Origin: Actinomyces radicidentis
GTDB lineage: Bacteria > Actinomycetota > Actinomycetes > Actinomycetales > Actinomycetaceae
Direction: 5' to 3'
DNA length: 64,000 nt
NCBI RefSeq assembly: GCF_001553565.1
Contig: NZ_CP014228.1
Coordinates: forward strand, 1,612,001-1,676,000
Positions 1-64,000 of the stretch are shown here, piece by piece. A program made the position numbers and the translations under genes. How positions within the stretch are numbered: the stretch's first letter is position 1; each line of letters starts with the position of its first letter. The notes beneath the pieces are model-generated. The model was not told the DNA's origin. It was given only the letters and a program-made list of their open reading frames with translations, and did no database searches.

Positions 1-976
1 CGCTCACCGACTCGGTGAGGTCGAGGCGCCCGTAGCGCAGCATCTCGGCGAGCATCGCGATGTCCTGCGTCTTGTAGCCGAGGTGGCCCAGGACCTGCTT
101 GTTCTTGAGGTTGAACTCGAGGAAGGTCCCCAGGTTCATGTCCTGGGCGCTCATGCCGACCGTGACGACCCGCCCGTAGTTGTCGAGCGAGGCGACCGCC
201 TGCTGGAGCGTCGAGTGGATGCCGACGGCGTCGAAGGCGACGTCGACCATGCGCCCGCCGGTCGCCGCGGTGATCGAGTCGAGGAGGTTCGGGTCGTCGG
301 CGCGGAAGACGTGGTCGGCGCCGAGGCGCTCGGCGCGCTCCAGGCACTCCTCGTTGAGGTCGACGCCGATGATCGGCACCGCGCCTGCCAGCTTGGAGAG
401 CTGGATGATGTGCGTGCCGACGCCGCCCAGGCCCCACACGCCCACGGCGTTGCCGGGGTGGACCTTGCCGGTGCGCACGACGGCCCCGAAGGGCGTGGAG
501 ACGGCGTCGGCGAGGATGGCGGCCTGCTCGAGGTCGACCTCGTCCGGAACGCGCGTCATGCCCATCGCGTTGGCGACCGTGTACTGGGCCCAGCCGCCGT
601 CGTAGGCGAAGGCCATGAGACGCAGGTTGAGGCAGGCGGTGAAGTCGCCGCGCTGGCAGCGGCGGCACTTGAGGCAGGGGCGTCCCGCCGAGGGGATGAC
701 GCGGTCGCCGACGGCCCAGCCGGTGACGCCGGGGCCGAGGGCGTCGATCGTCCCGGCGGCCTCGTGGCCCTGGGTGACGACGGGCAGCTCGTGCGGGAAG
801 GCGCCGTGGATGAGCGACAGGTCCGAGTGGCAGATCCCGCAGTAGGCCACCTTGATGCGCACCTGGCCGGGGCCGGGCTCGGGGATCGGAACCTCCTCGA
901 CCTCGACGCGCCGTCCGTCGGCGTGGAAGCGCTCGGCGAGCATCATCCCGGGAGCAGGGGACTGGGTGCCGGTCAT
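1..976 (-). CDS. Zinc-dependent alcohol dehydrogenase, 3' end beyond window
   Basis: The reading frame starts at ATG 976-974 and runs off the left edge after about 325 codons, so only the C-terminal tail is missing. It is a medium-chain dehydrogenase oxidising alcohols with NAD(P). The catalytic zinc motif CGICHSD and the following GHEAA are present, the structural zinc loop CLKCRRC with a later Cys is intact, and the Rossmann motif GLGGVG follows in the middle of the protein. A ribosome site AAGGA lies about 9 bases before the ATG. It is divergent from folP. The family is clear; the alcohol used cannot be told from sequence. Confidence 0.9.
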   Translation of the reverse strand, partial: MTGTQSPAPGMMLAERFHADGRRVEVEEVPIPEPGPGQVRIKVAYCGICHSDLSLIHGAFPHELPVVTQGHEAAGTIDALGPGVTGWAVGDRVIPSAGRPCLKCRRCQRGDFTACLNLRLMAFAYDGGWAQYTVANAMGMTRVPDEVDLEQAAILADAVSTPFGAVVRTGKVHPGNAVGVWGLGGVGTHIIQLSKLAGAVPIIGVDLNEECLERAERLGADHVFRADDPNLLDSITAATGGRMVDVAFDAVGIHSTLQQAVASLDNYGRVVTVGMSAQDMNLGTFLEFNLKNKQVLGHLGYKTQDIAMLAEMLRYGRLDLTESVS

Positions 977-1052
977 GTGATCACGTCCTTGTCATCAGCA
1001 GCGTTCGGCCGTGGGGAGCTGGCTCCGTGGTGCGGGAGCCCGACCGCGGCCG

Positions 1053-1071
1053 GGCCGGCACCGTGCCGGCC
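1053..1071. promoter_or_regulatory. Dyad in adh-folP intergenic region
   Basis: GGCCGGCAC and GTGCCGGCC form perfect 9-bp arms around a single base, about 77 bp upstream of the dehydrogenase start. The loop is too short for a hairpin terminator, so a repressor or activator site is more likely. The rest of 977-1226 shows no gene. In such GC-rich DNA a chance palindrome is possible. Confidence 0.3.
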
Positions 1072-1214
1072 ACCGACGCAGCCATCGTAGGAACGCGGAC
1101 GCGAGTACGGGGTCGTATCGTGGGTCGCGTTCCGGCCTCGGTCCGGGCGCCGCGTTCACGCTCCGCGAGGGCCCGCCCGGGCGCGCGCGGGGTTACAGAA
1201 CGGGGGCGCCCCGA

Positions 1215-1220
1215 TACCCT
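1215..1220 (+). promoter_or_regulatory. -10 box of leaderless folP
   Basis: TACCCT fits the actinobacterial -10 pattern TANNNT and ends 6 bases before the GTG of folP, with no Shine-Dalgarno sequence between. This places the transcription start at or next to the start codon. Confidence 0.55.
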
Positions 1221-1226
1221 GGGGCG

Positions 1227-2105
1227 GTGAATGCGGTCGACGCCCTCGTCCCGGCACCACTGCCGGCGATCCTCACCGAGCCCTCCGCGGCCGGACGCAC
1301 CCTCGTCATGGGGGTCGTCAACGTCACCCCCGACTCCTTCTCCGACGGCGGCCGCTGGGCCACCGCGGACCTCGCCGTCGCCCACGGCCGCCAGCTCTTG
1401 GCGCAGGGGGCCGACCTCGTCGACGTCGGCGGGGAGTCCACCCGCCCCGGTGCCCAGCGCGTCGAGAGCGAGGAGGAGCGCGAGCGCGTCCTCCCCGTCA
1501 TCCGCGCCCTGGCCGCCGAGGGGGTCCCCGTCTCCGTCGACACGATCCACGCCGCCACCGCCCGAGCCGCCGTCGAGGCCGGCGCCGTCATCGTCAACGA
1601 CGTCTCCGGCGGCCTGGCCGACCCGGACATGCACCCGCTCGTCGCCGAGGCCGGCGTCGTGTACGTCTGCCAGCACTGGCGCGGGAACCCCGAGACCATG
1701 AACGGCCTCACCGACTACGCGGGCGACGTCGTCGGCGGCGTCGAGGCCGAGCTGCGCGAGCGGCTCACGAGCCTGCGCGCCGCCGGGGTGCGCGACGAGC
1801 AGCTCGTCGTCGACCCCGGCCTCGGCTTCGCCAAGACCCACCCCCAGTCCTGGGAGCTCCTCGCCGCCACCGCCCGGCTGCGCGAGGACCTCGGTCTGCC
1901 GGTCCTCATCGGATCGTCCCGCAAGCGCTTCCTGGCCGGCGCCGTCACCCCCGAGGTGGCCGCTGAGCCCCTCGCCCGTGACGACGTCACGGCCGCCACG
2001 ACCGCCCTCGCCGCCCTCGCCGGCGCCTGGGCCGTGAGAGTCCACGAGGTCCCGGCCAACCGGGACGCCGTCCGCACCGCCTCCCTCTGGAAGGAACCAC
2101 GATGA
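1227..2105 (+). CDS. folP: Dihydropteroate synthase
   Basis: Condenses 4-aminobenzoate with hydroxymethyl-dihydropterin diphosphate to give dihydropteroate in folate synthesis; cytosolic. The 292-residue product has all family signatures: MGVVNVTPDSFSDGG near residue 28, VGGESTRPGA, the strand VSVDT, NDVSGG, DPGLGFAK and the C-terminal GSSRKRF phosphate-binding loop. The GTG start was chosen because TACCCT lies 6 bases upstream and no in-frame ATG precedes the first motif. The stop overlaps the ATG of the folB-folK gene (ATGA), so the two are translationally coupled. This is the sulfonamide target enzyme. Confidence 0.96.
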   Translation: MNAVDALVPAPLPAILTEPSAAGRTLVMGVVNVTPDSFSDGGRWATADLAVAHGRQLLAQGADLVDVGGESTRPGAQRVESEEERERVLPVIRALAAEGVPVSVDTIHAATARAAVEAGAVIVNDVSGGLADPDMHPLVAEAGVVYVCQHWRGNPETMNGLTDYAGDVVGGVEAELRERLTSLRAAGVRDEQLVVDPGLGFAKTHPQSWELLAATARLREDLGLPVLIGSSRKRFLAGAVTPEVAAEPLARDDVTAATTALAALAGAWAVRVHEVPANRDAVRTASLWKEPR

Positions 2106-3619
2106 CCCACCCGAGTCACTCCAGCAGCGACAGGATCTGGCTCACCGGCCTGTCCGCCCGCGGGTACCACGGCGTCCTTCCCTCCGAGCGCCAGGAGGGG
2201 CAGCTCTTCAGCGTCGACCTCGTCCTCGACCTCGGTCAGCGCGGGACGGCCGTCGCCGCCCAGACCGACTCCCTCGACGACGCCGTCGACTACTCCGTCA
2301 TCGCCGGCCAGGTCATCGAGGTCATCGAGGGCGAGCCCGTCAACCTCATCGAGACCCTCGCCGAGCGCGTCGCCGACGTCGCCCTGGCCCACCACCGCGT
2401 CCGGTCCGCGCACGTCACCGTCCACAAGCCGCAGGCGCCGCTCACCGTCGCCTTCGACGACGTCGCCGTCTCCATCCTGCGCACCGCCGACACCGAGTGG
2501 GAGGACGACGGCGCGAGCGCCGCCGCCCCCGCCGCCGCCCCGGCGCCCGCGGCCGTGCCGCCCGCGCCGCTGCCCTCCGCCGAGGACGAGGCCGCCGCCG
2601 CGGCCGGCCTCCCCGAGACCGCGGACGAGCCCGGCGCCGACGAGACCGCCGGTGACGTCGCCGACGCCGACGCACAGGCCCCGCCCGAGGCCGGGCTCGA
2701 GGACTCCGAGCTCGCCGCCGCGGCCCTCGCGGCCACCCCCGTCGCCGCGCCCACGGGCGGTGCCGCCGCCGCCGCGGCCGCCTTCGCCGCCGCGAGCCTC
2801 GCCGCCGACGAGTCCGAGCGCGCCACGGAGGCCGACGACGTCGAGCCCGCCGACGCGACCGAGGAGCAGGACGACGCGGAGACCGAGGAGCCCCCTGCCT
2901 TCGAGATCGCCCCCCAGGACGAGGCCGCCGCCGAGGCCGCCCCCGAGACCGAGCAGCCCGAGGAGGCGGAGCCGCAGGTCGACCCGCTCGACGCCCGCCC
3001 CGAGGGCCGCCCCGCCGAGGTCGTCATCGCGCTCGGCGGCAACGTCGGCGGCGTCGTCCCCGCCCTGCGCCAGGCCGTCGCCACCCTCCGCGAGACCGAG
3101 GGCGTCGAGGTCACCGCCGTCGCCCCGCTCGCCCGCACCCAGGCCCTCACCGACCCCGGGTCCGCCCCGCAGCCCGACTACCTCAACACCGTCGTCCTGG
3201 CCCGCACGAGCCTCTCGCCGCGCGAGGTCCTCGACCTGTGCCACCAGCTCGAGGACGCCGCCGGCCGCGTCCGCACCGAGCACTGGGGCCCGCGCACCCT
3301 CGACGCCGACCTCGTCGACTACGAGGGCGTCACCAGCGACGACGCCGAGCTCACCCTCCCGCACCCGCGGGCCGCCGAGCGCGCCTTCGTCCTCGTCCCG
3401 TGGTCCCAGGCCGACCCCTTCGCCGAGCTCGGCGGTCAGGTCGTCGCCACCCTCGCCGAGGAGGCCCCCGACCGTGACGGGGTGCGCTGGCTCGCCCTCG
3501 ACTGGATCGACTCCGACCACCTGCCCGCCCTGCCCACCGGCCAGTACGTCGCCCCGCCCGCCCCCTCGGCGGAGTCGGCGCCCGCCCCGGCCGACGGGCC
3601 CGAGAGCCAGGGGATCTGA
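2102..3619 (+). CDS. folB-folK: Fused dihydroneopterin aldolase / HPPK
   Basis: A bifunctional folate enzyme of 505 residues. Residues 10-130 are a FolB dihydroneopterin aldolase (GLSARGYHGVLPSER, then DAVDYS and the glutamate in NLIETLAERVA). Residues about 303-470 are FolK (ALGGNVGG, the DYLNTV segment, and RTEHWGPRTLDADL). They are joined by roughly 165 residues made almost only of Ala, Glu, Asp and Pro, which should be disordered. FolB-FolK fusions are known in actinobacteria, but this linker is unusually long. It overlaps folP upstream and the DUF3180 gene downstream (TGATG). Confidence 0.94.
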   Translation: MTHPSHSSSDRIWLTGLSARGYHGVLPSERQEGQLFSVDLVLDLGQRGTAVAAQTDSLDDAVDYSVIAGQVIEVIEGEPVNLIETLAERVADVALAHHRVRSAHVTVHKPQAPLTVAFDDVAVSILRTADTEWEDDGASAAAPAAAPAPAAVPPAPLPSAEDEAAAAAGLPETADEPGADETAGDVADADAQAPPEAGLEDSELAAAALAATPVAAPTGGAAAAAAAFAAASLAADESERATEADDVEPADATEEQDDAETEEPPAFEIAPQDEAAAEAAPETEQPEEAEPQVDPLDARPEGRPAEVVIALGGNVGGVVPALRQAVATLRETEGVEVTAVAPLARTQALTDPGSAPQPDYLNTVVLARTSLSPREVLDLCHQLEDAAGRVRTEHWGPRTLDADLVDYEGVTSDDAELTLPHPRAAERAFVLVPWSQADPFAELGGQVVATLAEEAPDRDGVRWLALDWIDSDHLPALPTGQYVAPPAPSAESAPAPADGPESQGI

Positions 3620-4128
3620 TGCGCCGCACGCGCTGGACGACCGTCCTCGCGTGCACCCTCGCGACCGGCGTCCTCAGCTGGGTCGTCACCGACCTCCTCC
3701 TGCGCCGCCAGGGCTGGGTGCCCGAGCTCGCGCCGTGGGGCGGCGTCGTCGCCCTCGTCATCGCGGTCGTCGTCCTCGCCGCGGGCCTCGCCGTGCGGCG
3801 CCTGCGCGCCCACGAACCCACCTGGATGACGCCGACCGGCGCCGCGACGACGGCGAGCGCCGCCCAGGCCTCCGCCGTCGTCGGGTCCCTCTTCGGAGGC
3901 GCCTACGCGGGCCAGCTCGTTGTCGTCCTCGCCAACCCCGCGGCGTCGGCTCTTACCCGCCTCGGCTGGACCGCGGTCGGCTGCCTCCTCGCCTGCGCCG
4001 TGTGGGTCGCGGTCGGCCTGCTCGTCGAGCACTGGTGCGCCATCGACATGTCCGACGACGACGACGACGGCACCAAGGGGCGCGGCGGGTCCGGCGGCTC
4101 GGTTCCTCCCGGCGGCGCACCCGCCTGA
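3619..4128 (+). CDS. DUF3180 membrane protein
   Basis: A 169-residue protein with four predicted membrane helices, at about residues 8-27, 35-58, 73-98 and 108-130, and a Gly/Ser/Asp-rich tail. Actinobacteria commonly carry a DUF3180 gene directly after the folate cluster, and the match of size, topology and position is good. The start overlaps the previous stop, so it is translated with folB-folK. Its function is unknown. Confidence 0.82.
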   Translation: MRRTRWTTVLACTLATGVLSWVVTDLLLRRQGWVPELAPWGGVVALVIAVVVLAAGLAVRRLRAHEPTWMTPTGAATTASAAQASAVVGSLFGGAYAGQLVVVLANPAASALTRLGWTAVGCLLACAVWVAVGLLVEHWCAIDMSDDDDDGTKGRGGSGGSVPPGGAPA

Positions 4129-4213
4129 GACCGCGTCTCGTCCTGACGGGGGAGGAGCTGCCGGGACCGCCCGTGAGACGGTGGACCCACCCGAACCCGA
4201 GGAGCACCACCCG

Positions 4214-4753
4214 ATGAGCGCCCCTGACCCCATGACCGCCCCCAGCGCCGCCGACGCGACCGTCGCGCCCGACGCCGGCCCCTTCGACCCCGACGGCATC
4301 GCCTTCAGCCCCGTCTCGCCGCGCCTCGTCACCGCCCGGCTCCTCCTCAACGGAGGCTGGGACGCCGTCGTCATCATCGTCTTCGCCGTACTCGGCCTCC
4401 TCGTGAGCCCCTGGTTCCACATCGGCGCCGCGGTCGGCGCGGTCCTGCTCCTGTGGGAGCTCTGGCTCGTCCCGAGGCAGGTGCGCGCCATGGGCTACGC
4501 CCTCGCCGAGGACCACCTCCTGTGGCGCAAGGGCATCATGTTCCGCCGCATGAGCGTCGTCCCCTACGGCCGCATGCAGTTCGTCGACACCTCCCAGGGA
4601 CCGCTCGCCCACCGGCTCGGCATCGCCGAGGTCAAGCTCCACACGGCCGCCGCCTCCACCGACGCCACCATCAACGGCCTGCCCGTCGAGGAGGCCGAGC
4701 GGCTGCGCCGGATCCTCTCCGAGCGCGGCGAGCAGAGGATGGCCGGACTGTGA
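4214..4753 (+). CDS. Bacterial PH-domain membrane protein (YdbS-like)
   Basis: A 179-residue protein. Two membrane helices (about residues 53-90) are followed by one bacterial PH (bPH2) domain, recognised by GYALAEDHLLWRKGIMFRR and VVPYGRMQFVDTSQGPLAHR. The ATG at 4214 is preferred because upstream codons in the same frame translate only the antisense-like shadow of the DUF3180 gene. The stop overlaps the GTG of the next gene, which carries the same domain in several copies, so the two probably form one membrane complex as YdbS and YdbT do. The biological role is not established. Confidence 0.85.
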   Translation: MSAPDPMTAPSAADATVAPDAGPFDPDGIAFSPVSPRLVTARLLLNGGWDAVVIIVFAVLGLLVSPWFHIGAAVGAVLLLWELWLVPRQVRAMGYALAEDHLLWRKGIMFRRMSVVPYGRMQFVDTSQGPLAHRLGIAEVKLHTAAASTDATINGLPVEEAERLRRILSERGEQRMAGL

Positions 4754-6549
4754 GCGCCGAGCAGCAGCCCTCGCGCGCCGCGGCGCCCGGCCGCGAGGAG
4801 CGGCGCCGGAACCGATCGGCGCAGCGCGCCGCCGCCAGGGCGGCCGCCAGGGAGAACCGCGACATCGCCCTGCCCGAGGGCGTCACCTGGCAGCGGCTCC
4901 ACCCCGTCACCCCGCTCCTCCAGGGCTGGAAGATCATCACCGCGGTCCTCGCGATCGTCACCGTCCAGAACCTCGACACCGCCATCGACGCCTACCAGGC
5001 GATCCGCGAGCACGGCGTCGACCTCTCCCACGGCGCGATCCTGTGGACCCTCACCGTCACCGGGCTCATCGTCGCGCTTACCGCGCTCGGGCTGTGGCTG
5101 TCGTGGCGGATGCGCACCTACGCCGTCGACCGCGACGCCGTCTACATGCGAAGCGGCGTCCTCACCCGCCAGCTGCGCATCGCCCGCCTGCCCCGCATCC
5201 AGTCCGTCGACGTCGTCCACCCGCTGCTCGGCCGCATCCTCGGCCTCGGCCAGCTCAGGGTCGAGGTCGCCGGCGGCGGCGACTCCCGCGTCCTCATCGG
5301 GTACCTGCGCACCGGTGACCTCGAGGAGCTGCGCGACGGGATCCTCGACCTCGCCGCGGGCGCCCAGGCGCCCGCTCCCGCACCCGCACCGGTGCCCTCC
5401 GCGCAGCCCGACGGCGAGCCCGGGGGAGCCGCCGGGAGCGCCACCGCCGCGCCGGGCGCCGTCACCGCAGAGGGCGCTCCGGCGGGCGGCCCGGACGGCC
5501 CGGACGCCGCCGGCGAGACCTCCGCCGCCCGCGCCCCGCTCGGCTTCGAGGACGCCGCGACCGGCGAGCGCCTCACCGGACTGGCCCGCGAGGAGCGCCC
5601 GCTCTACGCCGTCGACACCGGCCTCCTCCTGCGCTCCACCCTGCGCTCGGGGACGACGCTCCTCGTGGTCCTCGTCATCCTCGCCTCCGTCGGCGGGACC
5701 CTCGCGGCCTTCCTCCTCGAGGACGACGGCACCGACCTCGTCGGCCTCCTGCCCGCGCTCGTCGGACCCCTCGCGCTCGTCGGCGCCGTCTGGACCCGCT
5801 TCAACAAGGGATGGGGCTTCCGCGCCGCCGCGACCCCGGCCGGGATCCGCACCCGCTTCGGCCTCACCGCCGACACCTCCTCGACCCTCCCGCCGGGCCG
5901 CGTCCACGGCGTGAGCCTCCAGCAGGGCCCCTTCTGGCGCGGACCCGACTGGTGGCGCGTCGAGGTCGACGTCGCCGGCCGCACTTCCGCCGAGGTGTCC
6001 TCCTCCGGCGGGGTCGAGGACAACGGCGTCAACGTCCTCCTGCCTGTCGGCGACCGCGACACCGCCGAGCGCGCGCTCTGGCTCGTCGCCCCCGACCTCG
6101 GCACCACCGACCCCGACGCCCTCCTCGACGCCGTCCTCGGCGGCTCGGGCGACGACGGCGTCGGAGACCCGGGCGCGCCAGTGGGCGCCCCCGAGCGCGG
6201 CCTCATCAGGGTTCCGGAGCGGGCGCGGATCTTCTCGCCGATCGCCTGGCGCCACGAGGGGATCTGGCTCACCGACACCTGCGTCGTCCTCCGGCTCGGC
6301 CGGTTCTGGCGGCGCACGGGCGTCATCCCCTACGAGCGCATCCAGTCCCTCTCCGTCCACGAGGGCCCCCTCGCCCGGCGCCGCGGCCTCGGCAAGCTCC
6401 ACCTCGACATGGTTGACAGCAAGGTCCCCGCCGAGATCTCCAACCTCGACCGGGACGACCTCACCGCCATCGAGCGGGTCATCGCCGAGCGCGCCCTGCG
6501 CCGTCGTCACGAGGAGCGCCTCGACCGCTGGCTCGAGCGCGTGGCCTGA
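4750..6549 (+). CDS. Multi-PH-domain membrane protein (YdbT-like)
   Basis: A 599-residue membrane protein. A basic N-terminal 40 residues precede paired helices at about 60-120, then a first PH domain (YAVDRDAVYMRSGVLTRQ, ARLPRIQSVDVVHPLLGR). An Ala/Pro/Gly linker at about 205-270 is followed by a second helix pair with PH domain and a third PH domain near the C terminus (GVIPYERIQSLSVHEGPLAR). This repeated bPH2 layout is typical of the YdbT family. The GTG start shares bases with the previous TGA, indicating coupled translation with the smaller partner. Confidence 0.85.
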   Translation: MSAEQQPSRAAAPGREERRRNRSAQRAAARAAARENRDIALPEGVTWQRLHPVTPLLQGWKIITAVLAIVTVQNLDTAIDAYQAIREHGVDLSHGAILWTLTVTGLIVALTALGLWLSWRMRTYAVDRDAVYMRSGVLTRQLRIARLPRIQSVDVVHPLLGRILGLGQLRVEVAGGGDSRVLIGYLRTGDLEELRDGILDLAAGAQAPAPAPAPVPSAQPDGEPGGAAGSATAAPGAVTAEGAPAGGPDGPDAAGETSAARAPLGFEDAATGERLTGLAREERPLYAVDTGLLLRSTLRSGTTLLVVLVILASVGGTLAAFLLEDDGTDLVGLLPALVGPLALVGAVWTRFNKGWGFRAAATPAGIRTRFGLTADTSSTLPPGRVHGVSLQQGPFWRGPDWWRVEVDVAGRTSAEVSSSGGVEDNGVNVLLPVGDRDTAERALWLVAPDLGTTDPDALLDAVLGGSGDDGVGDPGAPVGAPERGLIRVPERARIFSPIAWRHEGIWLTDTCVVLRLGRFWRRTGVIPYERIQSLSVHEGPLARRRGLGKLHLDMVDSKVPAEISNLDRDDLTAIERVIAERALRRRHEERLDRWLERVA

Positions 6550-6607
6550 TCCCTCCGCCGCCCGTCCCGCAGCCCTGCCCGCCCCGTCCCAGCCGCCGGC
6601 CGACTAG

Positions 6608-6718
6608 CGAGATCGGGACATCCTGACCTCGAGATCGGGACCTAGCCCCGTGCCGCGCAGCACGCCGCTCCCTGCGTGCACGATGTCCCGATCTCGGAGT
6701 GAACATGTCCCGATCTCG
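6608..6718. repeat. Four-copy 14-bp dyad repeat
   Basis: CGAGATCGGGACAT occurs at 6608-6621 and, with one change, at 6630-6643. Its reverse complement ATGTCCCGATCTCG occurs at 6683-6696 and 6705-6718. The copies within each pair are spaced exactly 22 bp start to start, two helical turns. The array fills the gap between the PH-domain gene and the DUF2520 gene. It could be a multi-site operator or a large folded RNA or terminator. Confidence 0.85.
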
Positions 6719-6737
6719 GCGTGAGAGCATCGCGCCC

Positions 6738-7661
6738 ATGAGCGACCACGCAGCCATCCCCGGTCCCGGCCGGCCCGGGCGCCTCGGCGTCGGCGTCATC
6801 TCCGCCGGCCGCGTCGGCGCCGTGCTCGGCTCCGCCCTGCGCAGCGTCGAGCACCAGCTCATCGGCGTCCACGCCGTCTCCGAGGCCTCCCGCGAGCGCG
6901 CCGAGATGCTCCTGCCCGGCGTCCCCCTCCTCGAGGTCGAGGAGATCGTCCGCCGCGCCGAGCTCGTCCTCCTCGCCGTCCCCGACGACGAGCTCGCCGG
7001 GCTCGTCACCGGCCTCGCCGAGATCGGCGCCTGGCAGATGGGGCAGATCGTCGTCCACACCTCCGGCCGCTACGGCGTCGGCGTCCTCGCCCCAGCCCAG
7101 GCCGCCGGCGCCATCCCCATCGCCCTGCACCCCGCCATGACCTTCAGCGGCTGGTCGATGGACCTGTCCCGCCTCACCGGCTGCCCCATGGCCGTCACCG
7201 CCCCGCCCACCTTCCTGCCCGTCGGCCAGGCCCTCGCCGTCGAGCTCGGCGGCGAGCCCTTCGTCCTGCCCGAGGAGGCCCGCCCCGCCTACCACGCGGC
7301 CCTCGCCCACGGCGCCAACCACCTCGTCACCCTCGTCGGCCAGGCCGTGCGCGCCCTCGAGGCCGCCGGCGTCGAGGACGGCGGAGCCACCCTGCGCCCG
7401 CTCCTCACCGCCGCCCTCGACGGAGCCCTCGATGACGGCGCCGATCTCGCCCTCACCGGCCCCGTCTCCCGCGGCGACGCCGGAACCGTGCGAAGCCACC
7501 TCACGGCCCTCGCCGGGCTCCGCGACGAGGATGGGCGCCCGCTCGCCGACGTCGTCGCCACGTACCGGGCGCTCGCCGCCGCCACCGTCGACCGCCGCGA
7601 GGCGACCGGCCGGCTCCGCGAGGACCAGGTCCGCGCCCTGCGCGAGGCCATCGGCGAGTGA
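6738..7661 (+). CDS. Rossmann-like / DUF2520 domain protein
   Basis: A 307-residue protein that begins with a dinucleotide-binding fold (GVGVISAGRVGAVLG) and a dehydrogenase-like core (LLAVPDDELAG, HTSGRYGVGVL, IALHPAMTFSG), followed by the all-helical DUF2520 C-terminal half. Such proteins regularly sit just before panC in actinobacteria. A role as an oxidoreductase near pantothenate synthesis (ketopantoate-reductase-like) has been suggested from context but is not shown. ATG 6738 is chosen over the earlier in-frame ATG at 6699 because the latter lies inside the 14-bp repeat array. Confidence 0.85.
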   Translation: MSDHAAIPGPGRPGRLGVGVISAGRVGAVLGSALRSVEHQLIGVHAVSEASRERAEMLLPGVPLLEVEEIVRRAELVLLAVPDDELAGLVTGLAEIGAWQMGQIVVHTSGRYGVGVLAPAQAAGAIPIALHPAMTFSGWSMDLSRLTGCPMAVTAPPTFLPVGQALAVELGGEPFVLPEEARPAYHAALAHGANHLVTLVGQAVRALEAAGVEDGGATLRPLLTAALDGALDDGADLALTGPVSRGDAGTVRSHLTALAGLRDEDGRPLADVVATYRALAAATVDRREATGRLREDQVRALREAIGE

Positions 7662-7678
7662 GGGCCCTTCGGCGCGAC

Positions 7679-7684
7679 TAGCCT
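7679..7684 (+). promoter_or_regulatory. -10 box of leaderless panC
   Basis: TAGCCT ends 7 bases before the GTG of panC, with no ribosome-binding site in between. It fits a leaderless transcript that starts at the GTG. Confidence 0.55.
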
Positions 7685-7691
7685 GGCGCCC

Positions 7692-8630
7692 GTGATCACC
7701 ACGCAGAACCAGCCCGTCACCCTCGCCCGCACCCGCGCCGAGCTCGCCGCCGCGCTCGACGCCGACACCGCGCCCCGCGCCGTCGTCATGACGATGGGCG
7801 CCCTCCACCAGGGCCACTTCGACCTCGTCGCAGAGGCCGCCCGCCGCGTCGGAGCCGATGGGACCGTCGTCGTCACCATCTTCGTCAACCCCCTCCAGTT
7901 CGCCGCCGGGGAGGACCTCGACGCCTACCCGCGCACCCTCGAGGCCGACGTCGACGGCCTCACCGCCACCCTCACCGGCGAGGCCCGCCACCTCGCCGTC
8001 GGCCGCCTCGTCGTCTTCGCGCCCACCCCCGAGGTCATCTACCCCGACGGCGAGCCGAGCGTCCGCCTCGACCCGGGCCCCATGGCCACCGTCCTGGAGG
8101 GCGCCACCCGACCGATCCACTTCGCCGGCGTGCTCCAGGTGGTCCTCACCCTCATGCACCTCACCCAGCCGCGGTGGGCGCTCTTCGGTCGCAAGGACGC
8201 CCAGCAGCTCGCCATCGTCTCCGCCATGGTCCGCGATCTCGCCGTCCCGGTGGAGGTCGTGCCCGTCGACATCCGCCGCGAGGAGTCGGGCCTGGCGATG
8301 AGCTCGCGCAACGCCTACCTCTCCGACGCCGAGCGGGAGCAGGCCCTCGCCCTGTCCCGCGCCCTCGAGGCCGGGCGCCAGGCCGCCGCCGCGGGCGCCG
8401 ACGCCGCCGGGGTCCGCCACGCCGCCCTCGACCTGCTCACGAGCGCACCGGGCGTCGAGGTCGACTACGTCGCCGCCGTCGACCCGGTCACCTTCGTCGA
8501 CGTCGCCGGCGCCGGCCTGGGTCTGCCCGGGGAGCGGGTCGCCGTGACGAGCGGCGAGGTCCTCCTTGCGCTCGCGGCCCGCGTCGGCTCCACCCGCCTC
8601 ATCGACAACGCGCTCATCAGCCTCGGCTGA
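7692..8630 (+). CDS. panC: Pantothenate synthetase
   Basis: Joins pantoate and beta-alanine with ATP to make pantothenate, the precursor of coenzyme A. The 312-residue protein has the HIGH-like motif [13 protein letters not shown], the FVNPLQF segment, FGRKDAQQL and the KMSKS-like MSSRNAYLS, all at usual spacing. It starts with GTG directly after a TAGCCT -10 box and lies 30 bp behind the DUF2520 gene. Its substrate beta-alanine comes from the product of panD, 212 bp downstream. Confidence 0.95.
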
Positions 8631-8642
8631 GGGCCCGACTGC

Positions 8643-8757
8643 CACGATCTGCACGGAACGGTGGCCGGGCGGTGCCCGCCGCGGTGCCGAGCCCCGGGAT
8701 GCTGCGGCTCCCGCGCACGATCGGAGCGCGCGTCCCGTCCATTCACGCAGATCGTGT
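8643..8757. repeat. Inverted repeat between panC and panD
   Basis: CACGATCTGC at 8643-8652 and GCAGATCGTG at 8748-8757 are a perfect 10-bp inverted repeat separated by 95 bases. It may close a large stem after panC or hold two regulator half-sites before panD. No gene is seen in 8631-8842. Confidence 0.5.
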
Positions 8758-8828
8758 CAGCCGTATCGGCCGGAGCAGCCGGGCCCGGGCGTCGCCGACC
8801 TCACGCGGTGGCTCCGCGCCCCAGCCCC

Positions 8829-8834
8829 TAGGCT
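8829..8834 (+). promoter_or_regulatory. -10 box of leaderless panD
   Basis: TAGGCT ends 8 bases before ATG 8843, and no Shine-Dalgarno sequence is seen before that ATG. Confidence 0.5.
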
Positions 8835-8842
8835 TGTGGGCG

Positions 8843-9307
8843 ATGAGCTCCCGCACCCGCACGATGATGACCTCGAAGATCCACCGCGTCACGGTGACCC
8901 AGGCCGACCTCGACTACGTCGGCTCGATCACGGTGGACGCGGACCTCCTCGACGCGGCGGACCTCCTGCCCGGCGAGCGCGTCGACATCTGCGACTGCGA
9001 CAACGGCAACCGCCTGTCGACCTACGTCATCCCCGGCGAGCGCGGTAGGGGCGAGATCTGCGTCAACGGCGCCGCCGCCCACCTCGTCCACCCCGGCGAC
9101 GTCGTCATCCTCATCGGCTACTCCCAGCTCGACGACGAGACCGCCCGCACCTACGCCCCGCACGTCGTCTTCGTCGACGAGCACAACCGCCCCGTCCAGC
9201 TCACCGACGAGCCCGGTCAGGTCCCCACCGAGGGGATCGCCGGCGACGTCGCGCGACTGAAGGGCCTTCGCTCCTCCGGCATCCCCTTCGCCGAGGTCCG
9301 CGCCTGA
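8843..9307 (+). CDS. panD: Aspartate 1-decarboxylase proenzyme
   Basis: Makes beta-alanine for pantothenate. The protein is translated as an inactive chain and cuts itself between Gly and Ser to form the pyruvoyl cofactor; here the site is YVGSITVD, with Ser at residue 28 counted from ATG 8843. The conserved segments [12 protein letters not shown] and [15 protein letters not shown] are intact and the 154-residue length is normal. An internal start at ATG 8867 would give a more usual N terminus, but the -10 box TAGGCT before 8843 favours the longer form. Confidence 0.95.
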
Positions 9308-9375
9308 GCGCGCCGCCGCCCGTCCCGTGGCCGTGAGCGAGGCGCTGTGAGCCCCAGCGCCCCCGCCCCGCCCCC

Positions 9376-9813
9376 GTGAGGATCAGGCCCGGCCGCGTCG
9401 AGGACCACCCGGCCCTCGTCCGCGTCTGGCGCAGCGCCGTCGACGTCACTCACGACTTCCCCGCCGTGGCGGACCGCGACGGCATCGAGGCGTGCCTCGC
9501 CCCCGACTACCTCCCCGCCGTGGAGCTCCTCGTCGCCGAGGCCCCGGACGGGCGGGTCCTCAGTTTCGCGGGGGTCCTCAACGGCGCGCTCGAGATGCTC
9601 TTCGTCGACGCCGCCGAGCACGGCACCGGTGTCGGCTCGGCACTCCTGGTCCGCGCCGTGCGCGAGCACGCCGTCACCCGCGTCAACGTCAATGAGCAGA
9701 ATCCGGCCGCCCTCGCCTTCTACCTCCGCCGCGGCCTCGAGGCGGTCGGCCGCAGCGAGACGGACGAGGCCGGCCGGCCCTACCTGCTCCTCCACCTCCG
9801 CCTGCGGCCCTGA
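9376..9813 (+). CDS. GNAT N-acetyltransferase (YjaB-like)
   Basis: A 145-residue single-domain acetyltransferase transferring acetyl from acetyl-CoA to an amine. The N-terminal IRPGRVEDHPALVRVWRSAV, the acetyl-CoA loop (GTGVGSALL, variant of RxxGxGxxL) and the late NEQNPAALAFYLRRGLE are typical of the E. coli YjaB branch. The start is GTG 9376, in a C-rich stretch with no clear ribosome site. The substrate is unknown, and the gene stands alone after panD. Confidence 0.85.
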   Translation: MRIRPGRVEDHPALVRVWRSAVDVTHDFPAVADRDGIEACLAPDYLPAVELLVAEAPDGRVLSFAGVLNGALEMLFVDAAEHGTGVGSALLVRAVREHAVTRVNVNEQNPAALAFYLRRGLEAVGRSETDEAGRPYLLLHLRLRP

Positions 9814-10032
9814 GGCCACTGCCCGGGCGGGGCAGGACGGCCTCCCGGTTGAGCTCGTCGGTGAGGGGACCGCGGTCACCCGGGGCTGCGCTCGTCCGAC
9901 AGCGCCCGACACCCCGCCTCTGGGTAGGACGCACACGGGAGTGACGGGGAACGGCGCCCTGGACAGGTGACGATCCCGGTGCTCCTGCCGATTCGTGACG
10001 GGTGCGCGCGTGCGACCCCTGAGGCGACCAGT

Positions 10033-10073
10033 GCCTCCCGTGTGCAGGTGTCGGGTCAGTGCACACGGGAGGC
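10033..10073. terminator. Hairpin between convergent genes
   Basis: GCCTCCCGTGTGCA and its exact complement form a 14-bp stem around a 13-base loop between the 3' ends of the GNAT gene and the DUF559 gene, so it can end both transcripts. A further copy of part of the right arm (GCACACGGGAG) sits near 9930. No gene is seen in 9814-10112. Confidence 0.6.
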
Positions 10074-10112
10074 CGGTGCCACCTCAGACGTCACAGAGGG
10101 GACCGCAGAGAT

Positions 10113-11024
10113 CTAGCCGATTCCGGGCAGGTGCATCCTGCTCGAGTGTGCAACGCCCGTCATCGCTCCCACCACGATCGACACGAGCTCGTCGTCGGGA
10201 AGGCGGAGATCCTCGCTCGTGAGCCGGACCGGGATGAAGCCGCGTGCCAACGCGGACTGGTCGCGGTGGCGGTCCTTGATGAACTGCTCCCGACTCCGGT
10301 GGAACTCCCAGCCGTCCGTCTCGACGATGAGCCACTCCTCGACGAGGAGGTCGACCTCGCCCACACCCTCGAGCGCGACTCCCGTCCGGACACCGAGTCC
10401 GGCCGAGCGCAGGACGAGGCGCAGTCGCGTCTCGAGCGGGGAGCGGGCGCGCTCGTCGGCGCGCGCCAGGCGCGCCCGGGCCGACGCGTCGTAGCGGCCC
10501 GTGAGGAGGTCGGCGATCTCCTCACGCCTCGCGTGACCCCGGTTGAGCATCGCGTCCACGACGCAGAGCGCGTCGAGCTCGTCGAGGCACCGCAGGCACG
10601 CTGCGGCGACCTCGGCTGGCGCGTGCAGCGGGAACCCATCGACGGTGCACGGCGTCGCCTCGTCACGCCGGTGGATCCGGAGCCCCGAGAGGTCGCGCCG
10701 CCCGCTCGACCGGAGCGCCCGGTTCCTCGGCACCACCACGTGGACCTCGTCGTGCCGGTGCCAGGTCGGACAGCCCATGACTGCGGCCGCCGTGCAGCAG
10801 GTCAGCCGCCCGCCGACCGATCGCGCCCTGATCGTGCGCGGGTCCGCCTCCGGGACGGTGAGAAGCCCGGGCGCCGGGCGCAGGAGCGCTCCCGCCGCGA
10901 CGGCCGCCGCGGCGGTTGCCCGGTCGCGCGCCGTGAGGAGAACCTCGGAGTCGTGCGCGACTCCGTTGACGAGGTCGAGCCGCCTGAGCACAAGGCTCAG
11001 GTCGTCGTCGGTGAGTGCGTCCAT
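10113..11024 (-). CDS. DUF559 / Vsr-like nuclease-fold protein
   Basis: A 303-residue protein. The N-terminal two thirds resemble the winged-helix part of AbiEi-type or transcription-regulator-like proteins (DSEVLLTARDRATAAAAVAAG, and RDLSGLRIHRR). The C-terminal 100 residues are a DUF559 domain of the PD-(D/E)XK nuclease clan: SPLETRLR, then GEVDLLVEEWLIVETDGW and FIKDRHRDQSALARG. The acidic residues and the Glu of the fold are visible. Such proteins are abundant in actinobacteria; a role in DNA repair or defence is guessed but unproven. It is a lone gene, divergent from lysS. Confidence 0.8.
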   Translation of the reverse strand: MDALTDDDLSLVLRRLDLVNGVAHDSEVLLTARDRATAAAAVAAGALLRPAPGLLTVPEADPRTIRARSVGGRLTCCTAAAVMGCPTWHRHDEVHVVVPRNRALRSSGRRDLSGLRIHRRDEATPCTVDGFPLHAPAEVAAACLRCLDELDALCVVDAMLNRGHARREEIADLLTGRYDASARARLARADERARSPLETRLRLVLRSAGLGVRTGVALEGVGEVDLLVEEWLIVETDGWEFHRSREQFIKDRHRDQSALARGFIPVRLTSEDLRLPDDELVSIVVGAMTGVAHSSRMHLPGIG

Positions 11025-11192
11025 GCCGAAGACGATGAGTGATCACCGGTGCGGACGTCCGGTGGCACTCACAGGGTGACGAGGCTCCGTGGCAGGGGAA
11101 CACCCTGTGGAGCCCGACCCGGCGGCGCCGAGGGGACCGCGGTGGTGTCCCATCCCTCGCGGCCGGCCGCGGGATCGGCCCGGGAGCGCCGG

Positions 11193-11198
11193 TAGAAT
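11193..11198 (+). promoter_or_regulatory. -10 box of leaderless lysS
   Basis: TAGAAT ends 7 bases before GTG 11206. No ribosome site is present, so lysS is probably translated from a leaderless message. Confidence 0.6.
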
Positions 11199-11205
11199 CC
11201 GGCGC

Positions 11206-12882
11206 GTGACTGACGCGACTGAGAACCCGCAGACCCCCGCTCCCGAGTCCGCCGCCCCCGCTGAGAAGCCCCAGAAGCAGAAGCAGGCGAAGCAGGACCC
11301 GGGCCCCGGCGAGCAGTTCGAGATCCGCGCCGCCAAGCGCGAGCGGCTCCGCGCCGAGGGCTGGGAGCCCTACCCCGTCACCCTCCCCGTCACCACGACG
11401 ATCGCTGCCGTCCGCGAGCAGTACGCGCACCTCGAGGCCGGCGAGGAGACCCAGGACGTCGTCGGCCTCGCGGGCCGCGTCGTCTACCTGCGCTCCTCCG
11501 GCAAGCTCTGCTTCGTCACCCTCTCCGACGGCGCCGGCACCACCATCCAGGCCATGGTCTCCGCCAAGTCCCTCCCCGGCGAGGGGCACACGAGCCTGAA
11601 GTCCTTCAAGTCCGACGTCGACCTCGGCGACCACCTCTTCGTCCACGGCCGCGTCATCTCCTCGCGCCGCGGCGAGCTCTCCGTCTTCGCCGAGACCGGT
11701 CTGGTCTCCGGCCACGACGCCGAGCAGCTCCCCGAGCTCGGCGACGACGCCGTCGAGGTCCCCGCATGGCGCATCGCCTCCAAGGCCCTCCTTCCGCTGC
11801 CCAAGACCTGGACGAACCAGGACGGCGAGTCCGTCTCCCTGTCCGAGGAGCAGCGCGTGCGCCGCCGCGAGCTCGACCTCCTCACGCGGCCCGCCGCCCG
11901 TGACATGGTCCGCACCCGCGCCGCGGTCATGCGCTCCCTGCGCGAGAGCTTCCACCGCCGCAGCTACCTCGAGCTCGAGACCCCGATGCTCCAGCCGATC
12001 CACGGCGGCGCCGCCGCGCGACCCTTCGTCACGCACATGAACGCGTACGACATGGATCTCTACCTGCGCATCGCCACCGAGCTCTACCTCAAGCGCGCCG
12101 TCGTCGGCGGTGTGGACCGCGTCTTCGAGATCAACCGGAACTTCCGCAACGAGGGCGCTGACTCCTCGCACTCCCCGGAGTTCGCCGCGCTCGAGGCCTA
12201 CGAGGCCTACTCCGACTACAACGGCATGGCGGACCTGACCCGCGACCTCGTCCAGCAGGCCGCCCGCGACGCCTTCGGACTGCCCGAGGGCGGCGAGGTC
12301 GTCACCCTCGCGGACGGCAGCGAGTACGACCTGTCGGGCGAGTGGCCCACCATCGATCTCTACGGCTCCGTCTCCGAGGCCGTCGGCGAGGAGATCACCG
12401 TCGAGACCCCGCGCGAGCACCTCGTCGCCATCGCCGAGAAGCTCGGCCTGGAGGTCGACGACTACGAGGTGGCCGGCAAGGTCGTCGAGGACATCTTCGA
12501 GGAGACCGTCGGCAACGACCTGTGGGAGCCGACCTTCGTGCGCGACTTCCCCGAGGACACCTCCCCGCTGACCCGCTACCACCGCTCCCGTCCGGGCCTC
12601 ACCGAGAAGTGGGACCTGTACGTGCGCGGCTTCGAGCTCGCCACCGCCTACTCCGAGCTCGCCGACCCGGTCGTCCAGCGCGAGCGCTTCGTCGCCCAGT
12701 CACTCGCGGCCGCCAACGGGGACCCGGAGGCCATGGTCGTCGACGAGGACTTCCTGCGCGCCATGGAGCAGGGCTTCCCGCCCTCCGGCGGCATGGGCAT
12801 GGGCATCGACCGCCTCCTCATGGCGCTCACCGGCCAGGGCATCCGCGAGACCATCACCTTCCCGCTGGTCAAGCGCGGCTGA
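11206..12882 (+). CDS. lysS: Lysyl-tRNA synthetase, class II
   Basis: Charges tRNA-Lys. The protein has 558 residues: a polar extension of about 40 residues (Pro/Glu/Lys/Gln-rich), an OB-fold anticodon-binding domain ([20 protein letters not shown]), and the class II core with motif 1 near [18 protein letters not shown], motif 2 [20 protein letters not shown] and motif 3 [11 protein letters not shown]. The extension is longer than in E. coli but common in actinobacteria. GTG 11206 follows a TAGAAT -10 box. A strong hairpin follows the stop. Confidence 0.96.
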
Positions 12883-12944
12883 CGACGGCGATCGGGGCCG
12901 CGCGCGGAGCGACGACGTCGCAGCGCCGGCCCGCTTGGCCCCTT

Positions 12945-12981
12945 CGACGGTGGGGCCCGGGACTCCCGGGTCCCGCCGTCG
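12945..12981. terminator. Terminator after lysS
   Basis: CGACGGTGGGGCCCGGG pairs with CCCGGGTCCCGCCGTCG across a 3-base loop, with only G-T type mismatches. It lies about 60 bp after the lysS stop. No T-run follows, as is usual in this genome. Confidence 0.6.
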
Positions 12982-13054
12982 TCGCGTCCGGCAGCCCGAC
13001 CGGCGCAGGGGCAGCGCTCGGAATGCCGACGTCGCCCACGCGGTTGGCCCGCCC

Positions 13055-14056
13055 GTGAAGGCCTACATCCTCAGCACGTACGGCGCCGCCCCGGTGCTCG
13101 CCGACGTCCCCGACCCGCACGCGGGCCCCGGCGAGGTCCTCATCGACGTCGCAGCCGTCTCCGTCAATCCCGTCGACGCGCTCCTCGCCAAGGGCACCGT
13201 CCGCCTCGTCGTCCCGCTGCACCTGCCGAGCCGCCTCGGCTTCGACGCCGCCGGCACCGTCCTCGAGGTCGGTGAGGGGGTCACCGGCCTGACCGTCGGC
13301 CAACGGGCCATGGTCCGCGCCGACCATCCCCACATGGGCGCCTTCGCCGAGCGCCTCGTCGTCGACGCCTCCGTCGTCGCCCCCACCCCGGCCGCCCTCA
13401 CCGACGCCGAGGCCGCCTCGATCCCGCTCGCCGGCACGACCGCCTGGCAGGCCCTCGTCGACCAGGGCCGCCTCACCGCCGGCCAGAAGGTCCTCATCCA
13501 CGCCGGCGCCGGCGGCGTCGGATCCCTCGCCATCCAGATCGCCAAGCACCTCGGCGCCGAGGTCGCCACGACCGCCTCGCCGCGCAACGCCGAGCTCGTC
13601 CGCTCCCTCGGCGCCGACCACGTCATCGACTACCACTCCCAGGACTTCACGGAGGTCCTCTCCGGCTACGACCTCGTCGTCGACGGCGTCGGCGAGAAGA
13701 ACGTCCTGCGCTCCCTCACCGTCCTGCGGCCCGGCGGCCTCGTCGTCGGCCTCAACACACCGCCGGACGCCCACCTCGCCCGCACCCTCGGCGCCACCGG
13801 CCTCAAGGGCGTCCTTGTGCGCGCCCTCGGCGCCCGCGTCCAGCGGCGCGCGAAGAGGCTGGGCGTGCGCTACGAGTACCTCCTCATGCACCCCGACGGC
13901 GAGGACCTCGCCGCCCTCGGCGCGCTCGTCGACACTGGGGGTCTCCGCCCGGTCGTGGGCCGCGAGCTGCCCTTCGCGCAGCTCCCCGAGGCCCTCGCCT
14001 CCGCTCACAACGGCGGTGGCCACGGCAAGACCGTCCTCACGCTCGACCGCCGCTGA
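13055..14056 (+). CDS. NADP-dependent quinone-reductase-like oxidoreductase
   Basis: A 333-residue zinc-free medium-chain reductase. It has the GroES-like front (VSVNPVDALLAKG, GFDAAGTV), the linker region with AGTTAWQAL, and the Rossmann motif HAGAGGVGSLAIQIAKHLGA. It lacks the Cys/His zinc ligands. Family members reduce quinones or enones with NADPH. The start GTG 13055 is placed by homology. No operon partner is obvious, and the substrate is unknown. Confidence 0.87.
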   Translation: MKAYILSTYGAAPVLADVPDPHAGPGEVLIDVAAVSVNPVDALLAKGTVRLVVPLHLPSRLGFDAAGTVLEVGEGVTGLTVGQRAMVRADHPHMGAFAERLVVDASVVAPTPAALTDAEAASIPLAGTTAWQALVDQGRLTAGQKVLIHAGAGGVGSLAIQIAKHLGAEVATTASPRNAELVRSLGADHVIDYHSQDFTEVLSGYDLVVDGVGEKNVLRSLTVLRPGGLVVGLNTPPDAHLARTLGATGLKGVLVRALGARVQRRAKRLGVRYEYLLMHPDGEDLAALGALVDTGGLRPVVGRELPFAQLPEALASAHNGGGHGKTVLTLDRR

Positions 14057-14163
14057 GGCGAGCCCGGGCGTCCCGCTCCTCTCAGCGGCGCCACAGCGGG
14101 CACAGGGGCCCGCTCCCAGCCCGTGGTCGCATGCTCGGTCCGGTACGACACGAGAGCAGCCCC

Positions 14164-14924
14164 ATGCTCGCGGCCACCGCCACGGCAGCCCTGCCCGGCA
14201 TCACCAACATCTTCAACGCGACCTCGCTGCTCACCGGTCTCGGCCCTTGGGTCCTCGCGGGTGTCGCCGTCGTCGTCTTCATCGAGTCCGGGGTGCTCTT
14301 CCCCTTCCTGCCCGGTGACTCGCTCCTCGTCACCGCGGCGGTGCTGCGCGCGAGCCTCGGGGTGGCGCTGTGGAAGATCGTCGTCGTCGCCATGCTCGCC
14401 GCGATCGCCGGCGACCAGGTCGGCGACCTCCTCGGACGGCGCTACGGCCGCAGGCTGTTCCGCGACGACGCCCGCGTCCTGCGCGCCGACCGCCTCGAGG
14501 CCGCGGAGGACTTCTTCGACCGCCACGGCTCGCTCGCGCTCGTCCTCGGGCGCTTCGTGCCCGTCGTGCGCACCTACGTCCCCTTCGCCGCGGGCACGGC
14601 CGGATGGGCCACCGCCACTTCGTCGGCTGGAACGTCACGGGAGCCGTCACCTGGGTCGGTCTCATGACCGCCGTCGGCGTGCTGCTCGGGGGTATCCCCG
14701 GCATCGCGTCGTCCATCGAGGGCTTCATGCTGCTCGTCATCGCGATCTCGCTGCTGCCGGTCGCGATCCCGGCCGCCCGCCGCTGGCTCGCCGCGCGGCG
14801 CGTCGCCCGCGAGGCCGAGCGGACCCTCATCGACGCCGAGGGCGCGGATCGCTCCGAGGCCGCCGTGGACGGCGGTGGGCGCGCCGACCAGACGGAGCGC
14901 GAGCTCGTCGGCACCCACCGCTGA
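14164..14924 (+). pseudogene. DedA-family membrane protein, frameshifted
   Basis: The DedA (VTT-domain) family acts in membrane lipid homeostasis as flippase-like proteins. From ATG 14164 the frame encodes the hallmarks VVVFIESGVLFPFLPGDSLL, AGDQVGDLLGRRYG and GRFVPVVRTYVPFAAG. It is then wrong from about 14603. The following frame, from ATG 14604, continues MGHRHFVGWNVTGAVTW and two more helices up to the stop at 14924. One missing base at GCCGG^ATG joins both parts into a protein of about 252 residues. It is either a real recent mutation or a sequencing error. Confidence 0.82.
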
Positions 14925-14941
14925 GACCCGGGTGCCACGGG

Positions 14942-14947
14942 TAGCCT
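14942..14947 (+). promoter_or_regulatory. -10 box before amidohydrolase-like remnant
   Basis: TAGCCT ends 6 bases before ATG 14954, the same leaderless layout as at lysS and panC. It supports 14954 as a former true start. Confidence 0.45.
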
Positions 14948-14953
14948 CGCCGC

Positions 14954-15392
14954 ATGGCCAGCACCAACGCGCCAGCGGCGGGGAACGGGCGCTCCCGGTC
15001 CATCGCCGAGACCCGCCCCCCCCTCCACCGAGTCCGTTCCGGAGGCGCTGCGCGCGCACCGCCGCATCGACACCCACCACCCGCAGCTGCCCTTCTGGCT
15101 CGAGGCTCTCGGCGACGCCTCGCCCGGCCTCGGCCTCGTCGAGCCCGACCGGATCGTCCACGGCTCCGACAACCCCTACGTCACACCTGAGAAGGCCGCG
15201 GGCTTCGCCGCCCGCCTCGACGCCTACCGGCTCGGCGGGGGCGACGAGTCGCAGGACGAGGCGGAGAGCGCCCACGCCGTCCTGCACGAGGCCGTCGACC
15301 ACGGCAACGCCGAGCGCCTCCTGCCGCGCCTGACCGCCCGCATCGCGGCGTCCACCGGAACCACCGCCGGCGCCACCACCCAGGAGAACTGA
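14954..15392 (+). pseudogene. Amidohydrolase-like remnant split at a C8 run
   Basis: From ATG 14954 the frame encodes 23 residues and then meets eight C in a row at 15016-15023. With seven C the frame would continue through VPEALRAHRRIDTHHPQLP and the segment VEPDRIVHGSDNPYVTPEKA to the stop at 15390, giving 145 residues. The HGSDNPY part resembles the C-terminal metal-site strand (FGSDYPF) of amidohydrolases related to aminocarboxymuconate decarboxylase, whose usual length is over 300. Most of the barrel is therefore missing. It ends 1 base before the aldo/keto reductase ATG. The family assignment is tentative. Confidence 0.5.
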
Positions 15393-15393
15393 C

Positions 15394-16239
15394 ATGACCG
15401 ACCAGAGCACCCCCTCAAGCACCTCCGACGGCGTTCCCACCCGGGCCGCCGGCACCGTCGACCTCCTCCACCGAGCCGCCGAGCTCGGCGTCGAGGTCTA
15501 CGACACCGCCCAGTTCTACGGGGACGGCCTCGCGAACCGTCTCCTCGCCGAGGCCTTCTCCGGCTCGCGCGACGAGGTCCTCTTCGTGACGAAGGTCGGC
15601 GCCCGGCCGAACCCCGGCGGCCCGGCCCCCATGACCGCCGCCCAGAAGCCCGAGGAGCTGCGCGCAGCCGTCGAGGCCAACCTCGAGACCCTGCGCACGG
15701 ACCGCGTCGACGGCGTCCTCATGCGCCGCATGGACATGCCCCCCGGTCTCCTCGCCGAGGGCGACCAGCGGGTTCCGCTCCTCGAGCAGCTCGACGCCCT
15801 CGAGGACATGCGGCGCGAGGGGCTCATCGGCTCGATCGGGCTCTCGCACGTCTCGCCCGAGCAGCTCGACGCCGCCCTCGCCGCCGGGCACGAGGTCGCC
15901 GCGATCTCCAACTTCTACAACCTCATCCGCCGCGACGACGAGGCCCTCGCCGAGCGCTCCGCCGCCGTCGGAGCCGCCTGGATGCCCTACTTCCCGCTCG
16001 GCGGCCGGGCCGTCCTCCCCGGCGTCGCCTCCGTCCTCGACGACGAGGTGCTGCAGTCCGTCGCGGACGAGACCGGCGCGACCCCGAACCAGGTGGGGCT
16101 CGCCTGGATCCTCGCGCACTGCCCGACCGGCCTGGTCATCTCCGGCACGACACCGGTGGCGCACCTCGAGCAGAACGTCGCCTGCGCCTCCGTGCGCCTC
16201 ACCGACGAGCAGCTCGCCCGACTCGACGCCCGCGGCTGA
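15394..16239 (+). CDS. Aldo/keto reductase, shortened N terminus
   Basis: A 281-residue NADPH-dependent aldo/keto reductase. The catalytic Asp and Tyr are in DTAQFYGDG and the Lys in FVTKVGARPN. SIGLSHVSPEQL, NFYNL and the coenzyme-binding SGTTPVAHLEQNV are in place. The usual first strand with GFGAM is absent: the chain starts with a Ser/Thr-rich stretch and goes straight into the first helix (LLHRAAELGVEVYDTA). About 25 family residues are thus lost, so activity is doubtful. The ATG is 1 base after the remnant upstream. Confidence 0.8.
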   Translation: MTDQSTPSSTSDGVPTRAAGTVDLLHRAAELGVEVYDTAQFYGDGLANRLLAEAFSGSRDEVLFVTKVGARPNPGGPAPMTAAQKPEELRAAVEANLETLRTDRVDGVLMRRMDMPPGLLAEGDQRVPLLEQLDALEDMRREGLIGSIGLSHVSPEQLDAALAAGHEVAAISNFYNLIRRDDEALAERSAAVGAAWMPYFPLGGRAVLPGVASVLDDEVLQSVADETGATPNQVGLAWILAHCPTGLVISGTTPVAHLEQNVACASVRLTDEQLARLDARG

Positions 16240-16317
16240 GCCGGCAGAGCGACGACGGCGCAGCGTCGCCCTCCGGGGACAGGCACTCGTGGACGGGGCC
16301 GGGCTCCGAGCGCCCGC

Positions 16318-17043
16318 TCAGAGCACGCGCAGTCCCAGTTGCGCCGCCATCGCCGGCGAGAGCGCGACGACCTGCTCGGCGCCCAGGGTCGCTCCGCGCA
16401 GCCCGGCGACGTCGTCGACCTGCTCCAGGACCGCGCCGCGCAGGTCGACGTCGGCGAGCCTCGCCCCGCCGAGCGTGAGCGTCCCGACGCGCGAGTTCTC
16501 CAGGGAGACGCGCGAGAGCGTCGCGCCGGTGAGGTCGAGGGCGTCGACGACGCAGTCGCGCAGGACGACGTCGAGCAGGTTCGCCCGACCCAGGTCGAGG
16601 TGGCTGATCCGGCTCGAGGTGAGAACCACCTGGCGCCAGCCGGAGTCGTAGGCGGAGAGCGCCCCGATCCGCGAGCCGGCGAGCGTCACCTCGTACCAGG
16701 TCGAGCGCTGCGCGTCGAGCTCGGCGGCGCTCACGCGGTCGAGCCGGCACTGGGACAGCCGCGAGGAGACGAGCCGGGCGCCGTCGGCCCGCGCGTCGAT
16801 CAGCTCGCACTCGACGAGCTCGATCCCCGTGAGGTCCGCCCCGGAGACCTCGGCGCCCTTGTAGCGGGTGAGGTCCGCGTAGGCTCCGGCGCGCAGGTCC
16901 GTCGCGGTGTGCTCCTCGAGGCCCGTCAGCACCGTCTCCCGCACCATCGGCGGGCGCGGCGCCGAGGGGCGACGTCCCGAGCCGGCGCCCTGGGCGGAGC
17001 GGGACCTCCCGCGCGGCTGGGGGCTCGTCCGGTAGATCGGCAT
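16318..17043 (-). CDS. Pentapeptide-repeat protein
   Basis: A 241-residue protein. After a basic 40-residue head it consists of A(D/N)LXX-type pentapeptide repeats, for example GADLTGIELVECELIDARA, RANLLDVVLRDCVVDAL and GGARLADVDLRG, which fold into a right-handed square beta-helix. Members such as MfpA mimic DNA and protect gyrase from quinolones, but many have no known role and nothing here proves a gyrase link. The ribosome site AGGAG lies 4-5 bases before the ATG. It is divergent from the DUF4230 gene. Confidence 0.87.
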   Translation of the reverse strand: MPIYRTSPQPRGRSRSAQGAGSGRRPSAPRPPMVRETVLTGLEEHTATDLRAGAYADLTRYKGAEVSGADLTGIELVECELIDARADGARLVSSRLSQCRLDRVSAAELDAQRSTWYEVTLAGSRIGALSAYDSGWRQVVLTSSRISHLDLGRANLLDVVLRDCVVDALDLTGATLSRVSLENSRVGTLTLGGARLADVDLRGAVLEQVDDVAGLRGATLGAEQVVALSPAMAAQLGLRVL

Positions 17044-17179
17044 GGCTCCTGTGTACCAGAGCGGATTGACGTCAGAGCGTGACCCTGGACCGTTCCTGTC
17101 CGGGGCGCTTCCGAGTTAGCATCACTCGTCGCGTCGATGACGATGCGCCCCGACCCACCGCCCTGACGAGGAGATCCCC

Positions 17180-17899
17180 GTGCCCCTGACCAGCCGGTCC
17201 CGTGATGATGATGCCGTCCAGACGGACAATGCGCGTACGGGCGCCCACGCGATCGGAGGTGTGTCCAAGGCTCGCAGCACGATCACCTGGATGATGGCTC
17301 TTGTGCTCGGTCTTGCCATCGGCGGCGGTGGGATGCTGGGTGCGGCGAAGCTCGGCTATCTCGACCACCACGAGGCGGACGTGGCGCAGATCCAGGGATC
17401 CTTCGCGGACATCGCTGAGCTCGCCACGGAGGAGTACGACTTCAAGGGCAAGCAGACCTTCACTGACGACGACCTCGACGTCCTCGGCCTTTCTTTGCCC
17501 TTCTTTGCGACCGAGTATTCCGTTACGTACGAGGGCACGGTGAAGGCAGGGATCCGGGACATCTCCAGTGTCAGTCTCAGCAAGAACGATGTTGCTCATA
17601 CTGTGACGGTCACGGCTCCGGCGGTTCAGATTCTCGCGACGAAGATTGACCCGAGTACCGTCGAGGGCAGTGACACGGGTATCAACCTGTTCAAGAACGT
17701 CAGCGTCAGCGAGGTCGCGACGTTCCTGGCCGACAATGAATCCACGGCCGAAAAGCAGGCGGTGGAGGCGGGCGTCCTGAAGAAGGCCGAGCAGAACGCG
17801 ACTGAACTCCTAACTCATCAGGTCAAGCTCGGACTGATGGGATCGGATCAGGAGGACTACACCGTCAAGGTGACCTTCAAGGACGCCGCCGGGAAGTGA
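17180..17899 (+). CDS. DUF4230 membrane-anchored protein
   Basis: A 239-residue protein with a polar N-terminal stretch, one membrane helix at about residues 34-56, and an extracytoplasmic DUF4230 domain (LATEEYDFKGKQTF, FATEYSVTYEGTVKAGI, then VTVTAPAVQIL). DUF4230 proteins are widespread and uncharacterised. The start GTG 17180 follows a GAGGAG ribosome site, so this message has a leader. Base use is visibly less GC-rich than the neighbours, with codons ending in T and A such as GTT, ATT and CTT, which hints at recent transfer. Confidence 0.75.
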   Translation: MPLTSRSRDDDAVQTDNARTGAHAIGGVSKARSTITWMMALVLGLAIGGGGMLGAAKLGYLDHHEADVAQIQGSFADIAELATEEYDFKGKQTFTDDDLDVLGLSLPFFATEYSVTYEGTVKAGIRDISSVSLSKNDVAHTVTVTAPAVQILATKIDPSTVEGSDTGINLFKNVSVSEVATFLADNESTAEKQAVEAGVLKKAEQNATELLTHQVKLGLMGSDQEDYTVKVTFKDAAGK

Positions 17900-17926
17900 T
17901 CCCGCCGCGGGCGCCTCCGGGTGGGC

Positions 17927-18592
17927 TCAGGCGACGCCGTCGGCGCGGTTGGCCGGGATCGACGAGGACCCGATGTGCTCGGCGATCGTCGCCTCGCACT
18001 GGGCCCGCCCCACGGGTCGGCAGCCCTTGCCGGTCCAGTCGGCGATCTTGCCCGGCTCCTCGTGGGCGAGGCGCAGACCGCGCGTGAGCAGCACGTGGAC
18101 GGGTTTGCGGTGCTCGGCCAGGTCGCGGCGCAGCCGGAACCACCAGGTCTGAGGGCGCGGCCGCTTGAGGACGAGGGCGTCGGCCAGCAGGCCCTCCTCG
18201 CGGCAGCGCTCGACGAGCTCGGCCGCGAAGATCCCCTCGGCGACGAAGGCCTCGGCCGTGCCGATGTCGAGGGCTGAGTAGTCGACGGTGGCGTTGTCCG
18301 GGATCGAGTACACGGGCACGCGCGTGCGCCCGTCGCGGCACAGCTCGCGGATGGCGACCATGGCTCGCTCAGCGTCCCAGGAGGCGGGGTGGTCCCAGTC
18401 GATGGCGCTCATGGCCTCGTCGCGCCCGACGCCGGCCTCGCCGGAGACGCCGCCGTCGAGCAGCGGCATGCCGGGCTCGTCGCCGTCGCGGTAGAAGTCG
18501 TCGAGCTTGAGGCGCTTGGCGCCGACACGGCGCAGGAGGGAGGTCTTGCCGGACCCGGAGGGGCCGGTCAGGAGGATGACTCGCGCGCTCAC
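17927..18592 (-). CDS. Uridine-kinase-like P-loop kinase
   Basis: A 221-residue ATP-binding protein. Walker A GPSGSGKTS lies at residues 10-18, followed by KLDDFYRDGDEPGMP, which is the substrate-side DDFY motif of uridine kinase and phosphoribulokinase relatives, then DWDHPASWD and FVAEGIFAAEL. It probably phosphorylates a nucleoside or similar small molecule. The GTG at 18592 is chosen because TACTCT (18606-18601, minus strand) ends 8 bases upstream; a longer TTG start at 18601 would overlap that box. Confidence 0.8.
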   Translation of the reverse strand: MSARVILLTGPSGSGKTSLLRRVGAKRLKLDDFYRDGDEPGMPLLDGGVSGEAGVGRDEAMSAIDWDHPASWDAERAMVAIRELCRDGRTRVPVYSIPDNATVDYSALDIGTAEAFVAEGIFAAELVERCREEGLLADALVLKRPRPQTWWFRLRRDLAEHRKPVHVLLTRGLRLAHEEPGKIADWTGKGCRPVGRAQCEATIAEHIGSSSIPANRADGVA

Positions 18593-18600
18593 GTCACCCA

Positions 18601-18606
18601 AGAGTA
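18601..18606 (-). promoter_or_regulatory. -10 box of leaderless kinase gene
   Basis: Read on the minus strand, TACTCT ends 8 bases before GTG 18592, with no Shine-Dalgarno sequence between. Confidence 0.45.
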
Positions 18607-18619
18607 GGGCTACCGGGCG

Positions 18620-18639
18620 GCCCCCGGCCCGCCGGGGGC
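18620..18639. terminator. Short GC hairpin after polyol dehydrogenase gene
   Basis: GCCCCCGG and CCGGGGGC pair around a 4-base loop, 17 bp past the stop of the polyol dehydrogenase gene. The right arm lies inside the left copy of the 38-bp direct repeat. The other repeat copy lacks the left arm and so cannot form this hairpin. Confidence 0.45.
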
Positions 18640-18662
18640 TGTGAGATCGCCCTGGTCAGGCC
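18625..18662. repeat. 38-bp direct repeat, left copy
   Basis: Identical over 38 bases to 22632-22669. This copy covers the stop codon and last codon of the polyol dehydrogenase gene and part of its terminator hairpin. The two copies bound the whole three-gene polyol cassette. Confidence 0.95.
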
Positions 18663-20104
18663 TCCGCGAGGAGGACCTCCATCCGGGCGCGGGCTCCCTG
18701 CTCCCTCAGCGCGCGGAGCTCCGCGAGGTAGGCGTCCCGGAAGCGCTCGTCGTCGACGAGGTCCCCGAAGACCTCGGTGTTCCCGAGGAAGGCGAGGTCG
18801 TCACCTTCCTCCTGCGCACGGGCGATGTCGCCGAGCTCGTCGACGACGGGGATCTCCCCGCCGTTCTCGTCCGTGCCGAGGCAGCACAGGGACCAGGCGG
18901 CGCACATGGCGGCTCCGAGCCTGATCGGGCCGCCGTCGGTGAGGTTGGCCCGGATGGTGGGGAGCACGAACTTGGGCATGCCCGAGGGGCCGAAGAAGGC
19001 CAGGCGGGCCAGGGTGTCGGCGATGGCCGCGTTGGTGAAGCGTTCGAAGAGCGTGTCGACGTAGGAGGCCAGGTCGATGCCCGGTACGGGCAGGAGACGG
19101 GGGAGCGCCTCGCGCTCGAGGTAGGCGCGCGTCCACGCGGCGATGAGCGGGTCGGCGGCGGCCTCGTGCCCGTAGGTCATGCCCAGGCGTCGGCCCCAGT
19201 GGGCGAGGGACTGGTGCGAGGCGTTGAGGAGCCTGAGCTTCATGAGCTCGTAGGGGACGACGTCGTCGACCATCTGGACGCCGACTTCCTCGTAGGGCGG
19301 GCGGCCGGCTGGGAAGCGGTCCTCGAGGACCCACTGGACGAATGGCTCGGTGACGACCGGCCAGGCGTCGTCCACGCCGAGCTCGCTGCTCACCTCGGCG
19401 ATGTCCTCCGGGGTCGTCCGCGGCGTGATGCGGTCGACCATGCAGTTGGGGAAGGAGACGTTGGCGTCGATCCAGTCGGCGAGCTCGGGGTCGCTGAGGC
19501 GGGCCTGGGAGACGACGGCTTGGTGGGCGACCTTGCCGTTGCCGGGGAGGTTGTCGCAGCTCATGACGGTGAAGGGGACGGTGCCGGCCTCGCGGCGCAG
19601 GCGCAGCGCCTCGACGATGTACCCGAAGGAGGTCTCCGGCTCGTGCGGGTTCGCAGCGTCGTGGACGGCTCCGGGGGCGTCGGTGCGGAACTCGCCGGTG
19701 GCGTCGTCAGTGTTGTAGCCGCCCTCCGTGACGGTGAGGGAGACGATGCGGGTGCTCGGCGCCGTCATGACGTCGAGGACGCCTGCACGGTCCTCAGGGG
19801 CGAACTTGTAGTCGTGGATCGAGCCGATGACGGAGGCCTCGTGGTGTCCGTCGGGGTGCTTGAGCGTGAGGCTGTAGAGGTAGTCCTGGCCGGCGAGGGC
19901 GTCGCGCATGGCGGCGTCCTGGGGGAGGAGGCCGACTCCGCAGATCGCCCAGTCCATTGCCTTCCCCTGCTGCATCAGGCGGTCGAGGTACATCGCCTGG
20001 TGGGCCCGGTGGAAGCCGCCCACACCCAGGTGGACGATGCCGGTGGTGAGGTGGGACCGGTCGTAGGCGGGGGCGAGGGGGGAGTCTGCGAGTGATGTGG
20101 CCAT
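18656..20104 (-). CDS. Long-chain polyol dehydrogenase (mannitol/D-arabinitol)
   Basis: A 482-residue member of the mannitol dehydrogenase family that oxidises a hexitol or pentitol to the ketose with NAD. GVGGFHRAHQAMYLDRL is the coenzyme-binding strand, and the conserved KLRLLNASHQ carries the catalytic Lys. MSCDNLPGNGK and NCMVDRITPRTT are further signatures. Mannitol 2-dehydrogenase and D-arabinitol 4-dehydrogenase are hard to separate by sequence. The adjacent RbtT/DalT-type permease and DeoR regulator recall the rbtT-mtlD-atlR arrangement of Corynebacterium glutamicum, which handles both polyols. The ribosome site AGGAG precedes the ATG. Confidence 0.9.
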   Translation of the reverse strand: MATSLADSPLAPAYDRSHLTTGIVHLGVGGFHRAHQAMYLDRLMQQGKAMDWAICGVGLLPQDAAMRDALAGQDYLYSLTLKHPDGHHEASVIGSIHDYKFAPEDRAGVLDVMTAPSTRIVSLTVTEGGYNTDDATGEFRTDAPGAVHDAANPHEPETSFGYIVEALRLRREAGTVPFTVMSCDNLPGNGKVAHQAVVSQARLSDPELADWIDANVSFPNCMVDRITPRTTPEDIAEVSSELGVDDAWPVVTEPFVQWVLEDRFPAGRPPYEEVGVQMVDDVVPYELMKLRLLNASHQSLAHWGRRLGMTYGHEAAADPLIAAWTRAYLEREALPRLLPVPGIDLASYVDTLFERFTNAAIADTLARLAFFGPSGMPKFVLPTIRANLTDGGPIRLGAAMCAAWSLCCLGTDENGGEIPVVDELGDIARAQEEGDDLAFLGNTEVFGDLVDDERFRDAYLAELRALREQGARARMEVLLAEA

Positions 20105-20177
20105 GATGGTGCTCCTGATGAGGTCGGTGCTGTGAGCGCGGTTGTTTCGGTGAGGGCTGGGTGCGACGGCGGACGGA

Positions 20178-21521
20178 TCAGGCCATGCCGGCCTCCTCGG
20201 CGGCTTCGGCGTCGGTGACCTCGGGGCTCGCGTGGATGACCTTGGCGTTGCCGGGCAGCTTGAGCGCGAAGCACAGGCCGAAGGAGATCACGTACAGACC
20301 CGCCAGGCCGAGGGCCACGGGCAGGTAGCCGGCGGCCGTGGTGTCGTCGCCGAGAAGGAGGGTGACGACGGCGGGGCCGACGAAGGCGCCGAGACCCGCC
20401 CCGAGATTGAGGATGGCGAGCGCGTTGCCGGTCTCTCCGTGGGCGTGCGCCGTGATGAGCGGTGTGGTCGGGACGTGCGCGGACAGGCCGATTCCGATTG
20501 CGGCCGTGCCCAGGGCGATGAGGAGGAAGTTCGGGCCGGCGATGATCGGGATGACGTACATGTAGACGAGGGACAGTGCGCACAGCGGTGTGGCGGCCCA
20601 CTGGAGGGTGTTGCGCCAGCCGATGCGGTCCCCCATGACGCCCCAGAAGACGTCGCCGAGGATCGCGACCAGGCCGAACACGGAGAACTCGAGGATGGCC
20701 CGGGACTCCGGCATGCCGAAGACCTTGTGGAGGTAGACGACGTAGAAGGCCTGCATGCCGTACTGGCCGGAGAGGTTGATGACCTTGACGACGCCGCCGA
20801 TGGAGACCCTGGGGTAGCGCCAGAGGACCGAGACCGCCGAGCCCACCGCGGCCGTGACCGACTTGCCCTGCGTGACGGCGGACGACGGGTGACGCCAGAG
20901 GAAGAGCATGCCGGCCGTGCCTCCGGTCGCCGCCAGGACCCAGCCGACCCACAGCGTGGGGACGTGCCCGAGCTGGGGCACGAAGAAGCTCGAGAGGTAG
21001 GAGCCGAGGAACTGCATGCCCAGGGTGAAGGCGAACCAGAACCACCCGGAGGCGGAGGACTGGCGCTGCGGGGGCGTCACCATCATGAGCCAGGTGAGGA
21101 ACCCGTAGGCGAACATGGGGTAGCCGAAGCCGCGCAGCCCGTAGAAGACGGAGAGCAGGAGGAGACTGCGGCTCGGGATGCCCGCGGTGATGAAGAGGGC
21201 GTCGAACACGAGGAAGGAGAGCAGGCCCGTGAGCATCACCTTGCGGCAGCCGAGTGCGTCGCACAGCGCGCCGGAGAGGAAGGCGGCGACGGCGACGATG
21301 ATGCCGTAGGCGGTGATGATCGCCGAGGCCTGGGAGACGGTGAAGCCCACCTCGTCGGAGGACAGGAAGCTCGTGATCCAGACCGCCTCGATGCCGTCGC
21401 CGATGACGAAGACGACGACGGCGAGGAAGCCGGCTGTGAGGTCGGTGGGGAAACCGGTTCGTTGGATCGCGGCGACGAGCTTGTTCTGACTGGGCATCAT
21501 TGCCTCCCGGGTCAGGGACAT
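20178..21521 (-). CDS. MFS polyol permease (RbtT/DalT/CsbX family)
   Basis: A 447-residue transporter with twelve predicted helices. VVVFVIGDGIEAVWITSFL near residue 35, GLRGFGYPMFAYGFL and GDRIGWRNTLQW are typical of the ribitol/D-arabinitol proton symporter branch. It would import the substrate of the dehydrogenase encoded 73 bp downstream. Two starts are possible: ATG 21521 with GGAGGG 6 bases ahead, or ATG 21500 with GGGAGG ahead. Both leave the first helix intact. Confidence 0.87.
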   Translation of the reverse strand: MSLTREAMMPSQNKLVAAIQRTGFPTDLTAGFLAVVVFVIGDGIEAVWITSFLSSDEVGFTVSQASAIITAYGIIVAVAAFLSGALCDALGCRKVMLTGLLSFLVFDALFITAGIPSRSLLLLSVFYGLRGFGYPMFAYGFLTWLMMVTPPQRQSSASGWFWFAFTLGMQFLGSYLSSFFVPQLGHVPTLWVGWVLAATGGTAGMLFLWRHPSSAVTQGKSVTAAVGSAVSVLWRYPRVSIGGVVKVINLSGQYGMQAFYVVYLHKVFGMPESRAILEFSVFGLVAILGDVFWGVMGDRIGWRNTLQWAATPLCALSLVYMYVIPIIAGPNFLLIALGTAAIGIGLSAHVPTTPLITAHAHGETGNALAILNLGAGLGAFVGPAVVTLLLGDDTTAAGYLPVALGLAGLYVISFGLCFALKLPGNAKVIHASPEVTDAEAAEEAGMA

Positions 21522-21787
21522 GGCGTCCCTCCGGCCACCGTGGCCGGTGGAGCCATCATCGGAGGGCAGGATGGGGTGAGAAGCGCCCGGTTCGGCGGAC
21601 TCCGTGCCCGGTAGCCCGGTCGTGGCGGTGCACGGTCCGCACGAGCGATGTCGGAACGGCGCGGCTCTCCCGCTGCGCCCGCTCCGTGCGGCGACCGCTG
21701 CTGCGCCCGGACGGTTCCGGAAGAGGGGTTCGCGCGTGCCCGGTTCGTGACCGGTGCCGGCCCTCTCCCCTGCTGCAGGGGGCGCAG
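21522..21787. promoter_or_regulatory. Regulator-permease intergenic region with repeated decamer
   Basis: No gene is seen here. The decamer GCCCGGTTCG occurs near 21585 and again near 21738, both ahead of the permease gene, and a palindromic CCGTGGCCGG stands close to the permease start. These are candidates for the DeoR regulator's operators and suggest that permease and dehydrogenase have their own promoter, separate from the regulator. Confidence 0.3.
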
Positions 21788-22576
21788 TCAGACCCGCTCG
21801 ACCGTCGCTCCCAGTGCCGTGAGCCGCCTCGCCGTCGTCGCTCGAAGCTCCTTGCCGGTGATGATGCGCTCGAAGTCCCTCGCGTGCCCGAACCGGGCGA
21901 AGGTCGAGTGGGAGAACTTCGTGTGGCTCCCCACGAAGACGGCTCGCTGAGCGATCGACACGACCGTCTCCTTGACTTCGGCCACCGAGGGGCTCGGGGT
22001 GGTCATCCAGCCCTCGTCGCTGACGCCGTTAGCGCCGATGAAGGCGATGTCGGGCTCGATATCGCGCAGCATCCGGGTGGCCCATCGCTCCACCGTCCCC
22101 ATGGTCACCCGTCGGAGTCGTCCTCCGATCACGACGACCTGCGTGCGGGGCCGCTCGGCCATCTCGAGGGCCGTGGGAAGGCTGGCCGTGACGATGGTGA
22201 GATCCCGGTCGGTCGGGAGGGCGCGCCCGACCAGCAGCGGCTGATAGCCCTCGTCGAGGAAGACGGTCTCGGCGTCCTCGAGATGGCGCACGGCGGCCTT
22301 GGCGATCCGCTCCTTCTCGTCCGTGAGGTGCTGCTCGCGGAAGTCACGGCTGGACTCGAAGGCACCGGAGTCCGCGGCCGTGACCCGGCCGTACGAGCGC
22401 CGCACTCGTCCGCTCTCCTCGAGCCAGCGCAGGTCGCGGCGGATCGTCTCCACGGACACGCCGAAGCGCTGGGGCAGCGTGGCGACCTCGACCTCGCCGT
22501 GCGCCCTGAGGTGGGCGATGAGGGCCTCGCGGCGGTCGGGGGCGGACGTGGCGCCGGGCAGGGCATCGTCGGTCAT
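21788..22576 (-). CDS. DeoR-family transcriptional regulator
   Basis: A 262-residue repressor-type protein. The N-terminal helix-turn-helix is in REALIAHLRAHGEVEVATLP and SVETIRRDLRWLEESGRVRR, followed by the DeoR effector domain (FLDEGYQPLLVGRAL, VVIGGRLRRVTMGT, DIAFIGANGVS). It binds sugar-phosphate-like effectors in this family and most likely controls the permease and dehydrogenase genes downstream, as AtlR does in Corynebacterium. ATG 22576 is chosen because upstream in-frame codons run into the direct repeat. Confidence 0.88.
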   Translation of the reverse strand: MTDDALPGATSAPDRREALIAHLRAHGEVEVATLPQRFGVSVETIRRDLRWLEESGRVRRSYGRVTAADSGAFESSRDFREQHLTDEKERIAKAAVRHLEDAETVFLDEGYQPLLVGRALPTDRDLTIVTASLPTALEMAERPRTQVVVIGGRLRRVTMGTVERWATRMLRDIEPDIAFIGANGVSDEGWMTTPSPSVAEVKETVVSIAQRAVFVGSHTKFSHSTFARFGHARDFERIITGKELRATTARRLTALGATVERV

Positions 22577-22631
22577 GACGCCATCCTGCCCCGGTCGGAC
22601 GACCTCGGGTCCGCGTTCGCCCGGCCGCGCA

Positions 22632-22669
22632 CGGCCCGCCGGGGGCTGTGAGATCGCCCTGGTCAGGCC
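22632..22669. repeat. 38-bp direct repeat, right copy
   Basis: Second copy of the sequence at 18625-18662, perfect over 38 bases. It lies 56 bp upstream of the DeoR start and directly behind the lut terminator, at the outer edge of the polyol cassette. Confidence 0.95.
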
Positions 22670-22679
22670 CCGGGACGGA

Positions 22680-22716
22680 CCTCGCCCCGCCGACCTGTTC
22701 GGCCGACGGGGCGAGG
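22680..22716. terminator. Terminator of the lutABC operon
   Basis: CCTCGCCCCG and CGGGGCGAGG form a 10-bp stem with a further inner GCCG/CGGC pairing, 46 bp after the lutC stop. Confidence 0.65.
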
Positions 22717-22761
22717 AGACTGGGCGGGCCCGCTGGAGGGCCCAGGAGATGGGCCGCGGCG

Positions 22762-23412
22762 TCAGTGCGCGATGACGACGCCGAGGTGGCGCGGCCCGTG
22801 GACGCCCTGGACGCGGACGAGCTCGATGTCGGCCGTGGCCGAGGGGCCCGCGATCCACGTCGTCGGGCGCTCCGGGTGCTCCCCGAGGACGTCGACGGCC
22901 TGCGGGACCGTGGGGACGACCATCTCGCGCTCGAGGACGCACACGTGGTGGTCCGGGACGAGGGTGATGGCGCGACGACCCTGGTCGGGCTCGCCGTCGA
23001 GGATGATCGTGCCCGACAGGGACACGCTCACCCGCGAGCAGGTGACGACGGCGTCGACCTTGTCGAGGTCGAGCGTCGCGATGGGCTCCTCGCGGGAGTC
23101 CTCGCGCAGCTCGCGCCCGGAGCGGGCGGCGGCGTCCTTGTAGACCTGCGGCAGGCCGGAGGGGACGACGACGACCTTCGCGTCGCCGAGGAGCTCGTCG
23201 ATCGCCTCGGCGACGCCGGAGTCGGAGGTCTCGGTGCGCACGACGGCGTCGTAGTCCTCGAGCTTCTCGATCATGTCGGCCACGACGGGCTCGGAGCCCG
23301 GGGCGTCGGCGCCGACGCGGACGTAGTCGCGCGGGACCTCGGGCGCGGGGCCGCGCTGGGAGCGGGAGAGCGCGTCGCGCGCACGGGCGAGGATCGCTTC
23401 CTTGGCGTCCAT
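22762..23412 (-). CDS. lutC: L-lactate utilisation protein C (LUD domain)
   Basis: A 216-residue LUD-domain protein, the third subunit of the LutABC complex that oxidises L-lactate to pyruvate. It shows VVVVPSGLP, ATLDLDKVDAVVTCS and SGTIILDGEPDQGRRAITLVPDHHVCVL, the last being the strongest family mark. Its ATG shares a base with the lutB stop (TGATG), so the two are translated together. The stop is followed by a strong terminator. Confidence 0.92.
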   Translation of the reverse strand: MDAKEAILARARDALSRSQRGPAPEVPRDYVRVGADAPGSEPVVADMIEKLEDYDAVVRTETSDSGVAEAIDELLGDAKVVVVPSGLPQVYKDAAARSGRELREDSREEPIATLDLDKVDAVVTCSRVSVSLSGTIILDGEPDQGRRAITLVPDHHVCVLEREMVVPTVPQAVDVLGEHPERPTTWIAGPSATADIELVRVQGVHGPRHLGVVIAH

Positions 23413-25052
23413 CAGTTCTCCTCCTTGCTGAGGCGGGGCTGAGCGGCGGCGACGTCGTGGGCGTCGCGCTCGTCGCGGTGCAGCGGCGTCGTCGTCGACT
23501 CGGCGGTCACGTCGGCCGGGCTGTCCGGTCCGTGCGTCCGCTTCCACCACTCTCGGAAGTTCTCCTTCGGCGCCTCCGGGATGTCGCGGGCGCCGGTCCA
23601 CATGGAGCCGGGGTAGGGCAGCGCGCCGATCTTGCCGTCGCGGGCGATGAGGCGGGAGACCTTGACGCCCTGCTGGGCCCAGGACCAGAGGCCGCCCGAG
23701 CTCATCGGGGGCTGAGTCGCCGTCATCGCGAGGTCCCACATGTCTGGGAGGACCTTCTTCTTGACGTCGACGGTGCGGGCGCGCAGGTGGATGAGGATCG
23801 TCGGGATGTCGATCTTCACCGGGCAGGCCTCGCCGCAGGCCCCGCACAGCGAGGAGGCGAAGGGCAGCATGTGGTTCGGGTCGTCCTCGGACAGCCCCTG
23901 GGTCAGCTGCGGGGTGATGATCGCGCCGATCGGGCCCGGGTAGACCGAGTTGTAGGCGTGCCCGCCGGTGTGCTGGTAGACGGGGCAGATGTTCATGCAC
24001 GCGCCGCAGCGGATGCAGTGGAGGGCCTCGCGGCCGATCGGGTCCGCCAGGGTCTTGGTGCGCCCGTTGTCCATGAGGACGAGGTGGAACTCCTGGGGGC
24101 CGTCGCCCTCGGTGACGCCCGTCCACATGGAGGTGTAGGGGTTCATGCGCTCGCCGGTCGCGGAGCGGGGGAGGAGCTGGGAGAAGATCTCGACGTCCTG
24201 GTAGCGGGGGACGAGCTTCTCGATGCCCATGACGGTGATGAGCGTCTCCGGGAGCGTGAGGCACATGCGGCCGTTGCCCTCGGACTCGTAGACGGAGACG
24301 GTGCCCGTCTCGGCCACGCCCATGTTGGTGCCGGAGACGGCGACCTTGGCGTGGAGGAACTTCCTGCGCAGGTGCGCGCGGGCGGCGCCGGCCAGCTCGA
24401 CCGGGTCGTCGGAGAGGTCCTCGGGGGCGTCGCCCATGCGGTCGAGGAAGATGCCTCGGACCTCGGAGCGGTTGCGGTGGATCGCGGGGACGACGATGTG
24501 GGACGGCATGTCGTCGGCGAGCTGGACGATCATCTCGGCGAGGTCGGTCTCGTGGGCGGTGATGCCCTCGGACTTGAGGTGCTCGTTGAGGTTGATCTCC
24601 TGGGTCGCCATCGACTTGATCTTGACGACCTCGTCGACGCCCTTGGCCTTGATGAGCTCGGTGACGATCCGGTTCGCCTCGGCGGCGTCGCGGGCCCAGT
24701 GGACGATGCCGCCGCGCGCGGTCACGTTCGCCTCGAACTGCTCGAGGAGCTCGGGCAGGCGGCTCATGGTCTCGTACTTGACGGCGCTGGCGGCCTCGCG
24801 CAGGGCCTCCCAGTCGGGCATCTCCGCGGCGCGCTGGTCGCGCTTGGAGCGGATGGTGCGCGTCGCCTTGCCGAGGTTGGCGCGCATCTGCGTGTTCTGG
24901 AGGGTCTTGTGGGCGCCGTGCTGGAAGTCCTCGCCCCAGCGCAGCGGGTTCTCCGGGATCTCGACCTCGGTGACCCAGCCGCCGGTGTGCGGGGCCAGGT
25001 CCCGCTCGATGGCGCTGGCGCGGGTCCGGGCGCGGTCGTCGGTGGTGGTCAT
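23412..25052 (-). CDS. lutB: L-lactate utilisation iron-sulfur protein B
   Basis: A 546-residue protein combining a LUD domain (SGTNMGVAETGTVSVYESEGNG) with two 4Fe-4S sites, CIRCGACMNICPVYQ and CGACGEACPVKIDI, and a C-terminal region typical of LutB. It passes electrons from lactate oxidation to the quinone pool together with LutA and LutC. Start ATG 25052 overlaps the lutA stop. A C-terminal tail of about 60 polar residues goes beyond the usual end. Confidence 0.93.
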   Translation of the reverse strand: MTTTDDRARTRASAIERDLAPHTGGWVTEVEIPENPLRWGEDFQHGAHKTLQNTQMRANLGKATRTIRSKRDQRAAEMPDWEALREAASAVKYETMSRLPELLEQFEANVTARGGIVHWARDAAEANRIVTELIKAKGVDEVVKIKSMATQEINLNEHLKSEGITAHETDLAEMIVQLADDMPSHIVVPAIHRNRSEVRGIFLDRMGDAPEDLSDDPVELAGAARAHLRRKFLHAKVAVSGTNMGVAETGTVSVYESEGNGRMCLTLPETLITVMGIEKLVPRYQDVEIFSQLLPRSATGERMNPYTSMWTGVTEGDGPQEFHLVLMDNGRTKTLADPIGREALHCIRCGACMNICPVYQHTGGHAYNSVYPGPIGAIITPQLTQGLSEDDPNHMLPFASSLCGACGEACPVKIDIPTILIHLRARTVDVKKKVLPDMWDLAMTATQPPMSSGGLWSWAQQGVKVSRLIARDGKIGALPYPGSMWTGARDIPEAPKENFREWWKRTHGPDSPADVTAESTTTPLHRDERDAHDVAAAQPRLSKEEN

Positions 25053-25852
25053 CGGACCATCGCCTCCTCGGGGGTCGGGGCGTAGGAGACGTTGCCGACG
25101 AAGGGCTTGTCCTTCGTGGAGGCCAGGATCTCCGCCAGGTGCATGATCTTGACGCCGGAGTTGATGCGGGACAGGCCGCCGCCGACGTGCATGAGGCAGG
25201 AGTAGTCGCCCATGCACAGGACCTCGGCGTGGGTGGACATGACGTTGGTGACCTTGTCCGCGAGCATGGCCGTGGAGGTCTCGTGGTTCTTCATGGCGAA
25301 GGTGCCGCCGAAGCCGCAGCAGACCTCGGCGTCGGGCAGTGGCGCGAGGTCGATGCCCTCGACGGCGTTCAGCAGCTGGTAGGGGCGGTCGCCGACCTTG
25401 GCGATGCGCAGGGAGTGGCACGTGGGGTGGTAGGTGACGCGGTGCGGGAAGTAGGCGCCGACGTCGGTGACGCCGAGGACGTCCACGAGGAGCTCGGAGA
25501 GCTCGTAGGTCTTGGCGGCGACCTCCTTGGAGCGCTTGGCGAGCTTCGCGTCGCCGACGTGCTCGGCGACGAGCGCCTGCTCGTGGCGGGTCGCGCCGGC
25601 GCAGGAGCCCGAGGGGACGACGACGGCGTCCCACTCGCCGTCGAGGACGGGCTCGAAGGTCTTGACGTGGTTGCGGATGAGGGGCTCGGCCTTCTTGAAG
25701 TAGCCGGTGTTGGCGTGCATCTGGCCGCAGCACACCTGGCCCTCGGGGAAGACGACCTCGTGGCCGAGTCGCTCGAGGATGGTGACCGTGGCCTCGGGGG
25801 CCTGAGGGAACATCGAGTCCCCGATGCAGGTCGCGAAGAGGGCAATGCGCAC
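25049..25852 (-). CDS. lutA: L-lactate utilisation protein A (CCG domains)
   Basis: A 267-residue protein with two cysteine-rich CCG domains, marked by QVCCGQMHANTGYF and AEVCCGFGGTFAMKNHETS, each of which helps hold an unusual iron-sulfur cluster. It is the first gene of the operon. GTG 25852 is the start, with GAAAGG about 8 bases upstream; the frame extends further upstream but without a ribosome site. It is the same family as the C-terminal half of GlpC encoded at 33.9-35.4 kb. Confidence 0.92.
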   Translation of the reverse strand: MRIALFATCIGDSMFPQAPEATVTILERLGHEVVFPEGQVCCGQMHANTGYFKKAEPLIRNHVKTFEPVLDGEWDAVVVPSGSCAGATRHEQALVAEHVGDAKLAKRSKEVAAKTYELSELLVDVLGVTDVGAYFPHRVTYHPTCHSLRIAKVGDRPYQLLNAVEGIDLAPLPDAEVCCGFGGTFAMKNHETSTAMLADKVTNVMSTHAEVLCMGDYSCLMHVGGGLSRINSGVKIMHLAEILASTKDKPFVGNVSYAPTPEEAMVR

Positions 25853-26075
25853 GTGTGGACCTTTCGTCGACGCCGCCACCGCTGCGGTGGCGGACCTGGG
25901 TCCTAGGTTAGGGATCACTTTTCGGCTGCGCGGGCTCCGGCGACGGACCCCCGCCGTCCCGCGGAAAAGGCCGAGGTCGTGACGGCCCCGGGGCGCCTGT
26001 CGGGCTGAGGAATCCGTGAGGGGCGTCGTGCGAAATGCGTCCTCGTGCGAGTCCGGTACAAGGCGGTCCCGAGCA

Positions 26076-26118
26076 CGACGGCGCCCGGTGACGCGGAGGA
26101 CGTCACCGGGCGCCGTCG
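26076..26118. terminator. Strong terminator after lactate permease gene
   Basis: An 18-bp perfect stem (beginning CGACGGCGCCCGGTG) with a 7-base loop, just past the stop of the permease gene. It separates the permease transcript from lutA, whose promoter must lie in 25853-26075. No gene is seen in that gap. Confidence 0.75.
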
Positions 26119-26136
26119 GGAGCGCTCAGGGCCGGA

Positions 26137-27816
26137 TCACGCCGGCATGAGGAAGGCCAGCCAGCCCTGAGAGGCGGCCAGCACCAGGAGGCACAGGAGC
26201 AGGAGCAGGCCGATCGAGAACGGGGCCGCCTTCTTGAGGACCTCGGCGTCCGCGCCCGGGGCCTGGACCGCGGTGGTGACGATCGCGAGGTTCTGCGGGC
26301 TGACGATCTTGCCGATGCCGCCGCCGATGGTGTTGGCGGCGAGCAGGATCCGCGGGTCGAGGCCCGCGCCCTGGGCGGCGGTGAACTGCAGGTTGGCGAA
26401 CAGGGCGCCGGCGCTCGTGGCCGAGCCCGCCACCGCGGTGCCCACCCAGCCCAGGATGGGGGAGAGGAAGGCGAAGGCCGCGCCGGTGGTCGCCAGGGCG
26501 GCGCCGACAGCGGTCGTCTGCCCGGAGAAGTTCATGACGTAGGCCAGGGCCATGACCATGGCGATCGTGAGGATCGACATGCGCAGGTTGTAGATCGTCT
26601 CCGGCAGGACGCGGACGAGGCGGCCCGAGCTCACCTGGAAGCGGCCGCCGGAGGAGCGCGCCGCGTAGACGAAGGTGACGATGATCGCGGTCACGAAGAT
26701 CCAGGTGCCCGGGTTGGACAGCGTCTGGAGGGTGTAGATCGGGCTCGTCGAGGGGGTGCCGTCGCCCTTGAGGAGCTGGCCGTAGATGCCGGGCCACTCG
26801 ATCTTGAGGTCGGTGGCCGCCAGCGCGGCGTTCAGGCCCTTCCACAGCTTCGTGATCGCGATGATGATGACGACGAGGACGTAGGGCAGCAGGGCCAGGG
26901 CGACGCGCTCGCCGTCGGGCTTGGAGGACTCGTCGGTCTCGGTGCGGTACTCGTCGGGCGTCGTCGGGGTCCACACGAGGAGGAAGACGTAGGAGGCGGC
27001 CAGTCCCAGGAGCGCGGCGATGACGCTCGTGAGCTCGTAGGAGACCGAGGGACCGAGGAAGTGGCCGGCGCCGGTGGCGACGCCGGAGACGAGCGCGAGG
27101 GGCCACAGCTGGCGGATCGCGCGGGCGCCGTCGAGGACCGTCAGGAGGATGAACGGCATGAGGACGCAGATGATCCAGGTGAGGTGCCCCATGAAGGCGC
27201 CGACGGTGGCCGGGTCCTGGCCGCCGCCGAGCTTCGCGGCGGTGGTGACCGGGATGGCCATCGCGCCGAAACCGACGTAGATCGCGTTGCCGACGATGGT
27301 GACGAGGGCGGCCTTCATCTTGGGCAGGCCCAGGGTGACGAGCATGGCGCCGGTGATGGCGACGGGGGCGCCGAAGCCGGCGAGGCCCTCGAGGAGGCCG
27401 CAGAAGGAGAAGGCGACGATGAGGGCCTGCGCGCGCATGTCGCCCTTGCCGATGGCGTTGAAGACGGCCTTGAGGTCCTGTGAGCGGCCCGAGACCTCGG
27501 TGAGGTTGTAGAGCCACACGGCCGCGATGATGATGTAGATGATCGGTACGAAGCCCATGGCGAGGCCCTGGGTCGCGCTGAGCAGCGACATCCCCGCCGG
27601 CATGCGGAAGCACAGCACCGCCAGGACGACGGACAGCGCCAGCGAGATGATCGAGCACCAGTGGGTGGGGACCTTGAAGGCCCCCATGAGGACGAAGAAG
27701 GCGATGAGGGGCAGGAGCCCCACGATCGCGGTGAGGAAGACGTTGCCGCCCACCGCCGTCGTCGACGGGGTGAAGGAGGCCGCCAGCGCGAGGGCCGGTG
27801 AGGGTGCGAGGGGCAT
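26137..27816 (-). CDS. lctP: L-lactate permease
   Basis: A 559-residue membrane protein of the LctP family, importing lactate with protons. At least twelve helices are visible. Signature stretches include LLEGLAGFGAPVAITGAML, GNAIYVGFGAMAIPV and, near the end, NTIGGGIGKIVSPQNLAIV. The ATG at 27816 is preferred since GGAG lies 7 bases before it; an earlier ATG at 27864 lacks one. It supplies the substrate for the LutABC complex encoded next to it on the same strand. Confidence 0.93.
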   Translation of the reverse strand: MPLAPSPALALAASFTPSTTAVGGNVFLTAIVGLLPLIAFFVLMGAFKVPTHWCSIISLALSVVLAVLCFRMPAGMSLLSATQGLAMGFVPIIYIIIAAVWLYNLTEVSGRSQDLKAVFNAIGKGDMRAQALIVAFSFCGLLEGLAGFGAPVAITGAMLVTLGLPKMKAALVTIVGNAIYVGFGAMAIPVTTAAKLGGGQDPATVGAFMGHLTWIICVLMPFILLTVLDGARAIRQLWPLALVSGVATGAGHFLGPSVSYELTSVIAALLGLAASYVFLLVWTPTTPDEYRTETDESSKPDGERVALALLPYVLVVIIIAITKLWKGLNAALAATDLKIEWPGIYGQLLKGDGTPSTSPIYTLQTLSNPGTWIFVTAIIVTFVYAARSSGGRFQVSSGRLVRVLPETIYNLRMSILTIAMVMALAYVMNFSGQTTAVGAALATTGAAFAFLSPILGWVGTAVAGSATSAGALFANLQFTAAQGAGLDPRILLAANTIGGGIGKIVSPQNLAIVTTAVQAPGADAEVLKKAAPFSIGLLLLLCLLVLAASQGWLAFLMPA

Positions 27817-27891
27817 GAGCGCTCCAGGGTCCGGGGTCGGGGTGCGGTGATCATCCCACTCCATCGGCCGCCGCGGGGCGGGGCGGCACGA

Positions 27892-27930
27892 GGACGGGCC
27901 CGCCGCGCTGCTCGCGCGACGGGCCCGTCC
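27892..27930. terminator. Terminator of glpF-glpK
   Basis: GGACGGGCCCG and CGGGCCCGTCC form an 11-bp perfect stem, 45 bp past the glpK stop. Confidence 0.65.
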
Positions 27931-27974
27931 CGACCTGCTGGGACCGGGGCCTCCCGGTCGTCCGTGTCAGAGCG

Positions 27975-29510
27975 TCACTTGACGTCCTCGTCGGCCCAGT
28001 CGAAGGTGCGGGTGACGGCCTTCTTCCACAGGCGGTAGGTGCGGTCGCGCTCGGCCTCGTCCATGGACGGCGTCCAGCGCTTGCCCTCCTGCCAGTTGGC
28101 GACGACGTCCTCGGTGCCCGACCAGAAGCCGACGGCGATGCCGGCCGCGTAGGCGGCGCCCAGGGCCGTGGTCTCGGCGACGACGGGCTGGATGACGTCG
28201 ACACCGGAGACGTCGGCCTGGAACTGCATGAGCAGGTCGTCGTGGGTCATGCCGCCGTCGACCTTGAGCTCCTTGAGCGGGACGCCGGAGTCCGCGTTCA
28301 TGGCGTCGAGGACCTCGGCCGACTGGAAGGCGGTGGACTCCTCGACGGCGCGGGCGATGTGGCCCTTGGTGACGTAGCGGGTCAGGCCCACGATCGCGCC
28401 GCGCGCGTCGTCCTTCCAGTACGGCGCGAAGAGGCCGGAGAAGGCGGGGACGAAGTAGACGCCGCCGTTGTCCTCCACGCTCGAGGCGAGCTCGCCGATC
28501 TCGGAGGACTTCGTGATGAGGCCGAGGTTGTCGCGCAGCCACTGAACCAGGGAGCCGGCGACGGCGACCGACCCCTCGAGGGCGTAGACGGGCTTGGCGT
28601 CGCCGAGCTGGTAGAGCACGGTCGTGAGCAGGCCGTTCTCCGAGAAGACGGGCTCCTCGCCGGTGTTCATGAGGGTGAAGCATCCGGTGCCGTAGGTGTT
28701 CTTCGCCGTGCCCTTCTCGAAGCAGGCCTGGCCGAAGGTCGCCGCCTGCTGGTCGCCGAGGATGCCGGAGATGGGAGTGTCGACGAGCAGGCCGTTCTTG
28801 CGGCCGTAGCCGTAGACCTCGGAGGAGGACCTGATCTCGGGGAGCATCGACGTCGGGATGCCGAAGTCCTCGCAGATGTCCTCGCGCCACTCGAGGGTGC
28901 GCACGTCCATGAGGAGCGTCCGGGAGGCGTTGGTGACGTCGGTGGCGTGGACGCCGCCCTTGACCCCGCCGGTGATGTTCCAGAGGACCCAGGTGTCCGG
29001 GGTGCCGAAGAGGAGGTCCCCGGCCTCGGCCTTCTCGCGGGCGCCCTCGACGTTGTCGAGGATCCACTTGATGCGCGGGGCGGAGGGGTAGGTCGAGAGG
29101 TTCTCGCCCGTGATCTGGCGGTAGCGCTCGGTGCCGAGCTCATCACCCGCGGCGATCTCGCGCACGATGGCGGAGGTGCGCGTGTCCTGCCACACGATGG
29201 CGTTGTAGACGGGCTCGCCGGTGTTCTTGTCCCACACGATGGTGGTCTCGCGCTGGTTGGTGATGCCGACGGCCGCGATCTGGTGGCGGTTGATCTCGGC
29301 CTCCTGGAGGGCCTCGGCGACGACGGCCCGCACGGACCTCCAGATGTCCAGGGGGTCGTGCTCGACCCATCCCGGGTTGGGGAAGATCTGGCGGAACTCC
29401 TTCTGGCCCACCGAGACGATCTGCCCGGAGTGGTCGAAGATGATGGCGCGCGACGAGGTGGTGCCCTGGTCGATGGCGAGGACGTAATTCTTCTCGCGGG
29501 TCTCAGACAT
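27975..29510 (-). CDS. glpK: Glycerol kinase
   Basis: Phosphorylates glycerol with ATP to sn-glycerol 3-phosphate in the cytosol. The 511-residue FGGY kinase has [18 protein letters not shown] at its N terminus, the glycerol-binding [13 protein letters not shown] and IVWQDTRTS, the hinge [18 protein letters not shown] and the C-terminal [22 protein letters not shown] 29510 follows AAAGGA; an upstream in-frame ATG at 29525 would sit over that site. The gene is 126 bp behind glpF and shares its direction. Confidence 0.96.
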
Positions 29511-29636
29511 GGTGGGTCCTTTCACGACTCTGTGTGGAGGTCTGGTGGTGGAGTGCTGTCGAGGTGGTACCGGAGGGTGCCGCCGTCGGCGCCCGCCCTG
29601 GGTGGGAGGGGCGCCGACGGCGTCCGGCGGGGCCGG

Positions 29637-30377
29637 TCAGAACAGGTCGGCGAGGTTCGGGACGATGAGGCCGGCGAGGACGCCGCCGACGAGGGGGCCG
29701 ACGATCGGGACCCAGGAGTAGGCCCAGTCCGCGGCTCCCTTGCCCTTGATGGGGAGAACGGCGTAGGCGATGCGCGGGCCGAGGTCACGGGCGGGGTTGA
29801 TGGCGTAGCCGGTGGGGCCGCCCAGCGAGAGGCCGATGGCGACGATGACGAGGGCGACGGCGAGCGGGCCGAGCTGGGAGGGGGTCTTACCGGACTCGAT
29901 GATCCAGGCGACCAGGGCGAAGGTGCCCAGGACCTCGGTGACGACGTTCCAGCCGTAGGAGCGGATGCCGGGGCCGGTGGAGAAGCAGCCGAGTTTGTCG
30001 CCGTCGGGGGCGGGCTCGTCGAAGTGCTTCTTGTAGGCGAGCCAGGCGCCGACGGCGCCGAGGAAGGCGCCAATCATCTGCGCGCACAGGTAGACGACGA
30101 TGTTGCCGGCGGTGGCCGGGACGTTCGGGGCGAGGTCGCGGCCCGCGGCGGCCAGGCCGAGGGTGACCGCGGGGTTGAGGTGGGCGCCGGTCGCGTAGGA
30201 GGCCCACACGCCCATGTAGACGGCGAAGCCCCACCCGAGGGCGATGGCGACCCAGCCGGCGCCCTTCGCCTTTGACTTGGGGAGCGTGCACGCGGCGCAC
30301 ACGCCCGCTCCGAAGAGGATGAGGATGAATGTGCCGAAGCACTCGGACATGAAGATCTGCCCGGTTGTGGGTGTCAT
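29637..30377 (-). CDS. glpF: Glycerol facilitator (aquaglyceroporin)
   Basis: A 246-residue channel of the MIP family with six helices and both pore signatures: HLNPAVTLG in the first half and GYAINPARDLGPR in the second. The Asp following the second NPA-Arg is the mark of glycerol-conducting members rather than water channels. It lets glycerol in for GlpK. ATG 30377 starts the conserved part; upstream codons in frame do not match the family. It is divergent from glpABC. Confidence 0.94.
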   Translation of the reverse strand: MTPTTGQIFMSECFGTFILILFGAGVCAACTLPKSKAKGAGWVAIALGWGFAVYMGVWASYATGAHLNPAVTLGLAAAGRDLAPNVPATAGNIVVYLCAQMIGAFLGAVGAWLAYKKHFDEPAPDGDKLGCFSTGPGIRSYGWNVVTEVLGTFALVAWIIESGKTPSQLGPLAVALVIVAIGLSLGGPTGYAINPARDLGPRIAYAVLPIKGKGAADWAYSWVPIVGPLVGGVLAGLIVPNLADLF

Positions 30378-30509
30378 GGTGACTCGCTCTCTGCACGTCA
30401 TCGTGCGGTCTTGCGGGGGTGCGCTCGGGCGTCCCACGAGTGAAGCGTGATCAAAACGTGGCCCAGGACACGTCCTGGCCGCTGAGGAGCGAAGATACCG
30501 ATAGGAATA

Positions 30510-30520
30510 CGTGCATGCAT
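30510..30520. promoter_or_regulatory. Candidate glycerol operator core
   Basis: CGTGCATGCAT matches, apart from one base, the core CGTGCATGGAT found on the minus strand at 37494-37484 in the glpD-SorC gap. It lies between the divergent glpF and glpA promoters and is a candidate site for the SorC-type regulator of this cluster. Confidence 0.4.
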
Positions 30521-30567
30521 CGACCAGCGCGCGATCTGGGAGGAGGTGCGCTGCGTCACTCCCATGA

Positions 30568-30605
30568 TTGCACGGTCGTGCACGGTCGTGCACGGAGCGT
30601 GCACA
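30568..30605. promoter_or_regulatory. 10-bp tandem repeats before glpA
   Basis: TCGTGCACGG occurs twice in tandem at 30576-30595. A related GCACGG precedes it in register and AGCGTGCACA follows, so four GTGCAC-like cores stand on the same helix face at exact 10-bp steps, about 100 bp before the glpA start. The 325-bp gap 30378-30702 contains no gene. Confidence 0.5.
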
Positions 30606-30702
30606 TCGGCCCAAGCTCGTGTAGCAATGGTGAGTCGCCGCCCCGCGCGCCCCGCCCCGGGCGCACCGGCGACCGGCACCAGCAGCGGACGAGGAGGTCC
30701 CA

Positions 30703-32505
30703 GTGTCAGCCGATCAGCACGCGCCCCGCGGCGCCACCGCCCCCAGCGCCCCGCGCGGACGCACCATGAGCGCCGACCTCGTCGTCGTCGGAGGCGGCGC
30801 CACCGGCGTCGGCGTCGCCCGCGACGCCGCCATGCGCGGCCTGTCCGTCGTGCTCCTCGAGCGCGCCGACCTCGCCCAGGGGACCTCGGGCCGCTTCCAC
30901 GGCCTGCTCCACTCCGGCGGCCGCTACGTCGTCTCCGACCCCCGGTCGGCCACCGAGTGCGCCGAGGAGAACGAGGTCCTCTCCCGGATCCACTCCGACG
31001 CCGTCGAGCGCGTCGGCGGCCTCTTCGTCGTCACCCCCGAGGACGACCTCGAGTTCTCCGACCGCTTCATCGCCGGCGCCCAGGCCACGGGCGTCCCCGC
31101 CGAGGAGATCAGCCTCTCCGAGGCGCTGCGCATGGAGCCCATGCTCAACCCCGGCATCAAGCGAGCCTTCGCCGTCCACGACGGCGCCGTCGACGGCTGG
31201 CGCATGGTCTGGGGCGCCGCCCGCTCCGCACAGGCCCACGGCGCCACCGTCCTCACCTACCACGAGGTCACCGACGTCGTCGTCGAGGGCGAGGGGGACG
31301 ACCGCCGCGTCGTCGCCGTGCGTGCCCACGGTCTCAAGACCGGCGAGGACCTCACCGTCACCTGCGGCTTCCTCGTCAACGCCGCCGGTCCCTGGGGCGG
31401 CCGCCTCGCCGCCATGGCCGGCGCCGACAGCGTCGAGATCGCCGCCGGCCGCGGCGTCATGATCGCCATGAACCACCGGCTCGTGAACCACGTCGTCAAC
31501 CGCTGCGTCCACCCCTCCGACGGCGACATCATCGTCCCCGACCACACCGTCTCCATCATCGGCACGACCGACCACCGCGCCGAGGACCCCGACCACCTCG
31601 CCATCCCGCGCGAGGAGGTCGCCCAGATGCTCGACGCCGGCGAGGTCCTCGTCCCCGGCCTCCGCCAGGCCCGCGCCCTCCACGCATGGGCCGGCGCCCG
31701 CCCCCTCGTCCTCGACAAGCGCGTCTCCGGCGACGACACCCGCCACATGAGCCGCGGCATGACGATCATCCGCCACCGCGAGGGCGACGGCATCGCCGGC
31801 ATGGTCACCGTCGCCGGCGGCAAGCTCACGACCTACCGCCTCATGGCCGAGTACGCCGTCGACGCCGTCTGCGAGGAGATGGGGATCGAGCGCGGGTGCA
31901 CCACCGCGGGCGAGCTCGTCCCCGGCGCGGACGGGACCCGCAACCACCACGTCACCCACCGTCTCGCCGAGCGCGAGGCCAACCGCCTCGCCGACCCCGT
32001 CGTCTGCGAGTGCGAGGCCACCTCCCGCTCCGTCGTCGAGGACCTCCTCGCCGAGCAGCCCGACGCCTCCTTCGACGACCTGCGCCGCCAGCTCCGCCTC
32101 GCCATGGGCCCCTGCCAGGGCGGCTTCTGCGCCCCCCGCGTCGCCGGCCTCACCACCGCCTGCGCCCACCGCAGCGCCGCCGACTCCACCGAGGGCCTGC
32201 GCACCTTCCTGCGCCACCGCTGGATCGGCCTGTGGACCATCCTCCACGGCGAGCAGATCCGCGAGACCGCCCTCGACTTCTGGATGCTCCAGGGCGCCCT
32301 CGACATCGAGGACATCCCCTCCGAGACGCCGCCGCCCTCCACCGCCACCGCCCTCACGGACGCCGAGGACGGCGTCCAGGAGCCCGACGAGCTCGCCGCC
32401 GCCCTCGCCGCCCTCGCCCCGGCCCCCGCCGTCGACCCGGCGCTCGCGACGGCCGACGCGGGCCGCGCAGCCGGCACCACCACCCGCCAGGAGGTCCTCG
32501 CATGA
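30703..32505 (+). CDS. glpA: Anaerobic glycerol-3-phosphate dehydrogenase subunit A
   Basis: The FAD subunit that oxidises sn-glycerol 3-phosphate to dihydroxyacetone phosphate. Of 600 residues, the first part has the FAD motif VVVGGGATGVGVARDAAMRG and the family strands LAQGTSGRFHGLLHSGGRYV and VAGGKLTTYRLMAEYA. The C-terminal part has a BFD-like 2Fe-2S site (VVCECEATS, GPCQGGFCAPR). A 60-residue Ala/Pro tail is extra. GTG 30703 follows GAGGAGG. The stop overlaps glpB (ATGA). Confidence 0.95.
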   Translation: MSADQHAPRGATAPSAPRGRTMSADLVVVGGGATGVGVARDAAMRGLSVVLLERADLAQGTSGRFHGLLHSGGRYVVSDPRSATECAEENEVLSRIHSDAVERVGGLFVVTPEDDLEFSDRFIAGAQATGVPAEEISLSEALRMEPMLNPGIKRAFAVHDGAVDGWRMVWGAARSAQAHGATVLTYHEVTDVVVEGEGDDRRVVAVRAHGLKTGEDLTVTCGFLVNAAGPWGGRLAAMAGADSVEIAAGRGVMIAMNHRLVNHVVNRCVHPSDGDIIVPDHTVSIIGTTDHRAEDPDHLAIPREEVAQMLDAGEVLVPGLRQARALHAWAGARPLVLDKRVSGDDTRHMSRGMTIIRHREGDGIAGMVTVAGGKLTTYRLMAEYAVDAVCEEMGIERGCTTAGELVPGADGTRNHHVTHRLAEREANRLADPVVCECEATSRSVVEDLLAEQPDASFDDLRRQLRLAMGPCQGGFCAPRVAGLTTACAHRSAADSTEGLRTFLRHRWIGLWTILHGEQIRETALDFWMLQGALDIEDIPSETPPPSTATALTDAEDGVQEPDELAAALAALAPAPAVDPALATADAGRAAGTTTRQEVLA

Positions 32506-33926
32506 GCAGCGACGTCGTCGTCATCGGAGCCGGGATCTCCGGCTGGACCACCGCCCTCGGCCTGCGCCGAGCCGGCGCCACCGTCACCCTCGTCACCAAG
32601 GGCGTCGGGGGACTGCCCCTGTCCAACGGCACCCTGGACGTCCTCGGGCGCCTCGGCGGAGCCGCGGGCCCCGCCGGACCCGGCGCCGGAGCCACCCTCG
32701 AGGAGCGCTCCCGCCGCCGCGCCGTCACCCACCCCTACGCCGCCGTCGCCGACACCGAGCTCCTCCCCGAGGGGCACCCCTACCGGGTCCTCGGCCCCGA
32801 GCGCGTGCGTCGCGGCGTCGACGAGCTCATCGACCTGGTCGGCGAGGAGCTCCTCGTCCGGCCCGAGGCGACCGCCGACCCGGCCGGGCCCGCCAACCTC
32901 TGGCTCCCCACCGCCGTCGGCGCCGTCCGCCCCACCGCCGTCATCCAGCCCTCCATGCGCGCCTCCGTGCTCCGCGACGGCGGACGGTACCTCGTCGTCG
33001 GCCTGGCCCGCCTCAAGGACCTCGCCGCCGAGCTCGTCGCCGGCAACCTCAACCGCACCGAGCTGCCCGGGGGCGGCCGCGTCGAGGCCCGCGCCGTCAC
33101 CGTCGACCTCGAGATCCGCCCCGGAGACCACGACACCAGCGCCGTCGAGCACGCCCGCGCCCTCGACGCCCCGGCCGTCGCCGACCGCCTCGCCAAGGCC
33201 GTCGCCCCGCACCTGCGCGACGGCGAGACCGTCCTCCTGCCCGCCGTCCTGGGCCTGGCCGACCCCGCGGTCGCCGAGCGCCTCGCCGAGCGCCTCGGCG
33301 CGCCCGTCGGCGAGATCCCGCTCGCCCCGCCCAGCGTCCCCGGCCTGCGCCTGGAGAACCGCCTGTCCCGCCTCGCCGTGGATGAGCGCGTCCGCGTCGT
33401 CCAGGGCGGCCGCGTCATCGACAGCGAGCGCGCCGGCGGCCGGCTCGTCTCCGTCTCCTCCGCCTCCGCCGGGCACCCCATGCGCCACCGCGCCGGCGCC
33501 TTCGTCCTCGCCGCCGGCGGCTTCGAGTCCGGCGCCCTCACCATGACCTCGCACGGCGAGGTCACCGACACCGTCCTCGGCCTGCCCCTCGCCGGCGTCA
33601 GCGCCGACGGCGACGAGAACCTCCGCCGCCTCATCCACTCCGACTACTGGGGCTCCCCGCAGGGCCTCTTCCGCACCGGCGTCGCCGTCGACGCCGCGAT
33701 GCACCCCCTCGGCCCCGACGGCGCCCCCGCCCTCGCCAACGTCCACGCCGTCGGCGGCGTCCTCGCCGGCGCCGTGCGCTGGTCCGAGAAGTCCGGCGAG
33801 GGCATCGCCCTCGGCTCGGCCCGGGCCGCCCTCGACGCCCTCGCCGCCGGCCCCGAGGCGGACACGACCGCCGCACCCTCGGCACCCTCGATGGCCGCCG
33901 CCGGCCTGACGAAGGAGAAGAACTGA
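32502..33926 (+). CDS. glpB: Anaerobic glycerol-3-phosphate dehydrogenase subunit B
   Basis: A 474-residue flavoprotein linking GlpA with the membrane-bound GlpC. It starts with the dinucleotide motif VVVIGAGISGWTTALGLRRAG and the GlpB hallmark GVGGLPLSNGTLDVLG, and ends with GGVLAGAVRWSEKSGEGIALG. The ATG overlaps the glpA stop and AGGAGG stands before it. The stop in turn overlaps the glpC ATG, so glpABC is one tightly coupled operon. Confidence 0.93.
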   Translation: MSSDVVVIGAGISGWTTALGLRRAGATVTLVTKGVGGLPLSNGTLDVLGRLGGAAGPAGPGAGATLEERSRRRAVTHPYAAVADTELLPEGHPYRVLGPERVRRGVDELIDLVGEELLVRPEATADPAGPANLWLPTAVGAVRPTAVIQPSMRASVLRDGGRYLVVGLARLKDLAAELVAGNLNRTELPGGGRVEARAVTVDLEIRPGDHDTSAVEHARALDAPAVADRLAKAVAPHLRDGETVLLPAVLGLADPAVAERLAERLGAPVGEIPLAPPSVPGLRLENRLSRLAVDERVRVVQGGRVIDSERAGGRLVSVSSASAGHPMRHRAGAFVLAAGGFESGALTMTSHGEVTDTVLGLPLAGVSADGDENLRRLIHSDYWGSPQGLFRTGVAVDAAMHPLGPDGAPALANVHAVGGVLAGAVRWSEKSGEGIALGSARAALDALAAGPEADTTAAPSAPSMAAAGLTKEKN

Positions 33927-35428
33927 TGCTCGACCTCGACGCCCTCGCCACCCGCTGGGACCTGCCCCTGCCGGGCACCACCGGCGGCAGGAAGGTCGCC
34001 GACGGCACCCTCGCCGTCGAGACCCCCGCCCACGCCCTCGCCCGCACGAGCCTCGACTGCTGCGTCAAGTGCACCATCTGCGAGACCCAGTGCCCCGTCG
34101 CCGCCGTCACCGACCTCTTCCCGGGCCCCAAGTTCGTCGGCCCCCAGGCCGAGCGCTTCCGCCACGGGATGAGCGTCGACCACTCCATCGACTACTGCTC
34201 CAGCTGCGGCACCTGCACGCGCGTGTGCCCGCAGGGCGTCAAGATCGCCGAGCTCAACAACCAGGCCCGCGCCGTCATGCGCGCCCAGAACAAGTCGATC
34301 CCCGTCCGCGACCGGCTCATCACCCAGACCACCCTCATGGGCCAGGTCATGACCCCGATCGCCCCCGTCGCCAACGCGGCCCTCGACGCCAGGCCCATCC
34401 GCTACGTCATGGAGAAGGTCGTCGGCGTCCACCGCGACGCCCCCATGCCCACCGCCCGGCCCCAGTCCCTCCAGGGCTGGCTCAAGCACCGGCGCCCGCG
34501 CCAGGACACCCTCGTCCCCGCCGGCTCGCGCGGCCCCGTCGTCTTCTTCCACGGCTGCGCCGGCGGCTACTTCGAGGTGGAGACCTCCAAGCGCGCCATC
34601 GAGCTCCTCGAGCACATCGGCTACGAGGTCCTCGTCCCCAAGCAGGGCTGCTGCGGACTGGCCTCCCAGTCCAACGGCCTGTACGGCCAGGCCTCCCACG
34701 ACGTCCTGCGCCTGTGCGAGCAGCTGCGCGGCGCCGGCAAGGACCTGCCGATCATCTCCTCCTCCGGCTCCTGCGCCGGCATGCTCAAGCACGAGGCCCA
34801 CGAGATCATGGGCGTCGACGCCGACGAGCTGCGCGACGTCGGCACCCGCACCTACGAGATCTCCGAGTTCCTCCGCGACCTCGAGGACGCCGGCGAGCTG
34901 CCCCACCGCTTCCGCCGCATCGACGCGACGGTCGCCTACCACGCCCCCTGCCAGCTCAAGGGCCAGAACATGGGACTGCCCGCCATCGAGATGATGGAGC
35001 TCGTCCCCGGCTTCCACGTCGTCGAGTCCGGTCGCGCCTGCTGCGGCATCGCCGGCACCTACGGACTGAAGAAGGAGAAGTACGACATCGCGCAGAAGGT
35101 CGGGCAGCCGCTCTTCGAGCTCGTCGCCGACGTCAACCCCGAGCTCGCCGTGTGCGACACCGAGACCTGCCGCTGGCAGATCCAGAAGGGCTCCGGCGTG
35201 AGGACCGTCCACCCCGTGTGGGTCCTCCACGCCGCCTACGGACTCTCGCAGCTGCCCGGCATCGAGGTCGAGGACCCCGACGGCCGCATGACCACCCCGG
35301 TGTGGCGCGAGCGCCCGACCGAGTCGGCCCGGGGGAGCGAGCCCGCCGACGCGCAGGACGCCATGGTCGCCCTGGCCCAGGAGACCGCCGGTGGCTGCGG
35401 CGGCTCCTGCTCCTGCGGGGGCCACTAG
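33926..35428 (+). CDS. glpC: Anaerobic glycerol-3-phosphate dehydrogenase subunit C
   Basis: The 500-residue iron-sulfur subunit that hands electrons to menaquinone. It has two 4Fe-4S motifs (CVKCTICETQCPV near residue 50 and CSSCGTCTRVCPQG near residue 91), then two CCG domains (FFHGCAGGYFEVET, KQGCCGLASQSNG, and RACCGIAGTYGLKKEKYD). A Gly/Cys/Ser tail (GGCGGSCSCGGH) ends the protein, which may be an extra metal site. A hairpin follows the stop. Confidence 0.93.
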   Translation: MLDLDALATRWDLPLPGTTGGRKVADGTLAVETPAHALARTSLDCCVKCTICETQCPVAAVTDLFPGPKFVGPQAERFRHGMSVDHSIDYCSSCGTCTRVCPQGVKIAELNNQARAVMRAQNKSIPVRDRLITQTTLMGQVMTPIAPVANAALDARPIRYVMEKVVGVHRDAPMPTARPQSLQGWLKHRRPRQDTLVPAGSRGPVVFFHGCAGGYFEVETSKRAIELLEHIGYEVLVPKQGCCGLASQSNGLYGQASHDVLRLCEQLRGAGKDLPIISSSGSCAGMLKHEAHEIMGVDADELRDVGTRTYEISEFLRDLEDAGELPHRFRRIDATVAYHAPCQLKGQNMGLPAIEMMELVPGFHVVESGRACCGIAGTYGLKKEKYDIAQKVGQPLFELVADVNPELAVCDTETCRWQIQKGSGVRTVHPVWVLHAAYGLSQLPGIEVEDPDGRMTTPVWRERPTESARGSEPADAQDAMVALAQETAGGCGGSCSCGGH

Positions 35429-35435
35429 AAGACGC

Positions 35436-35473
35436 CCGGTGCGGGGGCGCGAGTCCACGCCCCCCCGCACCGG
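35436..35473. terminator. Terminator of glpABC
   Basis: CCGGTGCGGGGGCG pairs with the C-rich stretch ending at CGCACCGG across a short loop, starting 8 bp after the glpC stop. Confidence 0.6.
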
Positions 35474-35538
35474 TGCCACGGGAGGAAGTGCGGGTCCGGT
35501 TCCTGGGGAGGGGCCGGGCCCGCTCCCTCGTGCACGCA

Positions 35539-35588
35539 CGGGAGCGCCCGCGCCCCGAAGCCTCGGCTCCGGAGCGCGGGCGCTCCCG
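35539..35588. terminator. Terminator of glpD
   Basis: CGGGAGCGCCCGCGC and its exact complement form a 15-bp stem about 20 bp past the glpD stop on the minus strand. Confidence 0.65.
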
Positions 35589-35605
35589 CTCTCGTGCGCG
35601 GCGGC

Positions 35606-37408
35606 TCAGACCGCCTGGTCCACGTGCGCCACGGCGGTGGCGTCGTCGTGCTCGGCCTCGGCGGCCGCGATCTGGGCGACGCGGGAGGCGTAGGAGTCGC
35701 GCTCGCGGGCCACGTCCTCGTCGGACCAGCCCAGCAGCGGCGCCATGACCGCGAGGACCTCGTCCGCGACCGACAGACCGCGGTCGCGGCGCTCGAGGTC
35801 GAGGCGCACGCGGCGCAGGAGCACGTCGTCGAGGTGCGCGGCGCCCTCGTGGGTGACCGCCCAGGCGACCTCGGCACGCAGGAAGTCCGGGGCTCCCGTG
35901 AGCGGCTCGGCCCAGCGCGGCTCCCCCGAGCCCTCGGGCAGGGCCGCGTCGTGCTCGTCCGCGGCGGCCAGCAGGTCCACCGTCTCCGAGCCGAAGCGGT
36001 CCAGCAGGTGCGTCACCCGGGACAGCGTCCAGCCGCGCTCGCGGGCGACCTCGCCGGCGCGCTCCGCCAGCTCCGCGTAGCCGGTCGCTCCCACGAGCGG
36101 CAGGTTCTCCGTGCGCGTCGGGTGCGCCTTCGCCAGGCCCTCGCCGAGGGCGTGGTCGACGGCGTCCTGCGCCATGACGCGGTAGGTCGTCAGCTTGCCG
36201 CCCGCGATGGCCGTGAGACCCGGGGCGACACGGGTGACCGTGTGCTCGCGCGAGACCTTCGTGCTCGCGGCCTCCGCGCCCGGCTTGAGCTGGGGCTGGA
36301 GGAGGGGGCGCAGCCCCGCGTAGACGCCGATGACGTCGTCGCGCGTGATCGGGCGGGTGAGGACGGAGTTGGCGTGCTCGAGGATGTAGTCGATGTCCTC
36401 GCTCGTGGCGACCGGCTTGGAGACGTCCTCGGCCCAGGCGGTGTCCGTCGTGCCGATGACCCAGTAGCGCGGCCACGGGATGATGAACAGGACGGACTTC
36501 TCCGTACGGAGGAAGATGCCGGTCTCGGCGTCGATGGCCTCCTTGGGCACGACGACGTGGACGCCCTTGGAGGCGAGGACCTTGAGCCCGCCGTCGTGGG
36601 TGGCGAGGTCCTGCGTCTGCTCGGTCCACACGCCGGTGGCGTTGATGGTGCGGGCGGCGCGCACGTCGTGGTTCTCGCCGGTCTCCAGGTCCGTGACCCG
36701 GGCGCCGAGGACGGTGCCCGCGTCGTCCTTGAGGTACTCCGTGACCTTCGTGCGGCTCGCGGCGAGCGCCCCGAGGCCAACGGCGGTGCGGACGAGGTCG
36801 ATGACGAGGCGGGCGTCGTCGACGCGGGCGTCGTAGAAGCGGATCGAGCCGGCCAGGTTCGAGGAGTCCAGCGCCGGGGCGAGGGCGCGGGTGCCCTTGC
36901 GGCCCAGGTGCTTCTGCAGCGGGACGGTGCGCTGGCCGTGGGCGCCGGCGACGGCGAGGGCGTCGTACATGCCGACGCCGACGGCGGAGTAGCCGCGCTC
37001 GTACTGGTGCTTGAGGGGCCAGAGGAAGGGCTGGGCCTTGACCAGGTGCGGGGCGTTCGTCGTGAGGAGGCGGCCGCGCTCGGTGAGGGCCTCGTGCACG
37101 AGGGAGAAGTCGAGCTGGTAGAGGTAGCGCAGCCCGCCGTGGACGAGCTTGGAGGACCAGGAGGAGGTGCCCGAGGCCCAGTCGCCCATCTCGACGATCG
37201 CGGTGCGCAGCCCGCGGCTCGCCGCGTCGAGCGCGATGCCGGCGCCCGTGACGCCCCCGCCGACGACGAGGAGGTCGAGGCCCTCGGTCGAGGACATCTC
37301 CTCCAGGGCCCGGGCGCGCTGCTCGCGGGTGAGGGCGGCGTCGGCGAGGGCGGTCGCCGGGCTCGTCCCGGAGGTCTCTGGCTGCGTGGTGGCGTGGTGG
37401 GTGCTCAT
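35606..37408 (-). CDS. glpD: Glycerol-3-phosphate dehydrogenase (quinone-linked)
   Basis: A 600-residue flavoenzyme oxidising sn-glycerol 3-phosphate at the membrane. The FAD motif is LLVVGGGVTGAGIALDAASRG, followed by GTSSWSSKLVHGGLRYL and, later, IAGGKLTTYRVMAQDAVD. The C-terminal helical domain (AEVAWAVTHEGAAHLDDVLLRR) is typical of GlpD. ATG 37408 has AGGAG 7 bases upstream. Having both GlpD and GlpABC suggests use under different oxygen supply, as in enteric bacteria. It is divergent from the SorC regulator gene. Confidence 0.94.
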   Translation of the reverse strand: MSTHHATTQPETSGTSPATALADAALTREQRARALEEMSSTEGLDLLVVGGGVTGAGIALDAASRGLRTAIVEMGDWASGTSSWSSKLVHGGLRYLYQLDFSLVHEALTERGRLLTTNAPHLVKAQPFLWPLKHQYERGYSAVGVGMYDALAVAGAHGQRTVPLQKHLGRKGTRALAPALDSSNLAGSIRFYDARVDDARLVIDLVRTAVGLGALAASRTKVTEYLKDDAGTVLGARVTDLETGENHDVRAARTINATGVWTEQTQDLATHDGGLKVLASKGVHVVVPKEAIDAETGIFLRTEKSVLFIIPWPRYWVIGTTDTAWAEDVSKPVATSEDIDYILEHANSVLTRPITRDDVIGVYAGLRPLLQPQLKPGAEAASTKVSREHTVTRVAPGLTAIAGGKLTTYRVMAQDAVDHALGEGLAKAHPTRTENLPLVGATGYAELAERAGEVARERGWTLSRVTHLLDRFGSETVDLLAAADEHDAALPEGSGEPRWAEPLTGAPDFLRAEVAWAVTHEGAAHLDDVLLRRVRLDLERRDRGLSVADEVLAVMAPLLGWSDEDVARERDSYASRVAQIAAAEAEHDDATAVAHVDQAV

Positions 37409-37478
37409 GGCTGCTCCTGTTCTTCCGCGTGTCGCGGAGGGACGACTGGCACGAGGCTCTCGGACCGTGAGAGAATGG

Positions 37479-37502
37479 TCAATATCCATGCACGGATGTT
37501 CA
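37479..37502. promoter_or_regulatory. Operator-like dyad between glpD and SorC gene
   Basis: An imperfect palindrome centred on CCATGCACGG, with 18 of 24 positions symmetric. It stands midway between the divergent glpD and regulator genes. Its core recurs in the glpF-glpA gap at 30510-30520. It fits autoregulation and control of the glycerol genes by the SorC protein. Confidence 0.5.
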
Positions 37503-37532
37503 CGCAAAGACGCGTGTCCTGGAAGGATGCCC

Positions 37533-38603
37533 ATGACCGATCTCCGCCCGACCTACGGCCAGGTCCCCGCGGACCTCCACCGCGCCTACGAGGCCGCCTC
37601 GATGTACTACGCCCAGGGCGAGACGATGGATGTCATCGCCCGGCACCTCGGCGTCTCCCGCTCCACCGTCTCCCGCCTCCTGTCCCGCGCCCGGGACGAG
37701 GGCATCGTCCGCATCGAGCTCGTCCAGCCCGGCGGCGCCGGGAGCGTCGAGGAGCGCCTCGCCCAGGAGATCGGGGTCCGTGCCCAGATCGTCCCCGTCC
37801 GCGAGGGCACGACCGAGATCCACCGCCTCCAGCAGGTCGCCGCCGTCGCCGCCAGCCGCCTCGTCGAGATGATCGACGAGATGAGCCGCGAGCGCTCAGC
37901 CGAGGCCACCGCCCGCGCCCGCGCCGCGACCTCGGCGGGCGCCCCTCCCTGCGACGACCCGACCGCCGGGGAGCTCGTTGTCGGCACCGCCTGGGGCACC
38001 ACCATGAGCGAGGTGAGCGCCGCCCTGCCGAGCCGCCGCTTCCACGGCCTCACCGTCGTCCAGCTCAACGGCGCCTCCGACCCCCTGCGCGACGGCCCCA
38101 GCGCCGGCGAGGTCCTGGCGCGCATGGGCCAGTCCCTCGGAGCCCGCACCATCGGCTTCCCCGTCCCCGCCTTCTTCGACCAGGTCACCACCCGCGAGGC
38201 CATGTGGTCCGAGCGCTCCATCAAGCGCGTCCTGTCCGTCGCCTCGCGCGCCCGGCTCGCCGTCTTCGGCATCGGCTCCCTCACCGCCGAGCTCCCCAGC
38301 CAGGTCTACGCCGGAGGGCACCTCTCCGACGCCGACATGCGGGTCCTGGAGAAGGAGGGCGTCGTCGGAGACGTCTGCACCGTCATGCTGCGCGCCGACG
38401 GCACCTGGGGCGGCATCGACGTCAACGCCCGCGCCACCGGCCCCACCCCCGTCCAGCTCGCCCGGATCCCGCGCCGGCTGTGCGTCGTCGCCGGCACCGG
38501 GAAGGCGAGGGCTACGCTGGCAGCCCTGCGGGCCCGCGCGGCCACGGACCTCGTCATCGACGAGGCGACCGCCCGCGCCGTCCTCGCCCTCGCCGAGCGC
38601 TGA
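37533..38603 (+). CDS. SorC-family sugar-binding regulator (glycerol cluster)
   Basis: A 356-residue transcriptional regulator. The helix-turn-helix is in YYAQGETMDVIARHLGVSRS and TVSRLLSRARDEGIVRI. The remainder is the sugar-phosphate-binding SorC domain (VGTAWGTTMSEV, VVQLNGASD, FGIGSLTAELPSQVYAGG). An Ala-rich insert at about residues 118-145 is unusual. GGAAGGA stands 5 bases before ATG 37533. Its position opposite glpD and the shared site in both glp gaps suggest it regulates glycerol use. Confidence 0.88.
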   Translation: MTDLRPTYGQVPADLHRAYEAASMYYAQGETMDVIARHLGVSRSTVSRLLSRARDEGIVRIELVQPGGAGSVEERLAQEIGVRAQIVPVREGTTEIHRLQQVAAVAASRLVEMIDEMSRERSAEATARARAATSAGAPPCDDPTAGELVVGTAWGTTMSEVSAALPSRRFHGLTVVQLNGASDPLRDGPSAGEVLARMGQSLGARTIGFPVPAFFDQVTTREAMWSERSIKRVLSVASRARLAVFGIGSLTAELPSQVYAGGHLSDADMRVLEKEGVVGDVCTVMLRADGTWGGIDVNARATGPTPVQLARIPRRLCVVAGTGKARATLAALRARAATDLVIDEATARAVLALAER

Positions 38604-38639
38604 GGGGTCCGCAGCCGCACAGCCCGAGGAGGACCTGAC

Positions 38640-39233
38640 GTGAGCGCAGCCGACGCACCCGGCACCGGGGCGGCCGCGCCCCGGCGGGACCCGCGGTGGA
38701 GCGGCGCCCGCCGCACCGTCCTGCGCCAGGCGCGCCCCGCCGACGTCCGCGCGATCGCCGAGCTCGTCCGTCCCTACGCCGAGCGCCGCATCCTCGTAGC
38801 CAAGGACCTCATCAACTACTTCGAGGACGTCCAGGAGTTCACCGTCGCCGAGGGCGCCGGCACCCGCCCCGACGGCGGACCCGAGTCCGGCCTCATCGGC
38901 TGCGGCGCCCTCCACGTCATGTGGGACGACATCGCCGAGGTCCGCACCCTGGCCGTGCGCCCCGACCACCTCCACACCGGCGTCGGCTCCGCGATCCTCT
39001 CCGACCTCCTCTCCCGCGCCCGGGCCCTCCACCTGCGCCGCGTCTTCTGCCTCACCTTCGAGGTCGACTTCTTCACGCGCCACGGCTTCCACCCCATCGA
39101 GGGCACGCCCGTCGGCGTCGACGCCTTCTCCGAGATGGTCCGGTCCCACGACGACGGCGTCGCCGAGTTCCTCGACCTGGCGCGGGCCAAGCCCAACACC
39201 CTGGGCAACACCCGCATGCTCGTCGAGCTGTGA
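38640..39233 (+). CDS. argA: Amino-acid N-acetyltransferase (N-acetylglutamate synthase type)
   Basis: A 197-residue GNAT enzyme of the short actinobacterial type that acetylates glutamate at the first step of arginine synthesis (compare Mycobacterium Rv2747). Signatures are RQARPADVRAIAELVRPYA, ILVAKDLINYFEDVQEFTVA, GCGALHVMWDDIAEVRTLAV and FEVDFFTRHGFHPI. GTG 38640 follows GAGGAGG. The stop overlaps the mutY GTG. No other arginine gene is in the window. Confidence 0.87.
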   Translation: MSAADAPGTGAAAPRRDPRWSGARRTVLRQARPADVRAIAELVRPYAERRILVAKDLINYFEDVQEFTVAEGAGTRPDGGPESGLIGCGALHVMWDDIAEVRTLAVRPDHLHTGVGSAILSDLLSRARALHLRRVFCLTFEVDFFTRHGFHPIEGTPVGVDAFSEMVRSHDDGVAEFLDLARAKPNTLGNTRMLVEL

Positions 39234-40213
39234 GCGGACAGGAGGAGGCGCGGGGCGCCGCCAGCGCCGTCGGACGCGGCGGCGCGCCCGGAGACGCCGT
39301 CGGTGCGGCCCCGGCCGCCGCGGACGTCGTCGCCTGGTACCGCGCCCACGCCCGCGAGCTGCCCTGGCGCGAGCCCGGCACCACCGCCTACGGCGTCCTC
39401 GTCTCCGAGGTCATGAGCCAGCAGACCCCCGTCTCCCGCGTCGCCCCCGCCTGGCAGGAGTGGATGCGCCGCTGGCCCACACCGGCCGGGCTCGCCTCCG
39501 CCCCGACCGCCGAGGTCCTGCGCGTGTGGGGGCGCCTCGGCTACCCGCGCCGCGCCCTGCGCCTCATCGAGGCCGCCCGCGCCGTCGTCGAGCGCCACGA
39601 CGGCGAGCTGCCCGAGGACCTCGACGCCCTCCTCGCCCTGCCCGGGGTGGGGGAGTACACCGCCGGCGCCGTCCTCGCCTTCGCTCACGGCCGCCGCGCC
39701 CTCGTCCTCGACACCAACGTCCGACGCGTCCTCGCCCGGGCCGTCGGCGGCGAGGCCCTGCCCGCCCCGAGCCTCACCCGCGCCGAGCGCGAGCGCGCCC
39801 GCGCGCTCCTCCCCGCGGGCGACGCCGAGGCCGCCGAGTGGTCCGTCGCCGTCATGGAGCTCGGCGCCCTCGTCTGCACCGCCCGCGACCCGCGCTGCGA
39901 GGAGTGCCCCTGGCGCGAGCAGTGCGCCTGGCTGGCCTCCGGGCGGCCCGCCGATGAGCACGCGGCCCGCCGCCGCACCCAGGCCTGGCACGGCACCGAC
40001 CGTCAGGCCCGCGGCCTCGTCATGGCCCAGCTGCGCGCCGCCGACGACGGTGAGGCGATCCCGCGCGAGGCCCTCCTCGCCACCGCCTCCGTCGCGGGCG
40101 CCCACCGGGGCGAGGCCGCCGACCCCGCCCAGCCGGCCCGCGCGCTCGCCGGGCTGCTCGCCGACGGGCTCATCGCCACCGACGACGACGGCGCCACCTA
40201 CCGTCTGCCCTGA
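39230..40213 (+). CDS. mutY: A/G-specific adenine glycosylase
   Basis: Removes adenine mispaired with 8-oxoguanine. The 327-residue protein has SEVMSQQTPVSRV with the catalytic Glu, the helix-hairpin-helix LPGVGEYTAGAVLAF, VLDTNVRRV with the catalytic Asp, and a 4Fe-4S loop with four Cys in CTARDPRCEECPWREQC. The C-terminal MutT-like recognition domain of longer homologues is replaced by a short helical stretch, as is usual in actinobacteria. GTG 39230 shares bases with the argA stop. Confidence 0.93.
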   Translation: MSGQEEARGAASAVGRGGAPGDAVGAAPAAADVVAWYRAHARELPWREPGTTAYGVLVSEVMSQQTPVSRVAPAWQEWMRRWPTPAGLASAPTAEVLRVWGRLGYPRRALRLIEAARAVVERHDGELPEDLDALLALPGVGEYTAGAVLAFAHGRRALVLDTNVRRVLARAVGGEALPAPSLTRAERERARALLPAGDAEAAEWSVAVMELGALVCTARDPRCEECPWREQCAWLASGRPADEHAARRRTQAWHGTDRQARGLVMAQLRAADDGEAIPREALLATASVAGAHRGEAADPAQPARALAGLLADGLIATDDDGATYRLP

Positions 40214-40326
40214 GCACCGCAGCGGACGGCGCGCACGCGACGGGCTTGCGTCGCCGGTGACGTGCACGACCCCCGACCGGCACCGTGGACGGCGCTGCGA
40301 TGGCGGTCGCCGACCGGGCCCGCCGG

Positions 40327-40332
40327 TAGAGT
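40327..40332 (+). promoter_or_regulatory. -10 box of leaderless membrane-protein gene
   Basis: TAGAGT ends 7 bases before ATG 40340, without a ribosome site in between. Confidence 0.5.
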
Positions 40333-40339
40333 CCGGACC

Positions 40340-41395
40340 ATGGCGCAGGGACGTGACGGGGGCAGCGGTTGGGGCAGTGACCGGGAGCGCGCACGCGGCG
40401 CTCGCGGGCGTCAGTCGAACCCCGGAGGGGCCCGGACCGGACGCTCCTCCGCGGGACGCGCGACCGGCTCCTCGGTCTCCCGGAAGTCCGCCCGAACGAC
40501 CGGTCGATCCGGCTCCTCGCGGGACCGGGTCCCGCGCCCCCAGAACGGTCGCGCCTCCGCGTCGCACCAGGGCCGTCCCGCACGGGGCGCCTCGAGCGCC
40601 CGCACGCGCAGCGTGCCACGAGGCGGCCGGGGAGGCCGCGGTCCTCGCGGCTCGCGCCCGAACTACGGGCTGCGCCGCGCCGGCTTCGGACTCCTCACCC
40701 TCCTCCTCCTCGCCGGCGTCGTCGTCGGCGCCCTCCTCGGCGCGCTCAAGCTGCGCGACGTCGTCCGCAGCCAGAACGAGGCCCGGGCGGCCAGCGAGGT
40801 CAAGACCGTCTACGCCGAGCCGACCGCCTGCGCCGGCGGTGAGCTCGAGACGACCCTGAGCGCCCCCGCGACCGTCTCCGCCGGGCAGGAGGTCTCCATC
40901 AAGGCGACCATCAAGAACAAGGGCACCCAGCCCTGCATCGTCGACGGCGGCTCGACGGCGCTCACCGCCGTCATCACCTCCGGCGACACCCAGGTGTGGA
41001 CCTCCACCCAGTGCACCGTCGGCCCGACCAGCCGCCCCCTCCTCATCGACGCCGGCGCCACGAGCGAGACGGCCCTGACCTGGGACGGCCGCGTCAACCG
41101 CACCGTCTGCCCCACCGTGAGCCCGACGCCCACGGAGGCCGCCGGCTCCGTGCCCTCCGCCGACGCGGGGGCCGCTGCCCCCGCGACCGACGAGGCGAGC
41201 GCCTCGCCAGCCGAGCAGGCCACCGCCCAGTCCAGTGCGGCACCCAGCGCGAACCCGGACCCGAGCGCGGACCCGAGCGCCACGGCGTCGGCGGAGCCCG
41301 GATCGGGTGAGGCCGCCGGGGCCGGCACCTACCAGGTACACCTCGAGCTGGGCGGTCAGTCCGTCACGGACAGCTCGACCTTCACGATCGGCTGA
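40340..41395 (+). CDS. Membrane-anchored protein with basic head and extracellular beta domain
   Basis: A 351-residue protein of unknown function. Residues 1-112 are extremely rich in Arg, Gly and Ser. One membrane helix follows at about 115-138, then an extracytoplasmic domain with strands and paired cysteines (TACAGGELETTLSAPATVSA, CIVDGGSTALTAVI, TQCTVGP), and an Ala/Ser/Pro/Glu tail of about 60 residues before a last strand. Similar proteins with a DUF-type beta-sandwich are common in actinobacteria. It sits between mutY and disA. I do not recognise a named domain with certainty. Confidence 0.7.
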   Translation: MAQGRDGGSGWGSDRERARGARGRQSNPGGARTGRSSAGRATGSSVSRKSARTTGRSGSSRDRVPRPQNGRASASHQGRPARGASSARTRSVPRGGRGGRGPRGSRPNYGLRRAGFGLLTLLLLAGVVVGALLGALKLRDVVRSQNEARAASEVKTVYAEPTACAGGELETTLSAPATVSAGQEVSIKATIKNKGTQPCIVDGGSTALTAVITSGDTQVWTSTQCTVGPTSRPLLIDAGATSETALTWDGRVNRTVCPTVSPTPTEAAGSVPSADAGAAAPATDEASASPAEQATAQSSAAPSANPDPSADPSATASAEPGSGEAAGAGTYQVHLELGGQSVTDSSTFTIG

Positions 41396-41544
41396 GTCGG
41401 GCCCCGGCGGCTCGAGGGCGCCCGCGGCAGGTCCCGGGCGACGCCCGACCGGCCGGCCCCGCAGCCGGAGCCCCGCCCGCCCTCGACGCACGGGCACTGC
41501 CCGCGTCGCGCCGACCCGCGGTCCACGACCCGCGGCGGCGCGCG

Positions 41545-42615
41545 TCACCGGTAGCGCTCGGAGAGTGAGACCTCCGCGAGGCGCGAGAGGCCGTCGCGCA
41601 GCGTGCGCGCGCGGCGCTGGCCGACGCCGTCGATCTCCTGCAGCTCGGCGCTCGTCGCCCCGAGGACCGCCTGGAGCGAGCCGAAGTGCTCGACGACGCT
41701 GCGGGCGGTGACGAGGGGCAGGCGCGGGATCTTCGCGAGGATCCGCAGGCCGCGCGGGGAGAGCGAGGCGTCGAGGTCCTGACCGTCGGGGCCGCCGACG
41801 CCCATGGCGCGGGCCACCATGGCCAGGTCGAGGAGGGCGGGGGAGCCGACCCACTTGAGGCGGGCCTCGACGGTGCTCGTGTCGAGCCCCTCGGGCAGGT
41901 AGTCGCTCAGGAGGAAGTCGCGCTCGGCCATCTGCCCGCGCGTGAGCTCCTCGAGCTGGAGGGCGAGGAGGCGGCCGTCGGTGCCGAGCTCGATGACGTC
42001 GTCGTCGATGTCGGAGGCGATGCGGCGGACCATCTCGAGGAGCTGGAGGACGGCGGCGACGTCGCGGACGGTGACGAGGTCCTCGATCTCGAGGGAGTCG
42101 AGCGCCTGGGACGTCTCGGCGAGGCGGTTCGTGTACCGCTCGAGGGTGGCCAGGGCCTGGTTGGCGCGGGCGAGGATCGCCTCGCTGGGCTCGAGGACGT
42201 GGCGCTTGCCGTCGACGTAGAGGGTGGAGATCTGCATCGACTGGCTCACCGAGATGACCGGGTAGCCGGTCTGACGGGCGACGCGCTCGGCGGTGCGGTG
42301 GCGCATGCCGGCCTCGGCGGTCTCGATGGAGGAGGAGGGCATGAGCTGGACGTTGGCGCGGCGGATGCGGCCGGCGCCCGTGTCGACGACGACGGCGCCG
42401 TCCATCTTGGACAGCTCGCGCAGCCGCGAGGCGGAGAGCTCGACATCGAGGTGGAATCCGCCCGAGGAGATCGCCTCGACCGACTCGTCGAAGCCGAGGA
42501 CGATGATCGCGCCGGTGCGTCCGCGCAGGATGCGCTCGAGGGCGTCGCGCAGGACGGTGCCCGGGGCGACGAGGGCGAGGGTGTCGCGCAGCAGGTTGCC
42601 GGTGTTCTCGCTCAT
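41545..42615 (-). CDS. disA: DNA integrity scanning diadenylate cyclase
   Basis: Makes cyclic di-AMP from two ATP and scans DNA for branched structures. The 356-residue protein has the DAC domain with both catalytic motifs (DGAVVVDTGAGRIRRAN and GMRHRTAERVARQTG), a helical spine, and a C-terminal helix-hairpin-helix DNA-binding domain (ILAKIPRLPLVTARSVVEHF, LQEIDGVGQRRARTLRDGL). AGGAGG stands before ATG 42615. It is downstream of radA on the same strand, the classic pairing. Confidence 0.96.
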   Translation of the reverse strand: MSENTGNLLRDTLALVAPGTVLRDALERILRGRTGAIIVLGFDESVEAISSGGFHLDVELSASRLRELSKMDGAVVVDTGAGRIRRANVQLMPSSSIETAEAGMRHRTAERVARQTGYPVISVSQSMQISTLYVDGKRHVLEPSEAILARANQALATLERYTNRLAETSQALDSLEIEDLVTVRDVAAVLQLLEMVRRIASDIDDDVIELGTDGRLLALQLEELTRGQMAERDFLLSDYLPEGLDTSTVEARLKWVGSPALLDLAMVARAMGVGGPDGQDLDASLSPRGLRILAKIPRLPLVTARSVVEHFGSLQAVLGATSAELQEIDGVGQRRARTLRDGLSRLAEVSLSERYR

Positions 42616-42766
42616 GGTGCCTCCTGGTGGCTCCGCGGGGGCGCCGACCCGTGGGGGAGGTCGGCCGGGACCGCGTCATCGTATCCGCGGGCGTCATGCC
42701 GACGCCGTGACCTGTGCCTCGCAAGGCGCTGCCGTGCGGGCTGGTTCGCCCGGTCGCGCGCGCCGG

Positions 42767-44188
42767 TCAGGACCGGGGCAGGGCCGCTCCGACGGCCTCT
42801 CCGAGGTGGCTCACCGGCAGGTACTGCATGCCCGGCACCGGTCGCAGCTCCCCCGAGCCCGCCAGGGGAACGATGGCGCGGGTGAAGCCGAGGCGCGCCG
42901 CCTCCGCCAGGCGCCGCTGGACGCCGACCGTCGCGCGCACCTCCCCGGTGAGGCCGACCTCGCCGAAGGCGACGAGCCCCGGGGGAGTGGGCAGGTTCTG
43001 CGCCGCGCTCACCACGGAGATGGCGACCGCCAGGTCCGTGGCGGGCTCGACGGCGCGCGCGCCGCCGACCGTGGAGACGTAGACGTCCGAGCTCGAGGTG
43101 TCCACGCGCAGCCTCGCCTGGAGGACCGCGAGCGTCATGGCGACGCGCGAGTGGTCGACGCCGGAGGTGGTGCGCCGTGGCGAGCCCGCGTTCGTCCCGG
43201 CCACGAGGGCCTGGACCTCGACCGGCATGGGGCGCCGCCCCTCGAGGGTGACGGTGGCGCAGGTGCCGGGGACCTCGGAGCGCGCCGAGGACAGGAAGAG
43301 CCCGCTCGGGTCCTCCAGGCCGACGATGCCGCGCTCGCCCAGGTCGAAGCAGCCGACCTCGTCCGTCGGCCCGTAGCGGTTCTTGACCGCTCGCAGCAGC
43401 CGGAGGCGGGCGTGGCGGTCGCCCTCGAACTGGCACACGACGTCGACGAGGTGCTCGAGGACACGCGGGCCGGCGATCCCGCCGTCCTTGGTGACGTGCC
43501 CGACGAGGAGGACGGGGATGCCGCGCTCCTTGGCCACGGAGATGAGGGCGCCGGTGACGGCGCGGACCTGGGTGACGCCGCCCGCCGAGCCCTCCACGGC
43601 CGCGGAGGCGATCGTCTGGACGGAGTCGACGACGAGCAGGGAGGGGCCGGCGGCCTCGACGTGCCCCAGCAGGGCCCCCAGCTCGGTCTCGCTGGCCAGG
43701 AGCAGCGCCGGGTCGATGGCGTCGATGCGCTCGGCGCGCAGGCGCACCTGGCTCGCGGACTCCTCGCCGGTGACGTAGAGGACGGGGCCCTCGCCGCGCT
43801 CGCGCGAGACGGCGGCGGACTTGGCGGCGACGTCGAGGAGGAGCGTGGACTTGCCGACGCCCGGCTCCCCGGCGAGCAGCACGACGGCGCCGGGCACGAT
43901 CCCGCCGCCGAGGACGCGGTCGAGCTCGCCGACGCCGGTCGGGCGGGCGCGGGCCTCCTCCGCGCTCACGTCCCCGATGGGGCGCGCGGGCACCGCGGGG
44001 CGCACCGCGGCGGCCCTGGCGAGCTGGCCGCCGGAGACGACGGCGCCTCCGCCCGCGGCCTCGCGGAACTCCTCGAGGGTCCCCCAGGCCTTGCACTCGC
44101 GGCACTGGCCGAGCCACTTGGGGCTCGTCCAGCCGCACTCGGTGCAGACGTAGGAGACCCGCGCCTTGGTGGTCTTGGCTGAGGGCAT
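42767..44188 (-). CDS. radA: DNA repair protein RadA/Sms
   Basis: A 473-residue RecA-like branch-migration protein. The N-terminal zinc finger has Cys at residues 15, 18, 29 and 32 (CTECGWTSPKWLGQCREC). Walker A is GEPGVGKST, the RadA motif is KNRYGPTDE, and the C-terminal Lon-like domain contains the LTGEVRATVG region. RadA restrains DisA in Bacillus and mycobacteria, consistent with their adjacency. The start lacks a ribosome site and follows a TAGCCT box. Confidence 0.96.
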   Translation of the reverse strand: MPSAKTTKARVSYVCTECGWTSPKWLGQCRECKAWGTLEEFREAAGGGAVVSGGQLARAAAVRPAVPARPIGDVSAEEARARPTGVGELDRVLGGGIVPGAVVLLAGEPGVGKSTLLLDVAAKSAAVSRERGEGPVLYVTGEESASQVRLRAERIDAIDPALLLASETELGALLGHVEAAGPSLLVVDSVQTIASAAVEGSAGGVTQVRAVTGALISVAKERGIPVLLVGHVTKDGGIAGPRVLEHLVDVVCQFEGDRHARLRLLRAVKNRYGPTDEVGCFDLGERGIVGLEDPSGLFLSSARSEVPGTCATVTLEGRRPMPVEVQALVAGTNAGSPRRTTSGVDHSRVAMTLAVLQARLRVDTSSSDVYVSTVGGARAVEPATDLAVAISVVSAAQNLPTPPGLVAFGEVGLTGEVRATVGVQRRLAEAARLGFTRAIVPLAGSGELRPVPGMQYLPVSHLGEAVGAALPRS

Positions 44189-44194
44189 GGCGGC

Positions 44195-44200
44195 AGGCTA
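44195..44200 (-). promoter_or_regulatory. -10 box of leaderless radA
   Basis: Read on the minus strand, TAGCCT ends 6 bases before the radA ATG, with no Shine-Dalgarno sequence. Confidence 0.55.
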
Positions 44201-44300
44201 CCGGCGGGGTGCGACACGAACCGCGGGCCTCGTGGCGCCGTGAGCGGCACCGGGTGCCGCCTCCTGCGGCGGGCCCGGCGAGGGGCGTGACCAGGGGTAC

Positions 44301-44314
44301 TTAGGGTCACCTTG
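44301..44314. promoter_or_regulatory. Partial DtxR/IdeR-type iron box
   Basis: TTAGGGTCACCTTG matches the right part of the iron-box consensus (TTAGGCTAACCTAA) at 10 of 14 positions. It lies about 80-95 bp before the siderophore-binding protein gene. Weaker than the box at 61501. Confidence 0.4.
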
Positions 44315-44395
44315 GTCGCCCGCGCGCGCATATGGCAAGATCGATCTTGCTCAATTCGCGGGACCTCGGTCCCGCCCCGACGAAGGGACCCCACC

Positions 44396-45529
44396 GTGGC
44401 CGACCAGAACCGCCGCACGCCCGCGCTCACGCGCCGCTCGGTCCTCGCGGGCGGTGCCGGACTCGGTCTCGCCGCCCTCCTCGCCGCCTGCTCCTCGGAC
44501 GACGACGCCGCCACCGGCGCCAGCGCCGCCGCCGGCAACGCCTCCAAGGGCGCCACCGACTCCTTCCCCGTCACCATCGAGCACGTCTACGGCTCCACGA
44601 CCATCGAGGCCGAGCCGACCAAGATCGCCACCGCCTCCTGGACCAACGACGACGTCGTCATCGCCCTCGGCGTCGTCCCCGTCGGCGTGCCGACCGTCTC
44701 CTGGGGCGCCGACGAGAACGGCTCCTACCCCTGGACGACCGACGCCCTCGAGGCCCTCGGTGCCGGCTGGGACACGGACAAGGCCCCGAAGCAGTACTCC
44801 GAGACCGACGGCATCAACGTCCAGGAGATCGCCGCCCTCGAGCCCGACCTCATCCTCGGGACCTACTCCGGCATGACCGAGGACGAGTACACCCAGCTCT
44901 CCGCCATCGCCCCGACCATCGCCTACCCCAAGGGCGTCGCCGCCTACGGCACCCCCTGGGAGACGACGACGAAGGTCATCGGTCAGGCCCTGGGCCGTTC
45001 CGCCGCCGCCGAGGAGCTCGTCACCAAGACCACCGAGGCCATCCAGACGGCCGCCGGCACGTACCCCGAGCTCAGGTCCAAGACCTACATCGCCGCGAAC
45101 CTCGACGTGACGAGCTCCACCATCAACCTCTACACCAAGGCGGACAACCGCCCCCGCCTCTTCGACATGCTCGGCATGACGATGGCCCCCGCCGCCGCGG
45201 ACGGCGGCGCGGACACCGAGGACGAGTTCTTCGTCGAGTACTCCGCGGAGAAGGCCGACGCCCTCACCTCCGACCTCTTCTGGTCCTGGGCGAACGACGA
45301 GGCCGCCGTCAAGGCCGTCGAGGCCAACGAGCTTCTCTCCACCATCCCCGCCGTCAAGGACGGCACCGCCCTCTTCGTCACGGACAACACGACCGTCATG
45401 AGCCTGTCGGCCGCCTCGCCGCTCTCCCTGCCCTGGTGCTGCGAGAACCACGTCCCGCAGATCGCCGCCGCCGTCACGGGCGGCTCGGCGAGCGCGACCG
45501 CCTCCGCCACGGCCACCACGGCCTCCTGA
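44396..45529 (+). CDS. Siderophore ABC transporter binding lipoprotein
   Basis: A 377-residue substrate-binding protein of the FepB/FhuD type (PF01497). A twin-arginine-like RRSVLAGG and a lipobox LAAC with Cys32 direct it to the outer face of the membrane. The fold is marked by VVIALGVVPVGVP, IAALEPDLILGTYSGM and the late YIAANLDV region. GTG 44396 follows AAGGGA. The permease gene overlaps its stop. The permease is truncated and no ATPase gene follows, so this lipoprotein may now work with another importer. Confidence 0.9.
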   Translation: MADQNRRTPALTRRSVLAGGAGLGLAALLAACSSDDDAATGASAAAGNASKGATDSFPVTIEHVYGSTTIEAEPTKIATASWTNDDVVIALGVVPVGVPTVSWGADENGSYPWTTDALEALGAGWDTDKAPKQYSETDGINVQEIAALEPDLILGTYSGMTEDEYTQLSAIAPTIAYPKGVAAYGTPWETTTKVIGQALGRSAAAEELVTKTTEAIQTAAGTYPELRSKTYIAANLDVTSSTINLYTKADNRPRLFDMLGMTMAPAAADGGADTEDEFFVEYSAEKADALTSDLFWSWANDEAAVKAVEANELLSTIPAVKDGTALFVTDNTTVMSLSAASPLSLPWCCENHVPQIAAAVTGGSASATASATATTAS

Positions 45530-46677
45530 TGCCCGCACGCCCCACGGCAGCGACGACGCGGCCCGCGCCCCGGACGGGGGCGCGGGCCGACGCCCGTGCG
45601 CCCCGGGGCGACTCGCGCGCGCGCCGGAGCCGCCGCGGTGCCGGCGGAGCCTCCGGCGCGGGCTCCCGGCCGGCCGGCCGTCTCGCCTCCCGCGGGGCCG
45701 TCCTCGCCGCGCTCGCGGTCCTGCTCGTCCTCGCTGTCATCGCCTCCCTCGCCCTCGGCGCCCGCGAGGTCCCGCTACGCGAGGTCCTCACCTGGGCCCG
45801 CGGCGACGGCGCGAGCCTCAGCTCCACGGTCGCCGCCGTTCTCGGCGCCCGCCTCACGCGCACCGTCGTCGCCCTCGCCGCCGGCGCCGCCCTCGCCGCG
45901 TCCGGCGCGGCCATGCAGGGCATCACCCGCAACCCGTTCGCCGACCCCGGCCTCCTCGGCGTCAACGCCGGCGCCACCACCGCCGTCGTCCTCGCCACGG
46001 GCCTCCTCGGGCTCGCCACCCCCGGCGCCTACCTCGTCTCGGCCCTGCTCGGCGCCGCGATCGCCTTCGTCTTCATGTGGACGGTCGCCTCGCTCAGCCC
46101 CACCGGCGCCAGCCCCCTCACCCTCGTCCTCGCCGGCGCCGCCACCGCCGCGGTCCTGTCCGCCGTCGCCGGCGCCGTCAGCCTCGTCAAGGTCAACGAC
46201 CTCAAGTCCACCCGCCGCTGGCAGACCGGCATCGTCTCCGGACGCACCTGGGACCTCATCGTCCCCGCACTCGTCGTCATGGCCGTCGGCCTCGTCCTCG
46301 TGCTCTCCCAGGCCCGCGTCCTCGACGCCCTCGCCATGGGGGAGGACGTCGCCACGGGCCTCGGCGTCCCCGTCGTGCGAGGACGCGCCGTCGCCGCCCT
46401 CGGTGCCGTCGCGCTGTGCTCCGGCGCCACCGCGCTCGCCGGCCCGATCGGCTTCGTCGGCATCATGGCGCCCCACCTCATGCGCCTCCTCGGCGGACCG
46501 GCCCACGCCTGGACCGTCACCGCGGGCGCGCCACCCCTCGCACTACCGTGGCCGGGCGCTCGGCGCCCGGCCACGGACCTCCAGCCTTCACCTCAACCCT
46601 GCACACACATCCCCGCCCGGGCCGACGCCCGGTCGGGAGACGGCCCCGGGCCGCCAGAAGAAGGACTCGAACAATGA
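45529..46677 (+). pseudogene. FecCD siderophore permease, truncated C terminus
   Basis: From ATG 45529 the protein starts with a basic 50-residue head and follows the FecCD family closely: AALAASGAAMQGITRNPFAD, GVNAGATTAVVL, TLVLAGAATAAVLSAVAGA and PIGFVGIMAPHLMRLLGGPA. Directly after this, at about 46515, the family sequence stops and a Pro/Arg-rich tail of about 55 residues reaches the stop. The last two membrane helices, a second permease and the ATPase gene are missing. The frame is open but the transporter half is surely inactive. A hairpin lies 30 bp past the break. Confidence 0.82.
46546..46576. repeat. GC hairpin, first of two related copies
   Basis: CCGTGGCCGGGCGC and its exact complement, 14-bp stem, 3-base loop. 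It lies inside the nonsense tail of the truncated permease. A near-identical hairpin stands at 47663-47694, so the two bracket the sugar kinase gene. It may act as a terminator. Confidence 0.7.
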
Positions 46678-47621
46678 CGTACGACCTCACGACCATCGGC
46701 GAGGGCCAGATCCGCTTCACCTGCGAGCGCGGAGAGCGCCTCCAGACCGCCCGTTCCCTCCGTTTCACCGCAGCCGGCTCGGAGGCGAACGTCTCCGGCC
46801 TCCTGTCCGAGCTCGGCCGCTCCACCGCCTGGACGACGAAGCTCCCCAAGGGCGAGCTCGCGGACAAGATCGCCCTCGAGTACTCCGCCGTCGGCGTCGA
46901 CATGAGCCACGTGGTCATGACCGACCACGGCCGCGTCGCCCTCTACTTCCTCGAGCCCGGCGAGTTCCCGCTCCCCGGCAAGGTCACCTACGACCGCGAG
47001 TACACGCCCTTCCGGGACATCGTCCCCGAGGAGTTCAACTGGGACGCCCTCCTGGACACCCGCGTCGTCTTCCTCACCGGCATCACCGCCGCCCTCACCG
47101 ACAACACCGCCCGCGTCGTGCGCTACTTCGCCGACGCCGCCGCCGAGCGCGGCGTCGACATCGCCCTCGACGTCAACTTCCGCTCCCTCCTGTGGAGCGG
47201 TGAGAAGGCCCGCGAGGTCCTCGAGCCCATCGCCCGCACGGCCTCCATCCTCTTCTGCTCGCGCTCCGACGCCCGCATCGTCTTCGGGATCGACGGCGAG
47301 GGCGTCGACTCCAGCCACGCCCTCCGCGAGGAGATGGGCGTCCCCACCGTCGTGTCCACCGACGGGCGCAACGGCACCTACCTGTCCACGGCCGAGGGCG
47401 ACAAGACCTACGAGATCAGGTCCGTCCCCGTCATCGACCGCCCCGGCGCCGGCGACTCCTTCGTCGCGGGCACCCTCCACGGCTGGCTCGACGGCGACGT
47501 CGACCGCGGCATCCAGATGGGCACCAAGGTCGCCCAGTTCGCCCTCACCCACCACGGCGACCTCACCCACGTGCGGGCCGCCGAGCTCGAGGGCTCCCTC
47601 TCCTCGGACATCGTCCGCTGA
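46674..47621 (+). CDS. PfkB-family sugar kinase (KDG-kinase-like)
   Basis: A 315-residue ribokinase-fold kinase. It shows AAGSEANVSGLLSELGRST near the N terminus, DVNFRSLLWS in the middle and the catalytic PGAGDSFVAGTLHGWL near the C terminus. The overall look resembles 2-keto-3-deoxygluconate kinases. The ATG overlaps the stop of the truncated permease, and AAGGA stands 9 bases before it. An MFS transporter follows. The substrate is not certain; a sugar or sugar acid imported by that transporter is likely. Confidence 0.87.
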   Translation: MTYDLTTIGEGQIRFTCERGERLQTARSLRFTAAGSEANVSGLLSELGRSTAWTTKLPKGELADKIALEYSAVGVDMSHVVMTDHGRVALYFLEPGEFPLPGKVTYDREYTPFRDIVPEEFNWDALLDTRVVFLTGITAALTDNTARVVRYFADAAAERGVDIALDVNFRSLLWSGEKAREVLEPIARTASILFCSRSDARIVFGIDGEGVDSSHALREEMGVPTVVSTDGRNGTYLSTAEGDKTYEIRSVPVIDRPGAGDSFVAGTLHGWLDGDVDRGIQMGTKVAQFALTHHGDLTHVRAAELEGSLSSDIVR

Positions 47622-47662
47622 GCACCGGGGCGTCAGCCCCACAACGCCGCCGTCGGCGGCAG

Positions 47663-47694
47663 CCCGTGGCCGGGTGCGCGCACCCGGCCACGGG
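47663..47694. repeat. GC hairpin, second related copy
   Basis: CCCGTGGCCGGGTGC and its exact complement around GC, a 32-base perfect palindrome. It shares GTGGCCGGG(C/T)GC with the hairpin at 46546. It lies between the kinase and the MFS gene and rules out the in-frame GTG at 47666 as a start. Confidence 0.7.
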
Positions 47695-47725
47695 GTCCCA
47701 CACCCTCTTCGAGAACGGTTTAATG

Positions 47726-49135
47726 ATGAGCACCTCCACCACGGCTGCGCCCGCGGGAGCGCCGGCAGGCCGCACGGCCGCGCAGCAGATCGACAACCAC
47801 CGCCTCACCGGGCACCAGAAGTCCCTCATCACCATGGCGATCCTGGGCAACGTGTCGGAGTTCTTCGACATGTTCCTCATCGGCTTCATCGTCAACCTGC
47901 TGATCGCCGACCCCGCCTGGCACCTCACCGGCTTCCACTCCGGCGTCATCCTCGCCGGCGCGGGCCTCGGCACCGTCCTCGGCTCGATCACCTGGGGCCG
48001 CCTGGCCGACATGTTCGGGCGCAAGCACGCCTTCGTGTGGTGCATCGTCGTCCTCGTCATCTTCACCGCCGCCTCGGCCTTCACCCCGACCAACGGCTGG
48101 CTGCTCCTGGCGGTCCTGCGCACCGGCGTCGGCTTCGGCGTCGGCGGCCTCAACATCACCTCCGTGCCCTACGTCCAGGAGTTCGTGCCCGCCAAGCAGC
48201 GCGGCCTCCTGTCCGGCCTCACGAGCGTCTTCATCCCCGCCGGCATCTTCCTCGGCTCGCTCGCCACCAAGTACCTCGCCGGCCCGATCGGCTGGCGCGG
48301 CCTCGTCGCCATCGGCTGCGTCCCGATCCTCCTGCTGCTGTGGGCCCGGGTCGTGCCCGAGTCCCCGCGCTTCCTGCAGACCTCCGGTCGCGAGGAGGAC
48401 GCCCGCCGCGCCTACGCGTGGGCCATGGAGATCCCCGAGGAGCAGGTCGTTGCCCTCCCGGAGATCCCCGAGGAGACCTCCGCGTCCTACTCCGTCATCT
48501 TCCACAAGTACCCGAAGTCGCTCGTCGTCGTCGCGCTCGGCTCCTTCTGCTTCATCCTGGGCTCCTTCACCGTCCAGTCCTGGGGGCAGACGCTGCTCGG
48601 CCAGTCCTTCAAGTTCGACGCCGGCCACGTGGCGACCCTCTTCATGCTCGTCTCCCTGGCCGACCTCCTCGGCCGCCTCGGCTCGGCCTGGCTCTCCGAC
48701 CGCATCGGCCGCCGCTGGACGATGTTCAGCTTCGGTCTCATCGGCGCCGTCGGCGCGCTCATCGCCGCCTTCTCGACCCGCATGGTCGCCTCCGGCTCCG
48801 ACGTGAGCCAGGTCCACCACGCCGGCTACATCTTCTTCATCGGCATCATCATCGTCATGGCCTTCGGCGACGGCGCCTTCGGCATCCTCAACGCCTTCGG
48901 CGGCGAGCAGTTCCCGACGGAGGCCCGCTCCACCGGACTCGGCCTGGGCTACGGCATCGGCGCCATCGCCAAGATCGTCGGACCCTACTTCGTGGGCGCC
49001 CTCGTCGGTTCCGGTGAGCTGAGCGCGGAGGTCGTCTTCCTTCCGTTCCTCATCTTCGCGGTGCTGCTCCTCCTGGGCGGTATCACCTACCTCTTCGCCC
49101 ACGAGACCAAGGGCGAGTCCCTTGAGAGCATCTGA
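47726..49135 (+). CDS. MFS sugar/metabolite transporter
   Basis: A 469-residue transporter with twelve helices. Sugar-porter-type motifs are GRLADMFGRKHAF between helices 2 and 3, PESPRFLQTSGREEDARRAY before the central loop, and SDRIGRRWTMFSFG in the second half. Starts at 47723 and 47726 are adjacent ATGs with only a weak GAGAACGG upstream. It is co-directional with the PfkB kinase gene, so it probably brings in the substrate of that kinase. Proton-driven import is inferred from the family. Confidence 0.88.
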   Translation: MSTSTTAAPAGAPAGRTAAQQIDNHRLTGHQKSLITMAILGNVSEFFDMFLIGFIVNLLIADPAWHLTGFHSGVILAGAGLGTVLGSITWGRLADMFGRKHAFVWCIVVLVIFTAASAFTPTNGWLLLAVLRTGVGFGVGGLNITSVPYVQEFVPAKQRGLLSGLTSVFIPAGIFLGSLATKYLAGPIGWRGLVAIGCVPILLLLWARVVPESPRFLQTSGREEDARRAYAWAMEIPEEQVVALPEIPEETSASYSVIFHKYPKSLVVVALGSFCFILGSFTVQSWGQTLLGQSFKFDAGHVATLFMLVSLADLLGRLGSAWLSDRIGRRWTMFSFGLIGAVGALIAAFSTRMVASGSDVSQVHHAGYIFFIGIIIVMAFGDGAFGILNAFGGEQFPTEARSTGLGLGYGIGAIAKIVGPYFVGALVGSGELSAEVVFLPFLIFAVLLLLGGITYLFAHETKGESLESI

Positions 49136-49181
49136 GCGATGGTCGCGGCCCGAGCGGCCGCCCGGCGCCCTCGGACACGGT

Positions 49182-49216
49182 CCGGCCCCCGACGTCATTG
49201 CGACGTCAGGGGCCGG
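49182..49216. terminator. Terminator after MFS gene
   Basis: CCGGCCCCCGACGTC pairs with GACGTCAGGGGCCGG (one mismatch) around a 5-base loop, about 45 bp after the stop. Confidence 0.7.
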
Positions 49217-49287
49217 AATCGTTGTGCTGGGAGTCCGCGCGGCGGCGCAGCGCTGCGTCGACGGCGTCGGCACCTGTTGCACAGTGT

Positions 49288-49337
49288 CGCACCCGCTGCG
49301 CGTCCTCGCGCAGGTGCGAGGGCGCGCAGCGGGTGCG
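49288..49337. terminator. Long hairpin after araD gene
   Basis: A stem of over 20 bp with one mismatch, starting CGCACCCGCTGCGCG on the left, about 45 bp past the araD stop on the minus strand. With the previous hairpin it insulates the two convergent transcripts. No gene is seen in 49136-49382. Confidence 0.65.
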
Positions 49338-49382
49338 AGACCGGAGGAAGGGAATGTGGGTGCGCTGACGCGCGTGGCCGGC

Positions 49383-50117
49383 TCAGTGCTGGCCGTAGAC
49401 GTTCTGGTAGCGGTCGTTGAGGGAGTCGACGAGGTCCTGCGGGATGAGGTGGATCTCCCCGCCCTGCCTGGCGATGTGGACGGTGCGGGCGACCTCCTCG
49501 CACATGGCGGCGGCCTTGACCGCGCCCCGGGCGTCCTTGCCGATGGTGAAGGGACCGTGGTTGGCCATGAGGACCGCGGGGGACTTGGAGCCCTTGAGGG
49601 TCTCGACGACGCCGCGGCCGATCGAGTCGTCGCCGATGAGGGCGAAGGGGCCGACGGGGATCTCTCCGCCGAACTCGTCGCCCATCATGGTCAGGGCGCA
49701 GGGGATGGGCTCGCGACGGGCGGCCCAGGCGGTGGCGTAGGTGGAGTGCGTGTGGACGACGCCGCCGACGTCCTCGCGGTGACGGTAGACGTAGGCGTGG
49801 GCGGCGGTGTCCGAGGAGGGGGTGAGGGAGGCCGGCGTGCCGTCCTCGATCTTCTCGCCGTCGAGGGTGCACACGACCATGTTGTCGGCGCTCAGCGCGT
49901 CGTAGGAGACGCCGGAGGGCTTGATGACGAACAGGTCGGTCTTCTCCGGGCCGTCGCCGCGGTCGACGACGACGCGCTCGGAGACGCTGCCGGCGGTCCA
50001 CACGACGAGGTTCCAGCGGATGAGCTCGCCGTGGAGGGCGGCGACGCGCTCGCGGGTGTCCTGGACCGCGGCCTGCAGGGTCTCGTCGAGCTCGGCGAGG
50101 ACGATCTTCTCACTCAC
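49383..50117 (-). CDS. araD: L-ribulose-5-phosphate 4-epimerase-like (class II aldolase fold)
   Basis: A 244-residue member of the AraD/FucA family. It shows VVWTAGSVSERV, IKPSGVSYDAL, the zinc-binding VVHTHSTYATAWA, GDEFGGEIPVGPFALIG and AVLMANHGPFTIGKDA. Length and the GVVHTHS pattern fit AraD, which converts L-ribulose 5-phosphate to D-xylulose 5-phosphate. No araA or araB is nearby, so related uses remain possible. GTG 50117 follows AAGGAG. It is divergent from the second SorC gene. Confidence 0.85.
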   Translation of the reverse strand: MSEKIVLAELDETLQAAVQDTRERVAALHGELIRWNLVVWTAGSVSERVVVDRGDGPEKTDLFVIKPSGVSYDALSADNMVVCTLDGEKIEDGTPASLTPSSDTAAHAYVYRHREDVGGVVHTHSTYATAWAARREPIPCALTMMGDEFGGEIPVGPFALIGDDSIGRGVVETLKGSKSPAVLMANHGPFTIGKDARGAVKAAAMCEEVARTVHIARQGGEIHLIPQDLVDSLNDRYQNVYGQH

Positions 50118-50242
50118 GTGATGACTCCTTCGTGATCGGTGCGGCCGGTGGGCCGTGTCTGGGTGGTGGTCCGATTGTCGGTCGCCGGGTGCGGGCACCG
50201 CAGCTCCCTGGGTGCACGAATGTGCGAGTGACAACCGCCTAG

Positions 50243-50248
50243 TAGTAT
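50243..50248 (+). promoter_or_regulatory. -10 box of leaderless SorC gene
   Basis: TAGTAT ends 6 bases before ATG 50255, with no ribosome site, the same layout as at lysS. Confidence 0.55.
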
Positions 50249-50254
50249 TGACGC

Positions 50255-51214
50255 ATGGTGGCGGCCAGAAACAGTCGCGAGGAGATCGAGCTCTTGCTGC
50301 GGGTCTCGCGCATGTATTACGAGGATGGGCGAACTCAAGCCGAGATCTCGCGCGAGATTGGGTACTCACGACCTCACATCTCAAGACTCCTGTCGCAGGC
50401 GCGCGCGATAGGAATTGTGCGGATCTCGATCTCTCATCCTTTGGATCATATTCTGGCGATTGAACGTGATCTGCGGGCAGCGCTTCCTCTAACAGGAATC
50501 CGTGTGGCGGAGGTTCCTGACTCGGACGTGCTCGGTGCAATCGGACGCTGTGCAGCGGAGCTTCTGAGTGATTGTCTGGTCGACGGCCAGGTGCTCGCTC
50601 TCGGCAACGGGCGATCGATTGCGGCAATGGCGCACCATCTTCCCTCGCTTCCGCGTCCGGGCTGTACGGTTGTACAACTTCTGGGCTCGATCGCAGGCGG
50701 CATGCCTGCGTGGGGGCGCGACGCCCCCACAATCTGTGCTGCTGTCGCTCAACGTTTAGGGGCTAGGGTTTCGCGAATGTCGATGCCGCTGATCATCGAC
50801 AACCCGGCGCTCTTGAAACCGCTTATGCGTGAGGAGCGCGTCGCGACCACTCTGGCTCTCGGCGCAAGGGCTGACATCGCGATGGTCGGAGTCGCTGGAA
50901 TGGACGCTCATGGCGCGGGCAATATCCTAGCGGATTACCTCTCGTCGGACGTGCTGAAGGCTCTTGACGATGGACACGCCATCGGCCACATCCTCGACCA
51001 TCACTACGACTGGAACGGGAACCAGGTGGTGACGCCTTTGAGCGCACGGACATTGGCGCTGCCGCTGGACGATCTCAAACGCGTGCCGCAGGTGATTGGA
51101 GTTGCTGCTGGTCCTGAGAAGGTGGAGGCAATCATCGCGGCTATTCGGGGACGGATCGTCAATACTCTTGTCACGGACTTCGAGACTGCGAACGCGATTC
51201 GAAACCGGCTTTGA
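50255..51214 (+). CDS. SorC-family regulator of the PTS-aldolase island
   Basis: A 319-residue regulator: helix-turn-helix in YYEDGRTQAEISREIGYSRP followed by HISRLLSQARAIGIVRI, then the SorC effector domain (LALGNGRSIAAMAHHLPSLP, TVVQLLGSIAGG, MVGVAGMDAHGAGNIL). SorC proteins sense phosphorylated sugars. It is divergent from araD and its 3' end meets the end of the eight-gene PTS operon. Base use is markedly less GC-rich than up to 50.1 kb, like the operon, which suggests they arrived together. Confidence 0.87.
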   Translation: MVAARNSREEIELLLRVSRMYYEDGRTQAEISREIGYSRPHISRLLSQARAIGIVRISISHPLDHILAIERDLRAALPLTGIRVAEVPDSDVLGAIGRCAAELLSDCLVDGQVLALGNGRSIAAMAHHLPSLPRPGCTVVQLLGSIAGGMPAWGRDAPTICAAVAQRLGARVSRMSMPLIIDNPALLKPLMREERVATTLALGARADIAMVGVAGMDAHGAGNILADYLSSDVLKALDDGHAIGHILDHHYDWNGNQVVTPLSARTLALPLDDLKRVPQVIGVAAGPEKVEAIIAAIRGRIVNTLVTDFETANAIRNRL

Positions 51215-51256
51215 GGGTGGGATCAGCGATGTCCGCTCCTGGCTGTCCGAGGCCTC

Positions 51257-51910
51257 TCAATCTCCTGAACGGCGCTTGTTCGACCTAGAGAAGCCCGTGA
51301 TTCGTTCGGTGAGCCCAGGGCGCTCATCGACATAGTTGGCGCGACGCAACTGGGTGTCGTGGAGGCGCGAACGTAGGCTGGGATCGAGACGACTGACCTG
51401 CTTGCCGGTCGCCTTGCGCACGTAGGGGACAACGGACGACTCGCTGCCTGCGACTTGGTCATTCGCGTCGAGGGAGATACCGAGGATCTCACCACCGCAC
51501 AGAGCCAGGTACAGATAGTCGTCGTCGAAGTGCCCGTCGACCACGTTCTTCCAGGGGTGGAACCTCGGGCCGACGTCTGGGAGATCCTGCTTGATTCCGT
51601 CGTGCATGAGCTGGAGTGTCTCTGGCTCGCCGGTCTGGCGGAAAGGATCACTTCGGGCAGCGAGCAGTCGTGAGCGCGGTGCCTCCGTGACGTGCCACAG
51701 GAACACGACGGCCCCGACAACCCAGGCTAGGTTGCGGAGCGTCCCAGGTACGACCATGAAGCCCGCTGCCACGCAGCAGAGTGTCAGAAGTACTCCCTGC
51801 AGCCCTCGCGAAGGCGTGAACACAGCGGTCCGATAGCGCGTGACTGCGCTGTGGAACCTCGGGGTGTGCGGAGTGCTGACGATGTGCTGCGTAGCAGCGG
51901 GGCGTGCCAT
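51257..51910 (-). CDS. Two-helix membrane protein, YcxB-like (tentative)
   Basis: A 217-residue protein ending the PTS operon; its ATG is 9 bases behind the dhaL stop. Two adjacent membrane helices lie at about residues 38-80 (LLTLCCVAAGFMVVPGTLRN and AWVVGAVVFLWHV). The cytosolic part has FHPWKNVVDGHFDDDYLYLA and a later Leu/Asp-rich helix, loosely like the YcxB domain of unknown role. No enzyme motif is visible. Its presence in a sugar operon is unexplained. Confidence 0.65.
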   Translation of the reverse strand: MARPAATQHIVSTPHTPRFHSAVTRYRTAVFTPSRGLQGVLLTLCCVAAGFMVVPGTLRNLAWVVGAVVFLWHVTEAPRSRLLAARSDPFRQTGEPETLQLMHDGIKQDLPDVGPRFHPWKNVVDGHFDDDYLYLALCGGEILGISLDANDQVAGSESSVVPYVRKATGKQVSRLDPSLRSRLHDTQLRRANYVDERPGLTERITGFSRSNKRRSGD

Positions 51911-51919
51911 GGACGAAAC

Positions 51920-52564
51920 CTACTCGGACTGGCGACTGTTCGCGATTCCCTCGAAGATCAGGCGTCCTACGACTGAGCCTCCGTCGAGGACTCCGATGGA
52001 GCGCGCCGCTGAGTACGCCGCACGTCCGTGGACGGCTTCCATCTCCTTGGTGGACTCGGAGCCAGCCGCGGCAGCCTCAGCGGCGGCCCCGAGGAGATCC
52101 GACTCCGCGGCCGCGTCACCTGCCGCCTGCGCGGCACCGGCGACGAGTGCATCTGCCCCTGGAACGAGCGCATCGATAATCGTCTTTTCGCCAGGCTTGG
52201 ACTCCGCCTTGTCCATGATGTTTTGGACGCCGGCCCGAAGCGCTTCAGCGGCTGCAGGGAAGTCGACCTCGTCACTCCCCTTGAGGGCCTTTGCCATTCC
52301 CATCAGGCCGAAAGTGAGTATAGTCCCGAGGGAGGACGGAGCGGCTTCGTTGAAGACCTTGCCTCCCTTCCGGAGGAGCTGTCCCAGATCGGTGTCCTCG
52401 GCTTGCGAGAAGTGAGCGGCGAGGGCGCGGAAGCCGTCGTCCATTGAGATGCCGAGGTCGCCGTCACCGTTGACCTGGTCCAGGCTGACGAGATAATCGC
52501 GGTTTGTCTCCATCAGCGCGCTGATCGATGCGGTGACGGAGATCAGAGTGTCCTTGGTGACCAT
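51920..52564 (-). CDS. dhaL: Dihydroxyacetone kinase subunit L
   Basis: A 214-residue all-helical nucleotide-binding subunit. The metal-binding aspartates stand in VNGDGDLGISMDDGF (residues 31-45), followed by FNEAAPSSLGTILTFGLMGM and a C-terminal helix with HGRAAYSAARSIGVLDGGS. It supplies the phosphate for the DhaK-bound substrate. ATG 52564 is 7 bases behind the dhaK stop. No DhaM phosphotransfer subunit is in the window, so phosphate comes either from ATP or from a PTS protein elsewhere. Confidence 0.9.
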   Translation of the reverse strand: MVTKDTLISVTASISALMETNRDYLVSLDQVNGDGDLGISMDDGFRALAAHFSQAEDTDLGQLLRKGGKVFNEAAPSSLGTILTFGLMGMAKALKGSDEVDFPAAAEALRAGVQNIMDKAESKPGEKTIIDALVPGADALVAGAAQAAGDAAAESDLLGAAAEAAAAGSESTKEMEAVHGRAAYSAARSIGVLDGGSVVGRLIFEGIANSRQSE

Positions 52565-52571
52565 GTCTGCC

Positions 52572-53579
52572 TCACTTGTTGGTGTTGGTGTAGAAGGGGG
52601 TTGAAGCCGGCGCAAGTAGAAGCTTCTTGAGCTCGTCGTCGAGCTTGAAGACGGTGATCGAGAGACCGGCCATCTCCATGGAGGTCGCGAACTCTCCGAT
52701 GTGCGGCATAACGATCGAGACTCCCTTGGCCTTGAGACGGTCGCTCACTCCGCGGTACACAATGAACTGTTCCTCAAGCGGAGTCGACCCCAGACCATTG
52801 ATCATGACAGAGACCTCGTCCCCGGCGGTCAGCGGCATGTCAGCCTCGATCGTGTCGAGGATGCGCTCCGCGATCTGGTCGGCCGTGAGCATCTTCTCCA
52901 CTGAGATTCCGGCCTCGCCATGGATGCCCATACCGATCTCGATCTCGTCGTCGGCGATGGTGAAGGTGGGTTCACCGACCTTCGGCACGATGCATGGGGA
53001 GAGTGCGACACCCATCGTACGAATGTTGGCCAAGGCCTTCTCCGTCACCGTGACTACCTCGTCGAGCGAACGGAGCTCGTCGGCTGCTGCGCCGGCGATC
53101 TTGTAGGCGTAGACGATACCTGCGACGCCTCGACGCTTGTCCGCACGTTCCGCCGGCGACGAGGCGACGTCGTCGCGGCCGAGCAGTTGGCGTGTCTCGA
53201 TATCGTCGAATTCGACGTCCTCACAAGCCATCCGGAAGTTGAAGATGTCGCCGTTGTAGTTCCCGTACAGGCACAGCACACCCGCGCCGTCGTCGCATGC
53301 ACGGATCATGTCGGCCATCTTCTCCGATGAGGGCGAGGCGAAGACCTCACCGACGGCGCAGCCGTCGATCATTCCGGAGCCGACATAGCCCAGGAAGAGA
53401 GGTAGATGGCCCGAGCCGCCGGCGGTGACGATTCCCACCTTCCCTGCCTTGCGCGGGTACTTCGACACGAGCACGCGGAAGTCGTCATTGAGGAAGTCAA
53501 CGCGATCGCCATAGGCCGCGCGGATTCCCTCCATCGTGTCCTGGACGAAGGAGTCTGCGGAGTTAAGGATTTTCTTCAT
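52572..53579 (-). CDS. dhaK: Dihydroxyacetone kinase-like subunit K
   Basis: A 335-residue DAK1-type kinase subunit. All three active-site residues of E. coli DhaK have counterparts: His58 in GGSGHLP, Asp111 in GNYNGDIFNF, and His220 in GMGIHGEAGI, the residue that binds the ketone covalently. The canonical GSGHEP is changed to GSGHLP and the next stretch is LFLGYVGSGM, so the pocket differs from standard dihydroxyacetone kinases. It may phosphorylate dihydroxyacetone or a longer ketose. It lies 23 bp behind the phosphatase gene. Confidence 0.9.
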   Translation of the reverse strand: MKKILNSADSFVQDTMEGIRAAYGDRVDFLNDDFRVLVSKYPRKAGKVGIVTAGGSGHLPLFLGYVGSGMIDGCAVGEVFASPSSEKMADMIRACDDGAGVLCLYGNYNGDIFNFRMACEDVEFDDIETRQLLGRDDVASSPAERADKRRGVAGIVYAYKIAGAAADELRSLDEVVTVTEKALANIRTMGVALSPCIVPKVGEPTFTIADDEIEIGMGIHGEAGISVEKMLTADQIAERILDTIEADMPLTAGDEVSVMINGLGSTPLEEQFIVYRGVSDRLKAKGVSIVMPHIGEFATSMEMAGLSITVFKLDDELKKLLLAPASTPFYTNTNK

Positions 53580-53602
53580 GGGGGAGCCTTTCTCGGGGCA
53601 GG

Positions 53603-54244
53603 TCAGTTCTCTCGGACGCCCCACGCCTCGCGGAGCAGCTCGGGGTGCTTCTCGAGGTGGGCGTAGTCGTTTACTCGTTCGAGCGACATCTCTCCGGTGA
53701 CGGCGTCAACGTCGAGCTCGGTGATGCCGCAGTTCTCGAATCTGCGACCGATCACCCTCCACCGTTGGGGAGGAGCTCCGAGAACATAGGTCACAACAGC
53801 TCGGATGACGACGCCGTGGGTGATGATGCCGATGCGGTCGGCCCCCGAGTTCGCGATGTGTTCGAGCTCGGGGACGACGCGCTCGATAACGTCGGAGATC
53901 GACTCACCCCCCGGATAGTGGACGTCCCTGTCGATGCGTAGCTGCGCAGCCTGGAACTCCACGAACCTGGTGTCGATCTCACTTGTGGTTAGCCCCTCCA
54001 TCTGCCCGAAGTTCAGTTCGCGCAGGGCAGGGACGATGGTGAGGGGGACGTGCAGCGAGGCGTTGATGTGTTCCGCTGTCTGGCGGGCACGGATCATGTC
54101 GCTGGCGACGAGAGAGGTGAGACTCCACGTGCTCAGCCGCTTGCCCGTGAGCCGAGCCTGCTGCACGCCCTCCTCGGATAGGCCGACGTCGACATTGCAA
54201 CGGCTGTCGCTCTGCCGTCCATGACGGATGAGATAGATGCGCAT
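53603..54244 (-). CDS. Histidine phosphatase (phosphoglycerate-mutase-like)
   Basis: A 213-residue branch-1 histidine phosphatase. The phosphorylated His is in LIRHGRQSDSR at the N terminus; VASDMIRARQTAEHINASL, ALRELNFGQMEGLT and the second His in IITHGVVIRAVV follow. This is the usual set for phosphomonoesterases such as PhoE and CobC rather than glycolytic mutases. In this operon a sugar-phosphate phosphatase role is likely. It is 16 bp behind the aldolase gene. Confidence 0.88.
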   Translation of the reverse strand: MRIYLIRHGRQSDSRCNVDVGLSEEGVQQARLTGKRLSTWSLTSLVASDMIRARQTAEHINASLHVPLTIVPALRELNFGQMEGLTTSEIDTRFVEFQAAQLRIDRDVHYPGGESISDVIERVVPELEHIANSGADRIGIITHGVVIRAVVTYVLGAPPQRWRVIGRRFENCGITELDVDAVTGEMSLERVNDYAHLEKHPELLREAWGVREN

Positions 54245-54260
54245 GTCGACATCAGCCTGG

Positions 54261-54932
54261 TCAGCGCGCGTTCGGGAACTTGATCTCGGACGGGTAGGCC
54301 CACTTCTGCAGCTCGTCCTGCTCGAAGTACTCGGGCTCCTGGCCGCCGTTAGCGGTGAGCGCGTGGTGGTAGAGTTCTGCGAGTTCCTCGATGTAGGAGG
54401 CCTTCAGGAACGCCTCGTAGATGTTCCGGTCGTCCAGGGCGACTGATCCGTGCTTCTCGAGCAGGATGCAGTCAGCCTCCGCTGCGGCTTCACGAACGAA
54501 GTCAGCGAGCTCTGGCGTACCCGGTCGGCCATAAGGCGCGACCGGAATGCGTCCCTTAGTGAGACCGAGGTTGGCGACCTCGTAGACGATTGCCGGGATC
54601 GGCTTTCGGAGCACGGCGAAGGACGTCGCATATGGCGAGTGAGTGTGCACGATGGCACGCACCTCGGGCCGGGCCTTGTAGATCTCGATGTGCATGAGCA
54701 CCTCGGACGTCGGGCGGAGGCCGGACTCGTTCTCAATCACGTTGGCGTCTAGATCCATGACGACGACGTCGCGCGGGCTCATCTGGTCACGGTCGAGGCT
54801 CGTCGGTGAGACGACGAACAGGCCCGTCTCGGTGTCCCGGATCGAGAAGTTGCCGGACTTGTGCTTGCAGAGGCCATCGTGTTGCGCGCGCTTGGCGACG
54901 GTGACAAGGTCTGCCTTGAGGGACTCGAGCAT
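54261..54932 (-). CDS. Class II aldolase (L-fuculose-1-phosphate aldolase type)
   Basis: A 223-residue zinc aldolase of the FucA/RhaD type, which cleaves ketose 1-phosphates into dihydroxyacetone phosphate and an aldehyde. Glu77, His96, His98 and His161 match the catalytic Glu and zinc ligands of FucA in residue and spacing (TSEVLMHIEIY, VHTHSPYATSFAV, EKHGSVALD). KSGNFSIRD forms the phosphate site. The exact sugar is unknown. It lies 45 bp behind the IIC gene. Confidence 0.87.
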   Translation of the reverse strand: MLESLKADLVTVAKRAQHDGLCKHKSGNFSIRDTETGLFVVSPTSLDRDQMSPRDVVVMDLDANVIENESGLRPTSEVLMHIEIYKARPEVRAIVHTHSPYATSFAVLRKPIPAIVYEVANLGLTKGRIPVAPYGRPGTPELADFVREAAAEADCILLEKHGSVALDDRNIYEAFLKASYIEELAELYHHALTANGGQEPEYFEQDELQKWAYPSEIKFPNAR

Positions 54933-54977
54933 TGTTCTTGACTCCTTATGTTGTGTGATGCAGCCGATCTGGTTCTC

Positions 54978-56351
54978 TCACGCCTCGACGTCAGCAGCCT
55001 GGGCTGCGCGCGCGGCGTTGCGCTCAGTAATGAGCTCGCGGGAGTAGAGCACGAAGCAGACGAGCCAGATGACGAAGATGATGAGCGGCATGAAGTTGCC
55101 GTCCACGATCTGTGCGAGGTGGGAGAGGGCATAGGTGAAGATCGGTGCGTCGATCGACGAGTTCGAGATCATCTGGCCCTTCTCGAGGTCAACGGCGTGC
55201 GTCGAATTCGCGAGTTGCGTCATGAAGGGGGCGAATGCCGTTCCGACCCACAGGAACACAGGCGCGAAGATCGTGCACTGGATCAGCATGCGGATGATGT
55301 TGCCCTTCGAAGCGAAGTAGGCGGCGACCGCGATGCAGACGTTGATGATTCCCGCGAACGGGAGGATCTCGTTGCCGGGGAGGAAGAAGGAGAACAGAAG
55401 GGTGACGGGGATCGTCCAGATCACGGCGAGCCAGATCTCGTTCGCCCCACCAAGGAACGGCCAGTCGAGGCCAACGAAGAGCTGGCGGTCGCTGAATCGC
55501 TTCTGCATGTACTCGGAGATTGCGTTTGAAATTGGCTCGAGCGCCTGCATGAAGTACTTTGAGATGACAGGGAAGAGCGTGAGCGCAGTCGCGGCCTGGA
55601 TTCCCAGGGTGAGCGTCTCCGCGACACCAAAGCGAGCCAGAAGACCGAAGATAATACCCAGGATGAATCCGAGGATGTGGTTCTCGGCGAAGATGCCGAC
55701 CTTGTCACGAAGGTCCGCAGCATCGAACGAGCGGTTGAGCCCCGGGATCTTGCGCAGGAGCCAGTCGATGGGGTACATCGGCGCTGCAAGGAAGATCATG
55801 CGGTGCGTGATCGTGACGCCGGGGATACCAGACATGGTCTCGACACGGTACTGGTGGTAGTCGGCTGCCTTAAGCTCGAAGACAGTCTGGACTGCGGCGA
55901 AGATGAAGGCGAGCCAGACGGAGTCGGTGATGTAGTACACGGCGACTGCTGTGAAGATCTTGCCCCACACGTTCCACAGATCCGCGTTGAAAGTCTCCGT
56001 CCACTTCAAGAGGATGAGGACCACGTTGATCCCGATCACGATCGGGAACATGAGGAAGGCGTAGGGCCAGGACCATGAGATGGTGGACATCGTGGTCCAG
56101 CCGCCGTCCGTGATTGGAAGGGAGACGCCAACGGTCTTCGACATCGCCTGTGCGGCGGGCGTGATCGCGCTTGTCATGTAGTTGATGAGCATCGTCATCC
56201 CGGAGAATGCGACGCCCAAGGTGATGCCGGCGGAGATCGCGTCCTTGATCTTCATGCGGACGAGGAGACCCGCGATGATGATAATTATCGGGACGAAGAT
56301 CGCGGCACCGAGCGAAAGCAGGAAGTTCACTCCATCCTGGAGCACGTGCAT
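54978..56351 (-). CDS. PTS transporter subunit IIC, galactitol family
   Basis: A 457-residue membrane permease of the Gat family with about twelve hydrophobic segments. LLSLGAAIFVPIIIIIAGLL at the start, DGGWTTMSTISWSWPYAFLM, and FVGLDWPFLGGANEIWL in the second half are family marks. It moves a sugar or polyol inward while IIB phosphorylates it. Members handle galactitol and pentitols; the substrate here is unknown. Codon use with many ATT, TTC and AAG is distinct from the surrounding chromosome. Confidence 0.9.
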   Translation of the reverse strand: MHVLQDGVNFLLSLGAAIFVPIIIIIAGLLVRMKIKDAISAGITLGVAFSGMTMLINYMTSAITPAAQAMSKTVGVSLPITDGGWTTMSTISWSWPYAFLMFPIVIGINVVLILLKWTETFNADLWNVWGKIFTAVAVYYITDSVWLAFIFAAVQTVFELKAADYHQYRVETMSGIPGVTITHRMIFLAAPMYPIDWLLRKIPGLNRSFDAADLRDKVGIFAENHILGFILGIIFGLLARFGVAETLTLGIQAATALTLFPVISKYFMQALEPISNAISEYMQKRFSDRQLFVGLDWPFLGGANEIWLAVIWTIPVTLLFSFFLPGNEILPFAGIINVCIAVAAYFASKGNIIRMLIQCTIFAPVFLWVGTAFAPFMTQLANSTHAVDLEKGQMISNSSIDAPIFTYALSHLAQIVDGNFMPLIIFVIWLVCFVLYSRELITERNAARAAQAADVEA

Positions 56352-56386
56352 AGTTGATCGACCTTTCTATGTGCGGCTTCAGGCGT

Positions 56387-56680
56387 TCACTTGCCGTCGT
56401 AGGCGTGGATCGCGTCGATGAGCTTCTTGAGTTCCGCGTCCTGACCCATGCCAGTGAGGAAGGCGATCCCGTTGATAGTGGGCACGCTGCGTTCCTTCTG
56501 CTCGCGCACGATGGTGATGTATGCAGCGGCGCCGGCGAGATGACGGTCGACCGACTTGAGGTCGACTGCCTCGACATCGGCGTTGACCTTCGCCTCCTTG
56601 AGAAGGCGGGTGACCTTGCTGGCGACCGTCTGTGATGTGGCGACTCCGCTTCCGCAGGCGACGATGACCTTGGCGCTCAT
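56387..56680 (-). CDS. PTS subunit IIB, galactitol family
   Basis: A 97-residue cytosolic phosphocarrier. The phosphorylated Cys9 is in VIVACGSGVATSQTVASKV, the standard GatB-type loop. It takes phosphate from the IIA protein encoded 52 bp upstream and gives it to the sugar bound by IIC, encoded 35 bp downstream. Confidence 0.92.
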   Translation of the reverse strand: MSAKVIVACGSGVATSQTVASKVTRLLKEAKVNADVEAVDLKSVDRHLAGAAAYITIVREQKERSVPTINGIAFLTGMGQDAELKKLIDAIHAYDGK

Positions 56681-56732
56681 AATGGGTCCTCCTTAAAGGG
56701 TGATGAGGCGCAGTGGGGTGGTGTGGTCTGGG

Positions 56733-57203
56733 TCAGGACTCGAGCCCCGACATGGTGATAAGCGCGTCGAAGTACTCGTTCTCTGTGCGCGCCTGGTCCA
56801 GGCGCTCCATGAAGGATGGATCCTGGAAGTTCTCGAGAAGGATCTGGAGGAGCTCTACGTGGCCGTCCTCCTTCTTGAAACCGAGCATGAAGATGAAACG
56901 CACGGGGTGGGTCTCGTCATTGTTCGCCATCTCGTGCCAGAGCACGGGCTTGGCGAGACGAGTGGAGGCGATGAATGGCTCGATGACGTGAATTGCGTCC
57001 GAGTGCGGGATGGCGATGGCCTCAGGCTGAGTAGGGAGGGCGGTCGGGTAGATCTCCTCGCGGGCCTTGATGGCGTCGAGGAAGGTGTCCTCGACGTAAC
57101 CCGATGCGCGAAGCTTTTCGACCATGCGGTTGAAGAAGTCTTCCTGGTCCTCAACGTTCCAGTCCAGCTGGATGAGGTCGCGCTTTAGCAGGTCCTTCTG
57201 CAT
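56733..57203 (-). CDS. PTS subunit IIA
   Basis: A 156-residue phosphocarrier of the fructose/mannitol/galactitol IIA type and the first gene of the island operon. The active His67 is in EAIAIPHSDAIHVIEP. The GAGGAGG ribosome site stands 6 bases before ATG 57203. General PTS proteins (EI, HPr) are not encoded in the window and must lie elsewhere. Confidence 0.92.
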   Translation of the reverse strand: MQKDLLKRDLIQLDWNVEDQEDFFNRMVEKLRASGYVEDTFLDAIKAREEIYPTALPTQPEAIAIPHSDAIHVIEPFIASTRLAKPVLWHEMANNDETHPVRFIFMLGFKKEDGHVELLQILLENFQDPSFMERLDQARTENEYFDALITMSGLES

Positions 57204-57318
57204 GTGTCCTCCTCGACGCAATACGGACCGCGGGTGCGCGTCTTCACGCAGCCGCGTGCCGGTCGGTGCCGGCGACCTCCGAAGAGTAGGTCGAGTTGGG
57301 TGGAGTCTCTAACCGTCC

Positions 57319-57336
57319 GATGTACAGATGTACATC
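57319..57336. promoter_or_regulatory. Perfect operator dyad before the PTS operon
   Basis: GATGTACA-GA-TGTACATC, two 8-bp arms around 2 bases, 116 bp upstream of the IIA start. Its symmetry and place make it the best candidate site for the SorC regulator encoded at 50255. Confidence 0.6.
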
Positions 57337-57425
57337 GAGCGGGCGCGTGATGTGTGCCGCAATCCGGTTGTGGCCTGGGAATCGGCGACTGTCGAACCGT
57401 GACAACGGATGCAATAGCACAAAGG

Positions 57426-57433
57426 TACATGTA
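57426..57433. promoter_or_regulatory. Second TACATGTA palindrome upstream of the PTS operon
   Basis: TACATGTA shares the TACAT/ATGTA words of the dyad at 57319 and lies about 105 bp from it; a possible auxiliary site. No gene is seen in 57204-57466. Confidence 0.3.
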
Positions 57434-57466
57434 GGGGAACGGTGTCGGGTGAGTTGGGGGCCTGGC

Positions 57467-58218
<752 letters not shown>

Positions 58219-58222
<4 letters not shown>

Positions 58223-59313
58223 AGGCGTCCCTTCCGCAGGACGACGACGAGGAAGGTCGCGCCGCCGACGAGCTCGATGATGATGGAGACGACGCCCTGG
58301 GCGCCGAAGACGTGCTTCATGAGGAAGTACGACCCCGTGAGGACGAGCAGCGCGAGGCTGACGGCCATGGGGAAGAGGTGGCGGTGGTCGTAGGTGTCGC
58401 TCGCCTGGTACGCCAGGGTCGCCACGAGGAAGCCCAGGAAGGTCATCGGCCCGACGAGCGCCGTCGAGACCGCCATGAGGACCGAGACGAGCATGAGGAC
58501 CGCCACCGACCAGCGGCGGTGGTCGACGCCCAGGCCCGTCGCGGCGTCCCGGCCGAGGGCCAGCACGTTGAGGCGCCGCGAGGCCAGCGCGAGCAGCGCC
58601 GTCGCGCCGACGACCAGCGGCAGCGCCACCGGGTAGTACTCCGAGTCGGCGTTGTTGACCGAGCCGAACAGCCGCGCGGTGAGCACGTCGAACTCGCTCG
58701 GTGTGAGCAGGCGCTGCATGAAGGTCGACACGCTGCCGAGCCCCGTCCCGATGACGACGCCGATGAGCAGCATCGCGTGGACGCTCGCCCTCCGGCTCGT
58801 GAGCAGCCAGGAGTACAGGACGAGCGAGAGGCCGACCATCGCGATGACCTGGCCGACGAAGGTCGTGAGCGTGCGCGCCGCGGTGAGCCCCGTGACGCCC
58901 AGGAGGTAGACGGTCGTCGTGTGGATCGCCCGGTAGAGCGACTCGAAGCCCATGATCGACGGCGTGAGCAGGCGGTTGGCCGTCACCGTCTGGAAGGCGA
59001 CGGTCGCCATCGCCTGGCACACGGCCACGACCGTCATGGCGACGACGGAGTCGGCGCGGCGCCGGGCGATGAGCCAGAAGGCGCGTGTGCCCGGCTCCAT
59101 GGGGTTGTCCCAGGCCAGCAGCCCGGCCGCGCACGCCAGGGCCGCCGCGGTGACCGCGAGGTAGACGAGCCACCAGCGGCGCCGGGCGCGCGCCGTCGGG
59201 AAGGCCCCGGAGCGCCGCTCGCGGGCCGGCGCCTGCCGGGCGCCCGAGACGAGGGCGTCCGCGGACCCGGGCGTCGTCGCGGCCGCGGAGGAGGTCGCCG
59301 TCGTCGTGCTCAT
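58219..59313 (-). CDS. Siderophore ABC transporter permease 2
   Basis: A 364-residue FecCD-family permease. After a 50-residue Ala/Arg head come the helices. Marks are VTANRLLTPSIMGFESLYRA, GVVIGTGLGSVSTFMQRLL, ALGRDAATGLGVDHRRW and GPMTFLGFLVATLAYQ. It pairs with the first permease to form the membrane channel. The ATG overlaps the preceding stop. The set resembles the CeuBCDE/YclNOPQ importers for catechol-type siderophores. Confidence 0.92.
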
Positions 59314-60353
59314 GAGGACCTCCCGGTGCGGCGCAGGATGAGCGCCACGAAGACGACGGCGCCGACGATGCCCAGGACGACGGAGACCGGCACCTCGAAG
59401 GGCGAGATGATGGTGCGTGCCAGCAGGTCGCAGGCGGTGACGAGCCCGGTCCCGGCCAGGCACACCCACGGCAGGTTGGAGCGTAGTTCGTCGCCGCGCA
59501 GCATCGAGACGAGGTTGGGGACGATGAGCCCGAGGAAGGGCAGGGAGCCGACGACGACGGTGACGACGCCCGTCGCGACGGCCACGAGCGCCGTCGCCGC
59601 GAGGACGACCCGCTCGTAGTCGACGCCGACGCTCGTCGCCACGTCCTGCCCCAGGCCCGCCACCGTGAGGCGGTCCGCCATGGCGAAGACCCCGGCGACG
59701 ACCGCGAGGACGATCCACAGGACCTCGTACTGGCCGCGGTACACGCTCGTGAAGGAGCCCTGGAACCACGTGCCGAGCGACTGCAGCGTGTCCGTCTCCA
59801 GGGCGAGGAAGGTCGACACGGCGCTCACCACCGAGCCGAGCATGATGCCGATGAGCGGCACGAGCAGGGAGGAGCGCAGCGAGACCCGGCGCAGCAGCGC
59901 GAAGAAGACCATGGTGCCGACGAAGGCGAAGACGACGGCGACGACCATCCGGCCCAGCACGCTCGTGCCCGGCGCGACGATCATGACGGCCAGCAGTCCC
60001 AGGCCCGCCCACTCGGTCGTGCCGGTCGTCGTGGGCTCGACGAAGCGGTTCTGAGTGATGAGCTGCATGACGAGGCCGCACATGGCCATCGCGGCGCCGG
60101 CCAGGACGAGGGCGATGGTGCGCGGGACGCGCACGGCGAGGAACATCCGCGCGCCGTCGCCGTGGGACAGGATCGAGTACTCGCCGGTGGCGAGGCTCGC
60201 TCCGAGCAGCGCGAGGACGACGCCGGTCCCGACCACGAGGGAGGGCGTGAGGAGCCGGCCCCGGGACCGCCGGGCCGGGCCCGGAGCGGGGCGCGCCCCC
60301 GCCGCGGGCGCGGCGGGGGCGTCGCTCACGGGCGGAGCGCTGGGGGAGGGCAC
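59310..60353 (-). CDS. Siderophore ABC transporter permease 1
   Basis: A 347-residue FecCD-family permease: AVRVPRTIALVLAGAAMAMC, QLITQNRFVEPTTTGTTEW, GLGQDVATSVGVDYERV and LPFLGLIVPNLVSMLRGDELR are all conserved. GTG 60353 is taken as start, 6 bases after the stop of the binding-protein gene; the head of 35 residues is Ala/Pro-rich. Unlike the permease at 45.5 kb, it is complete. Confidence 0.92.
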   Translation of the reverse strand: MPSPSAPPVSDAPAAPAAGARPAPGPARRSRGRLLTPSLVVGTGVVLALLGASLATGEYSILSHGDGARMFLAVRVPRTIALVLAGAAMAMCGLVMQLITQNRFVEPTTTGTTEWAGLGLLAVMIVAPGTSVLGRMVVAVVFAFVGTMVFFALLRRVSLRSSLLVPLIGIMLGSVVSAVSTFLALETDTLQSLGTWFQGSFTSVYRGQYEVLWIVLAVVAGVFAMADRLTVAGLGQDVATSVGVDYERVVLAATALVAVATGVVTVVVGSLPFLGLIVPNLVSMLRGDELRSNLPWVCLAGTGLVTACDLLARTIISPFEVPVSVVLGIVGAVVFVALILRRTGRSS

Positions 60354-60358
60354 GCCGC

Positions 60359-61426
60359 TCAGGCCTTCTCGGAGGCCGTCGCGGGCGCGGAGGCGCCGTC
60401 GGTGGAGCCGGAGGCGCCCTCGAAGGCGTCGGCGATGTCGTTGAGGATCTCCGTGTAGGTGATGATCGACTCGTTCGTGTACGTGTCCGCCGGGGCGTAG
60501 ACGACCTGGCCCTTGCGCAGGGCGGTGACGTCGCTCAGTGCGGTGTTGGACTCGAGGACGTCCTTGGCGGGCTTGTAGTCCGCCTTGTCGGCGGAGATGG
60601 CGCCGTCGCGGTCCAGGACGAGGATCCAGGCGGGGTTCGACTCGGCGATGGCCTCGACGGAGACGTCGTCGCCCTCGTGGTTGGAGGAGGCTCCCTCCAC
60701 CTCGAGCGCGGGCTTGAGGCCGAGGAGGTCGAAGACCGGCCCGTAGGTGCGGCCGACGGTCGGGGCGACGTAGCCGATCTCGCCGCCGGAGACGTTGACG
60801 GCCATGACGGTGGAGGTCCCGTCGTAGGCGGCCTTGGCGCGGTCGAGGGCCTTGTTGAAGTCGGCGACGAGGGCGGCGGCCTCGTCCTGCTTGCCGAAGA
60901 TCTCTCCGAGGGCGGTCGTGTGGCGCTCGAGCTCGGCGTCCAGCGGCTCGCCGTCGCGCGGCTCGAGGTCCACCAGGGGCGTGCCCTCGGTGAGGGCCGC
61001 GATGTCCTCGTCGTACTGGCTGAAGCGCTGGCCGGAGACGATGAGGTCCGGCTTGGCGGCGACGAGGGCCTCGAGGTCGGGCTCGCGGTGGTTGCCGACG
61101 TCGACGACGTCGTCGACGTCGTAGGCGGTCACGGTGGAGGGGATGAGGCCCTTGGGGACGGCGACGACGGGCACGCCCCAGTCGGCGAGGACCTCGAAGG
61201 ATCGGTTGTCGAGGACGGCGGCCGCCTTGACCGGCGTCGTGACCTCGACGGTGCCGTTGTTGGCCTTGATCGTGACGGTGCCGGCGGTCTGGGCGGCGCT
61301 CGCGGCGGTGGTGGAGCCGGCGGCGCCGGTGGCGTCGGCGCTCGTGCCCGAGCCGGCGGAGCAGGCGGTGAGGGCCAGGGAGGCCGTGAGGGCGAGCGAG
61401 AGCATCGCAGGGATCTTGCGGGACAT
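60359..61426 (-). CDS. Siderophore-binding lipoprotein
   Basis: A 355-residue periplasmic-type binding lipoprotein. The signal peptide ends in lipobox LTAC with Cys22. The fold shows VLDNRSFEVLADWGVPVVAV, REPDLEALVAAKPDLIVSG and IAESNPAWILVLDRDGAIS, as in CeuE and YclQ. The first gene of the operon, it lies 75 bp behind an iron box. It and the operon's permeases and ATPase form a complete importer. Confidence 0.92.
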   Translation of the reverse strand: MSRKIPAMLSLALTASLALTACSAGSGTSADATGAAGSTTAASAAQTAGTVTIKANNGTVEVTTPVKAAAVLDNRSFEVLADWGVPVVAVPKGLIPSTVTAYDVDDVVDVGNHREPDLEALVAAKPDLIVSGQRFSQYDEDIAALTEGTPLVDLEPRDGEPLDAELERHTTALGEIFGKQDEAAALVADFNKALDRAKAAYDGTSTVMAVNVSGGEIGYVAPTVGRTYGPVFDLLGLKPALEVEGASSNHEGDDVSVEAIAESNPAWILVLDRDGAISADKADYKPAKDVLESNTALSDVTALRKGQVVYAPADTYTNESIITYTEILNDIADAFEGASGSTDGASAPATASEKA

Positions 61427-61500
61427 CGTGAACCTTGGTGTTCCGGGGACAGGAGCTACCGCGGGGACGCGGGCCGGGGCCCTCACGACGCAGCGTCGAG

Positions 61501-61519
61501 TTAGGTAAGGGCAACCTCA
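61501..61519. promoter_or_regulatory. DtxR/IdeR iron box
   Basis: TTAGGTAAGGGCAACCTCA agrees with the 19-base consensus TTAGGTTAGGCTAACCTAA at 15 positions. It lies 75 bp upstream of the binding-lipoprotein start, so iron-loaded DtxR/IdeR would shut off the siderophore importer. Confidence 0.75.
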
Positions 61520-61595
61520 GCGAGTAAGAACGTATCCGAGTGGCGATATTCGATGCAAGCCGCGTTCCGCCAGCGCCGACCGCGCCGGGACGGCG

Positions 61596-61634
61596 GACGG
61601 CCCCGCCCTCCCGGTGCGAGAGGGCGGGGCCGTC
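61596..61634. terminator. Terminator of tkt
   Basis: GACGGCCCCGCCCTC and its exact complement form a 15-bp stem with a 9-base loop, about 60 bp past the transketolase stop. Confidence 0.7.
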
Positions 61635-61695
61635 AGACTGATGCGCGTGTCCCTGCCGGAGCCCAGGGGGACTCGTCGGCGGAGACCCGGCCGAC

Positions 61696-63789
61696 TCAGG
61701 CGCGCGCGGCGGCGAGGGCCTGCGAGGCGACCTCGGCGACGTGCTCGCCGGTGAAGCCGAACTCCTCGAAGAGCCGCGCGCCCGGGGCCGAGGCGCCGAA
61801 GTGCTCGATGGAGACGCAGGCGCCCGAGTCGCCGACGTACTGGTGCCAGCACATCGCGATACCGGCCTCGACGGAGACCTTGACGACGTCACGGGGCAGC
61901 ACGGCCTCGCGGTAGGCGGTGTCCTGCTCCGCGAACCACTCGAGGCACGGGGCGGAGACGACCCGGGTCGGCGTGCCCTGGTCCTGGAGGATCTCGCGGG
62001 CCCTGACGGCGACGTCGACCTCGGAGCCCGTGGCGATGAGGACGAGCTGGGGTGCGACCTCCGCGCCGTCGGCGCCGGTCGCCTCGGCGAGGACGTAGGC
62101 GCCCTTGGCGACGCCCTTCGCGGCCTGCTCGGCGGTCGTGTTGACGGTGAGGTTCTGACGGGACAGAACGAGCCCGGCGGGGGTGTGGTGCCGCTTGAGG
62201 ATCTCGTGCCACGCGGCGGCGGTCTCGTTGGCGTCGCCGGGGCGCACGACGTCGAGACCGGGGATGGCGCGCAAGGAGGCGAGGTGCTCGATCGGCTGGT
62301 GGGTCGGACCGTCCTCGCCGACACCGATGGAGTCGTGCGTCCACACGAAGGTCGAGGGCGCCTCCATGATCGCCGCGAGGCGGACCGCGGCGCGCATATA
62401 GTCGGCGAAGACGAGGAAGGTGCCACCGTAGGCGCGCGTGATGGAGTTCAGGCTGATGCCGTTGAGGATGCCCCCCATCGCGTGCTCGCGGATGCCGAAG
62501 TGGATGGTGCGGCCGAAGGGGCCGTCACCCTCCTTCTGGGCGAGTGACTCGGGCAGGAAGCTCGGCTCGCCCTTCATCGAGGTGTTGTTGGAGCTGGCGA
62601 GGTCCGCCGAGCCGCCCCACAGCTCCGGGACGACCGGAGCCAGGGCGTCCAGGACCTTCCCGGAGGCGGCGCGCGTGGCGATCGACTCGCCGGGCTCCCA
62701 CGTGGGCAGGGCGTCCGCGAGGCCCTCGGGGAGCCGCTCCTCCTGGACGCGGTCGAGGAGCTCGGCGCCCGCCGGGTTGCCCGCCTTCCAGGCGCCGAAG
62801 CGGGCGTCCCAGTCCCCGTGGGCGGCTTCGGCGCGCTCGGCAGCGTGCCGGCGCGTGTAGGCCAGGATCTCCTCGGGGACGTCGAAGCTCTTCTCCGGGT
62901 CCAGGCCGAGTGCCTTCTTCAGGCCGGCGACCTCGTCGGCGCCGAGCTTGGCGCCGTGCGAGGACTCGGAACCCTGCTTGGTGGGGGCGGGCCACGCGAT
63001 GATCGTGTGCAGGCGGATGAGCGAGGGCCGCGTGGTCTCCGCGCGGGCGGCCTCGAGAGCGGCGTGGAGGGCGGCGTAGTCCTCCTCGTACTCGCCTCCG
63101 GTGGTCCAGTCGACGTCCTGGACGTGCCAGCCGTAGGCCTCGAAGCGGGCCGAGGGGTCCTCCGTGAAGGAGATGTCCGTGCTGCCCTCGATGGAGATGT
63201 CGTTGTCGTCGTAGATGGCGATGAGGTTGCCGAGCTGCTGGGTGCCGGCGAGGGATGCGGCCTCCGCGGCGACGCCCTCCTGCATGCAGCCGTCTCCGAG
63301 CACGGTGTAGACGTAGTGGTCGAAGACGGACTCGCCGGGAGCCGCCTTCGGATCGAGGAGGCCGTGCTCGCGGCGCGCCGCCATCGCCATGCCGACCGCG
63401 TTGGACACGCCCGCGCCGAGCGGACCGGTCGTCGTCTCGACACCCTTGGTGTGGTGGTACTCCGGGTGGCCGGGGGTCAGTGAGCCCCACTGGCGCAGCT
63501 CCGCGAGGTCGCTCACCTCGAGGCCATAGCCGGCGAGCGTCAGCTGGACGTACTGGAGGAGCGAGGCGTGCCCAGCGGAGAGGACGAAGCGGTCGCGTCC
63601 CAGCCAGAGCTCGTCGGAGGGGTCGCCCGTCATCTCGTACTGGTAGAGGAGGTAGGCGACTCCGGCCAGGGAGATCGGGGTGCCGGGGTGGCCGTTGCCG
63701 GTCTTCTCGACGGCGTCGGCCGCCAGCGCCTTGGAGATGTTGATCGCCTTGAGGTCCTTCTCGGACAGCTCGAAGGTCTCGTTGCTCAT
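61696..63789 (-). CDS. tkt: Transketolase
   Basis: A 697-residue thiamine-diphosphate enzyme of the pentose phosphate pathway that moves two-carbon units between sugar phosphates. The conserved GNGHPGTPISLAGVAYLLY, TGPLGAGVSNAVGMAMA, the cofactor motif beginning LGDGCMQEGVAAEAASLAG, and THDSIGVGEDGPTHQPIEHL are all present. ATG 63789 has AAGGAG 8 bases upstream. An in-frame ATG at 63804 would overlap that site. The sequence from 63790 to 64000 shows no gene. Confidence 0.96.
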   Translation of the reverse strand: MSNETFELSEKDLKAINISKALAADAVEKTGNGHPGTPISLAGVAYLLYQYEMTGDPSDELWLGRDRFVLSAGHASLLQYVQLTLAGYGLEVSDLAELRQWGSLTPGHPEYHHTKGVETTTGPLGAGVSNAVGMAMAARREHGLLDPKAAPGESVFDHYVYTVLGDGCMQEGVAAEAASLAGTQQLGNLIAIYDDNDISIEGSTDISFTEDPSARFEAYGWHVQDVDWTTGGEYEEDYAALHAALEAARAETTRPSLIRLHTIIAWPAPTKQGSESSHGAKLGADEVAGLKKALGLDPEKSFDVPEEILAYTRRHAAERAEAAHGDWDARFGAWKAGNPAGAELLDRVQEERLPEGLADALPTWEPGESIATRAASGKVLDALAPVVPELWGGSADLASSNNTSMKGEPSFLPESLAQKEGDGPFGRTIHFGIREHAMGGILNGISLNSITRAYGGTFLVFADYMRAAVRLAAIMEAPSTFVWTHDSIGVGEDGPTHQPIEHLASLRAIPGLDVVRPGDANETAAAWHEILKRHHTPAGLVLSRQNLTVNTTAEQAAKGVAKGAYVLAEATGADGAEVAPQLVLIATGSEVDVAVRAREILQDQGTPTRVVSAPCLEWFAEQDTAYREAVLPRDVVKVSVEAGIAMCWHQYVGDSGACVSIEHFGASAPGARLFEEFGFTGEHVAEVASQALAAARA

Positions 63790-64000
63790 GCAGGACTCCT
63801 TCATCGGTTGAGGCTTCTGGCCGGGCGGGGCGTCGGGACCGCTCCGGCGGGCACGGCCGCATCCTCTCGCGAGGGTGCGACGCCGGACAACCGGGCCCGA
63901 GCACGGATGTGCACGGCTCTGACCGGCGTGCGTCGCATCGCACCCGTGGTACGCGACCGGGTCGTAGGAGGCGTACGAAGCGGCACCCCGATCGGCCGCA

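Follow-up and report, generated by a model that had tools for sequence, protein, structure and literature searches.

A widely shared bacterial operon combining a PTS, a FucA-type aldolase and a divergent DhaKL, with a possible fructolysis-like role

The window, which is the whole stretch of Actinomyces radicidentis DNA analysed here (64,000 nucleotides), carries an operon of eight open reading frames on the minus strand, in the order IIA-IIB-IIC-aldolase-HisP-DhaK-DhaL-orf217. The intergenic gaps from IIA through orf217 are 52, 35, 45, 16, 23, 10 and 9 bp. A SorC gene on the plus strand is convergent with the operon, tail to tail. The features of the locus are as follows.

57319..57336, no strand: perfect 18-bp palindrome GATGTACATCTGTACATC, 133 bp upstream of the IIA start, a candidate SorC operator
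56733..57203, minus: PTS EIIA of the PTS_EIIA_2 family (PF00359, 113.4 bits, cut-off 27), with an IPH motif
56387..56680, minus: PTS EIIB (PF02302, 38.5 bits, cut-off 23.6), with an N-terminal CGSG motif
54978..56351, minus: PTS EIIC of the EIIC-GAT family (PF03611, 232 bits; TIGR00827, 285.5 bits)
54261..54932, minus: class II aldolase of FucA/DrdA type (PF00596, 164 bits)
53603..54244, minus: HisP, histidine phosphatase superfamily branch 1 (PF00300, 156.6 bits)
52572..53579, minus: DhaK with a GNYxGD motif (PF02733, 380.9 bits)
51920..52561, minus: DhaL with GDGDLG and APSSLGT motifs (PF02734, 124.9 bits; TIGR02365, 113.8 bits)
51257..51910, minus: orf217, a small protein whose sequence suggests a membrane location, without a Pfam or NCBIfam match
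50255..51214, plus: SorC/DeoR-type sugar-binding regulator (PF04198, 185.5 bits)
49383..50117, minus: AraD-type L-ribulose-5-phosphate 4-epimerase family gene, a neighbour outside the operon (PRK06557, 354 bits, cut-off 251)
47726-49135, plus: MFS gene, outside the operon
about 46671-47621 (start approximate), plus: PfkB-type kinase, outside the operon

The sequence-only reading had described eight co-directional genes with gaps of at most 52 bp beside a SorC gene, and all of these frames and families were verified. Pfam families back every gene of the operon and the SorC gene, orf217 excepted, and the NCBIfam search covered all genes but IIA and IIB. That reading also saw no dehydrogenase, isomerase or classical sugar kinase in the operon; likewise, the open reading frames and the Pfam and NCBIfam matches of the operon genes include no dehydrogenase, isomerase or PfkB/FGGY kinase. 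A homolog of orf217 (37% identity) is the last operon gene in locus L028, and an open reading frame of L027 that is weakly YcxB-like, below the cut-off, is a possible counterpart. The AraD-type gene, the MFS gene and the PfkB-type kinase beside the operon were omitted from the sequence-only reading. The first two are also paired in L014, L017, L018 and L019, four genus mates in which the operon aldolase has no close match.

The same gene set was sought in other genomes and found. Related operons occur in Actinomycetota, in Bacillota and on Enterobacterales plasmids, among them plasmids of Klebsiella and E. coli. Their common core consists of the PTS, the aldolase and DhaKL; joint presence of IIC, the aldolase and DhaKL defines the 33 non-redundant operons counted here. 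The recurrence of the gene order in different phyla excludes chance as an explanation of the operon, a bacterial gene set that is real and widely distributed. The operon stretch has a GC content of 0.58-0.65 in 500-base steps, and the window as a whole has 0.717. The catabolic operon may have spread horizontally and arrived here in that way. Among the titles and abstract openings listed by searches of open-licence literature, none describes a PTS, aldolase and DhaKL gene set. The operon points to a sugar pathway without an assignment in bacteria of the mouth, gut and rumen, habitats that were judged from names.

In all 12 non-degraded Actinomycetaceae copies, that of the window among them, IIC has a SorC homolog within 8.5 kb; the SorC gene is fragmented in L025. 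SorC would control the operon via a sugar phosphate. L021 has a different palindrome at the identical -133 position, and of 13 upstream regions searched, four (L128, L129, L143 and L144) contain no exact 6-bp dyad. An open reading frame of 675-681 aa between IIC and the aldolase in L024, L027 and L030 was considered as a missing enzyme and set aside, because its sequence looks like that of a PTS regulator of PRD/BglG type. Two open reading frames take its place in L029, and a Klebsiella plasmid gene at the same position, 32% identical to it, is annotated as a BglG antiterminator.

The aldolase is predicted from its sequence to cleave a ketose 1-phosphate into DHAP and an aldehyde. The positions of catalytic Glu73, metal-binding His92, His94 and His155, and Tyr113, which we take to follow FucA residue numbering, are invariant in all 30 operon aldolases compared (more than 45% identity). 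Together with the best solved relative, DrdA (6btd/6btg), this bears out the FucA-type assignment made from the sequence alone. In the available text of PMC6202814, Tyr113 is also named, and DrdA is described in that of PMC6079011 as yielding DHAP and acetaldehyde. The aldolase falls below the cut-off of each of the best 25 of 28 curated families; PRK06833 comes first at 131.6 against a cut-off of 264, and RU1PAldHalo gives 124.8 bits against 300. Identity as an AraD-type epimerase was rejected: at the position of FucA Glu73 the protein carries Glu, as opposed to Asp in the neighbour at 49383-50117. In three Coriobacteriia loci (L123, L124 and L127), a RhaD-type aldolase replaces the FucA-type one. 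The L123 protein passes the cut-off for rhamnulose-1-phosphate aldolase (PRK03634, 275.8 against 170). The replacement is again a ketose-1-phosphate enzyme.

The DhaKL pair belongs to a large protein group with a consistent motif change and several kinds of gene neighbourhood. In DhaK, the canonical KNYxGD is changed to GNYxGD (GNYNGD in the window copy), as opposed to KNYTGD and KNYLGD in the reference structures 4lrx and 3ct4 from E. coli and L. lactis. The Lys to Gly change is present in 100 of 100 matches with 57% identity or more, a count that takes in redundant loci; one scan gave 409 DhaK relatives, and the best 80 of these 409 were retained. In DhaL, GDxDHG is changed to GDGDLG and GGxSG to APSSLGT. 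The host genome also encodes a separate canonical DhaKLM, whose DhaL has GDADHG and GGASG. DhaM (EIIA-man) is absent from the window, and EIIA-man matches lie at three other places in G000. DhaK scores below the TIGR02363 and PRK14479 cut-offs, and DhaL below that of TIGR02365 (113.8 against 138.3 bits). Given these scores and the divergent motifs, a triose substrate is not assured. DhaK keeps the positions of His56, Ser80, Asp109 and His218, presumably in E. coli DhaK numbering. It is a predicted triose-binding kinase subunit, and DhaL a putative nucleotide-binding one. Kinases of D-apulose and D-erythrulose were weighed too.

The sequence-only reading made DhaKL a kinase of the ketose C1 hydroxyl. 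This is doubtful, because 10 of the 11 non-PTS loci that pair such a DhaKL with an aldolase-family gene have another possible kinase set nearby, from which the substrate of the aldolase could come. L047 has FGGY, L055 has 3-oxo-tetronate kinase, L094 has MTR kinase, and seven have a second divergent DhaKL. The argument is soft, since the DhaK-like protein of those seven second pairs is without the usual His residues and their activity is unsure; the aldolase-family gene of L055 resembles 3-oxo-tetronate 4-phosphate decarboxylase (161 bits, cut-off 250). Such a DhaKL also stands beside Liv-like transporters, without any aldolase cluster, in 24 of 77 loci, and a triose role is not obvious there. 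One enzyme assignment would help to interpret many loci now labelled dihydroxyacetone kinase.

The reading that we favour, tentatively, is that the operon serves PTS import, ketose-1-phosphate cleavage and triose phosphorylation in a fructolysis-like route, with HisP as an accessory. The PTS would import a ketose, probably a rare one and most likely one of six carbons, and phosphorylate it at C1. Cleavage of this ketose 1-phosphate by the aldolase would then give DHAP together with a three-carbon product that carries no phosphate and is most likely glyceraldehyde. DhaKL may phosphorylate this triose, and two triose phosphates would reach glycolysis for one PEP, plus one ATP if that is the phosphate donor of DhaKL. 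This reading is supported by the other kinase sets in the non-PTS loci, and also by the DrdA relationship and conserved FucA positions of the aldolase, the RhaD-type replacements in Coriobacteriia and the gene neighbourhood of the L113 aldolase described below. We also favour it because the PTS, aldolase and DhaKL core is common and HisP is not. The second DhaKL set present in Coriobacteriia, in L111 and on the Klebsiella plasmid is left unexplained by it. D-psicose (allulose) was considered as a substrate, since FucA stereochemistry suggests it and a D-psicose-3-epimerase-like gene lies upstream in L023 and L025. The two copies are 92% identical, and that of L025 scores 82.8 bits against a cut-off of 300; the case is too weak to claim.

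The phosphatases raise the possibility of a phosphate relocation, as the sequence-only reading proposed. The PTS would place its phosphate at the far end of the ketose, a phosphatase would strip it, DhaKL would add one at C1 and the aldolase would cleave the product. A phosphatase does recur with the PTS operon: HisP is present in 7 of the 33 operons (and in 7 of 40 non-redundant loci), and a HAD phosphatase, of an unrelated family, lies nearby on the operon's strand in 13. The window HisP has the motifs RHG, RARQTAE, ELNFGQMEG and THG. In all seven genomes with an operon HisP, the gene stands between the aldolase and DhaK, and simple pattern searches found RHG and the Glu motif in seven of seven and THG in six. 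Eight Coriobacteriia operons combine HAD, PTS, aldolase and two DhaKL sets, which could supply both a ketose kinase and an aldehyde kinase. If relocation is true, this Coriobacteriia version is the complete form, and the divergent DhaKL phosphorylates ketoses at C1 rather than trioses. However, the remaining 13 operons have neither HisP nor HAD, so the phosphatase does not hold as a required step. The HAD genes are not always tightly linked to the operon, and 12 of the 13 come from one class, Coriobacteriia. Relocation would also spend one extra phosphate, and the DhaKL is not the sole kinase set in the non-PTS loci, with the reservations given above. Nine Actinomyces genomes with a HisP-less operon yielded no HisP ortholog elsewhere (their best matches had 26-34% identity, where there were any; G012, one of the nine, is only 82% complete), though an unrelated phosphatase could substitute. 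Relocation is therefore possible but not required, and we consider it a live rival, if a somewhat unlikely one.

One of the nine genomes, G025, has a single Dak1 gene genome-wide and no HisP, which suggests that the core may suffice. HisP is probably an accessory, dispensed with by most of the Actinomyces relatives examined. HisP missed the cut-off for CobC alpha-ribazole phosphatase (TIGR03162, 118.8 against 162.9 bits). An unlinked HisP in the genome of L029 (G070) was discarded as a clue to function, as its neighbours, judged by eye, have no link to the pathway. The fructolysis-like reading has no clear job for HisP, although HisP or HAD accompanies 20 of the 33 operons, and this counts against it.

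The core would also suffice without a phosphatase if the PTS delivered a ketose 5- or 6-phosphate, DhaKL added a C1 phosphate, and the aldolase released DHAP and an aldehyde phosphate. Such a bisphosphate route would parallel the tagatose pathway, though with a kinase of the Dak family and an aldolase of the FucA type. It uses each core gene once and fits the operons that lack a phosphatase. The second DhaKL and the phosphatases are likewise left over, and in the available text of PMC6079011 and PMC6202814, the acceptors given for FucA, DrdA and RhaD are unphosphorylated. Relatives of the aldolase adjoin ketose-1-phosphate pathways: in L113, a 50% identical aldolase lies beside a GAT-type IIC, MTR kinase and MtnA, so these relatives seem to act on ketose 1-phosphates without a second phosphate. 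On this evidence, the bisphosphate route is decidedly improbable. DhaKL would receive its textbook substrate if the PTS product were cleaved to dihydroxyacetone and an aldehyde phosphate, or if a branched ketose 1-phosphate (e.g., dendroketose 1-phosphate) gave DHAP and dihydroxyacetone, from which DhaKL would make DHAP. E. coli FucA and RhaD condense DHAP with dihydroxyacetone, with 17% and 73% conversion according to the available text of PMC6202814, which makes the reverse cleavage possible. FucA, however, is poor with dihydroxyacetone in the same text (kcat/KM 65-fold below that of L-glyceraldehyde), it is unclear how abundant such sugars are in nature, and by cut-offs and motif DhaK is not a canonical dihydroxyacetone kinase. 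Cleavage to dihydroxyacetone is thus a very remote prospect.

The operon resembles several known systems in part. It shares Dak1 and Dak2 domains and the four DhaK positions with the DhaKLM dihydroxyacetone kinase. In contrast to DhaKLM, the window lacks DhaM, and GNYxGD, GDGDLG and APSSLGT replace KNYxGD, GDxDHG and GGxSG. The DHAP shunt (drdAIK) of 5-deoxyribose/MTR salvage has the aldolase family in common with the operon. The window operon differs from it in lacking MTR kinase and MtnA and in having IIA, IIB and DhaKL, whereas MTR kinase and an MtnA-type isomerase are present in L113, and the kinase in L094. The galactitol/tagatose (gat/tag) operons are alike in their EIIA-EIIB-EIIC set and GAT-family IIC. 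Unlike them, the operon has no galactitol-1-phosphate dehydrogenase and no GatY/GatZ tagatose-bisphosphate aldolase, and its IIC does not reach the TIGR00827 cut-off for galactitol IIC (285.5 against 542 bits). The predicted order of chemistry is like that of animal fructolysis, which employs ketohexokinase, aldolase B and triokinase, a Dak-family enzyme. That order is C1 phosphorylation, aldol cleavage to DHAP and glyceraldehyde, and triose phosphorylation, as given in the available text of PMC9573865. In the operon, the PTS would take the role of the ketokinase, and a metal-dependent FucA-type aldolase that of aldolase B. The kinase is split into DhaK and DhaL with divergent motifs, and a phosphatase is sometimes added.

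Analysis of open reading frames and protein families bore out the gene list of the sequence-only reading: PTS IIA and IIB, a GAT-type IIC, a class II aldolase, a histidine phosphatase (HisP), DhaK, DhaL and a small membrane protein. The genome carrying the window is a single contig of 3.05 Mb. Neighbouring operon genes are 9 to 52 bp apart; the SorC gene is convergent with them. GC content is 0.58-0.65 at 50.0-57.5 kb against 0.717 across the window, which suggests horizontal arrival of the operon; the contrast between operon and flanks is weaker in the 8 other Actinomyces copies compared. All 12 non-degraded Actinomycetaceae copies, the window counted, have a SorC homolog close by. One candidate regulatory feature was found:

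57336-57319: perfect 18-bp palindrome, 133 bp upstream of the IIA gene

Locus L021 has another palindrome at an equal distance (133 bp) before IIA, and several further operon copies have differing dyads or no exact ones. Elsewhere in the window (46671-50117), a PfkB-type kinase gene and an MFS gene face an AraD-type epimerase gene. KDG kinase models are nearest to this kinase, with scores far under their cut-offs, and the MFS and AraD genes are paired in four genus mates that lack the operon aldolase.

The same gene set was sought in other genomes, and its core, IIA-IIB-IIC-aldolase-DhaK-DhaL, was found again in Actinomyces and two more genera of the window's family, Dermabacter, several Bacillota and Coriobacteriia. 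The DhaK query returned 409 related loci in genome contigs, and among the best 80, which were kept, the closest named relatives are Actinomyces. The aldolase search gave 1,092 protein matches at E <= 0.001; names among the best 120 include Dermabacter, Brachybacterium, Propioniciclava, Arcanobacterium, Trueperella and Lachnospiraceae. Klebsiella plasmids also carry the core. Both records viewed (L138, L152) are conjugative, with a fragment that also holds ilvA, ilvY and ilvC. A 2,373-base plasmid piece with aldolase, DhaK and DhaL occurs in 6 of 5,426 E. coli genomes, plasmid-borne in all. Operon-like IIC permeases are patchy in distribution: at E <= 1e-95 they were found in 1/394 genomes sampled from the window's class and 8/200 in its family, in 4/391 and 4/299 in the class and family of genome G060, in 14/246 in the class of G062, and in 1/150 in the family of G059. 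Three copies of degraded appearance (L121, L125, L130) suggest repeated loss. Some Coriobacteriia versions contain unassigned proteins within the operon (L116 9612-10202, L120 9851-10717, L123 6298-6687), for which a Pfam search gave nothing above cut-off. Literature searches, in a collection without most subscription papers, gave no title or abstract opening that describes the gene set.

Residue positions in the operon aldolases follow FucA numbering. In the 30 operon aldolases with >45% identity (L082, L126, L147 and the L130 remnant excluded), the catalytic Glu, the Tyr113 position and the three metal-binding His are conserved throughout, and 23 of them have Ser where FucA has Gly44. The window aldolase reaches none of the substrate-specific cut-offs among the families listed. 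Its nearest solved structures by sequence are 6btd and 6btg, which PMC6079011 describes as DrdA without and with DHAP, respectively. A RhaD-type enzyme replaces the FucA-type aldolase in L123, L124 and L127; it also occurs in L112, where the contig edge is reached, in the degraded L125, and in L082, which holds both types. At L113 (3707-8115), a 50% identical aldolase lies together with MTR kinase, MtnA and a GAT-type IIC, with no IIA or IIB found nearby; this IIC may be a PTS permease turned plain transporter of 5-deoxyribose or methylthioribose. The aldolase neighbourhoods point to ketose 1-phosphates.

The window DhaK has Gly in place of the KNYxGD Lys of E. coli and L. lactis DhaK. The same Gly is present in all 100 DhaK matches with 57% identity or more, a count that includes redundant loci, in 10 of 11 at 45-57%, and, below 45%, in the second DhaK sets of the PTS operons, so that Gly alone is broader than the window's own group. 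In DhaL of this group, GDGDLG and APSSLGT replace GDxDHG and GGxSG. The separate DhaKLM of the window genome is canonical. A second DhaKL set is found in FucA-type Coriobacteriia operons, L111 and the Klebsiella plasmid; its DhaL retains GDxDHG in L111 and Coriobacteriia, whereas the Klebsiella plasmid version retains GGASG. The three RhaD-type operons hold the second type only. An HPr-family gene immediately after DhaL in the Klebsiella plasmid (L138 10681-10947) hints at a PTS carrier, instead of ATP, as the possible phosphate donor to this DhaKL.

Outside PTS operons, window-type DhaKL accompanies an aldolase-family gene in 11 of 77 clustered loci. Ten of these have an additional kinase set: a second, divergent DhaKL (L052, L054, L059, L075, L076, L078, L088), an FGGY kinase (L047), a 3-oxo-tetronate kinase (L055, whose aldolase-family gene resembles a decarboxylase) or an MTR kinase (L094); none was recognised in L079. 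These additional kinases suggest, tentatively, that window-type DhaKL may act on a product, probably a triose. The suggestion is tempered by the decarboxylase-like gene of L055 and by the seven divergent pairs, whose DhaK has neither His56 nor the catalytic His218 of DHA kinases; this second DhaK-like protein must therefore work differently or be no kinase subunit. Counting against the triose role are 24 of the 77 loci, in which Liv-like transporters were recognised by eye and the aldolase clusters are missing. Across L031-L100 (L033, L034, L039, L044 and L085 among them), window-type DhaKL is found beside these Liv-like ABC transporters, beside a cluster with ATC hydrolase as tested member (19/77) and beside one with serine dehydratase alpha as tested member (10/77).

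The sequence-only reading had the PTS phosphate removed from the far end of the sugar, DhaKL adding one at C1 and the aldolase cleaving the product. Such a relocation requires an additional phosphatase. After removal of 11 duplicates from 51 loci, chosen by similarity and thus a non-random sample with close species over-represented, 7 of 40 have HisP, 13 a HAD phosphatase match (same strand as IIC, no more than 8.5 kb from it) and 20 neither. Seven of these 20 are degraded, cut by contig ends or incomplete in the core (L112, L113, L121, L125, L130, L146, L147). The other 33 operons all have IIC, aldolase and DhaKL, although matches are split in L025 (IIC, SorC), L128 and L142 (both DhaL) and IIA was not seen in L062 (contig start) or L082; for these 33 the tally is 7, 13 and 13. 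The HisP copies of other holders are 45-54% identical to the window HisP; in Hungatella (L029), a 45% identical HisP is unlinked to the operon. Among nine Actinomyces genomes without an operon HisP, eight have no match closer than 26-34% identity, and in G012 (82% complete) no match was found at 1e-8. With so many operons lacking it and these genomes having a distant match or none, HisP is optional. On the aldolase tree it requires five changes, against a mean of 6.4 after shuffling (59 of 500 shuffles equally low), and HAD requires three, against a mean of 7.9 (no shuffle equally low). Coriobacteriia account for 12 of the 13 HAD cases. The recurrence of two unrelated phosphatase families keeps a phosphatase step plausible for part of the group. 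Relocation is possible, and within reach of the Coriobacteriia gene set, but it is not the leading reading. The gene set was confirmed; a phosphatase as a required step was not supported. Among natural cases, the Actinomyces genome G025, with one Dak1 gene and no HisP ortholog found, best indicates that nothing beyond the core may be needed, though a generic phosphatase may be present there.

We propose instead that the PTS would convert the sugar to a ketose 1-phosphate, the aldolase would split it into DHAP and glyceraldehyde, and DhaKL would phosphorylate glyceraldehyde to glyceraldehyde 3-phosphate. This would be the shortest route using each core gene once and fitting the aldolase family; a bisphosphate route is as short but fits that family more poorly. 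FucA stereochemistry is 3R,4R. If it holds here, together with D-glyceraldehyde, D-psicose would fit as substrate; a D-psicose-3-epimerase-like gene, which L023 and L025 carry upstream of the operon, is a weak hint. In summary, the operon is real and widespread, and it is a variant of known sugar catabolism. The proposed pathway has the same step order as fructolysis, as outlined in PMC9573865.
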